In this document: piece after piece, positions 1 to 64,000 of the stretch
Layout: every line of letters begins with the position of its first letter
Position numbering within the stretch: the first letter of the stretch is position 1
Assembly (NCBI RefSeq): GCF_003075435.1
Contig: NZ_QCZJ01000001.1
Location: forward strand, 248,001 to 312,000
Direction of reading: 5' to 3'
From: Terrimonas sp.
Lineage (GTDB): Bacteria > Bacteroidota > Bacteroidia > Chitinophagales > Chitinophagaceae
DNA: 64,000 bases
Notes under the pieces: generated by a model
Seen by the model: only the letters and a program-made list of their open reading frames with translations
Databases searched by the model: none
Told to the model about the DNA's origin: nothing
Made by a program: the position numbers and the translations under genes

Positions 1-619
1 TGTATACTTCTTTTTTGAAATTGGTTTCAAAAAGATAACCGCTACCCACAGCAATACCTAATGCAATTACCCTGTCTTTTGCTTTACCGGTAGCATCCTG
101 GTAAATAGCATAGCTGCTGTTTAAACCGCGCCCCTGTAAAAACATGCGGCGCAATGATGTACCGGATCCTTTTGGTGCAACCAGGAATACGTCCACATCT
201 TTGGGAGGAACAATGCCTGTTTGCTCGTTGAATGTTATACCAAAGCCATGAGAGAAATACAATGCTTTACCGGCAGTAAGATGCTTTTTAACAGTTGGCC
301 ATAACTCAATTTGTGCAGCATCGCTTAAAAGGTAGCAGATAATAGTGCCTTTCTCTAAGGCCTCTTCAATTTCAAACAAAGTCTCACCAGGAACAAAACC
401 ATCTTTCACAGCCTTATCCCAGGTTTTAGAGTTTTTACGCTGGCCAACAATTACATTAATACCGTTGTCTCTCTGGTTCAACGCCTGGCCAGGACCCTGA
501 ACACCGTATCCTATTACTGCAATCGTTTCGTTTTTTAATACTTCCTGGGCTTTGCTTAGCGGAAATTCGTCACGTGTTACTACGTTTTCCTCAACGCCGC
601 CGAAATTTAATTTTGCCAT
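1..619 (-). CDS. ilvC: Ketol-acid reductoisomerase, N-terminal part (gene continues past left edge)
   Basis: Catalyses the NADPH-dependent isomerisation and reduction of acetolactate or acetohydroxybutyrate, the second common step of valine and isoleucine synthesis. About 206 residues are visible, beginning MAKLNFGGVEENVVTRDEF. A Rossmann dinucleotide site follows (AVIGYGVQGPGQALNQRDNG) and then the loop VGQRKNSKTW that normally sets NADPH preference; DVFLVAPKGSGTSLRR matches the family core. The 3' half, including most metal ligands, is outside the window. The start at 619 lies 4 nt after the stop of the DinB-like gene, so the two are cotranscribed. It is the most distal ilv gene visible in the operon. 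Confidence 0.96.
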   Translation of the reverse strand, partial: MAKLNFGGVEENVVTRDEFPLSKAQEVLKNETIAVIGYGVQGPGQALNQRDNGINVIVGQRKNSKTWDKAVKDGFVPGETLFEIEEALEKGTIICYLLSDAAQIELWPTVKKHLTAGKALYFSHGFGITFNEQTGIVPPKDVDVFLVAPKGSGTSLRRMFLQGRGLNSSYAIYQDATGKAKDRVIALGIAVGSGYLFETNFKKEVY

Positions 620-623
620 GTTG

Positions 624-1127
624 TTAGTTTGAAAATTTGATATGTTGAAAATTGGAAAATTGCTTTGTTATTGAAAGGTGTTTTGCTATAGCCATTGCAT
701 AACCCAGATGCAATGTATCATGCGTAGCAAAATATGGAATTGCATCCCGGATGCTGGTAAGCTCAACACCAAATTGGGTCGCAAAAGTAGTATATCCTTT
801 AAACTTATCGTTGTTCAGGTCTTCTTTTAATTGGTCTACCAGTGAAAAAGCATATGTTTTTAAGACAGCTATTTCACTTTGAAGGATAAAACTTTCCGGT
901 TTTGTGCCTTTCTGGTATTTTTTTATGAGATGATCATCCATATGCGCGGTAAACCCCGGGCGTACATAGCAAAGCATTTGCTGGCTTACTACTATATGCC
1001 CGAAATTCCAGGCGATATTATTATTAAACCCTTCCGGAATTTCATTCAACTGCTCAACAGATAAGCTGTCAACCAGTTCTGTGAACTTTTTTCTGCCTGC
1101 GTATATGATGTCGAATAATTTGGTCAT
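624..1127 (-). CDS. DinB-like four-helix-bundle protein
   Basis: 167-residue protein of the DinB/YfiT-like superfamily. The pattern NFGHIVVSQQ near residue 40 and HDTLHLGYAMAIAKH near residue 135 supply the spaced histidines that bind a metal in this fold. Members act as thiol-dependent transferases or stress proteins, but the substrate here cannot be predicted. It sits between ilvN and ilvC on the same strand and ends 4 nt before ilvC, so it is part of the operon transcript. No known role in branched-chain amino acid synthesis explains the location. Confidence 0.8.
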   Translation of the reverse strand: MTKLFDIIYAGRKKFTELVDSLSVEQLNEIPEGFNNNIAWNFGHIVVSQQMLCYVRPGFTAHMDDHLIKKYQKGTKPESFILQSEIAVLKTYAFSLVDQLKEDLNNDKFKGYTTFATQFGVELTSIRDAIPYFATHDTLHLGYAMAIAKHLSITKQFSNFQHIKFSN

Positions 1128-1175
1128 GATTCTCTATATACATTTTTTCACCACATAGTAACAGAGGAAAAATAG

Positions 1176-1235
1176 AACCACATAGTTGAAATCATATTCT
1201 ATGCTTCCCTATACTCCTATTGTGCCTATGTGGTT
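1176..1235. repeat. Inverted repeat AACCACATAG / CTATGTGGTT between ilvN and the DinB-like gene
   Basis: Perfect 10-bp arms at 1176-1185 and 1226-1235 with a 40-nt spacer. A further partial copy (CCACATAG) lies at about 1151 and CTATGTGGTTA recurs near 6798 beside the ilvD start. It looks like a small dispersed palindromic element rather than a terminator, because no T-tract follows on the coding strand. Confidence 0.5.
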
Positions 1236-1249
1236 AAACTGCCCGTCCC

Positions 1250-1837
1250 CTACATCGAAAATACCTCATCCTGCTTATCCAGAAATTCATTTTCTACTAT
1301 ATCTGTTCCGGGTTTCTCTTCTTCAAATTCCCTCAGCTTTTCGTAGAAGCCGCTGCTGGCATTAATAATAGCCACTCTCGCGCTTCTTACAAATTCTATC
1401 AATCCCAAAGGCCCTAATACTTCAGTGAGTTTATTGATCTCTTCCCTGTGCCCTGATGTTTCAAATACGGTATAGTCCTTACGGATCACTACCGCTCTTG
1501 CACCATACTGGCGTAATAATCTTTCTACTTTAACATCTTCAATAACCTTATCGGTAGACACTTTATACAAAGCCAGTTCCTGCCAAACGATCTCCTCATT
1601 ATTATTATAATATGCTTTCAACACCTCTACCTGCTTTTCTATCTGGCGAACCAGTTTTTTTACTACTTCTTCCACTTCGTTAATAACAATCGTAAAGCGG
1701 TGTATACCTTCAACCTCAGAAGGAGAAGTATTGAGGCTTTCAATATTTATTTTTCTGCGGGAGAACATGATCGCAATGCGATTCAGCAACCCGATATGAT
1801 TTTCAGTATATACTGTTATGGTAAATTCCTGTTTCAT
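1250..1837 (-). CDS. ilvN: Acetolactate synthase small (regulatory) subunit
   Basis: Regulatory subunit that binds the catalytic IlvB subunit and confers valine feedback sensitivity. The N-terminal ACT domain (about residues 4-75) opens EFTITVYTENHIGLLNRIA and contains the conserved NIESLNTSPSE segment. The second domain contains YTVFETSGHREEI and GLIEFVRSARVAI. The length of 195 residues is longer than the E. coli small subunits and typical of the two-domain IlvH/IlvN form. It follows the methyltransferase gene by 18 nt and, unusually, is separated from ilvB by that gene. Confidence 0.95.
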   Translation of the reverse strand: MKQEFTITVYTENHIGLLNRIAIMFSRRKINIESLNTSPSEVEGIHRFTIVINEVEEVVKKLVRQIEKQVEVLKAYYNNNEEIVWQELALYKVSTDKVIEDVKVERLLRQYGARAVVIRKDYTVFETSGHREEINKLTEVLGPLGLIEFVRSARVAIINASSGFYEKLREFEEEKPGTDIVENEFLDKQDEVFSM

Positions 1838-1855
1838 TTCTTTTTGTTTAATTGT

Positions 1856-2566
1856 TTATTTTATTCCACCAAAAGCAGCAAAGCACATATTCTTATGCAA
1901 TATCTCTGTTGCCCGGAATCCAACTTTTTTCATGAGCTCCATCTGGTAAGTTACAGAACGTGGTGAATCTTCCTTATCAATATACTCCATCACTTTCTCA
2001 CGGTAATGCTTTCCATTTACGCCTTCCAGGTAATCGCCATAGCGCTCCCAGGTATACTCACTTATTGCTGCTGTTTCCTGTATTACCAGGTCGGATATCA
2101 TTAAACAACCTCCTGGTTTTAACAAGCTGTATAATTTGCTGAAGGTGGCTTCCCAATCTTTATCGTCGCGCAGGTGATGCAGTACAGCACCGGCAAGTAT
2201 AATGTCGAAATGATTTCCGGGTAATTTTGCTTCCCGTATATCACCCTGCAAAATATTTACTTTGCCATTAGTTTGCTGTAAAACTCTTTCCTGTGCTTTA
2301 TCGAGCATTGGCCTGCTTAAATCCACCAGTGTGCAATTAAGGCCGGGAAGTTTTTTCAGCATCATCAGCGTATAGTTACCCGCACCACAGCCTACATCTA
2401 ATAATTGTGCAGCTGCGGGAACAATTCTCTTTGCCGCTTCAGTAATCAGTTCCAGCGAAACGGTAGCATCAATGGTAGATATCTGCCCTGTATCGAGATT
2501 AGAAAACCTTTCTACATCGTTATCAAAACGAACCCTTATTTCTTCTATCGTTGATTTTTGCGTCAT
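1856..2566 (-). CDS. Class I SAM-dependent methyltransferase
   Basis: 236-residue Rossmann methyltransferase. The SAM-binding motif I is AAQLLDVGCGAGNYTLMML (residues about 55-75), followed by an acidic end of beta-2 (CTLVDLSRPM), NILQGDIREAKLP and FDIILAGAVLHHLRDD. The substrate is not evident. It starts 7 nt after the ilvB stop and ends 18 nt before ilvN, so it is translated from the ilv transcript. It may be a modification enzyme captured by the operon; nothing links it biochemically to branched-chain amino acids. Confidence 0.85.
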   Translation of the reverse strand: MTQKSTIEEIRVRFDNDVERFSNLDTGQISTIDATVSLELITEAAKRIVPAAAQLLDVGCGAGNYTLMMLKKLPGLNCTLVDLSRPMLDKAQERVLQQTNGKVNILQGDIREAKLPGNHFDIILAGAVLHHLRDDKDWEATFSKLYSLLKPGGCLMISDLVIQETAAISEYTWERYGDYLEGVNGKHYREKVMEYIDKEDSPRSVTYQMELMKKVGFRATEILHKNMCFAAFGGIK

Positions 2567-2573
2567 GGATTTT

Positions 2574-4358
2574 TTATTTCAACCTGATCTCCGCTACACC
2601 ACAACCCTGCGGCACCATCGGGAATACATTATTTTCTTTACCTACCATTATTTCCAGCAGGTATGATCCTTTATGTTCCAGCATTTCCTGTAAAGAAGAT
2701 TTAAGGTCTTCACGTTTTGCAATGCTTTTTCCTGCAATGCCATAACCTTTGGCTACTGTTACAAAATCAGGACTGGTAATATTTACAAAAGAATACCTTT
2801 TATCGTGGAACAACTGTTGCCACTGGCGTACCATTCCGAGGAAATGGTTATTAAGAATGATGATTTTTACATCAACATCAAATTGCATAATAGTGCCTAA
2901 TTCCTGTAAGGTCATCTGGAAACCGCCATCCCCGATAATAGCTACTACTGTACGATCTTTTGCACCGAACTTAGCACCAATAGCCGCGGGCAACGCAAAG
3001 CCCATTGTACCTAACCCGCCGGAAGTTACATTGCTCCTTGTTTTATCGAACTTTGCATAACGGCAGGCTACCATCTGGTGCTGACCCACATCGGTTACGA
3101 TAACAGCACTTCCGTTGGTGAATCCGTTCAATACATTCAACACCTCTCCCATTGTCATTATCTCACAGGTTGGATGCAACTCATCTTTAATAACAGCATC
3201 TTCTTCTTCCACCAGCATTGTCCTGAATTTATTCAACCATTCTTTATGTTCTTTCTTTTCAATTAATGCCGTAAGCAGTGGCAGCGTTTCCTTACAATCG
3301 CCCCAAACAGGTACGGTTGCTTGTACGTTCTTATCTATTTCAGCAGGGTCAATATCCAGGTGAATCACTTTTGCCTGCTTCGCATATTTATCTAATCTTC
3401 CGGTTACACGATCATCAAACCGCATACCAACCGCAATCAATACATCACATTCATTGGTAAGCACATTCGGAGCATAATTACCATGCATGCCCAGCATACC
3501 AACGTTTAAGGAATGATCTGTTGGCAAAGCACTTAATCCCAATACTGTTGCTGCTGTGGGTAATCCTGCTTTTTCAATAAATGCTTTAAACTCTTTTTCA
3601 GCTTTTCCTAAAATAACTCCCTGCCCCAAAAGCACAAATGGCTTTTCGGCTTTATTAATTAATGCTGCTGCCTGCTGTATATACTCCTTGCGCACAATAG
3701 GCTTTGGGCGATAGCTGCGGATATGAGTACAGGGTTTGTATCCCTGGTAATCGAATTTCTGAACCTGCGCATTCTTGGTAATATCAATCAATACCGGGCC
3801 GGGTCTGCCGGTTTTGGCTATATAAAAAGCTTTGGCAAGGGCTGCCGGAATTTCGCTGGCATCTGTTACCTGGTAATTCCATTTGGTAACAGGTGTAGTA
3901 ATGTTTATCACGTCAGTTTCCTGGAAGGCATCCGTACCCAGCAGATGTGCAAACACCTGTCCGGTAATGCATACGACAGGGGTACTATCAATCTGCGCGT
4001 CTGCCAAACCGGTTACAAGATTTGTTGCACCTGGTCCGCTGGTGGCAAATACCACCCCTACTTTGCCGGAAGTACGTGCATAGCCCTGTGCGGCATGTAT
4101 ACCGCCCTGTTCATGTCGTACGAGGATATGATTGAGCTGATCATTATAATCGTAGAGCGCATCATATATAGGCATGATAGCGCCACCAGGATATCCAAAA
4201 AAATCAGTGACCCCTTCCGCGACCAATGCTTCCAGCACAGCAACGCTTCCACTGATGGAAGTATTGGCTTTTACTCTTACCTGTGATTGCGTTGTCGTTT
4301 CTTTACTCTCTGATTTTTTTGTTTTCATTGTTTCTGTTGCGCTACTCATGGTATTCAA
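2574..4358 (-). CDS. ilvB: Acetolactate synthase large (catalytic) subunit
   Basis: Thiamine-diphosphate and FAD enzyme that condenses pyruvate with pyruvate or 2-oxobutyrate. At 594 residues it has the usual three domains. The N-terminal PYR domain has GYPGGAIMPIYDALY and the catalytic glutamate in VRHEQGGIHAAQGYAR. The central FAD-binding domain has GMLGMHGNYAPN. The C-terminal PP domain has the ThDP motif GDGGFQMTLQEL followed by NNHFLGMVRQWQ. The first 25 residues (many Ser, Thr, Lys) are a poorly conserved leader, so an internal Met at residue 4 or 11 is also possible. It follows the ORF6N gene by 21 nt. Confidence 0.97.
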   Translation of the reverse strand: MNTMSSATETMKTKKSESKETTTQSQVRVKANTSISGSVAVLEALVAEGVTDFFGYPGGAIMPIYDALYDYNDQLNHILVRHEQGGIHAAQGYARTSGKVGVVFATSGPGATNLVTGLADAQIDSTPVVCITGQVFAHLLGTDAFQETDVINITTPVTKWNYQVTDASEIPAALAKAFYIAKTGRPGPVLIDITKNAQVQKFDYQGYKPCTHIRSYRPKPIVRKEYIQQAAALINKAEKPFVLLGQGVILGKAEKEFKAFIEKAGLPTAATVLGLSALPTDHSLNVGMLGMHGNYAPNVLTNECDVLIAVGMRFDDRVTGRLDKYAKQAKVIHLDIDPAEIDKNVQATVPVWGDCKETLPLLTALIEKKEHKEWLNKFRTMLVEEEDAVIKDELHPTCEIMTMGEVLNVLNGFTNGSAVIVTDVGQHQMVACRYAKFDKTRSNVTSGGLGTMGFALPAAIGAKFGAKDRTVVAIIGDGGFQMTLQELGTIMQFDVDVKIIILNNHFLGMVRQWQQLFHDKRYSFVNITSPDFVTVAKGYGIAGKSIAKREDLKSSLQEMLEHKGSYLLEIMVGKENNVFPMVPQGCGVAEIRLK

Positions 4359-4379
4359 TTTTTAATTACACATTTATAG

Positions 4380-4970
4380 TTATTTTTTAAATCCTATTCG
4401 CTCCCTGTCCTTCCATTGTTTCTCTATGTTTTCTTCTTCTACTTTTTTGTCGAGCATGGTTTCCAAAGCATCATAAATCTGGTTCAACTGAGCATCATGC
4501 CCATCCATGCGTTCCTTTAAATCATCAATTACTTTTATCACTTCCACATATTGCATCGCCATTTTTCGCATGGCAATAAAAGCTTTCACTATGGCTATAT
4601 TCATCTTTCTTGCTACCGGGCTTTTCAACACGCTTGCCAACATAGTAACGCCATGCTCGGTAAATGCATAGGGAAGATATTTACTATAATTACCGCGTCC
4701 CGGCTTTTTCATTATCACAAATTGTGATGATTTAAGTTCCTGATCATCAGCCCGTTGTTCGTCTAAGGTCACAATTTGTGACCTTAGAGCATTATATTCT
4801 GGTCTTGTTAATTGAAACATAAACTCGGCAGGAAAGCTTTCTATATTTCTTTTAACTGCCTGGTTAAAAACTTTCGTCTCTACATTATACAATACTGCCA
4901 GATCAAAATCAAGCATCACTTTCTGCACACGTATTTCATAGATTTTATTCTGTATGACCAGTAGTTGCAT
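4380..4970 (-). CDS. ORF6N domain protein embedded in the ilv operon
   Basis: 196-residue protein of the ORF6N family, DNA-binding-type proteins usually found in phage-like or mobile contexts. The N-terminal ORF6N domain starts IQNKIYEIRVQKVMLDFDLA and continues through AVKRNIESFPAEFMFQLT, and YLPYAFTEHGVTMLASVLKS closes it at about residue 105. The C-terminal third is predicted coiled coil (YVEVIKVIDDLKERMDGHDAQ). The gene lies between ilvD and ilvB on the same strand and starts just after two small hairpin repeats, which suggests a later insertion into the operon. Two near-identical DNA palindromes lie inside its coding sequence (separate entry). The family is clear; its role here is not. 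Confidence 0.85.
   Translation of the reverse strand: MQLLVIQNKIYEIRVQKVMLDFDLAVLYNVETKVFNQAVKRNIESFPAEFMFQLTRPEYNALRSQIVTLDEQRADDQELKSSQFVIMKKPGRGNYSKYLPYAFTEHGVTMLASVLKSPVARKMNIAIVKAFIAMRKMAMQYVEVIKVIDDLKERMDGHDAQLNQIYDALETMLDKKVEEENIEKQWKDRERIGFKK
4714..4788. repeat. Two palindromes sharing a TCACAA-n-TTGTGA core inside the ORF6N gene
   Basis: The first, at 4714-4728, is a 15-nt palindrome (7-nt arms, one central base). The second, at 4762-4788, is a 27-nt palindrome with 13-nt perfect arms around one central T at 4775. The two share the 13-nt core and their centres are 54 nt apart. They encode SSQFVIM and LRSQIVTL on the minus strand, so protein conservation explains part of the similarity but not the perfect dyads. 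They could be binding sites for the encoded protein or a recombination target; this is inference. Confidence 0.7.
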
Positions 4971-5008
4971 TGGTGTTATTTTTCATGGTTAACAAACAAT
5001 GGTCTGAT

Positions 5009-5063
5009 AAACCTATAAGGTTTGTCGGGTGGTTATTCTGCGCTGTAAACCTTACAGGTTTAC
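5009..5063. repeat. Pair of AAACCT-N3-AGGTTT hairpins upstream of the ORF6N gene
   Basis: AAACCTATAAGGTTT occupies 5009-5023 and GTAAACCT-TAC-AGGTTTAC occupies 5045-5063. Both have the same 6-nt arms and 3-nt loop, the second extended to 8 bp. They lie in the 112-bp spacer between ilvD and the ORF6N gene and mark one edge of the non-ilv insertion. Confidence 0.65.
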
Positions 5064-5082
5064 TTCCGCATCACTATTCACC

Positions 5083-6765
5083 TTAATCTTCATCAGTTAC
5101 ACATCCTTCACTCGCATCCTTCACTAATTTTGCATATTTATATAATACCCCGTTTTTCACTTTCAGCGCTGGTTTTGTCCAGCGTTTTCTTCTTTCAGCA
5201 ATTACCTGATCAGAAACTTTTAGCGTGATGGTATTTTTAACGGCATCCAGTTCAATGATATCATCATCTTCTACCAAACCAATCAATCCGCCTTCGTATG
5301 ATTCAGGCGTGATATGCCCTACCACAAATCCGTGCGTTCCCCCACTGAATCTTCCATCAGTAATCAAGGCAACTGACTTTCCCAGCCCTGCACCTATAAT
5401 AGCAGACGTTGGTTTTAGCATTTCAGGCATACCGGGCGCACCTTTGGGTCCTTCATTAATAATCACTACCACATCGCCTGGCTTTACTTTACCTGATGAT
5501 ATACCTTCAATCAATTTCTTTTCACCATCAAATACTCTTGCAGGACCTTCAAAACGTTCGCCTTCTTTGCCGGAAATTTTTGCGACACTTCCTTTTTCTG
5601 CAAGATTGCCGTAAAGGATCTGAAGGTGCCCTGTAGCTTTCAGGGGCTTTTCAAGCGGGTAAAGAATATCCTGCGTTTCAAAACTTATTTCAGTAATATC
5701 TTTAAGATTTTCGCCTAATGTTTTACCGGTAACCGTTAAGCAATCACCATGTAACAAACCTTTATTCAACAAATATTTCATTACTGCGGGTATGCCTCCG
5801 TGTGAGTGCAACTCCTGCATAAGATATTTACCGCTTGGTTTAAAATCAGCCAACACAGGTGTTTTATCACTTATTGCCTGGAAGTCATCCTGCGTTAATT
5901 CAACTCCTACACTTTTAGCCATTGCAATAAGGTGCAAAACAGCATTGGTACTTCCACCCAATATCATGATAACAGTTATAGCATTTTCAAATGCTTTCTT
6001 CGTCATAATATCTCTGGGCTTAATATCTTTTTCGAGTAAAAGCTTTATGGCTTTACCGGCATCAAGACACTCTTTCTTCTTATCACCACTGATGGCAGGA
6101 TTACTTGAAGAATAGGGCAAGCTCATTCCTAGTGCTTCAATAGCACTGGCCATCGTGTTAGCAGTATACATACCACCGCAGGCGCCCGCACCAGGACATG
6201 AATGTTTTACAATCTCTTTGAAATCACCATCCTCTAATTTACCAGCGATCTTTTGTCCCAGGGCCTCAAATGCAGAGATAATATTTAACTCCTGCCCCAT
6301 GTAATGCCCCGGGGCAATCGTACCACCATATACCATTATCGAAGGGCGGTTCAAACGGCCCATTGCCATGATACAACCCGGCATATTCTTATCGCAGCCC
6401 GGTATGGTAATCAGCCCGTCATAATAAAAGCCACCGCATACCGATTCAATACTATCCGCAATCAAATCGCGGCTTACCAGCGAGTATCGCATACCATCGG
6501 TACCATTACTAATGCCATCGCTGATGCCAATGGTATTAAAAATCAAGCCCACCAAATCATTATCCCACACACCCTTCTTTACCACTTTTGCAAGATCGTT
6601 CAGGTGCATGTTGCAGGTGTTACCATCATAACCCATGCTGGCAATACCTACCTGTGCTTTCTTCATATCATCGTCCGTCAGACCGATACCATATAGCATA
6701 GCCTGTGCCGCGGGCTGGGTTTCATCCTGTGTCAGTACCTTCGAAAACTTATTTAATTCTGCCAT
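5083..6765 (-). CDS. ilvD: Dihydroxy-acid dehydratase
   Basis: Iron-sulfur enzyme that dehydrates dihydroxy-isovalerate or dihydroxy-methylvalerate to the 2-oxo acids that IlvE aminates. Cluster ligands are visible in [22 protein letters not shown] and [15 protein letters not shown]. The motif [10 protein letters not shown] and the C-terminal [15 protein letters not shown] also fit. I place the start at 6765 ([13 protein letters not shown]), giving 560 residues, the usual length. The longer frame opening at 6813 would add 16 unconserved residues and overlap ilvE by 8 nt. Confidence 0.97.
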
Positions 6766-6805
6766 TTTTATATTATTATTCTTCGTTAGAAATTTTTCTA
6801 TGTGG

Positions 6806-7732
6806 TTATGCAAGGCTTTTTTCTTTACCTGAGCTATGCTTTATTGTTGCATCCGGTTCTTTTTCGATAATCAAATTTTTATATGCCGTCTGCACCTTTT
6901 TACTCACGGTTTCATTCCAGGATTTTTTAAACTTCACATTATCCAGGCTTTCCCAACCAATTACTTCAGCAGCTGTGCCACAGTAAAAAGCAGCATCAGC
7001 ATTTTTTAATTCATCTGCTTTAAACAATCTTTCTTCTACAGCTATACCCAGCTTTTTACAAATTTCAAAAACAGTTGCCCGTGTGATGCCAGGCAAAATA
7101 TTTCCCGGAGGCGGCGTAACCAATTTGCCATCTTTTTCAAAAAACATATTAGCGCCAGGGCCTTCGGCTATATTATCATTCATATCTGTTAAGAGCGCTT
7201 CGTCAAAACCTTTTGCCTTTGCCTCCTGGCTGGCCAATATGGAATTTACATAGTGCCCGGCAGCTTTTGCTTCTATCTTAAATCCCTTCGGGTTAGGCCG
7301 TTGAAAAGAAGAAGTCATTACTCTCAGCAATTTATCTCCCAGGAAGGGCGCCATTTCCCATGCTTCAATCACAATAAATGCTTCCGTATTCACCACAAAA
7401 CTCATATTTGCCGGGGCATAAACCACAGGGCGTATATATGCATCCTGGATATTGTTGCGTTTCAACACTTCGTATGTAGCAGCAATTAACTCATCTGTAT
7501 TCCACGTATACGGCAGGTTCATTGCCAGTGCAGAATTTTTCAGTCGCTCGTAATGCTCTACGGGTTTAAATATTTTCGTTTCGCCTTTTTCTGTTTTATA
7601 AGCACGAATGCCTTCAAAAACCGAATAGCCATAGTGAAATGACTGGCTATAGAAATCCATTTTTGCATCCGCGGCTTTTACAAAAGAACCGTTCAAAAAA
7701 ATTACCGTCGCATCATTGTAATAGGAAGCCAT
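6806..7732 (-). CDS. ilvE: Branched-chain amino acid aminotransferase
   Basis: Class IV PLP aminotransferase that makes valine, leucine and isoleucine from the 2-oxo acids. It has 308 residues. Recognisable parts are the [16 protein letters not shown] segment near residue 32, the PLP lysine in [12 protein letters not shown] near residue 155, [20 protein letters not shown] and the GTAAEVIGW cofactor loop. It is the first structural gene after the attenuator, 43 nt downstream of the terminator hairpin, so readthrough of that hairpin sets expression of ilvE and everything distal to it. Confidence 0.96.
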
Positions 7733-7774
7733 TGTGTTTGATTTAAAATGTTGAAATTATTATTGCTGTAAAAC

Positions 7775-7803
7775 AAAAAACCCGCCTCTTAAGGAGGCGG
7801 GTT
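7775..7803 (-). terminator. Attenuator terminator before ilvE
   Basis: On the minus strand, AACCCGCCTC and GAGGCGGGTT form a perfect 10-bp GC-rich stem (7803-7794 with 7788-7779) around a 5-nt loop, followed by a T-tract. It lies between the leader peptide stop and ilvE and has no other gene to terminate. A competing 9-bp pairing is possible between 7848-7840 (AGGGAGGTG) and 7799-7791 (CGCCTCCTT), which would consume the 5' arm. A small hairpin at 7860-7844 would protect the upstream strand when no ribosome is stalled. Confidence 0.88.
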
Positions 7804-7825
7804 CATATATTTTTAAGTATTTATT

Positions 7826-7924
7826 TTATATACAAATTACACCTCCCTGAATTGCAGGAATAATAATGACAACCACCACAAGGACTTTGCTGCTGACAAT
7901 ATTTAATATGCTGCGCTTCAACAT
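7826..7924 (-). CDS. Branched-chain amino acid leader peptide (attenuator)
   Basis: 32-codon open frame from ATG at 7924 to TAA at 7826. It begins MLKRSILN and carries SKVLVVVVIIIP at residues 12-23, so codons 14-22 are Val-Leu-Val4-Ile3. In total 20 of 32 residues are Leu, Val, Ile or Met. It sits 20 nt after a good promoter and just upstream of the terminator, as in classical ribosome-mediated attenuators. A ribosome stalled at the Val/Ile run would cover the protector hairpin at 7860-7844 and free the antiterminator strand. A ribosome reaching the stop would cover that strand and allow termination. It is too short for routine gene calling. Confidence 0.88.
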   Translation of the reverse strand: MLKRSILNIVSSKVLVVVVIIIPAIQGGVICI

Positions 7925-7926
7925 AA

Positions 7927-7960
7927 GTGAAATGTAATTATGTGCGAATATACATTTCAC
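7927..7960. promoter_or_regulatory. 10-bp dyad overlapping the ilvE leader promoter (candidate operator)
   Basis: GTGAAATGTA (minus strand 7960-7951) and TACATTTCAC (7936-7927) are perfect reverse complements separated by 14 nt. The dyad overlaps the -7 element and spans the expected start of transcription, the normal place for a repressor site. Which protein binds is unknown. It could instead be a 5' hairpin of the leader RNA, but only the distal arm lies clearly inside the transcript. Confidence 0.6.
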
Positions 7961-7975
7961 ATGCAAGAAAACAAA
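7945..7975 (-). promoter_or_regulatory. Bacteroidota-type promoter for the ilv leader transcript
   Basis: TTTG at 7975-7972, a 19-nt spacer, then TATATTCG at 7952-7945, one mismatch from the TAnnTTTG -7 consensus. The expected start at about 7939 gives a leader of roughly 15 nt before the leader-peptide ATG. The same TAnnTTCG variant appears upstream of leuA. Confidence 0.7.
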
Positions 7976-8009
7976 GAACTATTTTCAATTTGAAATCTCA
8001 AATTTGAAA

Positions 8010-9125
8010 TTAGATTATCGTCGATTTTCTCAACTCCACATTTGACTGGTGAATATCTCCCGGCACTTTATTGCTAACGTATTCTACGATCAATTCTCCT
8101 ATAGTAGTGGTGAGATAAAAATTGACAGGATCAATGTCTTTTGTAACAAAATTGTGCTTGAGCGTCCAGTCAACTGCTTCTCTTACCAGGTCAGCTTCTG
8201 CATTTAATTTAAAATAGTCAAGCATCATTGCCGCGGACAAGATTGAACCCAGCGGATTTGCGATATCCTTTCCTGCTGCCTGCGGGTAAGAACCGTGGAT
8301 AGGCTCGAACAAGGCCGCACTGTTTCCTACAGATGCAGAAGGTAGTAAACCGAGAGAACCTGCTATCACACTTGCTTCATCACTTATAATATCACCAAAC
8401 ATATTCTCTGTAAGTATTACGTCAAATTGTTTCGGGTTCATAATGATCTGCATCGCGGCATTATCTACAAACATATAATCCACCGTTACATCGTGATATT
8501 GCTGCGCCAGTTCCTGCACTACTTTTCTCCACAGCCTTGACGTTTCCAATACGTTGGCTTTATCTACCAGCGTTAATTTTTTTCTGCGCCTGGCTGCATG
8601 TTGAAAAGCAAGATGCGCCACACGTTCTATTTCCTGCTCGGTATATACACATTCATCAATCGCCTGTGTTTTATCAGCACTTAATTCCTTTTTACCAAAA
8701 TAAATACCTCCTGTCAGCTCACGATAAATTACAAAATCAGTTCCCTCGCTGTTTTTTGCTTTGAGTGGTGAAAGATGCTGCAATGAAGCATAAGTAGCTA
8801 CCGGCCTAATATTGGCATATAATTGTAAACGCTGCCTTAGTTTCAGTAACCCTTGCTCCGGGCGAACAGTTGCAGCAGGGTCGTTATCATATTTGGGATC
8901 GCCAATGGCACCAAACAATACCGCATCACTATTTAAACATGCTTCTATTGTTTCATCAGGCAATGGGTTTCCTGTTTTATCTATAGCGATTGCCCCCATC
9001 AGGTTATAGCTGTAGTTAAACTCATGGGAAAAATTTTTGGCAACAGCGTTCAATACATTTATAGATTGCTGTGTTACTTCGGGTCCTATCCCGTCTCCAA
9101 AAATTACCGCTATATTCTTTTTCAT
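8010..9125 (-). CDS. leuB: 3-isopropylmalate dehydrogenase
   Basis: NAD-dependent oxidative decarboxylase of leucine synthesis, 371 residues. It starts KKNIAVIFGDGIGPEVTQQ and has LFGAIGDPKYD, the substrate loop LRQRLQLYANIRP, RELTGGIYFGKKE and the metal-site region TENMFGDIISDEAS, with the NAD-binding EPIHGSYPQAAGKDIANP. leuA lies upstream with a 179-bp spacer holding a palindromic repeat. leuC and leuD, which act between LeuA and LeuB, are not in the window. Confidence 0.96.
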   Translation of the reverse strand: MKKNIAVIFGDGIGPEVTQQSINVLNAVAKNFSHEFNYSYNLMGAIAIDKTGNPLPDETIEACLNSDAVLFGAIGDPKYDNDPAATVRPEQGLLKLRQRLQLYANIRPVATYASLQHLSPLKAKNSEGTDFVIYRELTGGIYFGKKELSADKTQAIDECVYTEQEIERVAHLAFQHAARRRKKLTLVDKANVLETSRLWRKVVQELAQQYHDVTVDYMFVDNAAMQIIMNPKQFDVILTENMFGDIISDEASVIAGSLGLLPSASVGNSAALFEPIHGSYPQAAGKDIANPLGSILSAAMMLDYFKLNAEADLVREAVDWTLKHNFVTKDIDPVNFYLTTTIGELIVEYVSNKVPGDIHQSNVELRKSTII

Positions 9126-9149
9126 ACATTATTCAGAAGGCAGGTTTTT

Positions 9150-9221
9150 AAACCATTAAGAAGCTAAGGTTAGTGAAGTACCTTCTTCTTAACGTTCCTT
9201 AATGCCTTAATGGTTACAATC
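9150..9221. repeat. Dispersed palindromic element between leuA and leuB (copy 1)
   Basis: Outer arms AACCATTAAG (9151-9160) and CTTAATGGTT (9206-9215) enclose inner arms TTAAGAAG (9157-9164) and CTTCTTAA (9185-9192). The same layout, ending TTAATGGTT-CAATC, recurs at about 23084-23146, and a left half recurs at 32650. The shared end sequence rules out a chance hairpin. Confidence 0.6.
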
Positions 9222-9304
9222 AAAACTCCGATTTAAATGAAGCGTGACGCCGGAGCGCCACGCCAATCAGAGTGCTTAACGCATCATGAGAAAACATCTG
9301 CTTA

Positions 9305-10474
9305 TTATGCAATTGCTACTTCCGGATGGTTATTGGCGGCCAATGCTTTTAAATCTTCATCACTTACTTCTTTTTTCACATCGGCAACCTTTAAAAAAGC
9401 CTGGTATAATGCATCAATGTCGTTACGATTGAAATCAAAACCCAGCTTTTGAAAACGGTGAGCAAGCGCGGAACGCCCGCTTCTTGCTGTTAAAACAATC
9501 TTTGAACTGTCGGCACCCACTTCTTCAGGACGAATAATCTCATAATTCTCCGCGTTCTTTAAAAATCCATCCTGGTGAATACCGGACGAATGTGCAAACG
9601 CGTTGCTGCCGACAATAGCTTTATTTGGTTGAACCGGCATACGCATGGTATCTGCCACCAGGCGGCTGATCGGGTTCAGTTGTTCTGCTTTTATATCTGT
9701 ATATAATCCTAATGAATCATGCTGTTTGATGATCATCACCACTTCTTCAAGCGATGTATTACCTGCTCTTTCGCCCAAACCATTTATGGTACACTCAATC
9801 TGCCTTGCACCACTCATTACACCTGCAATAGAATTTGCTGTGGCTAATCCCAGGTCATTATGACAATGGCAGGAAAGAATGGCCTTATCTACATTAGGAA
9901 CATTATTTATTAAATAAGCGATCTTTTCACCATATTGATGCGGAAGGCAATAACCGGTAGTATCAGGAATATTAACTACTGTTGCTCCTGCTGCTATTAC
10001 CGCTTCCACCACCCGGGCCAAAAATTCTAAATCAGCTCTTCCGGAATCTTCTCCATAAAATTCTACATCATCCACAAAATTGCGGGCAAACTTCACTGCT
10101 TCTACTGCACGGGCAAGTATCTCTTCTCTTGTTGAATTAAATTTTGTTTTTATATGGAGATCAGATACACCGATACCGGTATGGATACGTGGTCTTTTTG
10201 CCTTTTTCAATGCCTCCGCAGCTACTTCAATATCTTTTTTAATAGCACGTGTCAATCCGCAAACGGTTGCGTTCTTAATAACCTTTGAAATATTTTCCAC
10301 AGATGCAAAATCGCCGGGGCTTGAAACAGGAAATCCTGCCTCAATAATATCAACGCCAAGGTTTTCAAGAGCCAGCGCCAGGTCTATCTTTTCGTTTGCA
10401 TTCAGCTTACAGCCAGGTACCTGTTCACCGTCCCGCAGGGTGGTATCGAAAATATAAATCTTATCTTTTGACAT
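9305..10474 (-). CDS. leuA: 2-isopropylmalate synthase, short form
   Basis: Condenses acetyl-CoA with 2-oxoisovalerate, the first leucine-specific step. The TIM-barrel domain starts [20 protein letters not shown]. It has the metal site in [16 protein letters not shown], the [16 protein letters not shown] loop and [12 protein letters not shown]. At 389 residues it lacks the C-terminal leucine-binding regulatory domain of the roughly 510-residue enzymes. Short related enzymes include homocitrate and citramalate synthases, but the neighbouring leuB and ilv genes favour LeuA. Confidence 0.9.
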
Positions 10475-10562
10475 AGATGGATTTTATGTGATTAAGAAAG
10501 CTCACTGAAGAAAATTAAAACTTCATATGGGCTTCATTATTCAGATATTTGCAATCAGGTTA

Positions 10563-10592
10563 CGAATTTACCGGTAATTCAGGCTACTCAAA
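10563..10592 (-). promoter_or_regulatory. Bacteroidota-type promoter upstream of leuA
   Basis: TTTG at 10592-10589, an 18-nt spacer and TAAATTCG at 10570-10563. It is placed about 90 nt before the leuA ATG and has the same TAnnTTCG form as the ilv leader promoter. I see no leader peptide or terminator between it and leuA. Confidence 0.5.
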
Positions 10593-10682
10593 ACCAAATT
10601 AAGCCTTATATTACGCCGGGTAAAACCCTTAATTTTCAATAAAACCCTTTACAGAAGCGGGTTTTACAGAAATTTGATTACG

Positions 10683-12248
10683 ATGCCCAAACGTTTAACA
10701 GACGAGTTATTTCAACTGATAAAATCGCTGGAAAAAGCTGAAAAACGAAATTTTAAGCTTTTTGTACAGCGCAATGCTTCATCTCCGGATATGAAAACCA
10801 TCCAGCTGTTTGACGCGCTGGATAAACTGGACGATTATGATGAAGAAGTATTGCTGAAGCGCAATCCCGATATAAAGAAACAACAGTTATCAAACCTCAA
10901 ATCGCATGTGTACCGGCAAATTCTTGCCAGCCTTCGCGTTTTGCGGGACGAAAACAACATACAGTTGCAGCTTCATGAATATATGGATCATGCCCGTATT
11001 TTATATGATAAGGGGCTATACCTGCAAAGCCTTAAAACATTAGAAAAAATAAAAGAATTTGCCAGGGAGCACAACCAGCTTACCTATGCGCTGCAGGCAT
11101 TAATATTTGAAAAGAAAATTGAAGCGCTTTATATAACGCGCAGTATAGAAAACCGCGCGGAAGTATTGGCAAAAGAAGTAGAAGAAGCTGATAACCGGCT
11201 TACTATGCTAAATAAGCTATCCAATCTTTCATTACAACTATATAGCTGGTATATTAATATGGGGCACGCCAGGGATGATAAAGACCGGATGGCGGTAAAG
11301 GCTTTTTTTGAAACCAATCTTCCTCAAAATGCCCGGCTGTATAAAGGTTTTTATGAGCGGCACTATTTTTATGAAAGCTATTGCTGGTATGGCTTTATTC
11401 TGCAGGATTTATTGATGTATTTCAGGTATTGTCAAAAATGGGTAGATGCTTTTGAGGGTGAACCCATCATGATAAAGGTAGACACACAATTATATATAAA
11501 AGGGCTGCATAACCTGCTGAACGCCCATTTTATGCTGCTGAATTATGACAGGTTTATTGCTGATCTGCAAAAGCTTGAAAAATTCTATCATTCAAAGCAA
11601 GCCAATTGCAATGATAATAACCGTGTACAATCCTTCATTTATTTATATACGGCTAAACTTAATAAACATTTTTTGGAAGGCAGCTTTACAGAAGGCTTAA
11701 CCCTTGTGCCTGAAATTGAAGCTAAAATACAGGAATACCGTTTAAAGATGGATCGCCACCGTATACTGGTATTTTACTACAAAATAGCCTGCCTTTATTT
11801 TGGCAGCGGCGATAATGAAAAAGCTATTGAATATCTTAACCGCATCATTAACTGGAAAGTTGATCTGCGTACCGACCTGCAATGTTATTCAAGATTACTG
11901 CATCTTATAGCGCATTACGAACTCGGCAATTACGACCTGCTGGAATACCTGATTAAATCGGTATACCGTTTTATGGCTAAAATGCAAAACCTGAGTATTG
12001 TGGAAGAAGAGATATTCCGTTTTTTACGAAAATCATTTCACCTTGACAAAAAGCAGGTAAAAAGCGCGTTTGTGGTATTAAAAGATAAGCTGGAGAAATA
12101 TAAAGATAACCCGCTGGAAAGCCGGTCGTTCATGTATCTTGATATTATATCCTGGCTGGAAAGTAAGATTAAAAATGTGCCGGTGCAGGATGTGATGAGG
12201 GAGAAGTATTTGGAAGCGATGAACAGGAGTAAACAAAAGAGCGTATAG
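10683..12248 (+). CDS. Helical repeat protein of unknown function
   Basis: 521 residues starting MPKRLTDELFQLIKSLEKAEK at the first ATG; a frame extension to TTG at 10674 is not needed. The protein is cytoplasmic (no signal or membrane segment), almost entirely alpha-helical, and has short TPR-like stretches such as residues 115-145 (LYLQSLKTLEKIKEFAREHN) and 380-395 (FGSGDNEKAIEYLNRIINWK). I do not recognise a catalytic motif. It is transcribed divergently from leuA. A 7-bp inverted repeat (AAAACCC/GGGTTTT, 10641-10665) lies just before the start. Confidence 0.8.
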   Translation: MPKRLTDELFQLIKSLEKAEKRNFKLFVQRNASSPDMKTIQLFDALDKLDDYDEEVLLKRNPDIKKQQLSNLKSHVYRQILASLRVLRDENNIQLQLHEYMDHARILYDKGLYLQSLKTLEKIKEFAREHNQLTYALQALIFEKKIEALYITRSIENRAEVLAKEVEEADNRLTMLNKLSNLSLQLYSWYINMGHARDDKDRMAVKAFFETNLPQNARLYKGFYERHYFYESYCWYGFILQDLLMYFRYCQKWVDAFEGEPIMIKVDTQLYIKGLHNLLNAHFMLLNYDRFIADLQKLEKFYHSKQANCNDNNRVQSFIYLYTAKLNKHFLEGSFTEGLTLVPEIEAKIQEYRLKMDRHRILVFYYKIACLYFGSGDNEKAIEYLNRIINWKVDLRTDLQCYSRLLHLIAHYELGNYDLLEYLIKSVYRFMAKMQNLSIVEEEIFRFLRKSFHLDKKQVKSAFVVLKDKLEKYKDNPLESRSFMYLDIISWLESKIKNVPVQDVMREKYLEAMNRSKQKSV

Positions 12249-12269
12249 CTTTTATGCAGTTGTTATAGT

Positions 12270-12938
12270 CTATTTCTTATCCAGCTCCTCTATCTCCTGC
12301 AAAAAACTATTCGCCTTATTTATTTTACCAAACTCCCCTTTGCTTACAAACCATCTGAACCATTTTTTCTGATGGTTTCTATAATTCAGGTTTCTATATA
12401 ACCAAACCCCTATAACAAACTCAACAAGCACTACCGGCACCTGTATAAACCAAAAAGTTGAAGGCGAGCTGTGCATCCATGTATCCGTCATAACCCACAT
12501 ACTAAACACCGGCAACTGCAGCCAAAGGATGCCTAATGTTTTCAGATTGGAAAATTTTAACTGAACCAACTCTCGCTGCGCACATATTATACTCTGGCTA
12601 TTATCAAAATTATTTAGTAATACCAGGTGATAAATGTATAAGCCTACTGCAATAAGAGATACCACAATATGAATAATAAATGCAGACTTAAAAAGCCAAT
12701 TGGTATGCTGCCATGAAACAATGAGTATAAAAGTTATTGCTGCACACCAAAGCACACCAAAAACAATCCCCACCCGGCGGGTAGCTTTTAACCCTGCAAG
12801 CGCTGACTTTGCTTTATGGGCAAGATTCTCTTTTAAAAGTTTTTTATTAATACTGATCGCTTCATCCAATTTGGCATTCTGGGATTTCCATAATTCCAGA
12901 ATATCAGTATGCTCCATATTGTTACTCATGATTTGCAT
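12270..12938 (-). CDS. Four-helix membrane protein, probable partner of the ECF sigma factor
   Basis: 222 residues. A soluble N-terminus of about 50 residues (ILELWKSQNAKLDEAISINKK) is followed by four hydrophobic segments at about residues 57-75, 82-105, 140-158 and 165-182. The start overlaps the end of the sigma factor gene by 17 nt (Met codons at 12938, 12929 and 12917 are all possible), so translation is coupled. The pairing suggests an anti-sigma or sigma-regulating role, but there is no recognisable zinc-binding anti-sigma motif, so this is inference from position. Confidence 0.7.
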   Translation of the reverse strand: MQIMSNNMEHTDILELWKSQNAKLDEAISINKKLLKENLAHKAKSALAGLKATRRVGIVFGVLWCAAITFILIVSWQHTNWLFKSAFIIHIVVSLIAVGLYIYHLVLLNNFDNSQSIICAQRELVQLKFSNLKTLGILWLQLPVFSMWVMTDTWMHSSPSTFWFIQVPVVLVEFVIGVWLYRNLNYRNHQKKWFRWFVSKGEFGKINKANSFLQEIEELDKK

Positions 12939-13416
12939 TAAATTTTTGTTTAAGCAATTGTTTTATCCGCCCGATTTTTGTGCCCACATTTGTTTCACTA
13001 ATACCTATTATTTCTGCTATTTCCTTATAGCTTTTTTCTTCGAGGTATAACAACATAAGCGCTTTATCCAAATCTTTCAGTTCGCCAATAAATGTATTAA
13101 GCAACCTTAGCTTGTCATTATTATAAAACCCGGGCTCAGGTTCCCGGATATTTAATATGTGTTCTTCTAATGGCAAAACAAAAGACGATTGTTTGTTTTT
13201 CCTGTAAAATGAGATGGCTACATTCAGTGCTATCCTGTATATCCATGTTGAATATTGGTAGGCTGCGTTATAGTTTTCAAATGAGCGCCATAACTGAAAG
13301 ATCATTTCCTGTATAAGATCCTCCCTGTCTTCCATACTTTTACAGTATGCATTGGCAATCTTGTATAATATGCCTTTATGGGTCTCAACTACTGAAATGA
13401 ATATATCTTCCTGCAT
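12922..13416 (-). CDS. ECF-family RNA polymerase sigma factor
   Basis: 164 residues from MQEDIFISVVETHKG; the upstream 14 codons from 13458 are unlike the family. Region 2 contains REDLIQEMIFQLWRSFENYN and YSTWIYRIALNVAISFYRK. Region 4 contains LDKALMLLYLEEKSYKEIAE followed by the helix-turn-helix IIGISETNVGTKIGRIKQLL. No target promoter can be named. It is followed, with overlap, by a membrane protein that is its likely regulator. Confidence 0.92.
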   Translation of the reverse strand: MQEDIFISVVETHKGILYKIANAYCKSMEDREDLIQEMIFQLWRSFENYNAAYQYSTWIYRIALNVAISFYRKNKQSSFVLPLEEHILNIREPEPGFYNNDKLRLLNTFIGELKDLDKALMLLYLEEKSYKEIAEIIGISETNVGTKIGRIKQLLKQKFNANHE

Positions 13417-13940
13417 TAGTATGGTCCGCCGGCTCAATATTAGGCATAATAAAACCACCTTCAGAACCGGCTTGCTTAATTATTCGTCAATGGATAAAAA
13501 AAATCACAGATCGTAAAAGTATTTTTTGAGGATGCATAAAATTTTGTGAAGTATTCCCAAAGGCAAAACCCTATTATCTTAATAACAAAGTTCCAATTAT
13601 GCCTCCCTACCTTATTATCTTATTTATTCCGATTATAATCTTCCTTTTTAGAAACTGTATTCTGCCTTATAGTTTAATAAAATAATAAGGTAAAGTTATC
13701 TTTAACTATAATTACTAAGACAATAAGGTTTTAGCTTTGGTTTTATATATTGAATATCACTGTTATCGGGCTAACAAATGAAATCGCTCAATGCTTTTAC
13801 TATAGTGAGAGGGCCTTGAATGAGTTGGTTAACATAATTTCAAACGTTTATTACAATTTGTCGGACAATAATGACTGAATATGTAAACTTCCCTCAGCCA
13901 GTTTTAAAACATAACCAATTTACCACTTACCCCTCTCCCC
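13417..13940. other. Gene-free AT-rich stretch with repeats
   Basis: No convincing coding frame on either strand. An 11-bp inverted repeat, TACCTTATTAT / ATAATAAGGTA, lies at about 13611 and 13683, and CTTATTATCTTA-type segments recur around it. At 13848-13873 is a 26-nt sequence with a TTGTC-C-GACAA core whose reverse complement recurs, one base different, at 31490-31515. Confidence 0.6.
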
Positions 13941-15725
13941 TCAATACAAATCCCCCTGCTCTGCCAGTATTTCCCTGTATTTATTAAACACCTTTGTTTT
14001 AGATATAAAGCCGACAAAATTTTTCTCCTTAGTGAGCACAGGCAGATACCAGCTATGGCTTACATCAAATTTATTCATTACAGAAAGCATATTCTCATCA
14101 TCATATAAAACAGCCGGTGGCTTCTTCATTAAATGCTTGATGGATATCGCATCAAAAAGCTGCGGCTCAAACAATTTCTGTTTAACATCATTCAGCTCTA
14201 TAATACCGGTAAATTTTTCATTCTTATCAACAACCGCATAAATATTTTTCTCGCTTCGTTTAACCAGGTCAACCAGGTCGCCCAGCTTTTTATCCATCAT
14301 TATGGTGTCATAATTATCCTGTAACATATCCTGCAAGCGGATGGTGGTAAGAATATTTTTTTCCTTCTGGTGCGTAAATATCTGCCCTTCTTCTGCAAGT
14401 TGTTTCGTATCCATTGAATAGCGTTCATACTGCTTCACAATAAAAAAGGCGATGGATGAAACGATCATCAGCGGAATAAACAACTCATATCCATTGGTAA
14501 TTTCTGCGATTAAAAATATACCCGTAAGCGGGCAGTACATGATGCCACTTAATACACCTGCCATTCCCACCAGTGAAAAGTTACCTTCAGGTAATTTTAC
14601 CCAACCGGTAGCGTTGCATAATTTTGAAAAGAAAAAACCCAGGTATGAACCTACAAACAAAGAAGGTGCGAAGTTGCCGCCATTACCACCTCCACCGTTT
14701 GTAATGCCGGCTGCAACCGGTTTCATCAGCACAATTAAACCGGTAAATAAAATAATCCCCCACTCTTTTTGTAAATAGGAAAGTATGGTTGTATTATCGC
14801 TTACGCTGTCCATGCTGTCATTGGCAATTACCTTAACGTGCTCGTACCCTTCTCCAAACAACGGTGGAAATAAAAAATATATACCCATCAAAAGTAATCC
14901 CCCGAAAAACGCTTTTACATAAGCATTCATCTTACGGTGATGAATATATACTTCAGTTTTCTTATACACCCGTGCATAATACAGTGAAACAAACCCTGCC
15001 AGCACACCTAATAAAATATAGAATGGCGTATTGTAATAATTAAAATTCTGCTTAAGCGTAAAATTGAAAAGAATTGATTCATTCAAAATAACCTTTGCGC
15101 ATAATATGCCGGTTACAGTAGCTGTAATCAGGGGAATAAAATAGCTCACCACTATTGCATCGGTAAGCAACACTTCAATTGCAAATATCACTCCTGCAAT
15201 CGGCGCGTTAAATACAGCCGCAATACCTGCTGCCGCGCCACAAGCCACCAGTAAAGTTCGTTCCCTGTAATTCAGCTCATGTAAGCGGGCTATATTTGAA
15301 CCAACTGCAGAGCCTGTTGCAACAATCGGAGCTTCCAGCCCAACTGATCCTCCCATCCCCACCGTTAAGGAACTTGTAATAATATGCGCATACGTATGCC
15401 GCAGTGGTATAAACGAAGATTTCCTGGCAATTGCTTTTAATACCATCGGAATTCCCTTTTCAAGAGCACCGCCCAAAAAATGGTTTATTACAAAAACAGT
15501 GAGTATTAACCCGATAGCCGGGAATAACAAATACGAAAACCTGGATACAGGAATTATCGCAATCCAGTGTTGTACATAATGCACCAATGTTTTAAGCAAA
15601 ACTGCGGCCAATCCTGATACAAGTCCCACAATAACCGAAACCACCATCATATACTGCACTTTGCTGAGCCTTACACGAAGTAAATGTGAGAAATACCGGT
15701 ATATTTTTTTGATCTGCCTGTTCAT
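13941..15725 (-). CDS. ClC-type chloride channel or transporter with two CBS domains
   Basis: 594-residue inner-membrane protein. The ion-path motifs are in order: GIPMVLKAIARK, GSVGLEAPIVATGSAVGS (its glutamate corresponds to the gating Glu of ClC proteins), GGGNGGNFAPSLFVGSYLG and the tyrosine in MYCPLTGIFLIAE. The C-terminal 130 residues form two CBS domains. The external glutamate allows a chloride/proton exchanger, but channel versus exchanger cannot be settled. It is transcribed divergently from maeB, with 85 nt between starts. Confidence 0.93.
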   Translation of the reverse strand: MNRQIKKIYRYFSHLLRVRLSKVQYMMVVSVIVGLVSGLAAVLLKTLVHYVQHWIAIIPVSRFSYLLFPAIGLILTVFVINHFLGGALEKGIPMVLKAIARKSSFIPLRHTYAHIITSSLTVGMGGSVGLEAPIVATGSAVGSNIARLHELNYRERTLLVACGAAAGIAAVFNAPIAGVIFAIEVLLTDAIVVSYFIPLITATVTGILCAKVILNESILFNFTLKQNFNYYNTPFYILLGVLAGFVSLYYARVYKKTEVYIHHRKMNAYVKAFFGGLLLMGIYFLFPPLFGEGYEHVKVIANDSMDSVSDNTTILSYLQKEWGIILFTGLIVLMKPVAAGITNGGGGNGGNFAPSLFVGSYLGFFFSKLCNATGWVKLPEGNFSLVGMAGVLSGIMYCPLTGIFLIAEITNGYELFIPLMIVSSIAFFIVKQYERYSMDTKQLAEEGQIFTHQKEKNILTTIRLQDMLQDNYDTIMMDKKLGDLVDLVKRSEKNIYAVVDKNEKFTGIIELNDVKQKLFEPQLFDAISIKHLMKKPPAVLYDDENMLSVMNKFDVSHSWYLPVLTKEKNFVGFISKTKVFNKYREILAEQGDLY

Positions 15726-15810
15726 TCTTCACGCATAAATAAGCGCCGCAAATATAGTAATGTTATTTTTGCAGCAATATCTTACTTACTTTGTAACGTA
15801 ATTTACCCTT

Positions 15811-18156
15811 ATGTCAAAAGAATTGAGAAAACAGGAAGCATTAGATTATCATTCAAACGGAAGACCGGGAAAAATAGAAGTAATCCCAACAAAAGACGCA
15901 AAAACGCAGCGGGACCTTTCACTTGCTTATTCCCCCGGCGTAGCGGAGCCTTGTAAAGAAATTCAGCGCAACAGTGAAAATGCGTACAAATATACGGCCA
16001 AAGGAAATCTTGTAGCGGTTATCAGCAATGGTACTGCAGTATTAGGGTTGGGAGATATCGGTGCGGAAGCAGGTAAACCGGTAATGGAAGGAAAAGGCGT
16101 ATTGTTTAAAATTTTCGCGGATATTGATGTATTTGATATAGAGATCAACGAAAAAGATCCGGAAAAATTTGTTCAGATTGTAAAATCACTGGAACCAACC
16201 TTCGGCGGTATCAACCTGGAAGACATAAAAGCGCCTGAATGTTTTTATATAGAACAAAAGTTAAAAGAACAAATGCAGATACCTGTAATGCATGATGATC
16301 AGCACGGCACAGCTATCATCAGTTCTGCAGCTTTGCTTAACGCGCTTGAAATACAGGGAAAGAAAATAGAAAAAGTTCGTTTTGTGGTGAGCGGTGCCGG
16401 CGCTGCCGCTATGGCCTGCATACAATTATATGAAGCGCTGGGTGCAAAAAGCAGCAACTTTACCTTATTTGATAAAGAAGGTGTATTACATAAAAACAGA
16501 ACAGACCTTGACAATACCAAACACCGTTTTGCAACTACAGACAAGCAGGATCTTACCATAACTGAAGCCATAAAAGATGCTGATGTATTTATAGGGCTTA
16601 GCGCCGGAAATATTCTGAATGCAGCAATGGTAAAATCCATGGCAAAAAAACCTATCGTATTTGCCATGGCTAATCCTGATCCTGAAATTACATGGGAGGA
16701 AGCTACGGCAAGCCGTAAAGATATTATTATGGCAACAGGGCGGAGTGATTACCCCAACCAGGTGAATAACGTATTGGGATTTCCGTATATTTTCCGCGGA
16801 GCCTTAGATGTAAGGGCAACACAAATTAATGAAGCCATGAAAATGGCAGCGGTAAAAGCATTGGCTAACCTTGCAAAAACACCTGTGCCTGATATAGTTA
16901 ACCTGGCCTACAACCAGCATAATATTGTTTTTGGGGCCAATTATATTATCCCTAAACCACTTGATCCCCGTTTAATATCTACCATTTCGCCGGCAGTAGC
17001 AAAAGCGGCTATTGAAAGTGGCGTAGCAAAGCATACAATAGCAGACTGGGAGAAATACAAGATAGACCTTGATAACAGGCTGGGAAATGATAACCAGCTA
17101 TTCCGGGTAATCGGCAATAAAGCAAGAAAAGATCCGCGCAGGGTGGTATTTGCTGAAGCTGATAACCCCAAGATTTTAAAAGCCGCGCAAATAGTGCTGG
17201 ATGAAAACATCGCCTATCCTATACTGTTAGGAGAGTCAAAAAGAATACTGGATATTGCAAAAGATAATGGTATAGACCTGGAAGGCATTCCGATCATTGA
17301 CCCGAGAAGCGATGAATGGAAACAGGCAAGACATGATTACGCTGATCTTTATTTCCAGAAAAGACAGCGAAGGGGTGTTAACAGGTATGAAGCAAGTAAA
17401 ATAATAAAAGAACGCATCCGCTTTGCATGCATGATGGTAAACGCCGGCGACGCAGACGCGGTGATCAGCGGGCTGACCCGCAATTACCCGCAAACCGTAA
17501 AACCTGCACTGGAAATTGTGGGTACAGAAAAAGGTGTGAATAAAATTGCAGGTATGTATATCATTGACACGAAGAAGGGCCCAATGTTTCTTGCAGATAC
17601 TACCGTAAATTTCAATCCTACCGCGGAAGAGCTTGCGGATATTACATTGCTTGTTGAAAAAGAAGTGAAATCATTCGGCATTACACCCCGCGTTGCCATG
17701 CTCAGCTATTCAAACTTCGGCACAAGCAATACACCGGAAGCAATCACCGTTCGTAAAGCAAGGGAAATTTTAAAACAAAAAAATCCCGACTTAATAGTTG
17801 ATGGTGAGATGCAGGGCATACTGGCATTTAACAAAGACCTGCTGAAAGAAAATTACCCTTTCAGTGATTTGGTTGACATGGATGTGAACACGCTTATATT
17901 CCCCAATTTAAGCGCTGGAAATATAGCATACAACCTGCTGCAGGAGCTGGGAGGCTTTGATACTATCGGGCCCGTATTGCTGGGCTTAGCCAGGCCCGTG
18001 CACGTACTTCAGTTGGGCAGCACGGTAAGATCAATCGTAAATATGGTAATTATTGCAGTGGTAGATGCACAGCAAAAATGCCCAAAGCAGGATGCAGGTA
18101 AGCTGAATGAAAAGAAATGGTGGGAAAAACACAGAAAGATAAATGAAGTAGTGTAG
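15811..18156 (+). CDS. maeB: NADP-dependent malic enzyme with C-terminal phosphotransacetylase-like domain
   Basis: 781 residues. The malic enzyme part (1-430) has [32 protein letters not shown], the metal site [12 protein letters not shown] and the dinucleotide fold [20 protein letters not shown]. The second part (about 440-781) is a phosphate acetyltransferase-like domain ([35 protein letters not shown]). In the MaeB family that domain senses acetyl-CoA and is usually not catalytic. The enzyme makes pyruvate and NADPH from malate. Confidence 0.95.
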
Positions 18157-18229
18157 AAAAGGTAGGTGGTAAGGCGTAAGGTAGAAGGAGTAAGGAATAA
18201 GTAGTAAACAGGCAGCAGCCGGCAGCCCG

Positions 18230-18266
18230 TTGCTGATAGCTGACAGCCGATAGCTCATAGCTCATA
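18230..18266. repeat. Degenerate short tandem repeat (GCTGATA / GCTCATA units)
   Basis: Imperfect units of about 10 nt (GCTGATAGCT, GACAGCCGATA, GCTCATAGCT, CATA) end 6 nt before the next start codon, after a purine-rich AAGGTA-like stretch. It may act as a spacer or 5' leader; no stem with a T-tract is present. Confidence 0.5.
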
Positions 18267-18271
18267 ACAAC

Positions 18272-19324
18272 ATGACAAACCAGGACATCAATCATATATC
18301 GAAGAAGAAAAAAGTATATGCCGTAAGCAAGTCTTTTAAAAAATACCTGAAACGGTATGGCAGGGAAATGTCTTTACCCATTTCTTATGATACATTAAGG
18401 CATTTCCAGGGTTCATTTCCCTGTCTTGACAGTAAAGGAAATGATACGCTTTGGGAAACCGTGATTTATAACCCTACTATTACAAAAGAAATTCACCAGG
18501 CATTAATCCGTGTTTACTCACTTTTAAAAGCAGCAGGTGCAAACCAGGCAGAGGAACATTTACATGTAGAGCGAATTGACTTTTGTGTATTTGGAAATTC
18601 TCAGCCATTCAGGGTTAAAGTGGTGAATAATTACAATGACGTATACAGCTACCTGTATATTAAAATCGCTGATGCATCCCGCATTTTAGGGCTTGAGCTG
18701 GAGCATCTCTTATCTCCTTATTCTATCAATTATCTTGTTGACGATAATACTTTAATTGAAGAACATATTGCAGGCGTGCCCGGAGATATATTTGCAAAGG
18801 ATTTTATGAACCGCCCGGGATATAATCCCAAACGCATTGCCAAAGAGTTTGTAAAGTTTAATGAAAGATGTTTTGCCAGGTTGTTGGGCGATATGCGCAG
18901 CTATAATTTTGTTTTTGATATTACCCCTGATTTTGATGATATACAATTTAATATTCGTGCAATAGACTTTGATCAGCAATCTTATGAAGGGAGAAAAAAC
19001 TTTTATCTGCCACAATTTTTTAAAGAAAACAAGGTTTTTGTAGAGCTGGTACAACAACATCTTAACCTTGAAGTAATTGACCAGTACCAGCAGGAAGAGA
19101 GAGCACAGATGTTTAAACGGATAAAAGCGCAGCGGCACCGGTTAGGCGATTTAAAAGCCTCTGTAGATAAAGATGAACTAGCGCCGCGGGAAAAAGTAGA
19201 ACAGTTAGCCCGGGAACTCGCCGCATATTTTGGCAACAAGAGATTTTTAGAAAGTAAGGGCATGGCTGAAATTCTGCGCATTCACCTGCGCGAACTTGTT
19301 GTTAATCACTTAAAAAAAGGATGA
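18272..19324 (+). CDS. Unknown protein with protein-kinase/APH-like motifs
   Basis: 350 residues, cytoplasmic, with a basic N-terminus (KKKKVYAVSKSFKKYLKRYG). I do not recognise the family, but the kinase-fold signatures appear in the right order: a lysine strand then acidic helix (YLYIKIADASRILGLELEH, K131 and E141/E143), a hinge-like segment IEEHIAGVPGD (162-172), a catalytic-loop-like LLGDMRSYNFVF with D207 and N212 in D-x4-N spacing, and a metal-site-like IRAIDFD (D232). The C-terminal 80 residues are charged and helical. It sits 44 nt before mlaE. Substrate unknown; it could be a small-molecule kinase or a pseudokinase. Confidence 0.65.
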   Translation: MTNQDINHISKKKKVYAVSKSFKKYLKRYGREMSLPISYDTLRHFQGSFPCLDSKGNDTLWETVIYNPTITKEIHQALIRVYSLLKAAGANQAEEHLHVERIDFCVFGNSQPFRVKVVNNYNDVYSYLYIKIADASRILGLELEHLLSPYSINYLVDDNTLIEEHIAGVPGDIFAKDFMNRPGYNPKRIAKEFVKFNERCFARLLGDMRSYNFVFDITPDFDDIQFNIRAIDFDQQSYEGRKNFYLPQFFKENKVFVELVQQHLNLEVIDQYQQEERAQMFKRIKAQRHRLGDLKASVDKDELAPREKVEQLARELAAYFGNKRFLESKGMAEILRIHLRELVVNHLKKG

Positions 19325-19368
19325 TTTACCATTTTCAGGTATTTTTGTTTGAATAATAATATACACAC

Positions 19369-20106
19369 ATGACGGTTTTTAACCATTTCGGAAGGTACCT
19401 GCTTATGATAAAAGGCATGTTTACCAAGCCCGAAAACTGGAGAATGTACTGGAAGGAATTGATGAAACAATGTTCGGATATAGGTATAGGTTCCTTAGGC
19501 ATTGTTGTGGTTGTTGCGTTATTTATAGGTGCGGTATCTACCCTTCAAACAGCCTACCAGTTGGTCAGTAATCTTATTCCAAAATCTACTATCGCACAAA
19601 TTGTAAGAGATACGGTAATACTTGAGTTCGCACCTACCATCACTTGTATTGTTTTGGCCGGTGTTGTGGGTAGCAAAATTGCCAGCGAACTAGGCAATAT
19701 GAGGGTAAGTGAACAAATAGATGCGCTTGAAATTATGGGCATCAATACCAAAGCCTATCTCATCATGCCTAAAATACTCGCCTCATTTTTAATGATCCCC
19801 ATATTGGTGATTATTGCAGGCGTACTGGGCATCTGGGGCGGCCGTATGGCCGGCATTTTATCCGGCATTCTTTCTCCGGAAGAATTTGAAGAAGGCCTGC
19901 TCAGCGGTTTTCAACCATTCAATGTAACATTCGCTTTAGCCAAAGCATATACATTCGCCTTCATCATTTCAAGCATTCCTGCTTATTTTGGATATTTTGT
20001 ACAAGGCGGTGCTCTTGAAATAGGAAAAGCAAGCACTACTGCGGTGGTTACCAGTTGCATTATGATTTTATTTGCTGATTATATACTGGCTGCACTGCTT
20101 TTATAA
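19369..20106 (+). CDS. mlaE: MlaE-family ABC transporter permease
   Basis: 245-residue inner-membrane permease of the MlaE type, which moves phospholipids or related lipids between membranes together with an MCE protein. It has five to six hydrophobic helices and the family core VILEFAPTITCIVLAGVVGS, ASELGNMRVSEQIDALEIMG and PKILASFLMIPILVI. A TATTTTTG box at 19340-19347 could be an internal -7 element. It is followed by its ATPase; no MCE (MlaD) gene follows. Confidence 0.93.
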   Translation: MTVFNHFGRYLLMIKGMFTKPENWRMYWKELMKQCSDIGIGSLGIVVVVALFIGAVSTLQTAYQLVSNLIPKSTIAQIVRDTVILEFAPTITCIVLAGVVGSKIASELGNMRVSEQIDALEIMGINTKAYLIMPKILASFLMIPILVIIAGVLGIWGGRMAGILSGILSPEEFEEGLLSGFQPFNVTFALAKAYTFAFIISSIPAYFGYFVQGGALEIGKASTTAVVTSCIMILFADYILAALLL

Positions 20107-20119
20107 AATTAATATCAAT

Positions 20120-20923
20120 ATGATTGAGATAAGAAACCTGCATAAACAATTTGGAGAAAAGGTGGTAATTGATGATGTAAGCGCTGTAATGGAAGCCGGT
20201 AAAGCAAATCTTATTATTGGCGCCAGCGGAAGTGGCAAAACGGTTTTTATAAAATGCCTGGTGGGCTTATTTGAACCGGATGGTGGTGAAATACTATATA
20301 ATGGTCAAAACTTCACCTCCATGGAAGACGACCAGCGAAAGGAACTGCGACAGCAAATTGGTATGCTGTTCCAGGGTTCTGCCTTGTTTGATAGCCAAAC
20401 GGTTGAACAAAATGTGATGTTTCCTTTGGATATGTTTACCAGGCTATCGCACAGCGAAAAACAAAAAAAGGTGAATGAAGTGCTGGAAAGGGTGAATTTA
20501 AAAGATGCCAATAAAAAGTTTCCTGCAGAAATAAGCGGCGGTATGAAAAAACGTGTAGGTATTGCCCGTGCCATTGTTTTGAATCCCAAATATCTTTTTT
20601 GTGATGAGCCCAATTCAGGTCTTGATCCGCAAACCTCGTTGGTAATTGATAAACTAATCTATGAAGTAACCAAGGAATTTAATATGACTACCGTAATTAA
20701 TACGCATGATATGAACAGCGTAATGGAAATAGGTGATCATATTATTTATATGTACCAGGGTATAAAAGAGTGGGAAGGAAGTAATAAAGAAATCATCTAC
20801 AGTAAAAGTCAAAAATTAAATGATTTTATATTTGCATCAGAATTTTTGAAGGATGTTAAAGCAATAAGAGCATTGGAGGCAGAGGGAAAAATCCAGGGAA
20901 ATACACCCGGGTTATCTAAATAA
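20120..20923 (+). CDS. mlaF: MlaF-type ABC transporter ATP-binding protein
   Basis: 267 residues from MIEIRNLHKQFG; the frame open from 20072 would overlap mlaE and adds unconserved residues. Walker A GASGSGKT, Q-loop QIGMLFQGSALFDS, signature SGGMKKRVGIARAI, Walker B YLFCDEPNSGLDP and the switch INTHDMNSVM are all present. It powers the adjacent permease. The C-terminal 30 residues (LKDVKAIRALEAEGK) are typical of MlaF-like ATPases. Confidence 0.94.
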   Translation: MIEIRNLHKQFGEKVVIDDVSAVMEAGKANLIIGASGSGKTVFIKCLVGLFEPDGGEILYNGQNFTSMEDDQRKELRQQIGMLFQGSALFDSQTVEQNVMFPLDMFTRLSHSEKQKKVNEVLERVNLKDANKKFPAEISGGMKKRVGIARAIVLNPKYLFCDEPNSGLDPQTSLVIDKLIYEVTKEFNMTTVINTHDMNSVMEIGDHIIYMYQGIKEWEGSNKEIIYSKSQKLNDFIFASEFLKDVKAIRALEAEGKIQGNTPGLSK

Positions 20924-21096
20924 AAAAATTGCATTTTTATGACTTCAATTTTGCTATTTTAAAATTAACGACATGATCCCGATTGAAATTTTAACAAAAA
21001 GCACTACTTTCCTCTTTTAGAAAGATATACCACAATATTTTATACATTATACCGTAATATACACTCCATAGTTACAACCCTTAACATATCAGTGTA

Positions 21097-22098
21097 TTGA
21101 ACCGCATAATCTACATTTTCTATTATATTCTGTATACTTCTCCCGGCTATTTAATGAAGTTGCTACGTCATGCAAAAAAAAGCAGCAATATGGGCTATAT
21201 AATGCTATTATCAGACATGCTGTACAGCTCAATCCGTTATAATATTGCTTTTATAGATTATTTTGACTTCAAGTTCTTTAATCTTAATAAAGATCAACGC
21301 TCGGAGTATATGGGCGCAGGATCCCAATATGAATTTCAGTTGAAGATGAACCCCAAAAAATATCGGCGGGTTCTTTCCAACAAAATTGAATTTCTAAAAA
21401 AATTCAGCGATGTATCCGGTAGAAAATGGGCTACTAAAGAAATGCTGCAAACAGATGATCAACTGGCATCAATTCTTTTAAATAATCATGCAGGAAAAAT
21501 TGTATTGAAAAACGCAAACGGGCAGGCAGGCAGGCAGGTAGAAATATTTGATACACTGAATGTAACAAAACCGGAGCTCGTAAAAAGAATGGAGGAAAAA
21601 AAATATACGCTCGCCGAAGAATATGTTATGCAGCATGATCAATTAAAATTATTATCACCATCAGGACTCAATACCGTTCGGATTGTTACTCAATTTTACA
21701 ATAACGAAATTATTATCCTCGCTGCCAGGTTAAGAATTACGGTAAATTCCCAAACAGATAACTTATCAACCGGTAATATAGCCGCACATATTGATCTTGC
21801 AACCGGGCGCATTGCCGGCCCCGGTATTTATGTTGATACTACTAAACCAGACGTGTATAAACATCCTGTAACAGGCGTAGAACTTATAGGCTTTCAATTG
21901 CCATACTGGGAGGAATGTAAAGCACTGGTTACAAAAGCCGCTATGCGTGTTTCTGAAAACAGGTCGATTGGGTGGGATGTAGCCATTACCAATGATGGGC
22001 CTGTACTCATTGAAGGCAACCACAACTGGCATTACTTTATCTGGCAGGCTCCGGAAAAAAGAGGATATAAAAAAAGTGTATTAAAGTACCTGAGCTAA
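21097..22098 (+). CDS. ATP-grasp protein of the sugar-transfer-associated type
   Basis: 333 residues if read from TTG at 21097 (MNRIIYIFYYILYTSPG); the first ATG is at 21154. The TTG start keeps an aromatic N-terminus that resembles this family, so I prefer it. Middle and C-terminal segments fit an ATP-grasp fold: GKIVLKNANGQAGRQVEI (nucleotide lysine and Gly-rich loop), YTLAEEYVMQHDQL (acidic strand), SGLNTVRIVTQF, and SIGWDVAITNDGPVLIEGNHNWH with the metal-binding E-x-N. These enzymes form amide bonds in surface-polymer contexts; the substrate is unknown. Its stop lies 1 nt from that of the convergent sucD. Confidence 0.8.
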   Translation: MNRIIYIFYYILYTSPGYLMKLLRHAKKSSNMGYIMLLSDMLYSSIRYNIAFIDYFDFKFFNLNKDQRSEYMGAGSQYEFQLKMNPKKYRRVLSNKIEFLKKFSDVSGRKWATKEMLQTDDQLASILLNNHAGKIVLKNANGQAGRQVEIFDTLNVTKPELVKRMEEKKYTLAEEYVMQHDQLKLLSPSGLNTVRIVTQFYNNEIIILAARLRITVNSQTDNLSTGNIAAHIDLATGRIAGPGIYVDTTKPDVYKHPVTGVELIGFQLPYWEECKALVTKAAMRVSENRSIGWDVAITNDGPVLIEGNHNWHYFIWQAPEKRGYKKSVLKYLS

Positions 22099-22099
22099 G

Positions 22100-22999
22100 C
22101 TATACTTTAGCCGGTTTCTTCAGCGTGTTTTTTGCAATTACTTCAGCCATTGTTTTACCAATATCGGCAGGACTGTCAACTACTGTAATACCGCACTCAC
22201 GCATTATTTTCATTTTGGCAGCAGCAGTATCATCAGCGCCGCCAACAATAGCGCCGGCATGCCCCATTCTGCGGCCCGCAGGCGCGGTTTGACCAGCAAT
22301 GAACCCTACCACAGGCTTGGTTCCGTTTTCTTTGATCCAGCGTGCAGCTTCAGCTTCCATACCACCACCAATTTCACCAATCATTACAATACCATCTGTT
22401 TCATCATCATTCATAAATAATTCAACAGCATCCTTGGTAGGCGTTCCGATAATCGGGTCACCACCAATACCTATCGCGGTAGAAATACCAAGACCAGCTT
22501 TAGCAACCTGGTCTGCAGCTTCGTAGGTAAGGGTACCGGACTTTGAAACAATACCTATTTTACCTTTTTTAAATATAAAGCCCGGCATAATACCTACTTT
22601 ACATTCATCCGCAGTAATCACACCAGGGCAGTTAGGCCCAATAAGACGAGACTTAGTACCTGCCAGGTAAAGCTTTGCTTTAACCATATCCTGCACCGGA
22701 ATGCCTTCTGTAATACATATGATCAATCCAATACCCGCTTCAGCAGCTTCCATAATGGCATCAGCGGCAAATGCAGGCGGTACAAAAATAATAGATACAT
22801 CAGCGCCGGTTGTTTTAACAGCATCAGCTACCGTATTAAATACCGGAAGGTCAAGATGTTTCTGACCGCCTTTGCCTGGTGTTACACCACCAACAACATT
22901 GGTTCCGTATTCAATCATTTGGGTAGCATGAAAAGTTCCTTCTGTTCCTGTAAAGCCCTGAACTATTATCCTGGAGTTCTTATTTACTAAAACCGACAT
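22100..22999 (-). CDS. sucD: Succinyl-CoA ligase, alpha subunit
   Basis: CoA-binding subunit of the TCA-cycle enzyme that interconverts succinyl-CoA and succinate with nucleotide formation. It has 299 residues. [20 protein letters not shown] and [13 protein letters not shown] form the CoA site. [27 protein letters not shown] and the phosphohistidine region [12 protein letters not shown] are present. The beta subunit gene is not adjacent. Confidence 0.96.
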
Positions 23000-23083
23000 G
23001 ATGTATTAATTATTGCTGTTAAAAAAGCTGGGCAAAAATAAGGGAATTTATGCTATTTCAATCGTTCACAAAGCCATTAATAA

Positions 23084-23146
23084 ACCATTTAGGCATTAAG
23101 AAAATTAAGGAACACCATAATCGTCCTTAATTTCTTAATGGTTTCA
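23084..23146. repeat. Dispersed palindromic element between pbpC and sucD (copy 2)
   Basis: CATTAAGAAAATTAAGGA (23094-23111) pairs with TCCTTAATTTCTTAATG (23124-23140), with one extra A in the left arm. The end TTAATGGTTTCAATC matches copy 1 at 9150-9221 (TTAATGGTTACAATC). On the minus strand it lies in the sucD-pbpC spacer and could act as a processing or termination hairpin. Confidence 0.6.
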
Positions 23147-23153
23147 ATCTGAT

Positions 23154-25571
23154 TTATTTATCATCTTTTTCCAATATTTCAAAAACGCTGGTCAGCCGTT
23201 CCCCGCTTTCATCTACCAATGTAATAGTATGTTTGCCTGCCGCCGGGCTTAATGCCATCTGATGAAAATGTGTAGTGGTTCCTATATAATCATTATCCAG
23301 ATGCCAGAAAATTTTGCCCTCTGCTTTTTGATGCGCCGCGGTAAAAATAGTTTTCCCTTTGTCACCGCTGATCTCCGTTGGAACATAAATTTTCGCATTA
23401 GGTTCAGGATATATTAACTCCATCGGTTTATGACCCGCCACCACATCACAACCACTTTTAAAAGCAGGCACAGGTTTGTAATCAAGATGCCTGCGTTTAT
23501 AATACCATTCCATTACCGGCGGTAACATAAACCAGCTTTTATGAATCATTGCAGAAGGTGAAACACAATCTTCGGTTACCCGGTATTGTGAGGTCTGATC
23601 AAGATGGATGATACTGTGATAAGGACAAAGCGGAGCATTCACTCCCGCTGCAGGAGCGTTTAATGTATCGGTATCTGTGCAATCCATATTCGCTCTGAAA
23701 CCTGTTTGCCTGCATACCACAGTTTTTATATATTCCCCAGGTTCAGCAAACCACGGAGATGCAGGCAGGGTCCTCAATATATCAAACATGATGGGAGCCG
23801 CTGTTTGCACACCAATCAATCCTGGTCTGCCTTCACCATTGGTATTGCCCACCCACACAGCAATTACAAAACGTGGCGTTACGCCAACAGCCCATGCATC
23901 ACGAAAACCAAAGCTGGTACCGGTTTTCCATGCTATGCGCTGCGAAGAGCTGAATTGTTTCCATAAACCTTCTTCACCCGGCCGCATCACTTCTTCCATT
24001 GCCTGAAACATATACCATATTGAAACAGGGTCGAGATAATTTATCTGTGCCTTAGATGAATTACCCGGTTGCTCTCCCTTTTTTATATATACCGGACTGT
24101 GAAAATCAGCAGCCGATATTTTTCCTTTATTTTTTTTCGCATGGTTCAATGCTCTTGCCATACCCGCGTATACGCCCGCAAGCTCCCATGATGTAACTTC
24201 ACAGCCTCCCAGTATTAATGATAATCCATAATTATCTGCCGGCCGGTTCAGTGTTGTTATACCAACCTTCTTCAACACATCATAAAAACGCGGATACTTA
24301 TAGTCACGCAGCATACGCACTGCGGGCACATTTAATGAGCGCGACAATGCCTGCGATGCAGGTACAGCGCCATCATACTCCCTGTCAAAATTTTGTGGTG
24401 TATACCCTCCTATCTGTGTAGGAATATCCGGAATCAGTGTTTGCGGTAATAATAATCCATCATTCAGCATACAGGCGTATAGCAAAGGTTTCAACGCACT
24501 GCCCGGGCTCCTTGGCGCACGTATCACATCCACATGACTTTGCAGGTCTGCATTTTCCGGGTGATATACATTACCGACATAGGCTAAAGTATTTCCGCTT
24601 TCAACATCCAGCACAAGGGCGCAGGCATTCTTAATACCATTGCCTTTATAAATATGCTGATACTGATCTACAATTCTTGCAACATTGTTTTGCATATTAC
24701 CATTAATGGTCGTTTGAATAAGTGTTGCATTTCCTTTTTTATTCTCCTGCTTAAACCGCTGTAGCAAATGAGGTGCTAACTGTGGTAATGACTTCGGCTC
24801 ATCAGGCAAAGGTTCAAGCATGGCCAACTCATGTGTAGCAGCATCTATTTTTTGCTGAGCCAGCAGTTTATCTAACAGGGCGTTTCGCTTACGCAATAGC
24901 GCCGTTTTATTTTTGCCGGGATATACCAATGCTGGCGCATTAGGCAACACAGCCAGGGCTGCCATTTCTCCCCAGCTTAATTTATCTGCAGACCTTCCGT
25001 AATAACGCCATGCAGCCGCATCAAGCCCCACTATATTAGTGCCGAATGGCGCATTGGATGCATATAAAGCCAGTATTTCGCTTTTGGAGCAGGCTACTTC
25101 AAGCCTCACAGCCTGTATACTTTCAATTAACTTCTGAATGATGTTACGGTTCTTATTGCGCGATAATCTTATTACCTGCATCGTAAGCGTACTGCCGCCG
25201 CTCACTGTTTTGGATGAATTGAAATTTTGCCTCATTGCTCTTGCCATCGCCAATACATCCACACCCGGATGATAATAAAAACGTTTATCCTCAAACGTAA
25301 TAATACATTCCTTAAACTTTTCCGGCACTGAATCATTAAAAGGGAAGCGCCACTGCCCGTCTGTTGCTATGGTAGCGCCAAGCAGTTCGCCCTTATTATC
25401 TTCAATTACATAACTTGTGGGCGAATGAAATAATGGCTGCTGAAGACAAAACCAAAAGCATACAAACAACACTAATACAATACCCAAAAGAATTTTTGTT
25501 CTTCTTTTAAGATGGGTAATGCGACGAAACCACTCCCGGCCAATCCACAGCCCTCGCTTTTCAACGTTCAT
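23154..25571 (-). CDS. pbpC: Penicillin-binding protein 1C (bifunctional peptidoglycan synthase)
   Basis: 805 residues from MNVEKRGLWIG at 25571; the frame extends to 25622 only by translating a CTGCCGGCAG palindrome, so the later start is better. A basic stretch and one membrane helix (residues 27-46) anchor it. The GT51 glycosyltransferase domain has FEDKRFYYHPGVD and VSGGSTLTMQVIRLSR. The transpeptidase domain has the SxxK serine in SPGSALKPLLY, SLN in SRSLNVPAVR and KTG in AWKTGTSFGFRDAW. A C-terminal domain of about 90 residues matches the PbpC tail. It follows the alpha-2-macroglobulin gene, its usual genomic partner. Confidence 0.95.
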   Translation of the reverse strand: MNVEKRGLWIGREWFRRITHLKRRTKILLGIVLVLFVCFWFCLQQPLFHSPTSYVIEDNKGELLGATIATDGQWRFPFNDSVPEKFKECIITFEDKRFYYHPGVDVLAMARAMRQNFNSSKTVSGGSTLTMQVIRLSRNKNRNIIQKLIESIQAVRLEVACSKSEILALYASNAPFGTNIVGLDAAAWRYYGRSADKLSWGEMAALAVLPNAPALVYPGKNKTALLRKRNALLDKLLAQQKIDAATHELAMLEPLPDEPKSLPQLAPHLLQRFKQENKKGNATLIQTTINGNMQNNVARIVDQYQHIYKGNGIKNACALVLDVESGNTLAYVGNVYHPENADLQSHVDVIRAPRSPGSALKPLLYACMLNDGLLLPQTLIPDIPTQIGGYTPQNFDREYDGAVPASQALSRSLNVPAVRMLRDYKYPRFYDVLKKVGITTLNRPADNYGLSLILGGCEVTSWELAGVYAGMARALNHAKKNKGKISAADFHSPVYIKKGEQPGNSSKAQINYLDPVSIWYMFQAMEEVMRPGEEGLWKQFSSSQRIAWKTGTSFGFRDAWAVGVTPRFVIAVWVGNTNGEGRPGLIGVQTAAPIMFDILRTLPASPWFAEPGEYIKTVVCRQTGFRANMDCTDTDTLNAPAAGVNAPLCPYHSIIHLDQTSQYRVTEDCVSPSAMIHKSWFMLPPVMEWYYKRRHLDYKPVPAFKSGCDVVAGHKPMELIYPEPNAKIYVPTEISGDKGKTIFTAAHQKAEGKIFWHLDNDYIGTTTHFHQMALSPAAGKHTITLVDESGERLTSVFEILEKDDK

Positions 25572-25800
25572 GTTATAATATTTACCAATACTCAAGCTTA
25601 TCCTCTGTCTGCCGGCAGGCAAGCACCTTTTCCCTTTCCTTTGCGAAGAAGGGAGACGGTACTGTAGAATAAAGCCAAATGTAAAATTCTACCACATCAT
25701 CAATATAATATAACGACTAAGTGTCATTGTATTTGTCACACTTTTAAATTTTAAACTTCCCATTCTTCCACATTCCCACATTTTCACATTCTCAAATTAA

Positions 25801-28800
25801 CTACCTCACCACCTCTACCCACTTACCCTGTACTCCAGCGCTTATGGTATTATCATACATTGCTTCGCAATAGGTACCCGGCAGAAAATATCTTCCTAGG
25901 TAAGCAGCATTCAACATTACATAATACGTAAGCGTTTCTCCTTCGCGGATATTGAAATGCGTATATACCCGGTCGTCTCTCACATCCTGGTACGTGAACG
26001 GGGAAGATTTGAAACTTCCTTCATTATCCAGCATACGTGTATTCAGTATTTCCCAACCTCCGGGGAATATCTGCGATAAAGTCATATTATCATAACGCCC
26101 ACGAATACCCGGGTTTCTTATGCTAACCTTTGCTACAAAATCCGTTCCCTGTTGCAACTGATCAATACTACCGATCGGTTTTCCATCAAGCGTTAAATAG
26201 CTTACCGCCAGGGAAAGTATATCCTGGTTATTCTTCACAGGTATACCTTCGCCTGTTAATGGCTGCCCCTGCACAATCAGGCGCACATATAAAGTATTGT
26301 TGCCTTTGTTTACAACACTTACATTTTTATTTGCATCGGCAGCATTCACCGCTGTTTGAGCAATATATGATCTGCTGCTGATGTCAACATTCTTACCATT
26401 TGCCGTTACCGTTGCAATTATTTTTTCACCGCTTGGGTTAGCGCCGCAGTATGCCGCAATAGCAATCAGGCTATAAGCTGTTGTTTGTGTGCTGTACCAG
26501 CTTTCAGAAGCAAGGTTTGCAGAAATATCATTCAGCACAGCTTCGGCTTCACTTCGTTTACCCATCAGCGTAAGCGTTTCCAATACCATAGCCTGGTCGC
26601 GCAGGCTTGAACCATAAGTATAGCCCGGCGATTTACGTTGCTCGAATGTTGTTGGTAACCCTGCAATAAGATTAGCAGCCGTTTTTTGCTGACCAGCCAG
26701 TTGATATGCAGCAGCCAGCCGCCATTTTGCTTCCGGAGATAAATATTTAAATTCTTTCAGCCTGTTCATCGCGCCTATTTCAGGAGACTTTGCCAGTGCC
26801 AGCAGGTATAACCTGTATGCCTGCGTTAAATCACCACCATAAAAATTAGTGGTAGATGGCGCCCATGCATTTGCCTTGCCACGCTGGTAAGTAGTCCACT
26901 GCTGCAGCATTTCTACCGGAACAATATAGCCTCTCTCCTGCGCTTTCAACAGGAAGTGACCTGCATAATTGGTGCCCCACTCATCGCTTTCCATTAATCC
27001 CGGCCAATAACTAAACCCGCCATCAGGGCGTTGAAATTCTTTATAGCGTTCAATACCCCTGCGCACATTCTTTTCTATATCCGCTTTTTTCCGGTCACTT
27101 AAATCTGTAAGCTGGTTCAATACCAATTGTGGAAATACCGCTGATGTTGTTTGCTCAATACAACCATAGGGGTATTGTATGAGATAATCCAAACGCTTTT
27201 CAAGATTAATAGGCGGTATGCCTGATATTTCAAGCGTAGCCTTAGTGTTGGCAGGTATACCTATGGGAACAACCGTTTCATTCCAGCGGCTACCTGCAGC
27301 TATTGTTGCGGTAAGCACATTGGTTACAACAGGGCTGGGGTTGCGCACATCAAGCTCAACATCAAAGTCTGATTTTTCATTACCTCCTGAAGCTGTAATT
27401 TTTACTTTACCAATACCAGTATGCTCTTTCACCTTCACATCAAAGTATACCATCTGCTCTCCCGGCGTTGTAAAAGACACCTGCTGTGATGCACTGCCAA
27501 CCGGTTGCAGAAACGCGTTGGCTGCCAGGTTAACCGTAACATGCTTAATATTATTTTCCATCGCGAAAACAGTAACAGGTAGCTTGATCGTTTCGGATGG
27601 TCCTAATACACGCGGCATGGTCCCTAAGATCATCAGCGGCTTTTTAACCGTTACCGTTTTGTCTGCAAAACCATAAGCGCCATCAGCAGCAGCTACTACC
27701 ATTGCCCGAACAGAACCTATATACTGTGGCAACCGGAATGTATGTGTTTTCTTTTCACCTTTACCAAGGTAGAATGGCCCCATATATTTCACTACAGGCT
27801 TAAACCGGTTCGCTCTTTTTTCTTTAGCGCCTCCGCCTGCCGCTTCATCACCCCCAATGGTAAGAATGCGTTCCAGTCCCCCACCCCATGCGCCTATTAC
27901 ATTATCAAACAGATCCCAGCTCTTAACGCCCAATGCTTCTCTTGCATAAAACGCGGCATGCGGGTCAGGTGTTTTAAACCTTGTAAGGTCCAGCAGGCCT
28001 TCATCAACAATGGCAATACAATATGCCATTGGCTTGTCCGATGTTTCAGAAACAGTTATGGAAGAATTTTGCTCAGGGCGCAACGCATCCGGCATATTAA
28101 TCACCGGCTTTAGAACAGTATTCTTATCTTCAATTAAAACAGGCATTACACCATACATGCGTATAGGCAAATCATTTACAGTTTGTGCATGTGGTTGCAG
28201 AAGGCTAACGTTAGCATATACATTCGGCGCCATGCCGGGCTCTGCCCTGAACTTATAGATAGTTTGTCCCTGTTGTGTCTCAATCCAGTCTGTTTTTATA
28301 ACCCGGCTTCCTGATTCAATACTGATCAATGCCCTGCCACCTTTACTGCTTGGTATATTTAATGTTACATCTTCCCCTACATTATATTTTTGTTTATCTG
28401 TGGTAAAAGATAACATTGCTGCCGCAGAAGGATCGTCAGCATTGCTCCTGCTTTGCCACCACGGATCATCAAAATATACAACCTGCCCGGTAGTATGCCC
28501 ACTCTGCATATCCCGCACCAGTACCAGGTACCTTCCCCACTCGCCCCCCGGCGCACTAAAGCTCCATTTACCAATACCATTGGTTAAACGAAGTGTGTCC
28601 TTTTTCAATAATTTATTATAGGTATCCTGTGTAAAATTGCTCAATCCGTCTCCTGTATTATCCCACCACCAGCGCCAGCTTACACGGTATATTTCCACTT
28701 TTACGGTTTGTGTACCGGTGAGTGGTTTGCCTTCTGCATTTACATTAACTACAGGGAGCTCATAGGTTTTATCCGTCAACAAAAATTTCCAGGGCTTTGG

Positions 28801-31398
28801 CCCTTCCGGCATGTTGATACCAACATAACTTTTAAAAGGACTATAGGGCAATACCATATTATCTACGCTGAAAGCGCCACTCGGTTCAAATACTTTTACC
28901 AGCATACTGGCACTCAGCATACCCGGCGCGTTTTTGCCTACTTCAAAATTCGCATTCACCGGCGCAGTACCTTCTGCATTCAGTGTTCCGTCAAATATTG
29001 TTTTAGTTTCTGTTTTATAAGATGTAGTGGGATCATCAAAATGGTATTGAGGATATTGCTTAAAGCTTGTTCCTCTTGCATACAGAGAAGCCTGTATATT
29101 GGCTTTAAGATTTTTTGCAGGCGCGCCAAATAACCATTTTGAATTAAGGGTGCCGCTGGTAGCCGCGTTTTTGCCCAATACTACATCTTTACCAAAATCA
29201 AGATCGATTTTTAAGCGGTTAGGCATTACCGTTTCCACCTTAAGTCGCTTTTCAAATACAGCTCCGCCCGCTTTGACTTTTGCCAGCCAGTTACCTGTTG
29301 GTGAAGCCGCATCTGTTGCAACCGTAAACAGGTAAAAACCATGCTCCCCTTTTGTGGTGATCATCTTTTTATACAACTGCCCCTGCGGATTTATCAAATT
29401 AAACTCTACCGGGTGATCTTCAGGCAACTTATTGCCCTTATCTTCTACTACAAAATTGATATACATAGTATCGCCCGGGCGCCATACGCCTCTCTCACCA
29501 AAAATAAATCCTTTGAGCCCGTTCTTCACTTCTTCTCCCGCCACATCAAAACGGCTCAGCATTAAAGAATTGCCATCATCCAGCTTCAGGTATCCCTTCT
29601 CGTTAGCTCTTTTAGCAACCAGCAGGTAAGGTTTCTTTTTCAGGTCGAATGAAGCAAAACCTTCTTTATCACTCTTTGTTTTAAACAATACCTGCTGCTG
29701 GTAATCAAGCAGCTCAAGATCAACATCAGCCATTGGCTGCGCGGTGAGTATATCCGTAACAATAATTTTCATACTGTTATCTGTTCCGCGTTTTGCGGTA
29801 AGGCCGATGTTAGATGCCAGCACATTACGGCTTGCCCATCTTTCCCGGTTATAATAGGAAGGGCTGCATGGATCATCTCTTTTACGCCAGTTATAACCGT
29901 AAGGATAATATGCATTATATACTTTCCAGAAACCGTCATCGCTATCAGGACCGGTTGTTTCACTTTCTTCATCATACCAGTTATATCCATAGTCTTCGTC
30001 TTCATCATCTCCGGCTTTCTTATTATCCTCTGAGCAATTGTACAATGAATATTCAGGACGGAAACCAATGGTTACATGATATATAGCACCAGGCTCTGTT
30101 TTAAGGTATTTATCTATATCAAGGGAGAATTTTTGTTTTTTGTGAAGGTCAAGTGTTTTATCATTATCCAGGCGGATGGTTTGCTGCACCACAGGAGTGG
30201 CTACACGGCGAAGATCAGATTCTCCGTCAATATTATTCACCTGCAGAAACTGCGGAATATTATTTTCATAAATCTTTATAATACTTACATCTACCGCGCC
30301 CAGGTTTACGCTTTCAAAGGGCAACACCAGCTTACCTGTATTGGGTAATATCACACCACGGCCGCGTATCGTTACAGCCGGCAACCTGTTTTCGAAAAAC
30401 AGGTTAGCACTGAAAGTTTTTTGTAATTTTTTGTTCCATATATTCTCAATGCCTTCGTTAACACTCACGGAATAATTTCCATCAAAATCATCAGCTACAT
30501 ATAATTTCACCTCGCTGCCATCAATGCTATAACTTAAGTCAACTTTATTACTGATGGTGATCAGTCCATTCAGTTGCTGGCTGGTGGCAATAGCGTCAGA
30601 AAACTGTACCAGCACATAATTCTCCGCGTTCTGCACAGCGCGAACGGCCAGCACCTTAAAATCACCCGCCGCAGGAACTTCAATAATTTTTTCTCCTTTA
30701 TCTTTTATATCAAGCGCGGCGCCATCCCATTGCAATTGCAGGTTAGCAGCTGCATTGCTGCGTTTAATATTTTCAACAATAAACTTATGGGTACGTGCCT
30801 GCTCATTATGCTCCCATTTGATGGCTGTTGATTTTCCGGCATATATAACAACCAGTATTTTTTCTACAGCTGCAGCCGTTTCTATATCCGCAGTTTCAAC
30901 AAGGCCGGTAAGCTGCATCATATCTTTTGAATTGCCTGTAACCTTCAACCCGTTTTCAGTAACGGTAAATGCCGGCTTAATAGCCTGCACATTAAAGCTG
31001 AAGGTTTTAAAATCATCCGGCACAGTGGTGGTATTGCCCAACTTAAAGTTTACGGTATACAGCTGATCCGGCTTCAGGTTTTCATCAGGTTTAAACTCAA
31101 TTGTTCTTGCATCAACCCAATAGGCTTTACCTTTTACCGAAGGTGAAAAGCTGAACAGCGCTTCTTTCAGTGGTTCATTAACAGTGTGCGTAGAAGGCGT
31201 TTCTTCGGTTAGGCGTACCCGTATAGCAGCGGCTTTTGAAATTACGCCGGAAGTATATCCATCAATATATTTGCTGAATTCAGGGTTTACCGCTTTGATC
31301 TTTTCTTTTTTGTTACAGGCTACCGTAAGGAGCATGGTACAGAAAGCGAGAAAAAAAACAGGCATTTTAATAAAGGAACGGGTAAAAGCATTCATCAT
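25801..31398 (-). CDS. Bacterial alpha-2-macroglobulin lipoprotein
   Basis: 1865 residues. The signal peptide ends in a lipobox (LTVACNKK), so it is a lipoprotein facing the periplasm. A series of macroglobulin-like beta domains is followed by ANVYANVSLLQPH, MAYCIAIVDEGLLDLTRFK and a thioester domain with YPYGCIEQTTSAVFPQ at about residue 1375; the CxEQ thioester motif is intact. Proteins of this family trap proteases entering the periplasm and are encoded beside PbpC, which repairs peptidoglycan. An acidic low-complexity stretch (DDEDEDYGYNWYDEESE) lies near residue 455. Confidence 0.95.
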   Translation of the reverse strand: MMNAFTRSFIKMPVFFLAFCTMLLTVACNKKEKIKAVNPEFSKYIDGYTSGVISKAAAIRVRLTEETPSTHTVNEPLKEALFSFSPSVKGKAYWVDARTIEFKPDENLKPDQLYTVNFKLGNTTTVPDDFKTFSFNVQAIKPAFTVTENGLKVTGNSKDMMQLTGLVETADIETAAAVEKILVVIYAGKSTAIKWEHNEQARTHKFIVENIKRSNAAANLQLQWDGAALDIKDKGEKIIEVPAAGDFKVLAVRAVQNAENYVLVQFSDAIATSQQLNGLITISNKVDLSYSIDGSEVKLYVADDFDGNYSVSVNEGIENIWNKKLQKTFSANLFFENRLPAVTIRGRGVILPNTGKLVLPFESVNLGAVDVSIIKIYENNIPQFLQVNNIDGESDLRRVATPVVQQTIRLDNDKTLDLHKKQKFSLDIDKYLKTEPGAIYHVTIGFRPEYSLYNCSEDNKKAGDDEDEDYGYNWYDEESETTGPDSDDGFWKVYNAYYPYGYNWRKRDDPCSPSYYNRERWASRNVLASNIGLTAKRGTDNSMKIIVTDILTAQPMADVDLELLDYQQQVLFKTKSDKEGFASFDLKKKPYLLVAKRANEKGYLKLDDGNSLMLSRFDVAGEEVKNGLKGFIFGERGVWRPGDTMYINFVVEDKGNKLPEDHPVEFNLINPQGQLYKKMITTKGEHGFYLFTVATDAASPTGNWLAKVKAGGAVFEKRLKVETVMPNRLKIDLDFGKDVVLGKNAATSGTLNSKWLFGAPAKNLKANIQASLYARGTSFKQYPQYHFDDPTTSYKTETKTIFDGTLNAEGTAPVNANFEVGKNAPGMLSASMLVKVFEPSGAFSVDNMVLPYSPFKSYVGINMPEGPKPWKFLLTDKTYELPVVNVNAEGKPLTGTQTVKVEIYRVSWRWWWDNTGDGLSNFTQDTYNKLLKKDTLRLTNGIGKWSFSAPGGEWGRYLVLVRDMQSGHTTGQVVYFDDPWWQSRSNADDPSAAAMLSFTTDKQKYNVGEDVTLNIPSSKGGRALISIESGSRVIKTDWIETQQGQTIYKFRAEPGMAPNVYANVSLLQPHAQTVNDLPIRMYGVMPVLIEDKNTVLKPVINMPDALRPEQNSSITVSETSDKPMAYCIAIVDEGLLDLTRFKTPDPHAAFYAREALGVKSWDLFDNVIGAWGGGLERILTIGGDEAAGGGAKEKRANRFKPVVKYMGPFYLGKGEKKTHTFRLPQYIGSVRAMVVAAADGAYGFADKTVTVKKPLMILGTMPRVLGPSETIKLPVTVFAMENNIKHVTVNLAANAFLQPVGSASQQVSFTTPGEQMVYFDVKVKEHTGIGKVKITASGGNEKSDFDVELDVRNPSPVVTNVLTATIAAGSRWNETVVPIGIPANTKATLEISGIPPINLEKRLDYLIQYPYGCIEQTTSAVFPQLVLNQLTDLSDRKKADIEKNVRRGIERYKEFQRPDGGFSYWPGLMESDEWGTNYAGHFLLKAQERGYIVPVEMLQQWTTYQRGKANAWAPSTTNFYGGDLTQAYRLYLLALAKSPEIGAMNRLKEFKYLSPEAKWRLAAAYQLAGQQKTAANLIAGLPTTFEQRKSPGYTYGSSLRDQAMVLETLTLMGKRSEAEAVLNDISANLASESWYSTQTTAYSLIAIAAYCGANPSGEKIIATVTANGKNVDISSRSYIAQTAVNAADANKNVSVVNKGNNTLYVRLIVQGQPLTGEGIPVKNNQDILSLAVSYLTLDGKPIGSIDQLQQGTDFVAKVSIRNPGIRGRYDNMTLSQIFPGGWEILNTRMLDNEGSFKSSPFTYQDVRDDRVYTHFNIREGETLTYYVMLNAAYLGRYFLPGTYCEAMYDNTISAGVQGKWVEVVR

Positions 31399-31489
31399 AT
31401 AGAAAGGCGTTTAATCTGCTGTAAAGCAAGATAAATTTTATCAATTACACTATAGCGCACATCACAGGTTTTGGTTAAATGTTTTATAA

Positions 31490-31515
31490 CATTATTGTCC
31501 GGCAAATTGTAATAA
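31490..31515 (-). repeat. 26-nt dyad sequence, second copy of 13848-13873
   Basis: The reverse complement differs at one base from 13848-13873 (T in the first copy, C here). The centre TTGTC-C-GACAA is a perfect palindrome in the first copy. It lies about 92 bp upstream of the alpha-2-macroglobulin start, a possible regulatory position. The other copy is downstream of the ClC gene. Confidence 0.55.
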
Positions 31516-31699
31516 GCATTTTAAATTCAGTTAATCGCCTCACCCCTCCCGATAGCTATCGGGGCTCCCCGCGGAGAGAGAACCTGCTATAGTAAAGGGA
31601 TTGAGCTATTTCATAATATTTTTAACCGGACAGCAGTGTTTTTATCAATACAAATATTGAATTAAGCACAGGCTGCGTATAAAAAAAACAGCCTTAATT

Positions 31700-31845
31700 T
31701 TTTTTGTCTCCGCTGCCGGTGGATTACATATCACCTGCTTCAAAAAGAAACGCTGCTTTTTGTCTTTTGAAAAAAATGCACTACTCGTTTTTTCAATTCC
31801 GCCTTTGGTGTAGCCAGACAAAAGAGGTGCCAACCCGGTTACCTG
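31700..31845 (-). repeat. Dispersed element of about 145 bp (copy A)
   Basis: Read on the minus strand it aligns with 60571-60705: CCGGGTTGGC/CCGGGTTAGC, CCTCTTTT, AAGGCGnAATTGAAAAAA, then a run TTTTTTCAAAAGACAAAAAG identical in both, and near the end CCGCCGGC/CCACCGGC with CAAAAAA. Both copies could encode GxIEK-xx-S-x-FF-x-K, so a shared tiny frame is possible, but each is also AT-rich and near gene ends. Confidence 0.65.
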
Positions 31846-31929
31846 TAAGGATTTATGCATGGTGATATCAATATAATTTTACCTGCCAGGTATTTGCGTT
31901 CTGAATACTAATACCATAAAAAATTTATT

Positions 31930-32580
31930 TCATGTAACAACCCATACCATGCAAAGCTGCTCAAATAAATGAAATGGCAGCGTGAAATGTGCCGGCGCTT
32001 CTTTTAAAAAAGATGCCTGAATGATTCCGTCGCCTGATGCTTTCAAACCCTCTGTTTTCAAACGTATATGCTCGCTGAAATCCACTTCACCATTGCCATA
32101 CCATTTAAAAACCGCTTCCTTCGCGCTCCATAAAAGCGTGAGCTTTCTTATCATATCCGCATCGGCGTCATGTTCAATACAGGCGCTGCTTCGTTCAACC
32201 GCTTCCCATTCTACCGCATGCAAAAACTTATGGCGAACACGCGCCACTTTAGGGGTTGGTATTTCTATATCAATGCCTACCCGCTGGTGAGTGCTGACAA
32301 TCGCTGCGGCGTAATCACCGCAATGTGATATGGAAAAATGAAAAGCATCGTCTGGCAGATAGGGTTTCTTAGTACTGGCTATTCGTATAAGGTCAAAAGG
32401 AAATTCAGGGAACAGCAGCCGCAGAATATACCTGCCTGCCAGGTGCTGTAGCCGCTTATGCGGATGAGTGATATCCCGCTGCAAAGGCACCTGTGCAATA
32501 AAGTAGCTTTCCGGCTCGGTAATATGCCAAACCGCCAGCCGGGTGTACTCGTTAATATTATGTTGATAAAATAAAGGCAT
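31930..32580 (-). CDS. 4'-phosphopantetheinyl transferase (Sfp-type)
   Basis: Transfers phosphopantetheine from CoA to a serine on acyl- or peptidyl-carrier proteins. 216 residues from MPLFYQHNINEYTRLAVWHI; the additional 17 codons up to 32631 are unconserved. Signatures are FSISHCGDYAAAIV, the magnesium site VGIDIEIPTPKV and LLWSAKEAVFKWYG. The size is that of the Sfp class rather than the small AcpS class, so it may serve fatty acid synthesis or a secondary pathway. No polyketide or peptide synthetase is nearby. Confidence 0.92.
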   Translation of the reverse strand: MPLFYQHNINEYTRLAVWHITEPESYFIAQVPLQRDITHPHKRLQHLAGRYILRLLFPEFPFDLIRIASTKKPYLPDDAFHFSISHCGDYAAAIVSTHQRVGIDIEIPTPKVARVRHKFLHAVEWEAVERSSACIEHDADADMIRKLTLLWSAKEAVFKWYGNGEVDFSEHIRLKTEGLKASGDGIIQASFLKEAPAHFTLPFHLFEQLCMVWVVT

Positions 32581-32805
32581 TACCCAAAACGAAATGCGAA
32601 ATTCGCCTGCTGTAAGCAAATTGTCAAACAATTATTTTTGATTGACAATACATTAAGAAGTTAAGATGTAGTAAGCAGCAGCCTTATTATCATTAATGAT
32701 CATAAAACCAGCAAATTGCTGTATCCTTACCTAATCTCAACTCATTAATGTTTAAATAACAGCTTAAAATAATTTCATACAAAATAACTATATAATTCTA
32801 CCGGA

Positions 32806-33342
32806 ATGATCTTATCCGACAAGCGTATACTCGAAGAAATTGAAAAGAAAACAATTGTATTATCACCTTACCGCCGCGAATGCCTTGGCAGCAACTCTTA
32901 CGATGTGCATCTCGGCAAATGGCTGGCCACTTACCGCGATCATATTCTTGATGCCAAAAAACATAATGAAATAGAGCATTTTGAAATTCCTGATGAGGGC
33001 TTTGTATTATACCCCCATGTGTTTTACCTGGGCGTAACGCTTGAGTACACAGAAACGCATGCGCATGTGCCTTTTCTTGAGGGAAAATCCTCCACGGGAA
33101 GGCTGGGCATAGATATTCACGCTACAGCAGGAAAGGGTGATGTAGGTTTTTGTGGCAACTGGACGCTGGAGATATCCGTAAAACAACCGGTGCGTATATA
33201 TAAAGGCATGCCTGTAGGGCAACTGATCTATTTCCCGGTGGAAGGAGAAATTGAAGAAAAATACAACCAGAAAAAAAGCGCCAAATACAGCGGGCAGCCG
33301 GATAAACCCGTGGAGAGCATGATGTGGAAGAATAAATTCTAA
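32806..33342 (+). CDS. dcd: dCTP deaminase
   Basis: Converts dCTP to dUTP for thymidylate synthesis. 178 residues with MILSDKRILEEI at the start, SNSYDVHLGKWL, the triphosphate loop EGKSSTGRLGIDIHATAG and the catalytic glutamate in NWTLEISVKQPVRIYKGMPVGQL. The C-terminal YNQKKSAKYSGQ closes over the nucleotide in this family. Immediately after the stop is an 11-bp GC-rich hairpin that may serve as its terminator. Confidence 0.95.
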   Translation: MILSDKRILEEIEKKTIVLSPYRRECLGSNSYDVHLGKWLATYRDHILDAKKHNEIEHFEIPDEGFVLYPHVFYLGVTLEYTETHAHVPFLEGKSSTGRLGIDIHATAGKGDVGFCGNWTLEISVKQPVRIYKGMPVGQLIYFPVEGEIEEKYNQKKSAKYSGQPDKPVESMMWKNKF

Positions 33343-33672
33343 TTCCCTCACCCCCGGCCCCTCTCCACGGAGTGGAGAGGGGTGACTAAATTCCCGGCAG
33401 TTTTAAAAATGGTAAGAGCGGCAACCCGAAGATAGAAAGACCAGAAATGTGAAAACGGATAAACGTCTTGTTTGGATATATTTTGCAGATGATGTGGTAG
33501 TGATATAGCCTGGATTTATGCTGCAGCGCCGCTCCCCGCCATTACATGGAGAGAGAGAATGAGGTTGAGGTTCTAGCTGATGTGGTAGCAATATAGTTTG
33601 TACTTTTTCTGTAGCACCGTCTCCCTCCGTTGCGCAGAGAGGGATAAGAAGGTGAGGTAAACAACTCTAACG
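33343..33672. repeat. Spacer with GGAGAGG-type palindromic repeats
   Basis: CCCCTCTCCAC (33358-33368) and GTGGAGAGGGG (33372-33382) form a perfect 11-bp hairpin without a T-tract. Related CTCTCCnnCGnnGGAGAG segments recur at about 33530-33560 and 33625-33660, and outside this spacer at about 31560 and 40970-41060. TAGCTGATGTGGTAG-like and GATGTGGTAGTGATATAG segments at 33491 and 33577 also repeat each other. No gene is visible. Confidence 0.6.
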
Positions 33673-35835
33673 ATGACAAAAAATAGTATATACTTCCTGC
33701 TTGCATCTATCCTCTTTATTATATCCTGTAATGATAAAAAATCAACCGCAGCCAACACCGGCTGGACGGCTTATGGTGGTAATAAAGCAAACAACCATTA
33801 CTCCTCTCTTGCACAAATCGATACCGCCAATACCTCCCGGCTTAAAGTTGCATGGCAGTTCAGCACAGGCGATGGAGATAATATGACCCAGATGCAGGTA
33901 AACCCGCTGATCATTGATACTACCATGTATATAATATCTCCGCGGCTGAAGCTTATTGCTCTTCATGCTGCTACCGGTAACCCCATTTGGACATACGATC
34001 CTGTTGCTGATTCTGCAGGTGAAAACCGCAATGGCAAATTTTCGTTTAATGTATACCGTGGCACAAGCTATTATAAAAACGATACCAGCCAACCAAGGCT
34101 GTTTTTCAGTGCCAACTCAAAACTTTATTGCATCAATGCCAATACAGGAAAGCCAATAACAGGCTTTGGCACTAATGGTAAAATTGATTTACATAATGAC
34201 CTGCGCGAAGGTGCGGAAAACCTATATGTTATTTCCACAACACCCGGCATGATCTATAAAGACATGATCATTGTAGGCACAAGAGTGGAAGAAGGTCCTA
34301 TAGCTGCCCCCGGACATATACGCGCCTATGACGTACACACCGGTAAGCTCCGCTGGATTTTTCATACCATACCACAGCCCGGCGAACCTGGCTTTGAAAC
34401 CTGGGACGATACACTTGCTTACAAACATATCGGCGGCGCCAACGCGTGGGCCGGCTTCAGTCTTGACGAAGAAAAAGGCATATTGTTTTCTCCCACAGGC
34501 TCCGCCTCTTTTGATTTTTACGGCGGTAAAAGGACAGGCAATAACCTGTACGCTAATTGCGTGCTGGCGCTTGATGCCGGCACAGGCAAACGCATCTGGC
34601 ATTTTCAAACCGTGCATCACGATGTATGGGACAGGGACCTGCCCACAGCTCCCATTCCTGTAACGCTTACAAAAGAAGGGGAAAAAATTGAGGCAGTGGC
34701 GCAGGTTACCAAAAGCGGTTATGTATTTGTGTTAGACAGGGCAACAGGCAAACCTGTTTACCCGGTAGAAGAAGTACCTGTGCCAACAGAAACATCCCTG
34801 ACCGGAGAAAAGCTCTCCCCTACTCAGCCGGTACCCACCGTGCCCAAACCTTTTGTGCGGCAGGTGTTAACGGAAAACGATCTGAATACACTGGTTGCCG
34901 ATTCATCTTACCAGGATATTAAAAAAAGACTTGCATCTTATAAAACCGGCAATATGTTCAATGCCCCAACCAAAGAAGGAACGGTTATCTTTCCCGGCTT
35001 TGATGGCGGCGCGGAATGGGGTGGATCCGGCTTTGACCCTGCAACGGGGATACTATATGTAAATGCCAGCGAAATGCCATGGATACTTACAATGGTAGAC
35101 GTAAAGCAGAAGGCAAGAGGCACCGAAACCAACCAGCAGGCAGCCAGGCGACTATATACTGCGTTGTGCATGAACTGCCATGGAGCAGACAGGCAGGGCG
35201 CCGGAAATTTTCCTGCTATTAAAAACGCAAAGGAAAAATATACGCCACAGCAGTTTTTCTCGCTGCTCACATCAGGCAGAAGAATGATGCCTGCTTTTGC
35301 ACAACTCAGCGAAGCAGAGAAACAGGCGCTTGCATCTTTTATTCTGGATGAAAAACAAAACCAGCAAAAAGCATTTGTGCAGCCACCCAAACCCGAAGAT
35401 GAATATTATCACCTGCCTTACAACTCCACAGGGTATCACAAGTTCCTTACCCAGGAAGGGTATCCTGCGGTTGCCCCACCTTGGGGCACATTAAATGCCA
35501 TCAACCTTAATACAGGTGAGCTGGTTTGGAAACAGGTATTGGGTGATTATCCTGAACTGAAAGAAAAAGGATATCATACCGGCACAGAAAACTATGGTGG
35601 GCCCGTTATTACAGCAGGCGGTGTATTATTTATCGCCGCCACCAGCGACAGTAAATTCAGGGTATTCAACAAAGCAACCGGCGCTTTATTATTCGAAACA
35701 AACTTACCGGCGCCCGGCTTTGCCACACCGGCAACCTATTCCATAAACGGCAAACAATACGTGGTAATAGCCTGCGGAGGCGGCAAGCTCGGCAAACCGG
35801 GCGGGGATAGTTATGTGACTTTCGCGCTGCCATAA
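33673..35835 (+). CDS. PQQ-dependent dehydrogenase lipoprotein with cytochrome c domain
   Basis: 720 residues. The signal peptide ends in a lipobox (LFIISCNDKK). The N-terminal beta-propeller shows repeats such as LYCINANTGKPITGFG, IRAYDVHTGKLRWIFH and VFVLDRATGKPVYPVEEV, and AWAGFSLDEEKGILFSPTG and FQTVHHDVWDRDLP match quinoprotein glucose-type dehydrogenases. A cytochrome c domain is inserted near residue 500 (ALCMNCHGADRQGAGNFPA, CxxCH haem site, with a Met in GRRMMPAF as likely axial ligand). It probably oxidises a sugar or alcohol at the periplasmic face and passes electrons to the haem. Confidence 0.9.
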   Translation: MTKNSIYFLLASILFIISCNDKKSTAANTGWTAYGGNKANNHYSSLAQIDTANTSRLKVAWQFSTGDGDNMTQMQVNPLIIDTTMYIISPRLKLIALHAATGNPIWTYDPVADSAGENRNGKFSFNVYRGTSYYKNDTSQPRLFFSANSKLYCINANTGKPITGFGTNGKIDLHNDLREGAENLYVISTTPGMIYKDMIIVGTRVEEGPIAAPGHIRAYDVHTGKLRWIFHTIPQPGEPGFETWDDTLAYKHIGGANAWAGFSLDEEKGILFSPTGSASFDFYGGKRTGNNLYANCVLALDAGTGKRIWHFQTVHHDVWDRDLPTAPIPVTLTKEGEKIEAVAQVTKSGYVFVLDRATGKPVYPVEEVPVPTETSLTGEKLSPTQPVPTVPKPFVRQVLTENDLNTLVADSSYQDIKKRLASYKTGNMFNAPTKEGTVIFPGFDGGAEWGGSGFDPATGILYVNASEMPWILTMVDVKQKARGTETNQQAARRLYTALCMNCHGADRQGAGNFPAIKNAKEKYTPQQFFSLLTSGRRMMPAFAQLSEAEKQALASFILDEKQNQQKAFVQPPKPEDEYYHLPYNSTGYHKFLTQEGYPAVAPPWGTLNAINLNTGELVWKQVLGDYPELKEKGYHTGTENYGGPVITAGGVLFIAATSDSKFRVFNKATGALLFETNLPAPGFATPATYSINGKQYVVIACGGGKLGKPGGDSYVTFALP

Positions 35836-36196
35836 TATTTATAAAAAAATGGTGCTGCTTTTATTTCCGCATTCCAAAGCTTATGGCTAACTTTTACATG
35901 CACCTACAGGGTAGTCAATAAAGAAGAAAATATGGAACAAGCATTGGTGCTGCTATCAGGCTATTATTGCGTCGCACACTTGTACGTTCGGTAATACTAC
36001 TCAGCAGGTAAACGACCCTTTACAGCATTACAATATCGTTGATTAACCTTTTGTAAAAAGTAAAGAGCAGTTCGTGAGAAGTGAGCGATGAAACGCGGGT
36101 TTTCACGTTTCCCGCTTCTTCGTTTAATGTTTTTCTTTTCACATCTCTCCTCCACGTTTAACCATAAAACACTCATGTAACTGAGCGGGCGAAACT
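35836..36196. other. Gene-free spacer before the recombinase gene
   Basis: No convincing gene. A nested hairpin lies at about 36076-36121, with arms AGAAG/CTTCT, GAAACG/CGTTTC and GCGGG/CCCGC. GGTGCTGCTT and GGTGCTGCTA repeat at 35871 and 35949. This spacer separates the housekeeping region from the accessory island. Confidence 0.5.
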
Positions 36197-37409
36197 ATGC
36201 AAAACACCAAACAAAAAATCAGATTAACACCCTTAATACATAAGGGAAGCACATGGATTGGCATACATTTTCCACATTTGCCGGATTTACAAAAGGCAGT
36301 TAGAAAAACCAGGCAAATAAAATGGAGCGAATCCAATAAATGCTGGTACCTGCCTTTTACAAGAGCCTGTTATGATGAATTGCTGAAAAATATTGAACCG
36401 TTTGCAGCTATTGACAACAGCGCTTTAAAGCAATATAAAAAAGCCCCTGTCCATGTGCCTGCTAAGCCGGCAATTAATGTACAGGCTTTATATCAAACTA
36501 TGCGCAGCAATAACATAAAACCCGCGGCAGATATTAATCCCGTTAACCGGCATGTTTTACCGGCAATGCATCAAACTTTAGTATTAAAAGCATACAGCCC
36601 TTCCACTATCAGAACATACCTGAATGAGATGAGCGTTTTTTTACAGGCTATAAAAGCAACCAGTGCAGATGAATTTCCCATTAACCGCATCAAAAGTTAC
36701 CTGCAATATTGTTTTGAAATGCTGAAGCTGAGTGAAAACACTTTGCACATCCGGATAAATGCCCTGAAATTTTATTATGAACAGGTATTGAAAAAAGAAG
36801 AAATTTTTTTGGGAAATACCGAGACCAAAAAGAGGCATACAATTGCCCAGGCTATTGAATGAAGCAGAGTTAGTTAAACTGTTTAATTCCCTGCCTAATA
36901 AAAAACATAAGGCAATGCTGTTTACGGCATATAGTGCAGGATTAAGAGTGAGCGAAATTGTAGCATTAAAGATCAGGGACATTGACAGTAAACGTATGCA
37001 GCTATTTATTGAGAAAGCAAAAGGCAAGAAAGACCGCTATGTAAATCTTAGCCCTGTTTTACTTGACATCCTAAGAAATTATGTAAAAACATATATACCG
37101 AAGCCAAAAGTTTACCTTTTCGAATCGGAGCAAACTGGTACCAGTTACCCCACACGCACCGTGCAGCAAATTTTCAATAATGCCAAACACAAAGCCGGAA
37201 TTAGAAAAGAAATAGGTGTGCATAGCCTCCGCCATAGTTTTGCCACCCACCTGCTGGATAAAGGAACAGACATCAGGTATATAAAAGACCTTCTGGGACA
37301 TTTTAATATAAAAACTACCAAAAGGTATTTATACGTAAGCAAAAATAAATTGGTAAATATCAGCAGTCCGTTTGATGATTTATGGAAAAATGAGGATATT
37401 GAGTGGTGA
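36197..37409 (+). pseudogene. Tyrosine recombinase/integrase, split by a frameshift at a T7 run
   Basis: The first frame (36197-36862) encodes an N-terminal arm domain and a SAM-like core-binding domain (LKAYSPSTIRTYLNEMSVFL). The second (open from about 36798 to 37409) encodes the catalytic domain with SAGLRVSEIVAL (Arg I), the KGKKDR lysine, VHSLRHSFATHLL (HxxR), LLGHFNIKTTKRYLY and the tyrosine nucleophile. Removing one T from the run at 36804-36810 joins them as EEIFWEIPRPKRGIQLPRLLNEAE without a break, giving about 400 residues. It is either a recent pseudogene or a gene read by slippage on the T-run. The catalytic part lacks the extra helix segment of IntI integron integrases. Confidence 0.85.
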
Positions 37410-37519
37410 AATATTAAAAGTGTATTGTACTAATAACAATACAGAATGTATAACGTTAAATAATTGATTTTCAGCACTGATTTTTTTACTGAATAGCGTA
37501 TTATAACATAAATCTACGT

Positions 37520-37556
37520 GTTGGTGGCAAGCGTAAAGCGACACCCTACAAATTTT
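37520..37556 (+). repeat. First cassette-start core and leader (unit A)
   Basis: GTTGGTGGC at 37520-37528 is the exact reverse complement of GCCACCAAC at 38291-38299, at the other end of the DUF2695/SMI1 unit. It is followed by GCGACACCCTACAAATTTT (37538-37556), similar to GGCACACTCTAAATTTT at 38502-38518 at the start of the next unit. It lies 110 bp after the recombinase stop, where an integration site would be expected. Confidence 0.55.
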
Positions 37557-37560
37557 CAAA

Positions 37561-37857
37561 ATGCCAGACAAGAACGAAAAAGAAAGGCGAAAGCAAATAA
37601 TAGACGACCTTAAAAATAAGGCTGACCAAGAATTTGAAGGCAGTCTTCCAATGAGTAGAGACAACTTCAAAAAATTATTTGACCATTTGGACACACAACT
37701 TAATGACAAAGGTTGCGACGACACAAATAGTTTGACCAAAACATTTTTACTGCAATCCAACATTGAAAAAGTGGACGAAGTTTTGGAATGGTTGGCAGAC
37801 CACGGAGGTTATTGCGACTGCGAAATTTTAGCGAACGTGGAAGAACAGTTTGAATAG
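37561..37857 (+). CDS. DUF2695 protein
   Basis: 98-residue cytoplasmic protein. A charged N-terminus (MPDKNEKERRKQIIDDLKNK) precedes the family core FKKLFDHLDTQLNDKGCDDT and the C-terminal motif LADHGGYCDCEILANVEEQF, which has a Cys-x-Cys. Function unknown for the family. It is the first gene of cassette unit A and ends 1 nt before the ATG of the SMI1 gene, so the two are coupled. Confidence 0.85.
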   Translation: MPDKNEKERRKQIIDDLKNKADQEFEGSLPMSRDNFKKLFDHLDTQLNDKGCDDTNSLTKTFLLQSNIEKVDEVLEWLADHGGYCDCEILANVEEQFE

Positions 37858-37858
37858 C

Positions 37859-38281
37859 ATGGAGCAATTTGAAGAAATATTATCAAAATATGAAATTGCC
37901 AGACGAGTTAACAAATTAAGGGTAACGTTTGAGGAAGTTGAAAAAATTATAAACTTCAAACTTCCAGACGATTACAAAACATTTGCTTCAAATTATTTAG
38001 AGTTTGAGGGTTTAATTGGTGAAGAAAATGTAAGACTTTGGAACTTTGACGAAATAATAGAGATAAATACTGGCTATCAAATTTTCAAATATTTACCAGA
38101 GACATTAGGAATTGGTGGAAACGGCGGCGGAGAATATATTGCAATTGAACAGCCAAATGAAGGTGAATTGAGAATTGTACTATCGCCCTTTATTATTGAG
38201 AAAGAAGCTCATATTGAAATAGGAACTTCTTTCACAGACTTTTTGGAGCGATTAGAAAATGGAAAAGAATGGTTCGACTGA
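37859..38281 (+). CDS. SMI1/KNR4 family protein (immunity-type fold)
   Basis: 140 residues from ATG at 37859. The SUKH/SMI1 pattern is visible: VTFEEVEKIINFKLPDDYKTF, SNYLEFEGLIGEENVRLWNF, LGIGGNGGGEYIAIEQ and TSFTDFLERLENG. The fold is common in immunity proteins against secreted toxins and often occurs as orphan genes in variable islands. No toxin gene is adjacent. Second gene of cassette unit A. Confidence 0.88.
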   Translation: MEQFEEILSKYEIARRVNKLRVTFEEVEKIINFKLPDDYKTFASNYLEFEGLIGEENVRLWNFDEIIEINTGYQIFKYLPETLGIGGNGGGEYIAIEQPNEGELRIVLSPFIIEKEAHIEIGTSFTDFLERLENGKEWFD

Positions 38282-38290
38282 AAAACGCCA

Positions 38291-38332
38291 GCCACCAACA
38301 TGAAGTTTTGCGTCAGCAAGGGGCGACGAATA
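38291..38332 (+). repeat. attC-like junction closing unit A
   Basis: GCCACCAAC (38291-38299) pairs with the core at 37520-37528. A 28-nt spacer with TTTT and a GGGGCGAC end leads to ACGAATA at 38326-38332. The unit B junction has the same 28-nt distance and a similar A--G-TTTT-----A---GGG--GAC layout. Confidence 0.55.
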
Positions 38333-38423
38333 AAACCTCATCTTAGTACTACTATCAGCTTCATATCCGGCTGACCGAACGCTAATGAGCAATAAAACAT
38401 ATTTTCAACTTTTGTATCTTACA

Positions 38424-38486
38424 TCGGCAGCAGTTCCGGGCTGGACGTTTTTCAAATGCGCTGCCGAACGCAAAGCTGTGGACGTT
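38424..38486 (+). repeat. Compound junction before unit B
   Basis: TCGGCAGC (38424-38431) and GCTGCCGA (38460-38467) are perfect 8-nt inverted arms with a 28-nt spacer containing CCGGGCTGGACGTT. A second GGACGTT at 38480-38486 starts unit B (core GTTGGGCG, 38484-38491). It looks like two junctions in a row, perhaps the remains of a lost or very short cassette. Confidence 0.5.
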
Positions 38487-38535
38487 GGGCGAAATTGTGT
38501 AGGCACACTCTAAATTTTATAATTAATATTTCTCA

Positions 38536-38847
38536 ATGCAAAAGCTTTGGTGTTGGAGATGTAAGATGGAAGTAACAATGCTCGACGAAGATGAATATGC
38601 AATTGCGTATGATTTATACGGCAAAATGATTAGAAATACGTCTGCAAGCTCAAGGGAAGAAAGAAACAAAGACATAGTAGATTATTATTTTAATTTAACA
38701 GGCGAAATGGACACCAATCCAAATTCGATTATTCATCACAGAATTGCACTTTACGGACCGCCGTGTGAAAATTGTGGCAAACCATATCGTACAGCAAAAG
38801 CTTCCTTTTGTGCTGCCTGTGGACATAAAAGGGATCTTAATATATAG
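38536..38847 (+). CDS. Small zinc-ribbon protein of unknown function
   Basis: 103 residues. CWRC at the N-terminus, CENCGKPY near residue 77 and CAACGHKRD near residue 91 give three Cys-x2-Cys pairs, enough for a zinc ribbon. There is no membrane segment or recognisable family. First gene of cassette unit B. Confidence 0.7.
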   Translation: MQKLWCWRCKMEVTMLDEDEYAIAYDLYGKMIRNTSASSREERNKDIVDYYFNLTGEMDTNPNSIIHHRIALYGPPCENCGKPYRTAKASFCAACGHKRDLNI

Positions 38848-38868
38848 TTAACTTCAGACGTTTAAAGA

Positions 38869-39186
38869 ATGGCATCCAAGTATTATTTCTTTTACCTTGA
38901 AATTGCGTTGCGAAATCCTAAGTATAAATATATCTATGCTTTTGAAAACGTATCACATATTCCAATCCAAAAATTTATTGAAATCTTCAAAATTGACATA
39001 AAAAAAGACCCACGTCTTTTAGATGGATATTTCTTAACAAGGACGGCTTACAATAAACATAAAAAATATTTAGACCAAAATCTTCCGTCTTTAGAATTTG
39101 ATATTTTTGAATATTGCCTTAGACAATATAGTTCAAATGACATTTCAAGTGTACGCAAGTTGTATAAGAAATCCTTGATGGAATAG
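38869..39186 (+). CDS. Small protein of unknown function
   Basis: 105 residues (MASKYYFFYLEIALRNPKYK...), rich in Tyr, Phe and Lys, with no signal peptide or recognised motif. AT-rich codon use matches the other cassette genes. It ends 12 nt before the attC-like junction and shares unit B with the zinc-ribbon gene, so they were probably acquired together. Confidence 0.6.
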   Translation: MASKYYFFYLEIALRNPKYKYIYAFENVSHIPIQKFIEIFKIDIKKDPRLLDGYFLTRTAYNKHKKYLDQNLPSLEFDIFEYCLRQYSSNDISSVRKLYKKSLME

Positions 39187-39198
39187 TAAAAATAACTT

Positions 39199-39237
39199 CG
39201 CCCAACAGCGGGTTTTATGCAAGTTGGGCTGGACGTT
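39199..39237 (+). repeat. attC-like junction closing unit B
   Basis: CGCCCAAC (39199-39206) is the exact reverse complement of GTTGGGCG at 38484-38491 and fits the integron R'' consensus RYYYAAC. A 28-nt spacer (with GGGTTTTAT and GTTGGGCTGGAC) leads to a new core GTTGTAC at 39235, preceded by GGAC. The inner stem is short, so it is not a textbook attC. Confidence 0.6.
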
Positions 39238-39344
39238 GTACCATCAGCTAATTGCAAATCCCGGCTTCGGTTCGAGCTCGACGAATAACTATCAGCTTTT
39301 GTACATAACTTCAACAACTCGCTAATCGGCTTCAGTCCCGGCCA

Positions 39345-39409
39345 ACGAATACCCCCAGGCAATAGAATAAACAATCAGCTTTTATTTATAAATTTAGCAT
39401 TAGTTACGG
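39345..39409 (+). repeat. 65-bp direct repeat upstream of the FkbM gene (copy 1)
   Basis: Starts ACGAATA and ends GCATTAGTTACGG. The last 50 nt match 40211-40260 at 46 of 50 positions by eye, with no gaps. It contains TAAATTTA at 39389-39396, one base from the TAnnTTTG -7 box. It lies 64 bp before the FkbM start codon. Confidence 0.75.
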
Positions 39410-39472
39410 AATACAGAACACCAGCATAGCAGCAAGCCCTGTCCATTAACAAACATTTTAAGCCTACGAATT

Positions 39473-40216
39473 ATGACTAAACAACTCTTGAGAAGGTTGA
39501 AGCAAAAAGTAAATATTTTGACTGGACGTAAAAGTCCTGTAAAAATAGAAGTTGAATGTAAGCATGAATGGTATGGAAATACATATGGTGGTTTTTATGT
39601 TCATCCAGACATTTTAAGCAAAGATTCAATTGTATATTCATTTGGGATAGGGAAAGATATATCTTTCGATAAAGCGATTATAGAAAAACATGACTGTCAT
39701 TTGTTTGCCTTTGATCCCACTCCAAAATCTATTAACTGGATTAAAAAACAACAATTACCTTCAAAATTCAGATTTTTTGAATACGGCATTGATTCTAAAA
39801 GCGGCTTTGTAAATTTCAACTTACCGAAAAATAAAAATTATGTGTCAGGTAGCGTTATAAATCATCAGAATGTGAATGAAAGCGACTTTATCCTCGCACC
39901 AATGAAATGTTTAACAGACGTTACAAATGAACTTGGTCATAATTATATAGATTTATTAAAGATGGACATTGAAGGCTCTGAATATGAGATAATTGAAAGC
40001 ATTCTTACTTCCCCGGTACAAATCAATCAGATATTGCTAGAACGACATGAGCGGTTTTTTGTTGATGGCAAAGCTAAAACAGCCAAACTATTAAAGACAT
40101 TAAAAGATAATGGATATGCTTTATTTGCTGTGTCACATTCTCTAGAAGAGCTTTCATTTATAAAAATCGAAACATCTGCTAACAGCACCAGATCGACGAA
40201 TAAAGCCACACAATAG
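39473..40216 (+). CDS. FkbM-family methyltransferase
   Basis: 247 residues. The SAM-binding fold is seen in SKDSIVYSFGIGKDISFDKA, HLFAFDPTPKSINWIKK and FEYGIDSKSGFVNF. The family motif LLKMDIEGSEYEIIES is intact. FkbM enzymes O-methylate sugars or polyketides. The last 7 codons run into the 65-bp repeat at 40196, so the C-terminus may have been altered by recombination. It is flanked by direct repeats as a mobile unit. Confidence 0.88.
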   Translation: MTKQLLRRLKQKVNILTGRKSPVKIEVECKHEWYGNTYGGFYVHPDILSKDSIVYSFGIGKDISFDKAIIEKHDCHLFAFDPTPKSINWIKKQQLPSKFRFFEYGIDSKSGFVNFNLPKNKNYVSGSVINHQNVNESDFILAPMKCLTDVTNELGHNYIDLLKMDIEGSEYEIIESILTSPVQINQILLERHERFFVDGKAKTAKLLKTLKDNGYALFAVSHSLEELSFIKIETSANSTRSTNKATQ

Positions 40217-40260
40217 AATAAACAATCAACTTTTATTTATAAGTTTAGCATCGGTTACGG
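40196..40260 (+). repeat. 65-bp direct repeat downstream of the FkbM gene (copy 2)
   Basis: Same length and order as 39345-39409. It begins inside the end of the FkbM gene and provides TAAGTTTA (40240-40247) as a possible -7 box for the next gene. GGTTACG (40253-40259) pairs with CGTAACC near 40310-40316, just before the next ATG. Confidence 0.75.
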
Positions 40261-40317
40261 GCCAACAAATTACGGAATTCCGCCATATCGCCAGTCCGTA
40301 CCGTTGTTCGTAACCAT

Positions 40318-40883
40318 ATGAGAATGATTTTCCTATTTTTAAGTGTATCAATATTGTCGCTAAGCTCCTGCGGGCAGAACTACAAGCAATTTAATTTCCA
40401 AGACATTGGTCTGCATATTAACCTGCCAGACAACTATGTTTTCCAGGACAATTTCCCAACACCTTCTTTTGTAGATACAAACGGTAAAGCAATTACAGAT
40501 ACATCAAAACTGCGGGAGCTGTAGGCTGATCTCATGAAAGGATTATTAGTTGTTTCATCACCTGACGGTAACAACATAGCATCATTCAATTTTACAAGAC
40601 AGACAGCAAAGACAGGTGACTTTGCGCAGTACTATGAATTTTCAAAACACATGCAGCAAATGATCGCTAAGCAGCAAATGACATACTATGACACAGCCTC
40701 TTCTGTTTTGACAGCAGATAACGTAAACGTCTACAGGTTCATGACAGCCGATACCCAGGTGAACACCGCGGAATTTATCTTGTGCAAGTGAAAAATTATT
40801 TTTTTATAATAAAAGTTGACTTTACAGATAGGAAATTCGGTGAGGAAATAGAAAAAGCAATTCTAACGTCTAAATTTGATTAG
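40318..40883 (+). pseudogene. Decayed lipoprotein gene (nonsense plus frameshift)
   Basis: Begins with a lipoprotein signal (MRMIFLFLSVSILSLSSCGQ). An in-frame TAG at 40522-40524 interrupts the frame after 68 residues. It continues as MKGLLVVSSPDGNNIASFNF to a stop at 40789. A shift of frame near 40771 then restores YLVQVKNYFFIIKVDFTD and a natural end at 40883. The parts together make a protein of about 188 residues. Function unknown. Confidence 0.75.
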
Positions 40884-41086
40884 GACTACACTCAATATTC
40901 ACACTTACTACAGTAGGGCAGACGTGCATTGGGCAGGTTGCTCCGGGCGCAGTCCAAATTGTCGCACCGCTCTTCCCTTTCTGCTGTACGGGGAGGGGAT
41001 AAAAGGGTGAGGCAATTAAAATTGCAGCAACAATTGGAATGTACCCGCTCTCCCCTACCCGTAAGTAATGGAGGCATAACAATGCT
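40884..41086. other. Spacer with dispersed repeats
   Basis: No convincing gene. CGGGCGCAGTCCAAATTGTCGC at about 40948-40969 resembles the sequence at 45390-45412, and GCTCTTCCC...GGGGAGGGG near 40970-41000 belongs to the GGAGAGG repeat family seen at 33358. Confidence 0.5.
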
Positions 41087-41788
41087 TCACAACAAATCTT
41101 TTAACACCGTCCAAACATTATCAGCAACCATCTTCTGTCCTTCTGCTGTGGGGTGAATTCCATCTGCCTGGTTAAGCTTCTCATCACCGCCTACGCCTTC
41201 GAGTAAAAAGGGAAGAAAAGCTATTTTGTTTTTCTCTGCCAGTACTTTATACAACCGATGAAATTCATCTGCATATTTTTTTCCAAGATTAGGTGGAATA
41301 CGCATACCCGTCAACAGTATTTTTACATCAGGATATTTGCTTTTTACCTTATCAATAATAGCCTGCAGGTTTTGCGAAGTCTCTGTAAGGGCAATTCCTC
41401 TCAGCCCATCATTACCACCCAGCTCCAACACAAAAATATGCACGTGTTGCTGTAATATCCAGTCAACCCTGCTTTTGCCACCTGCCGTAGTTTCACCACT
41501 TAAACCTGCATTAATAACTTTATAGGGATAGTGCAATGAATCTAATTTGTGCTGAATGATGGCAGGAAATGCTTCCGCTAAATCTAACCCATAGCCAGCT
41601 GTTAAGCTATTCCCAAAAAATATAATATTCATTTTTTGAGTTGTAGTTAATGCTTTTGCAACAGCACTATCAACCTTCTTTTCAGGCACAGGCGCCGGGG
41701 CCGGATTGTTGCATGCCGTAGTCCAAAAAAGCATTGCACATATAGCCCATGCATATGCGCCGCAGGAATATTGTTTTACGCTCATCAA
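41087..41788 (-). CDS. tesA: SGNH-hydrolase, TesA/arylesterase-like lipoprotein
   Basis: 233 residues with a lipobox (FWTTACNNP) after a hydrophobic N-terminus, so it is probably membrane-anchored outside the cytoplasm. Block I is IIFFGNSLTAGYGLDL (GNSL in place of GDSL), block II is INAGLSGETTAGG, block III is LELGGNDGLRG and block V is DGIHPTAEGQ with the catalytic Asp and His. It hydrolyses acyl or aryl esters. It is divergent from ybbA-ybbP, the same layout as in E. coli. Confidence 0.9.
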   Translation of the reverse strand: MMSVKQYSCGAYAWAICAMLFWTTACNNPAPAPVPEKKVDSAVAKALTTTQKMNIIFFGNSLTAGYGLDLAEAFPAIIQHKLDSLHYPYKVINAGLSGETTAGGKSRVDWILQQHVHIFVLELGGNDGLRGIALTETSQNLQAIIDKVKSKYPDVKILLTGMRIPPNLGKKYADEFHRLYKVLAEKNKIAFLPFLLEGVGGDEKLNQADGIHPTAEGQKMVADNVWTVLKDLL

Positions 41789-41878
41789 AAACCTGTTACT
41801 AAGTTTTAAAAATACTGTAATTTAAATAACTCTTAAGCAAACTAAACGAATTTGCATGCAATCTTTAAAACAATAAAA

Positions 41879-42580
41879 GTGAACTTAATATTACAGGTAA
41901 ATAATATAAGCAAATCTTACAAAAGCGGCAGTAAAACACTTACAGTGCTGCATGATATTAATTTCTCCATACAAGAAGGCTCTGTTGTATCCATTATTGG
42001 TCCTTCAGGTAGTGGCAAAACCACTTTGCTTGGACTTTGCGCTGGTCTAGACAGGGCAAGCGGTGGCTCCGTGATCCTTAACGGTATACGGTTAGATCAT
42101 TTGAATGAAGATGAAAGAGCAGGTATACGTAACCGTTATCTTGGCTTTATTTTTCAGAATTTCCAGCTTATGCCTACGCTGACTGCGTTAGAGAATGTGA
42201 TGGTGCCCCTGGAACTGAGAAATGAAAAGCATATACGGGAGAGAGGAGCGCTCTTGCTTGACAAAGTCGGATTGGCAGAACGCATGCACCATTATCCTGC
42301 ACAATTATCCGGCGGTGAACAGCAACGTGTGTCTATTGCAAGAGCTTTTTCAACCAATCCCAAAATTCTGTTTGCAGATGAACCAACCGGAAATCTTGAT
42401 GATGAAACCAGTTATAAAATTGTACAACTGCTTTTTGACCTGAATAAAGAAGCAGGAACTACGCTGATTATTGTAACACATAATCCTGAGCTGGCTGCAA
42501 GCACGCACCGTATTATAAAATTAAAAGGAGGACATATTGTTTCCGATGAAGCAACCGGGAATATTATGTTACCGGCATAA
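41879..42580 (+). CDS. ybbA: ABC transporter ATP-binding protein, YbbA-like
   Basis: 233 residues from GTG at 41879 (VNLILQVNNISKSYKSG); an upstream TTG at 41852 is less likely. Walker A GPSGSGKTTL, Q-loop FIFQNFQLMPTLTALENV, signature LSGGEQQRVSIARAF, Walker B ILFADEPTGNLD and VTHNPELA are complete. It belongs to the LolD/MacB/FtsE group, which drives mechanotransmission rather than classical import. It is followed after 8 nt by its permease. Confidence 0.93.
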   Translation: MNLILQVNNISKSYKSGSKTLTVLHDINFSIQEGSVVSIIGPSGSGKTTLLGLCAGLDRASGGSVILNGIRLDHLNEDERAGIRNRYLGFIFQNFQLMPTLTALENVMVPLELRNEKHIRERGALLLDKVGLAERMHHYPAQLSGGEQQRVSIARAFSTNPKILFADEPTGNLDDETSYKIVQLLFDLNKEAGTTLIIVTHNPELAASTHRIIKLKGGHIVSDEATGNIMLPA

Positions 42581-42588
42581 TAAAAAGC

Positions 42589-45150
42589 ATGGATCAATTA
42601 CAGGCAACGAATAAGAAAAGCATTGGTATTTCCTGGTTGCTGAAAATGGCATGGCGTGACAGCAGGCGTAACCGCGGCAGGCTATTGCTGTTTATTTCTT
42701 CCATTATCATTGGTATTACTGCATTGGTTGCAATATTTTCTTTAGAAGATAATGTAAGAAGAGATATTGATAACCAGGCAAAGGCCTTGGTAGGCGCCGA
42801 CCTGGTAATTGATAACAACCGGTTACCAGATACCGCCATAGCAAAACTGATTGATTCATTAGGAGATGAACGTTCAAAGCAATGCAGTTTTGCATCAATG
42901 GTTTATTTCAAAAAAAGTAATGGCACCAGGTTGGTTGAAGTACTTGCACTGGAAGGTAATTATCCTTACTATGGCAGCTTTGAAACTATTCCCCAAAACG
43001 CGGGTACAGATTTCCGTGAGTTAAGACAGGCTTTGGTAGATAAGACCCTGATGCTTCAGTATAATGCCGGGGTTGGCGATACCATACAAATAGGTGAACT
43101 TGATTTTACAATTGCAGGTATATTAACACAGGCTCCCGGGCGCACAGGTATTTCTACTACCGTTGCAGCGCCGGTATACATCCCTTTCCGGTACCTGGAG
43201 CAAACCGGGTTACTTCAAAAAGGCAGCCGGTTTAAATACACCTACTATTTTAAATATGCTTCTGCAACACAATTAGATAGACAACTAAATGCTGTAAAAG
43301 AAACACTTGACAAAACAGGTTGGGATTATGATACTGCTGAATCCAGGAAAAAGCAAACCAGCCGTCAATTTGATGATCTGTCAAAATTTCTTACCCTGGT
43401 AGGCTTTATTGCATTACTACTGGGGTGTATCGGCATTGCCAGTTCTATTAATATTTATATACGGGAAAAAATAAACAGTATAGCTGTGCTGCGTTGCCTC
43501 GGTGCATCAGGTATTCAAACCTTTCTTATATATCTTATCCAGATTGGTGTAATAGGATTTATTGGTGCTGTAACCGGCGCTATGCTGGGCACCATAGCCC
43601 AGCAGCTATTGCCATTTGTATTAAAAGATTTGCTTCCCGTACAAATTACAACTTTCATTTCGTGGGGAGCAGTTATTAAAGGTATTGGACTGGGTGTGGT
43701 GATCTCATTATTATTTGGTCTGTTACCGTTGCTTTCAATAAGGAATATTTCTCCTTTATATACATTACGCATTTCATTGGAGTTGCGGCCTGCATGGAAA
43801 GATCCGTTACAATTAATCCTGTTCGGCATTATTCTGTTTTTTGTATGCTTATTTGCGAGGATGCAGATGGAAAGCTGGATGCAGGCAGTTGTTTTTACAA
43901 CTGCAATTCTTATGGCTTTTATTCTCCTTACGTTGTTTGCGTTGTTGTTGCGATGGACTGTAAAAAGGTTTTTCCCTTCTTCGTTCAGTTATGTATGGCG
44001 ACAGGGATTTGCCAATTTATATCGCCCCAATAATCAAACTATATTACTGGTAGTTACGATAGGTTTGGGAACGTTGTTCATCGGCACATTGTACTTTATA
44101 CAGGGCACATTAATGAACCGGGTATCATTATCCGCCAGCGGCAACCAGCCAAATATGGTTTTGTTTGATATACAGAGCAATCAAAAACAGGCTGTAGCAA
44201 ATCTTGCAAAACAATTTAAATTACCATTGCAGCAGCAGGTGCCTATTGTAACAATGCGTATTGAAGAGATAAATGGCAAAACAGCAGAAGATGTAAGAAA
44301 AGATTCATCGCTTCGAATCCCACGTCGTGCATTTGAAGGAGAAATAAGAGTAACGTACAGAGATACCTTAACAGACTCGGAGAAATTAACGGCAGGAAAA
44401 ATAGATATGCATGGATACCAGCAGGGACACCCCATATATATCTCTCTTGAAAAAGGATGGGCAGATCATATCAGGGCTAACATAGGCGATAGCATTGTAT
44501 TTAATGTGCAGGGCACATTAATGCCGGCTGTGGTAGGCAGCATACGCGATGTAGACTGGCAAAGAGTACAAACCAATTTCAGGGTAGTATTTCCTTCGGG
44601 TGTGCTTGAAAACGCTCCACAATTTCACGTATTGGTAACACGAGTTCCTTCCAGTGAAGTATCGGCATCCTTTCAGCAGGCTGTTGTACGGCAGTTCCCC
44701 AACATTTCCATTATTGATCTTGGACTGATATTGAAAGTGCTGGATGAAGTATTGGAAAAAATAGGTTTTGTTATCCGCTTTATGGCAGGATTCAGTATTG
44801 CTACCGGGCTGATCGTATTGATCGCATCTGTATTTGTAAGCAAGTATCAACGTATGCAGGAAAGTATTTTGCTGCGTACCCTGGGCGCCAGCCGCAGGCA
44901 GATATATTTTATCATTACATTAGAATACTTCTTTCTTGGGGCACTTGCTGCCGGTACCGGCATATTGTTATCATTAGCCGGTAGCTGGGCTTTAGCTCAT
45001 TTTACATTCAATGCGCCATTTTATCCATCCTGGTGGCCTGTAATAATTCTGTTCTTAACCATATCTTCTGTTACAGTATTAATTGGATTGTTTAACAGCA
45101 GGGATGTAGTGAAATTGCCTCCATTGGAAATATTAAGAAAAGAAGTATGA
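42589..45150 (+). CDS. ybbP: FtsX-like ABC permease, YbbP-like
   Basis: 853-residue membrane protein with duplicated FtsX modules. TM1 is near residue 28 (LLLFISSIIIGITALVAIFS), a periplasmic domain follows, three helices lie at about 265-395, further helices at 405-450, a second periplasmic domain at about 510-700, and the last three helices at 720-835. SINIYIREKINSIAVLRCLGAS and QESILLRTLGASRRQI are the coupling segments. In E. coli the YbbAP complex works with TesA; the divergent esterase suggests the same here. Substrate not known. Confidence 0.9.
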   Translation: MDQLQATNKKSIGISWLLKMAWRDSRRNRGRLLLFISSIIIGITALVAIFSLEDNVRRDIDNQAKALVGADLVIDNNRLPDTAIAKLIDSLGDERSKQCSFASMVYFKKSNGTRLVEVLALEGNYPYYGSFETIPQNAGTDFRELRQALVDKTLMLQYNAGVGDTIQIGELDFTIAGILTQAPGRTGISTTVAAPVYIPFRYLEQTGLLQKGSRFKYTYYFKYASATQLDRQLNAVKETLDKTGWDYDTAESRKKQTSRQFDDLSKFLTLVGFIALLLGCIGIASSINIYIREKINSIAVLRCLGASGIQTFLIYLIQIGVIGFIGAVTGAMLGTIAQQLLPFVLKDLLPVQITTFISWGAVIKGIGLGVVISLLFGLLPLLSIRNISPLYTLRISLELRPAWKDPLQLILFGIILFFVCLFARMQMESWMQAVVFTTAILMAFILLTLFALLLRWTVKRFFPSSFSYVWRQGFANLYRPNNQTILLVVTIGLGTLFIGTLYFIQGTLMNRVSLSASGNQPNMVLFDIQSNQKQAVANLAKQFKLPLQQQVPIVTMRIEEINGKTAEDVRKDSSLRIPRRAFEGEIRVTYRDTLTDSEKLTAGKIDMHGYQQGHPIYISLEKGWADHIRANIGDSIVFNVQGTLMPAVVGSIRDVDWQRVQTNFRVVFPSGVLENAPQFHVLVTRVPSSEVSASFQQAVVRQFPNISIIDLGLILKVLDEVLEKIGFVIRFMAGFSIATGLIVLIASVFVSKYQRMQESILLRTLGASRRQIYFIITLEYFFLGALAAGTGILLSLAGSWALAHFTFNAPFYPSWWPVIILFLTISSVTVLIGLFNSRDVVKLPPLEILRKEV

Positions 45151-45790
45151 TATTAAACACGGGCTTGATACAATATTATTGTTTAACCAACACCTTCCGT
45201 GCTGAAAACAAGTAACAATAACAACATTTCTTTGTTCTTCTGTTGCCATTGGCTGAAAATATTACAGGTTGTTGACGGCGTTTGCTCAAAATTTATTCGT
45301 GACATCAGCGCTGGTATACAATACTACGCCTATAGACTATTTCATTATGTGCAGGGTACTGCCACATTCAATTATTAATCAGTCCTGTCCCGGGCGTATT
45401 CCAAATTTTCGCTGGTTGTTGAAGACATAACCAGGGTCTGCGTCAGGAGACGGTATCTCACCGCCTACTTGCAGTGCGAAAATTTGTAATGCAACTCTGC
45501 CATGACAACCGGGAATATTTAATAAAAAATTATTAAATTCAGGGTCGGTATAACACTATCCCGGTAAGCGTAACTGGCTTTATTTAATGCTTGCCTGTAT
45601 TAAGATAGATTTATAAATTTCACGCTGCTTACCGAATCAGAACATCTTACCGATCCTGTGGTATTAACAAAGCGCTGGAAAATGCTGATATCTCCGGCTC
45701 CGATGCGATCCTTATCTTTTGCAATACTCCTTGTATCTGCACCCCATATTGTATTCAAGGTATTGAAGCCAGCAGGCATCTTTTACTTTT
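45151..45790. other. Gene-free stretch upstream of the conflict operon
   Basis: No gene I can support; a 60-codon frame at 45658 has no family features. CAAATTTTCGC (45402-45412) and GCGAAAATTTG (45476-45486) are perfect 11-bp inverted arms around a CAGGAGACGGTATCTCACCG segment. The left arm region (CCCGGGCGTATTCCAAATT) resembles 40948-40969. The 180 bp before 45791 should hold the operon promoter, but I see no clear TTTG/TAnnTTTG pair. Confidence 0.55.
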
Positions 45791-47062
45791 ATGGGCGCTT
45801 ATTCTATTTACATATCATCAACTTACAGAGACTTAATTGAAGATCGTAATCTCTTAAGATTAAGACTCGATCAGGCTCAATACATTACTGTATGTATGGA
45901 AAAATATCCTCCGGCTCTTTCTCAGTCTATTAAAGATAAATGCCAGAAAGATGTTGCAGACGCGGATATATATGTTGGAATAATAGGAGATAAATATGGT
46001 TCATTAGCTATGGATGAGAACGGTAATCAACTCCCCTTATCCTATACTGAGTATGAATATGATGCTGCAGTAATGAACAAAAAAAAGAGATTGATTTTTT
46101 TTAAAGCCGTTAAAGAACCAATTGCAGATGAACGACTGCTAAAATTTATCAGCAAAATAAAAACCACGCCTTTCTTTACAGGCGTGTTTGATGACTACAA
46201 AGATCTTCCCGGTCTTGTATTAGCCGCCGTAGTAGCAGAAACGGGAGATTTTAAAAAGAAATTTATTCCCGGCGAAACAAAGCTGCTTTGCGACAGGGTA
46301 GAACAGGCCCGGTTCTTCACAAATAGCATTATGCAAAACGTACATCACCATATCTATTTTTTTATGGTATGCGGGCATAAATACAATGGGCATTCAATGA
46401 TGGTTAACCGTTGCATTTACAGTATCAGAAACCAGTTTGGAAATAATGAAACGCTTGATATAAGATTCATGGCCAATTCCAATCCACCTTCAGACGGGGA
46501 GAAAATTAAACAGGATATTAAAAACAAATTGCTAAGCCAGCTACAGTCTAAAACGAATGAGGTCATAACTGTTTTTTCTGCAGACAGCTTTTTTGATTGT
46601 CTTAATAAAGTAAATAAAAATTGTCTCGTGATCAGTATCATTATTCAAAGCACATTTCTCAAAAATCATATTGACGTGTACAAAGAAGGTATTCAAAAAT
46701 TTTATACTGAATTTTCCCAGGTTGATAACCCTTTATACAGAAATAAAAAGATCATTTTCTTTACGCACGTGCAATACAATGATGAAACCGCTGACAAAGA
46801 TGTGATGATAAAAGATTTTGAGAATATGCCACACTTTGAAAACAAAAAGATGCCGGTACTGGAAAAAATCAACGATGATATTATAGTGGAATGGATGCTG
46901 GAAAACAACCTGGGAGAAAACCAGTTTGAAATTGACAATCAGGTAAAAGAACATTTTTCAACCATTGAACGGGATATGAACCAGGAATACTTTATGGACA
47001 ATGCTGCAGAAGCTATGGAGAAGATCATTGATCATTATAATACTAAAAAATTCAACAGTTAA
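45791..47062 (+). CDS. DUF4062 protein with degenerate STAND-like domain (gene 1 of a MoxR/vWA system)
   Basis: 423 residues, cytoplasmic. The N-terminal DUF4062 domain (residues 4-130) opens YSIYISSTYRDLIEDRNLL and contains YVGIIGDKYGSLA and LSYTEYEYDAAVMNKK, a TIR-related fold found in NTPase-linked signalling proteins. From residue 164 the pattern LLCDRVEQARFFTNSI, then IYFFMVCGHKYNGHSMMVNR, looks like a STAND NTPase whose P-loop has lost its GK[S/T], as in the 'inactive STAND' modules of conflict systems. The C-terminal part ends with an acidic helix. It stops 2 nt before the AAA+ gene, so the two are translationally coupled. Effector or sensor role is inferred. Confidence 0.8.
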   Translation: MGAYSIYISSTYRDLIEDRNLLRLRLDQAQYITVCMEKYPPALSQSIKDKCQKDVADADIYVGIIGDKYGSLAMDENGNQLPLSYTEYEYDAAVMNKKKRLIFFKAVKEPIADERLLKFISKIKTTPFFTGVFDDYKDLPGLVLAAVVAETGDFKKKFIPGETKLLCDRVEQARFFTNSIMQNVHHHIYFFMVCGHKYNGHSMMVNRCIYSIRNQFGNNETLDIRFMANSNPPSDGEKIKQDIKNKLLSQLQSKTNEVITVFSADSFFDCLNKVNKNCLVISIIIQSTFLKNHIDVYKEGIQKFYTEFSQVDNPLYRNKKIIFFTHVQYNDETADKDVMIKDFENMPHFENKKMPVLEKINDDIIVEWMLENNLGENQFEIDNQVKEHFSTIERDMNQEYFMDNAAEAMEKIIDHYNTKKFNS

Positions 47063-47064
47063 AT

Positions 47065-48144
47065 ATGTTTACTATAAAGAATATCCAGGTTTCATCTGCC
47101 AACAGGCCTGATGATTATGTAATACACGACCATGAACTTACAGAGGCTGTAAATATGAGCATCTGGTTACAAAAGCCGCTACTGCTTACAGGCGCGCCGG
47201 GTACCGGCAAAACACAACTGGCTTTTAAGGTTGCGCAGGAACTGGGCAAAGCTCCGGCATTGAATGGATTTGCCCCATTTTTAAGCACCCCATTTGTTTT
47301 TAATACCAAGACCACATCTGCTGCAAGCGACTTGTTTTATTATTATGATGCCGTTGGTCATTTTCAGAAAAGAAATATTATTAATACTGCTGCACAGGAA
47401 AACAAAGGCACGGTTGAAGAAATCACCCCTCATTCCTTTATACAGTTAAATGCTTTAGGTGAAGCAATCATCCAATCATTTGGTAAGGATGCGATACTGG
47501 GCAACGAGGATTTGCAGGCGCTGTCGCGGCTGAATGGTTTTAATAAAAGCATACAAAATAAACCGGCCAGCAGTGTGGTACTGATAGATGAAATTGATAA
47601 GGCGCCACGGGACTTCCCTAACGACTTACTAAATGAAATTGAGCATTATGAATTTAAAATACAGGAATTAAATAAACAGATTGCTAAGGATAAAAGCCAG
47701 AAGCCATTTCCCGCTATTGTAGTGATCATGACAAGCAATTTTGAAAAAAATCTTCCCGATGCATTTCTCCGTCGTTGCCTTTTCTATCATATTCCTTCGC
47801 CAGGAAAAGAATCTTTATACAAAATCGTAAGCAGCCGCATGGCTCCTTATCTTAAAGAATTATATGCAGAAAATGCTCTGACAGATGAGGAGCTCGCTAA
47901 AAAAATGAAAGGGTTTGATAAAGCCGTTGACCAGTTCTATATTTTAAAAGACAGGTTTAAAGATAAAAAGCCTGCCACTTCAGAGCTGCTTGAATGGATA
48001 AAGGTTTTAGAATTAAACAATTTTTTTACCGGTGATGTGGATTTTACAAACCTGCCAGAAGATAAAAAAACCATCCTGAGATATTCAATACCCATATTGG
48101 CAAAAACCAAAGACGACATGGAAATGATAAGGAAGGAATTATAA
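47065..48144 (+). CDS. MoxR-family AAA+ ATPase (gene 2 of the system)
   Basis: 359 residues. Walker A LLTGAPGTGKTQLAFKVAQE (residues about 40-58), Walker B and neighbour VVLIDEIDKAPRDFPNDLLN (about 173-192), sensor 1 VIMTSNFEKNLPDAFLRR with the arginine finger, and a C-terminal lid helical domain. The insert at about 88-150 is longer than in simple MoxR proteins. MoxR ATPases remodel a partner through its vWA domain; the partner is probably the next gene, 26 nt downstream. All catalytic motifs are intact. Confidence 0.92.
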   Translation: MFTIKNIQVSSANRPDDYVIHDHELTEAVNMSIWLQKPLLLTGAPGTGKTQLAFKVAQELGKAPALNGFAPFLSTPFVFNTKTTSAASDLFYYYDAVGHFQKRNIINTAAQENKGTVEEITPHSFIQLNALGEAIIQSFGKDAILGNEDLQALSRLNGFNKSIQNKPASSVVLIDEIDKAPRDFPNDLLNEIEHYEFKIQELNKQIAKDKSQKPFPAIVVIMTSNFEKNLPDAFLRRCLFYHIPSPGKESLYKIVSSRMAPYLKELYAENALTDEELAKKMKGFDKAVDQFYILKDRFKDKKPATSELLEWIKVLELNNFFTGDVDFTNLPEDKKTILRYSIPILAKTKDDMEMIRKEL

Positions 48145-48170
48145 TCACTCACTTCTGTTAATGTACCATT

Positions 48171-51100
48171 ATGCCAGCAAACGCCAATATCAGCATACCG
48201 GTTGAAACTTTGCTTGCCATGCTGCGGGCAGAGGGTATACGGGATATTGGTGTTACCTCCGTGCTTGATATTCAAAAAGTACTGGCTTCACTCAATGAAA
48301 ACGAAATTCACGACTATAAAAAAATAAAATATTATATACGGCCTATTGTCTGCCGCAATAAGGAAGACCAGGAAAAATTCAACCTGGTTTTTGACAAATA
48401 CATTCAATGGATAGCATCAGAAAAGCTTAATATAACAAGACCGGTAAAAAAGAAAAAGTATATACCCTGGTGGTGGATAACTTTAATTTCAGCGCTGGCG
48501 ATTGCAATGCTCTTATTCCTGCTCAAATCCGAAAAGCATGATCAGTTCTATTTAAGTATTTCACAGCAAACGCTTTGGCCGGCAGGAAAATATGCTGAAG
48601 TGGCTATCGGAGATTCCGTTGAATATACACTTTATATAAATGACAGCTCTGCAATTGATCAATATAGCGTGGAGTGGAGATTGAACAATAAACACTCAGG
48701 AAATACACGTACGGTAACTACCGTTTACCGGGACACAGGTAATTATCTCATTACAGCATCCGCACTAAACCAGCAAACCGGCACTGTGCTGACAGACAGC
48801 ATATATACTACCGTGAAATGCGATCATCCACCAATACTGAATATACTCCGTGAAACAAAAAACGGAAAGAAAAAATATGTGGCTGTACCCGGAGACACAA
48901 CATCTATATCCAAAAAGTATACTTACAAATGGTATTTGAATGATTCATTGGTTACAGCAGGCAGCGAATTTGTATCAATGCAAACATCAAACAAAACATA
49001 TACTGTAAAATTAATTGCCGATACCCGTGGATTATATAGCTGTACAGATTCCCTTATTACACGGTACGATGAAACCCCGGTATACCAACTGCTTACAAGG
49101 TCTCTACAGCCAGTTGCAACAGGTTCATCATTGTTGGTCCGGAATATATTGTACCTGCTTGGTTTGTTGATCATTTTACCTGCTGCTGTAATGGCATATA
49201 TTTACAAACAATGGAAGATTCCCAAAGCAAAGCAGCATACACAGGCTGTTCTCCCCTCAAAAGGCGCTGCTGATAATAATGATCGCCAGGCCGGACCATT
49301 TGCCATTGCATTTAAAAGCCAGGATCATAAAATTGATCCCGGCGAACAGGTAAATCGTTTGGCGGATGGCTTACGTAAACGGCAGTTAAGTGATACATTA
49401 CAACTTAACCTCAAGAAATCCATCTGTAAAACCATAAAAGCCGGAGGCTTTCCTACATTTGAGTTTTCTCCCAAAACAAAGCCTGTAGATTTTCTTATTC
49501 TTATAGATAAGGAATATCCAGACAGTCACCTGGTAAAACTGTTTGAATTTGTTATAGAAAGATTGCGTGCAGAACAGGTAAATATCATAGTATACGATTA
49601 CTATAAAGAACCCTTATATCTTAACAATACACGTTTTAACCATGTAAGACTACCGCTCGACAGAGTAATTCAATTGTATCCTGACAGCATTTTACTGATG
49701 TTTTCGCATGCTCATTACCTGTTAGAACCCCATCAGGCAAGAATTAAGGAATGGGCAGAAGAAAAACTAAAGCAATGGGAAACACAGGTTATCATTACTC
49801 CTGTGCCTAAAAAAGACTGGTCTTACAAAGAGATTATTTTACAACGTTCAGGCCTTGTACTTATACCTGCTGATCTGTATCAAAATAATGTGCTCAGGAT
49901 ATTACTTGATGTAATCAGTCTTCAGGTTGAAACTACCAAGCAGGATAAGATAGAGATATCAGAAACCTATTCCGCACGTTACTATAATTTCCAGGACTTT
50001 GATGCGCTATCAGAATACCTTGCAAACGAAGCATTGCTGGAATGGGTTTGCGCTACTGCGGTATACCCTCATGTTGACTGGAATGTGACTTTGGCTATAG
50101 GCAGCGCACTTGAGAATACAGGTAAGCAAAAAAAACTGATCACATACGAGAACCTCCTGAAAATTTCACGCATAAGCTGGATGCAGGATACTGTGATAGA
50201 TGATGAATTAAGGCTTGAAATGCTCCGGCATATCACCAATACTACTGAAATAATTGCAAGAAAAGCAATTGTAGTATTACTGGAAGAAATAAAAGACACA
50301 TTCAAAGAAAATTCATTTGCCAAAGAAGAATACGACCTTCATCACCACAGTAACCTTTTCCTCCTGTATGCTAATGATCAGGCTGAGCCAATACCCGATG
50401 AAATACTGATGAAAGTAACGGATTATCTTAAAAAAGGATATTTCGATTGGCCGTATGCCACGTATCATGAAGAGGCTGTGAATACATTGATCAGGCAGCC
50501 CAACACTACTTCTTCCATACCCATTAATCGGTATTTAAACGAGCTTAATATTAAAAAAGCGGAAAAAGACAGGCAACGTAATGATGAACAATTGCAAAAA
50601 GAAAAAGAAGCGCAGGCAAAACGGAGAAGAATAAAAATGCTTCGCAACATTATTGCTTTATCCTCCTTTATACTCTTAGCATTATCAACTACCTGGCTGT
50701 TATATAAGAACGGCTTATTTACATTCAGAAAAATAACCAGGCAGTCGTTGGAAGTAACCCTGCATAATACCACATTGCTGAATCCATTTGGGGAAATATC
50801 ATTAAGCATTCAAACTGATTCAATTTATACCGGCAAAAAAGTTAACGATTCGGTTTATACATTTCCGGGAATTGTTCAGGCATCATCCGGCAGGCAACCG
50901 CTATTAATCATCAATCAAAAAAATTCTCCTGCCCTAACCGCTGCAATCTCAATAGATTCCACTTACGATGCATATATAAGGGAACCTGAGCTTGCAGAAA
51001 GAAAACGTTTATCCATTTTTTACAACAACAAAACAAACTATGATGCTGTTCAGCAACAGCTATCAGATGTTTTAGGAATGTATGATATTGCAGCAGCCCA

Positions 51101-52613
51101 AAGCGCCTTCAGGGATTCTTCAAAGATCATTTACTTCAATGATCAAAGAGCAATGGCAGATTCAATTGCTGATATCATCAAGAAAAACCTGGGAATCGGA
51201 ATAGCTGTAATTATGGGTACTGGTAACAATGATTCATCCATGCCTGAATTATACCTGGATATGGACCCGGCTGCTTATACCTGCAACATCATTTCTTTCG
51301 ATGCGGTACCATTGTCATTAAACAATACCTGGTGGGGCGCTGCAAATAACCGCTTTGCAAGGATTGACATAGCCTCAAAACTGATCTATTATTCTACAGG
51401 TGAAAAATCAACATACGGCACTTATGCAATAGATGAAATTTGCTTTGACCAGAAAGGAACATACCGGTTTTTAGTACGGGCAAACAACCGGTATCGAGTA
51501 TTTTTCCTGAAGAACGTTAAGGATATCTCGTTTAACGTGTCTTTGTGCGAGAACTGGTATAATAGTAAGGCTGAAATAACCAACATAGATGAAGCAACCT
51601 GCAACAAGTTCAACAATATGACCTTATATTTTGCCAATACTTCTCCAAATATTGTTTCGGCTAATATCGAACAGCATTTTAATTTCTCTACAGGCCAAAG
51701 AGACAAGCTGGATAAAATTTTTGCAGGAGTGGAAGACACAGATACCATTAAGATAGAACTCAATATAAATGCCGGGGGCTCAAATATACCGGCTGATCAA
51801 CGGTTTACTGCACTGCAAAAAGATTTCCCCACCAGTCCTACCAGGGTTTTACATACAACCGGGTATAATATTAAAAACAACATTATACAATGGAGCAGAA
51901 AAGATTTTACCGGGACACCGTTTGACAGGGATTTTGCCGTAGTTCAGATAAACAAGGCACGGGTAAATGTCAATCCCTGTAATTATACCTACTATAGTAT
52001 GCAGGAAGCATTAAGGGTTGCTGACCCTCTGCAAATCTGCAGGTTAAACCTTGAAAAGGAACAACTTACTGCTTTACCGGCGCAGTTGTATAACTTTAAA
52101 AATTTGCAGGAGCTGACGCTTGGCACAACATCCATACCCAGGGCTGAAATAGAGCAGTTGCAAAAAGCACTGCCAAAATGCAGAATTGATTTTACAATCA
52201 TCCCTGCACAGGAAAAGCCCGGGAATACAAGTCCTGTTGAGGAAACCCAGTTGGGCCAGCTTAACCTCGATTCAAAATACAATCTCGATAAAAAAGGTAT
52301 ACCGCTAATCAGTAATATAGCCCGGCAATTAACCGCTAATACTTCAAATAAGATCAAGCTCCGCGTTACAGTTCAGGCACCCCAGGAAAAAATGATGATG
52401 CAGGCGCTGAGTGAAATAAAAAACATGTTCTATAAGGAAGGAGTACGGTCTGACTTAAACCAGATAGACAATGATATTATTATTTCCGGGAATGCCAACA
52501 GCCTGGTAAAGCCACGAGCAGCCACTAAAAGCAAGACCCAGAATGCTAATGGAACTATCGTATATATAATAGGTATTAACTGGAAAGAAGCAGAATCCAA
52601 AAAAGCATACTGA
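48171..52613 (+). CDS. 1480-residue membrane protein with vWA-like, LRR-like and C-terminal domains (gene 3 of the system)
   Basis: I do not recognise the full-length family. In order: an N-terminal helical domain (1-95); TM1 (about 100-118); two Ig/PKD-like beta domains that should lie outside the cytoplasm (130-300, for example VEWRLNNKHSGNTRTVTTVY); TM2 (325-344); a Rossmann/vWA-like domain (437-560) with VDFLILIDKEYPDSHLVKL at the usual metal-site position but lacking DxSxS; a helical domain rich in Leu (600-800); a coiled coil (800-824); TM3 (826-846); beta-rich domains; one leucine-rich repeat (LEKEQLTALPAQLYNFKNLQ, about 1285-1320); and a C-terminal alpha/beta domain (1373-1475). It probably presents the vWA-like domain to the MoxR ATPase at the membrane. 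Confidence 0.7.
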   Translation: MPANANISIPVETLLAMLRAEGIRDIGVTSVLDIQKVLASLNENEIHDYKKIKYYIRPIVCRNKEDQEKFNLVFDKYIQWIASEKLNITRPVKKKKYIPWWWITLISALAIAMLLFLLKSEKHDQFYLSISQQTLWPAGKYAEVAIGDSVEYTLYINDSSAIDQYSVEWRLNNKHSGNTRTVTTVYRDTGNYLITASALNQQTGTVLTDSIYTTVKCDHPPILNILRETKNGKKKYVAVPGDTTSISKKYTYKWYLNDSLVTAGSEFVSMQTSNKTYTVKLIADTRGLYSCTDSLITRYDETPVYQLLTRSLQPVATGSSLLVRNILYLLGLLIILPAAVMAYIYKQWKIPKAKQHTQAVLPSKGAADNNDRQAGPFAIAFKSQDHKIDPGEQVNRLADGLRKRQLSDTLQLNLKKSICKTIKAGGFPTFEFSPKTKPVDFLILIDKEYPDSHLVKLFEFVIERLRAEQVNIIVYDYYKEPLYLNNTRFNHVRLPLDRVIQLYPDSILLMFSHAHYLLEPHQARIKEWAEEKLKQWETQVIITPVPKKDWSYKEIILQRSGLVLIPADLYQNNVLRILLDVISLQVETTKQDKIEISETYSARYYNFQDFDALSEYLANEALLEWVCATAVYPHVDWNVTLAIGSALENTGKQKKLITYENLLKISRISWMQDTVIDDELRLEMLRHITNTTEIIARKAIVVLLEEIKDTFKENSFAKEEYDLHHHSNLFLLYANDQAEPIPDEILMKVTDYLKKGYFDWPYATYHEEAVNTLIRQPNTTSSIPINRYLNELNIKKAEKDRQRNDEQLQKEKEAQAKRRRIKMLRNIIALSSFILLALSTTWLLYKNGLFTFRKITRQSLEVTLHNTTLLNPFGEISLSIQTDSIYTGKKVNDSVYTFPGIVQASSGRQPLLIINQKNSPALTAAISIDSTYDAYIREPELAERKRLSIFYNNKTNYDAVQQQLSDVLGMYDIAAAQSAFRDSSKIIYFNDQRAMADSIADIIKKNLGIGIAVIMGTGNNDSSMPELYLDMDPAAYTCNIISFDAVPLSLNNTWWGAANNRFARIDIASKLIYYSTGEKSTYGTYAIDEICFDQKGTYRFLVRANNRYRVFFLKNVKDISFNVSLCENWYNSKAEITNIDEATCNKFNNMTLYFANTSPNIVSANIEQHFNFSTGQRDKLDKIFAGVEDTDTIKIELNINAGGSNIPADQRFTALQKDFPTSPTRVLHTTGYNIKNNIIQWSRKDFTGTPFDRDFAVVQINKARVNVNPCNYTYYSMQEALRVADPLQICRLNLEKEQLTALPAQLYNFKNLQELTLGTTSIPRAEIEQLQKALPKCRIDFTIIPAQEKPGNTSPVEETQLGQLNLDSKYNLDKKGIPLISNIARQLTANTSNKIKLRVTVQAPQEKMMMQALSEIKNMFYKEGVRSDLNQIDNDIIISGNANSLVKPRAATKSKTQNANGTIVYIIGINWKEAESKKAY

Positions 52614-52706
52614 TGAGTTCAGAAAGAACATACAGCATGTTAATAAAGAATGAAGAAATTTCCCGATTTCGTATTTCAGATATTATTATTTCTGGCCTCC
52701 AACTCC

Positions 52707-52714
52707 TATCTTTG
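52707..52714 (+). promoter_or_regulatory. -7 element of the ATP synthase operon promoter
   Basis: TATCTTTG is an exact match to TAnnTTTG, 21 nt before the atpB start codon. The -33 TTTG is not conserved at the expected distance (a T-rich TTAT is there instead). A purine-rich AAGAAAGAG directly precedes the ATG at 52735. Confidence 0.6.
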
Positions 52715-52734
52715 CGCCAAATTTCAAGAAAGAG

Positions 52735-54115
<1,381 letters not shown>

Positions 54116-54130
54116 GACACTTAACGTCTT

Positions 54131-54171
54131 GTACAGGCTCATGCACAGGGCGGAAAGCCTGTACTTTTTTT
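54131..54171 (+). terminator. Terminator-like hairpin between atpE and atpF
   Basis: GTACAGGCT (54131-54139) and AGCCTGTAC (54156-54164) form a perfect 9-bp stem with a 16-nt loop and are followed by seven T (54165-54171). This is a normal intrinsic-terminator layout, but the atp genes continue on the same strand 31 nt later. It probably causes partial termination or protects the 3' end of an atpB-atpE message. Confidence 0.7.
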
Positions 54172-54202
54172 GAATTATAACTAAAGTATAATATATACCC
54201 AT

Positions 54203-54712
54203 ATGCTTCTTGAAATAAATCCATTGGTACTTCCAGACCCAGGTTTGCTGATATGGTCAACACTTGCATTTTTGATCCTGCTTTTTGTATTGGGCAAATT
54301 TGCATGGAAACCTATTATGAAAGCCATAGGTGAAAGAGAGAAAGGCATTAACGATGCCATAGCTTCTGCTGAAAAAGTTAAGGCTGAAATGGCACAGTTG
54401 CAGAGTGATAATGAAAAATTGCTTGCACAGGCACGCGAGGAAAGAACACAGATATTGAACGAAGCTAAAGCCATTAAAGATAAAATGATCAGCGAAGCCA
54501 AAGAACAGGCTAAAGCTGAAGCTGCTAAAATAATGGCAGAAACACAGCAGGCTATTGAAAATCAAAAAATGGCTGCGGTGGTTGACCTGAAAAACCAGGT
54601 GGGCAACTTAGTGATTGAAGTGTCTGAAAAAGTATTACGCCGCGAATTGTCTAACAAGGCGCAGCAGGAAACCTACATTAAGGAATTAGCAAACGATATT
54701 AAACTGAACTAA
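54203..54712 (+). CDS. atpF: ATP synthase F0 subunit b
   Basis: 169 residues. One N-terminal membrane helix (LLIWSTLAFLILLFVLGKFAW) is followed by a long charged coiled coil (AEKVKAEMAQLQSDNEKLLA) and a C-terminus that contacts delta (SEKVLRRELSNKAQQ). It is the peripheral stalk. It follows the hairpin after atpE and precedes atpH by 70 bp containing a TCTCAAAT-type repeat. Confidence 0.95.
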   Translation: MLLEINPLVLPDPGLLIWSTLAFLILLFVLGKFAWKPIMKAIGEREKGINDAIASAEKVKAEMAQLQSDNEKLLAQAREERTQILNEAKAIKDKMISEAKEQAKAEAAKIMAETQQAIENQKMAAVVDLKNQVGNLVIEVSEKVLRRELSNKAQQETYIKELANDIKLN

Positions 54713-54782
54713 AAATTTTGATTTTGAATAAGAGTGAACTACGTTCATTTCAAATTTCAAGTCTCAAATCTCAAATTTAAAA

Positions 54783-55346
54783 ATGCTTCAGCCACGTTTA
54801 GCCGGAAGATATGCCAAGAGCCTGATTGATTTAGCGCTCGAGCGGAATCAATTAGAAGCAGTATATGCTGATATGCTGTTTTTACTATCTGTATGCAAGC
54901 AAAGCAGGGATTTTGTGAACCTCGTAAAAAGCCCGGTTATTACTGCAGATAAAAAAAATGCTGTTATTGATGCGATTACTAAAGGAAGAGTAAATGATCT
55001 TACTGCGGCATTTAATAAATTGCTGGTGCAAAAAGGCAGGGAAAGTATTTTGCCAGAGATCATCAACGCTTTTATTGAGCAGTATAACCGGTTGAAAAAT
55101 ATTCATAAGGTAAAACTTACTACTGCGCAACCCATCAGCGAGGAGCTGAGAAAAGCTATTGAACAAAAAGTAAAAACAGATACTGCACTTACCAATATAG
55201 AATTAGAGACAGTTGTAAAAGAAGAATTGATTGGTGGCTTTGTACTTGAGTTTGATAATAAGCTGGTAGATGCCAGCATAATAAGAGACCTGAGAGATAT
55301 ACAAAGACAGTTCCAGAACAATGTGTATATCAGGAATATCAGGTAA
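54783..55346 (+). CDS. atpH: ATP synthase F1 subunit delta
   Basis: 187 residues. The helical N-terminus LAGRYAKSLIDLALERNQLE and the C-terminal GGFVLEFDNKLVDASIIRDL are diagnostic. It joins the peripheral stalk to the F1 head. It starts shortly after a TTTCAAATTTCAAG-type AT-rich repeat and is followed by atpA after 42 nt. Confidence 0.95.
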   Translation: MLQPRLAGRYAKSLIDLALERNQLEAVYADMLFLLSVCKQSRDFVNLVKSPVITADKKNAVIDAITKGRVNDLTAAFNKLLVQKGRESILPEIINAFIEQYNRLKNIHKVKLTTAQPISEELRKAIEQKVKTDTALTNIELETVVKEELIGGFVLEFDNKLVDASIIRDLRDIQRQFQNNVYIRNIR

Positions 55347-55388
55347 GGTTTTTATAAAAACGATTAACAACAATATAAAACAACAGAT

Positions 55389-56966
55389 ATGGCAGAAATT
55401 AAGCCCGACGAAATAAGTGCGATACTGCGCCAGCAGTTAAGCAATTTTAATGCAGGTGCTGATCTGGAAGAGGTAGGAACTGTGTTACAGGTGGGAGATG
55501 GTATTGCACGTATTTATGGTTTAAATAATGTGCGTGCCGGTGAACTGGTTGAATTTGAAAATGGCGTAAAAGCAGTAGCACTTAACCTTGAAGAAGACAA
55601 TGTGGGCGTGGTATTGATGGGTGATTCAGGTGAAATTAAAGAAGGCAATAAGGTAAAAAGAACCGGCAACATTGCTTCACTTAAAGTAGGTGAAGGATTG
55701 GTTGGTCGCGTTATAAATGTATTGGGAGAACCAATAGATGGTAAAGGACCTATTTCTGGTGAACTGTACGATATGCCATTGGAGCGTAAAGCCCCTGGCG
55801 TAATCTTCCGTGAGCCGGTAAAAGAACCCCTGCAAACAGGTATTAAAGCGATTGATGCGATGATCCCTGTAGGCCGTGGTCAGCGAGAGTTGATCATTGG
55901 TGACCGCCAGACAGGTAAAACAGCCATTGCGATTGATACGATCATTAATCAGAGGGAATTTTACCAGGCTGGCAAACCTGTATACTGTATATATGTGGCA
56001 TGCGGTCAAAAAGCATCCACCATTGCTAACGTAATGAAAACGCTGGAAGATAATGGTGCAATGGCTTATACTGTTATTGTTGCTGCTTCTGCATCAGACC
56101 CTGCTCCACAACAGTTCTTCGCGCCTTATGCCGGTGCTGCCATCGGGGAATATTTCCGCGATACCGGGCGTCCTGCATTGATCGTATATGATGATTTGAG
56201 TAAACAGGCGGTAGCTTATCGTGAAGTATCATTATTACTTCGCCGCCCTCCTGGTCGTGAAGCTTATCCCGGTGATGTATTCTACCTGCACAGCCGCTTA
56301 TTGGAGCGTGCAGCAAAGGTTATTAATGATGATGCTGTTGCCAGGAAAATGAATGACGTACCAGACAGCATCAAACATCTTGTAAAAGGTGGTGGTTCTT
56401 TAACGGCATTGCCCATTATTGAAACACAGGCCGGTGACGTGTCTGCTTATATCCCTACCAACGTGATCTCTATTACCGATGGACAGATATTCCTTGAATC
56501 AAACCTGTTCAACGCAGGTATACGCCCTGCTATTAACGTGGGTATTTCGGTTAGCCGTGTGGGTGGTAACGCACAGATCAAATCAATGAAAAAAGTAGCA
56601 GGTACATTAAAGCTGGACCAGGCACAATATCGTGAGATGGAAGCCTTCTCAAAATTTGGTGGCGACCTTGATGCTGCAACTAAGTTTATTCTTGACAAAG
56701 GAGCGCGTAACGTGGAAATTCTTAAACAACCGCAATACAGCCCCTTCACTGTTGAAAAACAGGTTGCTATTATCTATCTCGGTTCACAAGGTCTTTTAAA
56801 AGATGTTCCTGTTAATAAGGTAAAAGAGTTTGAAGAGCTTTTCCTGATTGAGATGGAAAATAAATTACCTGAAGTACTGGCTGAATTTAAACGTGGTAAC
56901 CTGCCCGAAGAAGGCATTAAAAAGATGACTGATCTTGCCAAAAGCCTTATGGCAAGCTATAAATAG
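55389..56966 (+). CDS. atpA: ATP synthase F1 subunit alpha
   Basis: 525 residues. [21 protein letters not shown]-loop [58 protein letters not shown] and [20 protein letters not shown] are complete, and the C-terminus ends MASYK. It pairs with subunit beta (gene not in the window). Normally followed by atpG; here a strong terminator follows instead. Confidence 0.97.
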
Positions 56967-56992
56967 ATCGTAATAGAAAACGAGTTTAGCAC

Positions 56993-57019
56993 AACCCCGG
57001 CACTTAAGCCGGGGTTTTT
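56993..57019 (+). terminator. Terminator of the atp operon
   Basis: AACCCCGGC (56993-57001) and GCCGGGGTT (57008-57016) form a perfect 9-bp stem with a 6-nt loop followed by T's. It ends the operon after atpA. The next 230 bp up to 57255 hold no gene I can see. Confidence 0.88.
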
Positions 57020-57254
57020 GCGTTATATATGAGGTACGACCAAATACTTCAAAGACAACTACAAGCGTTATATTATGAAATCATAGAAGAATACACCTAT
57101 TTGATTAACATATGCTAATCTGGTTTTGGAAAATCGAAGAAAAAAGGGAGTATATCGAAATGAGAATATCTAATGGTAAACACATATTAGCTTTGTTCAG
57201 GAATACTATAAAATATTCAATTTAACCTTTTGAGAAGCACTCAAATTCGATAGT

Positions 57255-60200
57255 ATGAAAACGTATTTCTACCCTTTGAGAAAAGCATTTCTAAAAATAT
57301 TCTTACTGCTTATATGCAGTGCAGGAGTATTTGAAATCGTATATGCCCAGCCTACAGCAACTAATCCGGCCACAGTATCGATGGCCGTATCGGTTGGCCG
57401 CCCATGCGGTGGAGGAACCAGCACATGGTCTGCGCATGTTTTCCGATACAATAACATTACCACTACATTATCTGATTACGAAAATTGTATTCCAAGCCTG
57501 GCTTCACCGGGATTTAGTATATATGGAGCTGGTATTTCGTTCAATCCATCTGATCATCAATTGTATTACTACAGGTATACCGGTAATAATACTTATGTCT
57601 GGCGTTGGACTCCGGGTAGTGGATGCCCTCCAACTACGGCATTATATACTGTGTATAATAATATGGCTATTCTTGGGTTTGCTTTCGCCCCAGATGGGCT
57701 TTGTTACCAGCTTATTTTCACAGGAAGCTCTCCTTATGGCTTGGCCTTGCGTACGGTAGATTTCAGTACAGGAACTTTTGGTCCCAGCAAAGCTATTTCC
57801 CTGCCTAGCGGGGTGAACATTACACAGCAGTCAGGAGACTTAACACTTACGCCGGATGGTAAGATGCTGATGGTTTGGGATAAAAAATATCTGTCGGTAA
57901 ATTACCAGGATTATGCTACGCCCAATCCTTTACAGGGTACTTTAATCGCAAATTTATCAGGCGACCAAATCGTTGGTTTAAACTTTGCTGAAGGTAAACT
58001 TATCGCCGCTGATGCCAATAATAAATATTGGGATCTTAATATTTTAACCGGTGTTAAAACTGCTGTTACCCAATCCCCTTGCTATCAAAGTAATGACCTT
58101 ACTGAAATTATATCCGGTGTAGGTGCTGCAAAGAAACTTTCATCTGCAACGCCAACCGGCACTCCTGGAACATACGACCTAAGTTATGATATTACAGTTA
58201 AAAATGTTGGAAGCTGGGATATCAGTAATGTGCAGGTTTACGAACTGCTGAGAGCATCAAATACCAGCGCAGGTAATCCTTTTGTTTCAGGGTCAGGTGG
58301 TAACACCATAAGTAATTTATCTGTATCATGGGTGTACAACCCGTTAGGATTAGCGCTTAACACTGCATACACCGGTTTAACTACTGCTAAATCGGCCTTA
58401 CTTGCCGATGGTCAAACTTTACCTAACTACCCATTAGCAAATAATTATTTTATTATTCGTGTATCTTTCAGGGTCAATAATATCACTATTGGTAAAGTAT
58501 ATAATAATAATGCCAGGGTCACAGGTACAGGATATGCCGGGATAGACCTGGAAGATGTATCTACAGATGGCGATAACCCTGATCTTAACAATAACTCAAA
58601 ACCAGATGATCCCGGAGAAGACAGACCTACTCCTTTCTTTATTGCAACAGTAGCAGAAATGCCGCCTTGCGAAGCATTGGAAAAAATATTATTCCTTCAA
58701 AATTTTGGAACGGGCTCTGGTTTGGGTACAACAATACCCGCAGCAACCGGATCTGCCGGAACTGCCGCCACCGATTATACCGGCAGTACAAGTCAACCAC
58801 TGGATATTGAGCGGTATGCATTAACAAGTAATGCCAATAACGGCAATACCTCAAGGTGGATCAGCCGTACCGATCATACTACAGGTAGTGGTAATAACAG
58901 AATGATGGTGGTTAATGCTGACGTAAAATCGAACAGGATCTATAAAGATCAGGTAAATGTTTCATGTGGTAATCTTAAATATTCATTATTTGCATTTGTT
59001 TCAAATATTAGTAATTCATCGTATGGTAGTTTTTGTGATGCCTTTGGAGGAATAATAAATCCAAAATTAACTTTTACGGTAAGAGATGCAGCTACAAATA
59101 ATATAATCACCAACCTTACTACTCCTGAAATTACCAGCAGTGCATGGACTCAGTATGGAATGAAGTTCATAATGCCTTCGGGAATAACCAGTGTGATTAT
59201 TGAAATTACAAATGCCGCTGCAGGTGGCTGCGGTAATGACCTGGCAATAGATGATATACAATTTGGTCTTTGCGATCCTACACCTACTGTTTCAGTAAAC
59301 AATACTGCCGGATGTACCAGCGGCACAACTACGTTCAGTGCAGCATTAAGTGACCCGACAGTAATTTCCGGAACAGTATATTATCAATGGCAAAGAAGCA
59401 ACAACGTCAGCGGACCATGGACGGACATTACATCTGCTACAAGCAGTGATTACACAATAAGTCCTCTGTCGGCGAGCGATATTGGTAAATACTACAGAGT
59501 TTTGGTTGGACCGGATTCTGCAGGCGCTTATCTTGACAGAAGTTGCGCATATATATCCGATGCGTTCTTATTGAATGCCAAAACATCATCTACTCCGGCT
59601 ACAGGCATTTTACGTTCTCCGGCTACAGGATCTATATGTCCGGGTAACGCTATAACCTTAACAAGGGATGGCGGGTCAACAGGCACAAATGCTGTATGGA
59701 GATGGTATACCGGAAGCTGTGGAGGCACTCCTGTCGGCACCGGAAACTCAATAACCGTATACCCAAGTGTAACCACAACATATTATGTACGTGCAGAGGG
59801 AGATTGTAACACTACAACATGTGCTGCGATAACCCTGAATGTTACTACATGTACTGTGTTGCCGGTAGATTTCCTTCAGTTCAATGCTGTTCAGCAAAGT
59901 GGAGGGGTTGACCTCAACTGGAAAATCCTTACAAGTGAACAGATAAGCTACTTTGATGTTGAAAGGTCAACCGACGGAATTAATTTTACCGCGATTGGAA
60001 GAGTTACGCAGGAAACGCCTTTCATAGGAACACAAAGCTTTAAATACAGGGATGCGGATATTAATGCAGACAATAATATTTTATACTATCGTATAAAAGT
60101 ATCAAGCAAAGACGGAGCGCTCAAATACAGTGCTGTCTTATCAGTAAGATTATCAGGTATAAGCAATAATAAAATAAAAGTGAGCCCCAACCCTGCTATA

Positions 60201-60422
60201 TCATCTTTAACAATGAGTTTTTACACAGCGTTACGTGGAAGTGTAGAATACCAATTGATAGATATGACTGGTAAAATTGTAGTTCGCGGACAAAGAATGG
60301 TTGAATCTGGTCAAAACAATATAGAAATCGGCCAGTTAAGCAGATACAGTGAAGGAGTGTATACTATACTGATTCGTATTGGCGACAGGTGGGAAAGAGA
60401 ACGCGTAGTAATCAGGAGATAA
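57255..60422 (+). CDS. Large secreted protein with type IX sorting domain
   Basis: 1055 residues. A Sec signal peptide (LKIFLLLICSAGVFEIVYAQ) is followed by a beta-propeller-like region (residues 30-290), a DUF11-like repeat (YDLSYDITVKNVGSWDISNV, about 315), a jelly-roll/MAM-like domain (VNADVKSNRIYKDQVNVSCG to DLAIDDIQFGLC, about 480-680), two Ig/PKD-like domains with Cys pairs (680-880) and a T9SS type A C-terminal domain (KVSPNPAISSLTMSFY to ERVVIRR). It is probably exported and anchored at the surface. Ligand unknown. Confidence 0.88.
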   Translation: MKTYFYPLRKAFLKIFLLLICSAGVFEIVYAQPTATNPATVSMAVSVGRPCGGGTSTWSAHVFRYNNITTTLSDYENCIPSLASPGFSIYGAGISFNPSDHQLYYYRYTGNNTYVWRWTPGSGCPPTTALYTVYNNMAILGFAFAPDGLCYQLIFTGSSPYGLALRTVDFSTGTFGPSKAISLPSGVNITQQSGDLTLTPDGKMLMVWDKKYLSVNYQDYATPNPLQGTLIANLSGDQIVGLNFAEGKLIAADANNKYWDLNILTGVKTAVTQSPCYQSNDLTEIISGVGAAKKLSSATPTGTPGTYDLSYDITVKNVGSWDISNVQVYELLRASNTSAGNPFVSGSGGNTISNLSVSWVYNPLGLALNTAYTGLTTAKSALLADGQTLPNYPLANNYFIIRVSFRVNNITIGKVYNNNARVTGTGYAGIDLEDVSTDGDNPDLNNNSKPDDPGEDRPTPFFIATVAEMPPCEALEKILFLQNFGTGSGLGTTIPAATGSAGTAATDYTGSTSQPLDIERYALTSNANNGNTSRWISRTDHTTGSGNNRMMVVNADVKSNRIYKDQVNVSCGNLKYSLFAFVSNISNSSYGSFCDAFGGIINPKLTFTVRDAATNNIITNLTTPEITSSAWTQYGMKFIMPSGITSVIIEITNAAAGGCGNDLAIDDIQFGLCDPTPTVSVNNTAGCTSGTTTFSAALSDPTVISGTVYYQWQRSNNVSGPWTDITSATSSDYTISPLSASDIGKYYRVLVGPDSAGAYLDRSCAYISDAFLLNAKTSSTPATGILRSPATGSICPGNAITLTRDGGSTGTNAVWRWYTGSCGGTPVGTGNSITVYPSVTTTYYVRAEGDCNTTTCAAITLNVTTCTVLPVDFLQFNAVQQSGGVDLNWKILTSEQISYFDVERSTDGINFTAIGRVTQETPFIGTQSFKYRDADINADNNILYYRIKVSSKDGALKYSAVLSVRLSGISNNKIKVSPNPAISSLTMSFYTALRGSVEYQLIDMTGKIVVRGQRMVESGQNNIEIGQLSRYSEGVYTILIRIGDRWERERVVIRR

Positions 60423-60443
60423 ATTTCACTGTATAATATTCAG

Positions 60444-60481
60444 AAAAACAGCATTCTTTTTTTACAAAGAATGCTGTTTTT
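60444..60481 (+). terminator. Terminator after the type IX-secreted protein
   Basis: A 16-bp perfect stem, AAAAACAGCATTCTTT (60444-60459) with AAAGAATGCTGTTTTT (60466-60481), and a 6-nt loop. It lies 22 nt after the stop codon and ends in T's. Symmetric A/T flanks would also let it work for minus-strand transcripts. Confidence 0.85.
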
Positions 60482-60790
60482 GCATACATGAGATTTCACT
60501 TAGGCATAAGGAATGCACTAAGTAGGGCTTGCTGTTTAACTCACAGCATTTATTTTTTTAGGTTTACCAGTAACCGGGTTAGCCGCCTCTTTTTGTATGG
60601 TTTCGCCGAAGGCGAAATTGAAAAAATGCGAAGCATATTTTTTCAAAAGACAAAAAGCAGCGGCGTTCCGGTTACGCAGCCCGCCGGCTGTAGAGGCAAA
60701 AAAGAATTATGCTAAAAAAGCTATAGACACTGATTCTTATCGGAATATCATCCAAAATAAGTTAAACAGCAAGCCCTACGTATCCTGTTA
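60482..60790. other. Spacer holding repeat copy B
   Basis: Together with the terminator this makes a gene-free gap of 368 bp. The small frames at 60488 and 60597 are translations of the dispersed element at 60571-60705 and have no independent support. Confidence 0.55.
60571..60705 (+). repeat. Dispersed element of about 135 bp (copy B)
   Basis: Aligns with the minus strand of 31700-31845 (see that entry). Between CCTCTTTT and CAAAAAGCAGCG the two are mostly identical, after which they diverge and rejoin at CCGCCGGC...GAG-CAAAAAA. It sits downstream of the type IX-secreted protein gene. Confidence 0.65.
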
Positions 60791-62668
60791 TCAGGTCTTG
60801 CTTACATTTAATACAAAATCTTCTGCAAGTTCATATACAGATTGCATATCCGCTTCGTTCAGATATGGATTGTACAGGGCAATTTCACATTGCTGAACAA
60901 CCAGTGAAAATTGAGAAACAATATCATTATCCAGTCCTTTCAATTTCATTTGCTGTTCTATTTCTTTTAGATTAAGATTAGCTGAAAATTTATATTTCTC
61001 AGAAACATAGTTCCGCAAAGCCCTGTTCAATTCACTGTAAAACCCACGTGAGTCTTGCTGAACAAGCATCAGCTTTGCATTAAACAAGGGGCTGAGAGAT
61101 ACTGAAGATGGATGAGTCACGTCATCCGAAGACAAATCTTTTTTATCGGGAACCTCTCTCTCTCCCGGGAGGTTTGCAATAGCATTCTGATCAGATGTTT
61201 TTATATAACGGTAAAGCACATACGCAAATAAAAACAATAAACTTCCGGCAATGAATAGTATCCATGGGCGGGATAATGCAGAAGGCTGTTCCTGGCTATT
61301 ATCCGGCATCCTGGTAATAAATGCGCTATCCCGCGTAACGGGTGCAGTTGCAGTAATTGTTATTGAATCAGTAGTAATTGTTTTGTATTGATTTGCAACG
61401 GGATCGAAAAAAGAAAATTCAACAGGATCAAGCACTATTTCGCCTTTTTGTTTGGGAGTAAAAGTAAATTCATAGGCTTTGTAACCACGCATCGGCACAA
61501 CATTCTTCAAAAAATCTTCCTTAATATTAGGTTCATAAGCTTCAATGCTTTTCGCCCAATGTATTGCAGGAGTATTCAGCACCCCAAAATTCCCTTCTCC
61601 TTTAATGATCACCTTAAATATGGCAGCATCATTTAAAGGAATTTGCTTTTTGCTTACAGCAGATTGAATACTGAATGATCCCACTGCTCCGTTAAAAGTG
61701 CCAGGCTTTCCTTCTGGCAAAGGTTTTACCGTTACTGTAACAGGATTACTTCGTATGCTTACATGCTCTGTTGCTATACCACTGCTTTTTATATCGTCCG
61801 TTTCAAATGCCCTGAGAAGTGTACTGAGGTTCGCACCATTATTTTTCATCGCGTCATCAGCCTTCAAAAACGTAATCGCGTTTTCAACTTCTGCAGCATC
61901 TAATTCCATCTGCCCCGACTGAAGCGGAAAAAGCTGTACTTTACGGATAATGTAGACATTAAAATCCTTACCATTCAATTTTTCAATACTTGAAGGCGCC
62001 ACAGTTGGATCCAGCATATCATATACACTAAATCCATTGAAAGAAGGTCGTCTTACCACTTTTGATTCAGAACGCAAACGGGTATATAATTTATATGTAG
62101 CAACCACAGCTTCACCTTCATAACATGTGGTTTTATCTACATCAACTTTTATAAAAAGATTTTTCCTGATCTTATCCTGTATATTTTCACCCCGCCTCAA
62201 AATATAATCGCTGTATAATTCATGGCGGGCATCATCATCTTCCTCAATAAAATCATACCGCGATTTACCCGGCATTTTCTTCACCAGTATATTCAATGTA
62301 TTAAATACTAACCGCTTCCCATTTACTTTGGCTGATGCCCCGCTAAAACAATATTTACCGGGAGATGCAGGTTGTACTACATATACAAAAGACAAAGCAT
62401 TGCTTTTAACACCATTTATGATGGAAGAACTGTTAACATGAGTAGGTCCCTGCACGATTTTGCAACCGGTAAATGAAGGGGGGATAAATTGCTGTACATC
62501 ATCAGCGTTTTCAACACTAAAGTGCAGTGTTAACAGATCATTGGCAGTAAGTATCTGCTTATTTGCTGACGCAATAACCCTCACCTGTCCTGAAACATAT
62601 AAGCTCCAGTGCCAGCAGATGAGAAAAAATAAAAAAAACTTACGTAAATATTTTCCTATAGATTTCAT
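60791..62668 (-). CDS. batD: BatD family protein
   Basis: 625 residues. Signal peptide (KFFLFFLICWHWSLYVSGQV), then repeated beta domains: LTANDLLTLHFSVENADDVQ, CKIVQGPTHVNSSSIINGVK, VDVDKTTCYEGEAVVATYKL and FKVIIKGEGNFGVLNTPAIH. A membrane helix lies near residue 475 (WILFIAGSLLFLFAYVLY), followed by a cytoplasmic helical tail with ELNRALRNYVSEKYKF. BatD belongs to the Bacteroidota aerotolerance (Bat) cluster, whose other members are vWA and MoxR proteins; none is adjacent, so this is an orphan copy. Confidence 0.88.
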   Translation of the reverse strand: MKSIGKYLRKFFLFFLICWHWSLYVSGQVRVIASANKQILTANDLLTLHFSVENADDVQQFIPPSFTGCKIVQGPTHVNSSSIINGVKSNALSFVYVVQPASPGKYCFSGASAKVNGKRLVFNTLNILVKKMPGKSRYDFIEEDDDARHELYSDYILRRGENIQDKIRKNLFIKVDVDKTTCYEGEAVVATYKLYTRLRSESKVVRRPSFNGFSVYDMLDPTVAPSSIEKLNGKDFNVYIIRKVQLFPLQSGQMELDAAEVENAITFLKADDAMKNNGANLSTLLRAFETDDIKSSGIATEHVSIRSNPVTVTVKPLPEGKPGTFNGAVGSFSIQSAVSKKQIPLNDAAIFKVIIKGEGNFGVLNTPAIHWAKSIEAYEPNIKEDFLKNVVPMRGYKAYEFTFTPKQKGEIVLDPVEFSFFDPVANQYKTITTDSITITATAPVTRDSAFITRMPDNSQEQPSALSRPWILFIAGSLLFLFAYVLYRYIKTSDQNAIANLPGEREVPDKKDLSSDDVTHPSSVSLSPLFNAKLMLVQQDSRGFYSELNRALRNYVSEKYKFSANLNLKEIEQQMKLKGLDNDIVSQFSLVVQQCEIALYNPYLNEADMQSVYELAEDFVLNVSKT

Positions 62669-62894
62669 TTTATCGTTTCAGCAAAATCAATAACACTTTA
62701 CAATAAGTACCTGATCAAATATAAGATTTGCCTTTAAGTACGGAAAATAAAAAAGCGGTAAAATTGCGTTAAAACAACTGTATTTCAGCGGGTATAAGCA
62801 TTATGCTGCTTTAAAAACCGATCTTGCAGGCAACAAAATAACCAAGTGGTTTAAATATCTTGCCTTATTATTGCACCATCATTAATTACTATGT

Positions 62895-64000
62895 ATGCTA
62901 TTGCTTGGAATAGATGTTGGCACATCTTCTGTTAAAGTATCAGTTATTGATGCTGCAACTACAAAAATTATTGCTTCTGCTCAATTTCCCGAAACTGAAG
63001 CAGCAATAATATCAAAACAACCGGGTTGGGCAGAACAGGACCCTGAAACCTGGTGGTCATATACTAAACAGGCTATTAAAAAGGTAAACAGCTCCGGCAA
63101 ATACAACCCGGATGATATAGTTTCTGTTGGCATTGCGTATCAAATGCACGGACTTGTAGTTATTGATAAAAATAAGCATGCGCTTCGCCCGTCCATTATT
63201 TGGTGCGACAGCAGGGCTGTAGAAATTGGAAATACTGCTTTTAATAAACTCGGAGCGGATTATTGCCTTGGTTGTCTCCTCAATTCTCCGGGTAATTTCA
63301 CCGCGTCTAAATTATCGTGGGTAAAACAAAACGAACCTGAGGTTTATGAAAAAATAGATAAGATAATGCTGCCCGGAGATTTTATTGCCCTGAAACTTAC
63401 AGGTGAAATATCTACTTCTCCATCCGCCCTTTCCGAAGGAATTTTCTGGGATTTTACAAGTGATGATATTGCTGATAAAATAGTATCCTATTACGGATTT
63501 GAAAGGTCATTTATTCCTTCGGTGCAACCGGTTTTTTCAGTACATGGAAAAGTTACAAATGAAATTGCCAAAGAACTTGCATTAAAACCTGGTATTCCTG
63601 TAGCATATAAAGCCGGGGACCAACCTAATAATGCACTCTCTTTAAACGTAATGAAACCCGGAGAGATAGCGGCAACGGCGGGAACATCCGGTGTTATTTA
63701 TGCTGTGAGTGATAAACTTACTTACGATCTGCAGTCTCGGGTAAACAGCTTTGCACATGTTAATCATAATAATACAGCAAAAAGCATCGGTGTATTGTTA
63801 TGTATAAATGGAACGGGTATTATGAACAGATGGATAAAAGATAACATGGGCAAAGATTTAAGTTATAATGATATTAATCGCCAGGCACAAGCTATTGCAT
63901 TGGGAAGTGATGGCTTAACTATTCTTCCTTTTGGCAACGGTGCAGAGCGTATGCTTGAAAATAAAATGCCCGGCGCCCAGATAAGTAACTTACAGCTTAC
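62895..64000 (+). CDS. xylB: Xylulokinase, N-terminal part (continues past right edge)
   Basis: FGGY-family sugar kinase that phosphorylates D-xylulose. 368 residues are visible from MLLLGIDVGTSSVKVSVIDA (the ATG at 62891 is out of frame). Family marks are the phosphate loop DVGTSSVK, the substrate motif VGIAYQMHGLVVID, IIWCDSRAVE, KLPGDF-like IMLPGDFIALKLTGE, the pocket AYKAGDQPNNAL and TAGTSGVIYAV. The second ATP-binding half is partly missing. XylB and related L-ribulokinase/fuculokinase enzymes share these motifs; QMHGLV favours xylulose. Confidence 0.88.
   Translation, partial: MLLLGIDVGTSSVKVSVIDAATTKIIASAQFPETEAAIISKQPGWAEQDPETWWSYTKQAIKKVNSSGKYNPDDIVSVGIAYQMHGLVVIDKNKHALRPSIIWCDSRAVEIGNTAFNKLGADYCLGCLLNSPGNFTASKLSWVKQNEPEVYEKIDKIMLPGDFIALKLTGEISTSPSALSEGIFWDFTSDDIADKIVSYYGFERSFIPSVQPVFSVHGKVTNEIAKELALKPGIPVAYKAGDQPNNALSLNVMKPGEIAATAGTSGVIYAVSDKLTYDLQSRVNSFAHVNHNNTAKSIGVLLCINGTGIMNRWIKDNMGKDLSYNDINRQAQAIALGSDGLTILPFGNGAERMLENKMPGAQISNLQL

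Follow-up and report, generated by a model that had tools for sequence, protein, structure and literature searches.

We analysed a 64,000-nt stretch of DNA from Terrimonas sp. (assembly GCF_003075435.1, contig NZ_QCZJ01000001.1, positions 248,001-312,000 of the forward strand), referred to below as the window, in which leuB is followed on the minus strand by a series of ilv genes (Table 1). The identities of leuA, leuB, ilvE, ilvD, ilvB and ilvN were taken from NCBIfam, and those of ilvC and of ilvA, which follows ilvC outside the window, from reading their translations (locus L105). A first-pass annotation of this DNA was right about the distal ilv genes: ilvE, ilvD, ilvB and ilvN lie inside the window, ilvC at its edge, and then comes ilvA. 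Interleaved with them are genes for an ORF6N-domain protein (4970-4380), a SAM methyltransferase (2566-1856), and a DinB-like protein (1127-624).

Table 1. Coordinates of the leuB-ilvE spacer elements and of the neighbouring genes in the window.
Feature	Position	Strand	Remarks
leuB	8010..9125	minus	upstream neighbour of the leader; TIGR00169
Promoter	7945..7975	minus	-33 TTTG (7975-7972), 19-nt spacer, -7 TATATTCG (7952-7945)
Perfect 10-bp inverted repeat	7927..7960		GTGAAATGTA-N14-TACATTTCAC; spans the -7 box and the leader start region; candidate operator
Leader peptide gene, 32 codons	7826..7924	minus	V14 L15 V16-19 I20-22; ATG 7924-7922, TAA 7828-7826
Putative protector hairpin (region 1:2)	7844..7860	minus	compatible with the sequence; weak
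Region 2 (antiterminator 5' arm)	7840..7848	minus	AGGGAGGTG; inside the leader ORF; conserved GGAGGTGG
Region 3	7791..7799	minus	CGCCTCCTT; common to antiterminator and terminator
Intrinsic terminator	7774..7804	minus	11-bp stem 7804-7794/7788-7778 and T-tract
ilvE	6806..7732	minus	first gene of the putatively controlled unit; ATG at 7732; NF005146/TIGR01122 above cut-off
ilvD	5083..6813	minus	TIGR00110
ilvB	2574..4358	minus	TIGR00118
ilvN	1250..1837	minus	TIGR00119
ilvC (start)	1..619	minus	runs past the window edge; named by translated sequence (locus L105)

The short ORF in the leuB-ilvE spacer encodes the 32-residue peptide MLKRSILNIVSSKVLVVVVIIIPAIQGGVICI, in which codons 14-22 read V L V V V V I I I. 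With 7 Val, 8 Ile, and 3 Leu codons among its 32, it is a short ORF rich in branched-chain amino acid (BCAA) codons of the kind that characterizes ilv-type attenuators. When the spacer was shuffled 2000 times with its dinucleotides preserved, no short ORF arose that had nine Val, Ile, or Leu codons in a row, and among the 780 short ORFs (15-60 aa) of the whole window just three had a run of at least seven such codons, the leader alone having a Val/Ile run. The terminator downstream of it has arms at 7803-7794 and 7788-7779 (10 bp), extended by a G-U pair between 7804 and 7778, and a loop at 7793-7789; six T residues (7780-7775) are followed by GTTTT, and about 42 nt separate this T-tract from the ilvE ATG. 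The alternative pairing joins A7848..G7840 with C7799..T7791 through 9 bp, including two G-U pairs, and covers most of the terminator 5' arm. It was stronger than that of 99.5% of shuffled leader segments. The 32-codon frame, the terminator with its T-tract, and the 9-bp competing pairing had all been placed correctly in the first-pass annotation.

The promoter and the inverted repeat ahead of the leader

The promoter consensus of Bacteroidota is TTTG/TAnnTTTG. Its -7 part, TAnnTTTG, is described for Flavobacterium (PMC9723704). In the window, the arrangement TTTG-N19-TATATTCG sits 20 nt 5' of the leader ATG, and a corresponding one (TTTG 4/4, no fewer than 5/6 positions of the -7 box) is found ahead of the leader in 34/43 relatives, mostly within AGTTCTTTG...TATATTCG. 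As the frequency of the promoter pattern in the whole window was not above chance, the evidence for this promoter is its positional conservation. The presence of a conserved promoter directly before the leader indicates that the attenuator heads its own ilv unit, most likely a separate ilvE-D-B-N-C-A transcription unit, instead of lying in the middle of an operon. Thus, of the earlier proposal that the control point lies after leuB, inside the leu-ilv locus, the position stood, and the picture of an attenuator within an operon is best replaced by that of one at the head of a separate ilv unit. This promoter, and not the attenuator alone, would set the leuAB and ilv units apart; read-through from leuAB would also be caught, as a secondary effect. 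No Leu leader was seen upstream of leuA, where there is only a promoter-like site (10592-10563).

The -7 box is overlapped by the inverted repeat listed in Table 1, which was matched by none of 60 shuffles and occurs as a single copy in its own genome. It is kept in the genus of the window, and L007 has it with other letters (TTGAAGGATGT/ACATCCTTCAA); the change of letters with the symmetry kept suggests selection on the symmetry. It is possible that the repeat is an operator for a regulator. As a family-wide operator it was rejected, being strong only in the genus of the window, in near relatives, and in L007.

Conservation of the leader and of its RNA structures

The ilvE orthologues were gathered from whole genomes and GTDB contigs, which gave 54 loci. 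The expectation attached to the first-pass annotation, that relatives would carry a BCAA-rich frame and covarying stems, was borne out: a BCAA-rich short ORF and a terminator precede ilvE at 43 of the 54 loci (39 recognized by script and 4 by hand), and the terminator covaries. The remaining 11 loci (L010, L013, L014, L015, L040, L049, L050, L057, L062, L072, and L073) have no leader; the contigs of L013 and L014 stop after at most some 160 nt, and several of the others have leuB almost directly abutting ilvE. One of the four loci added by hand, L037 (2995-3124 and upstream), has ATA at the start codon, where its close relative L036 has ATG, and the rest of the element is intact, so that either initiation occurs elsewhere or control has been lost.

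With a covariance model, R1, built from Chitinophagaceae only, the element was found at E <= 1e-5 as one copy per genome in 120/246 Chitinophagaceae genomes, representing 61/103 genera. Of 34 loci that were inspected, 32 had leuB upstream; the first ilv gene downstream was ilvE in 22 and ilvD in 11. At L080 (genome G016, minus strand of the locus, ~1660-1560), the same leader and terminator precede a short ORF whose translation resembles an acetolactate synthase small subunit with an ACT domain; this leader is far from ilvE, and ilvE in that genome follows leuB without a leader.

The leader codons were examined in the ten-codon segment ending at the sensor run in 35 relatives. There were 312 Val, Ile, or Leu codons, as compared with 292 +/- 3 expected, and 3 Met codons, as compared with 22.3 +/- 2.9 expected; when the columns were shuffled independently, none of 500 shuffles was as extreme for either count. 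Within the leader codons of the relatives, second positions had the lowest entropy and third positions the highest. The retention of Val, Ile, and Leu, the avoidance of Met, and the variability of third positions thus indicate codon-by-codon change within the Val/Ile/Leu class, and, judged by these codon patterns, the leader ORF is under coding constraint. Leu codons in it are few and not conserved across relatives. The amino acids sensed would therefore be Val and Ile, and the Leu-Val4-Ile3 attenuator of ilvE and the distal ilv genes that had been proposed for this site is supported by the relatives as a Val/Ile one, without its Leu component.

With the relatives aligned on region 2 as an anchor, terminator pairing was retained in 95.7% of cells, with 36 compensatory cells, a number reached in 0/500 shuffles; a larger set of sequences gave 45. 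The outer terminator pairs alternate between A-U, G-C, and C-G. The antiterminator was paired in 81.8% of cells, as compared with 43-54% in slid versions. Its core is almost invariant, and compensation is limited to the outer pair (G-C, A-U, U-A; four cells in 66 sequences), presumably because the shared bases must match both region 2 and region 4. A core that stays fixed while the outer pairs covary freely would be what a two-way switch predicts. Moreover, in L068 one base has been lost after the Pro-Ala codons, so that the peptide ends with PAQTEVVFNV, and GGAGGTGG is intact; in L078 a stop codon occurs at region 2 (..IIIPVTN*), and GAGGTGG is retained. The motif is thus conserved as RNA. 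In L071, region 3 is shortened, and the pairing of regions 2 and 3 is nearly gone.

The protector hairpin is present at 7860-7844 as it had been drawn (7860-7855 with 7849-7844, 6 bp including one G-U), but the covariation among relatives that would support it is absent: its pairs are retained in 89-94% of cells, with a compensatory change at no pair. Its predicted formation was in slight excess over that in shuffled controls (0.69 vs. 0.59).

A predicted attenuation mechanism and its alternatives

The geometry of the element was compared with a ribosome footprint that was assumed to reach some 15 nt past the P site. In 29/36 relatives the last Val/Ile codon lies 15 nt ahead of region 2, so that region 2 would be only just uncovered by a ribosome stalled with this footprint. 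Counted from the first nucleotide of region 2, the stop codon of the relatives comes 6-19 nt later, and a terminating ribosome would therefore cover that region. From what was demonstrated of the element, namely its anatomy and geometry, its evolutionary constraint, and the conservation of its position and promoter, we consider it very likely to be a ribosome-mediated leader-peptide transcription attenuator for ilvE-ilvD-ilvB-ilvN-ilvC-ilvA, in which the stalling, the antitermination, and the response to amino acids are deduced from sequence. RNA polymerase would start at the promoter and transcribe the leader ORF. With both Val-tRNA and Ile-tRNA charged, the ribosome would pass V16-I22, reach the stop codon, and cover region 2, upon which the terminator (7804-7778) would form and transcription would stop. 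With Val or Ile in short supply, the ribosome would stall on the Val/Ile run, its footprint ending about where region 2 begins; region 2, left free, would pair with region 3 before the 3' arm of the terminator is made, and the polymerase would enter ilvE.

Folding predictions were made for the transcript in different states. In nascent RNA ending at region 3 under the stalled condition, pairing of regions 2 and 3 was predicted at 0.94 or higher in 34/36 relatives, the exceptions being L043 and L071. In the full-length RNA with nothing masked, the terminator won at equilibrium in 36/36, and thus the antiterminator could act only kinetically. In untranslated nascent RNA, region 2 was mostly predicted to be paired with region 3, so that, for an untranslated leader, the model accounts for tight termination only if the protector, which covariation does not support, is formed beforehand.

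That the hairpin merely ends the leuAB transcript, with the ORF arising by chance or from decayed sequence, would fit with the location of leuB upstream on the same strand and with operon-end terminators being common. However, leuB and the leader have a conserved promoter between them, the ORF is coding-constrained and of a kind that the spacer shuffles did not produce (0/2000), and leader and terminator stay coupled where ilvD follows and, in L080, where leuB is missing, which makes this explanation highly unlikely. It is also very improbable, in our assessment, that the ORF encodes a functional hydrophobic micropeptide beside which the terminator is incidental: the peptide is hydrophobic indeed, and what is kept is the Val/Ile/Leu class, not the exact residues, but its N- and C-terminal parts vary, the frameshift in L068 and the early stop in L078 alter the C-terminus while the RNA motif persists, no Pfam family was found for the window peptide at E <= 1, and it is placed before ilv genes.

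Two further explanations accept a switch but change what it acts on or what it senses. Control of ilvE translation through masking of its start would use the same short ORF, and translation initiation in Bacteroidota depends on unstructured starts; on the other hand, the hairpin of the switch has a GC-rich stem, runs directly into a T-tract, and lies about 42 nt from the ilvE start, and among relatives the terminator form and the T-tract are conserved, whereas the distance to the next gene is variable. We ascribe very little probability to it. Direct sensing by RNA or protein (through a riboswitch, a T-box, or a regulator that binds BCAAs), in which the ORF would be only a passenger, could draw on the palindrome over the -7 box, to which a regulator could bind in the genus of the window. 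Against it, no Rfam family in the window reached the gathering score, several of the weak matches are themselves leader attenuators, the interval from the ORF to the terminator is short and varies, and the palindrome is not conserved family-wide; direct sensing is thus hardly probable, and the palindrome may instead add a second layer of control without replacing the attenuator.

Comparison with known attenuators and with other Bacteroidota leaders

Searches of the window with Rfam at both gathering and permissive thresholds assigned no family; the best leader match was Phe_leader, with 25 bits as compared with a gathering threshold of 55, and the weak matches included Trp_leader and Thr_leader. 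The attenuator of E. coli ilvGMEDA with its leader peptide IlvL (L111) resembles the Terrimonas element in having a leader of 32 aa in which VVVIIIP immediately precedes the switch, and a GC-rich terminator with a T-tract ahead of Ile/Val synthesis genes. Moreover, model R1 matched E. coli ilvL with 33.1 bits (E 1.2e-4 in 8.8 kb), a score that is partly due to generic terminator features. The two differ in phylum and in location, the enteric element lying ahead of ilvX/ilvG and the Terrimonas one after leuB, and the latter is distinguished by the gene order ilvE-D-B-N-C-A, by its region 2 (GGAGGTGG) and terminator core (CCCGCCTCC), and by a protector that is not supported. We consider it unlikely that the Chitinophagaceae element and enteric ilvL share ancestry or were exchanged between phyla and did not converge, a reading for which the 32-codon leaders with sensors ending in VVVIIIP and the R1 match would speak; the V-V-V-I-I-I-P order may just as well reflect constraints that act on both, since the would-be protector stem contains the CC of the Pro codon.

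A comparative study by Lopatovskaya, Seliverstov and Lyubetsky (2010), cited in PMC4833913, may contain the earliest Bacteroidota predictions. For F. psychrophilum, of the same phylum, the authors of PMC9723704 report, in general terms, strong indications that amino-acid operons are preceded by leader-peptide attenuators, as well as structured 5' elements without an Rfam match, such as those of hisG and pheA; the main text contains no ilv case, sequence, or family-wide model. Putative leader-peptide ORFs were also noted in B. thetaiotaomicron (PMC7366714). The S. aureus ilv-leu leader (PMC5794164) likewise has a BCAA-rich leader peptide that controls BCAA synthesis genes, but it is Leu-rich instead of Val/Ile-rich, belongs to another phylum, and is combined with CodY. 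What the Chitinophagaceae have is a family-wide, well-conserved ilv attenuator outside Rfam; the kind of switch itself is textbook, not new.

Two further leaders were noticed in the genome of the window. A His leader, MIHTVHHHHHFLPQG, and a terminator precede hisG (L106; G000:C18, hisG 23944-24486), and bases of this leader pair with the terminator 5' arm. A Thr-rich short ORF, MVYSKRYNFSSSAIATAVDTIITTTTTTLS, precedes a thrA-like aspartate kinase gene (L107; G000:C2, 426080-427453), with no recognizable terminator between them.

In a phylum-wide model search at E <= 0.05, many weak matches were plain terminators, and the analysis was thus restricted to loci that also had a matching short ORF, their downstream genes being named by local comparison or by reading of translations. 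The leaders at these loci, which differ in sequence from the Chitinophagaceae element, included Ile-rich ones before ilvE, ilvN, and ilvA, Thr/Ile-rich ones before aspartate kinase genes, and His-rich ones before hisG. The Thr/Ile-rich ones at L083, L093, and L100 (e.g., MYNSTIIITIIITTGRNLAEE) resemble E. coli ThrL. Pairing of regions 2 and 3 was better than in 95% of shuffles in 8/14 cases, a set that includes the window, the hisG leader of its own genome, and E. coli. At L085 (genome G122), tandem Ile-rich short ORFs (..NIIIIIIVIIG and ..IIISIIIIVIIGIIDG) lie upstream of ilvE, possibly as two attenuators in series.

Leader-peptide attenuation needs tight coupling of transcription and translation, and was worked out mainly in Proteobacteria, whereas translation initiation in Bacteroidota proceeds largely without Shine-Dalgarno pairing. 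Since attenuation requires coupling and initiation in this phylum is Shine-Dalgarno-poor, a family-wide attenuator would be a simple natural reporter of coupling in Bacteroidota. It also supplies a large environmental family with a regulatory logic for its ilv genes, in which scarcity of Val or Ile is predicted to switch on their own synthesis. Taken together, the ilv, His, and Thr leaders in the Terrimonas genome and in other Bacteroidota suggest that leader peptides are a standard means of controlling amino-acid synthesis in these bacteria, one that is not captured by Rfam.
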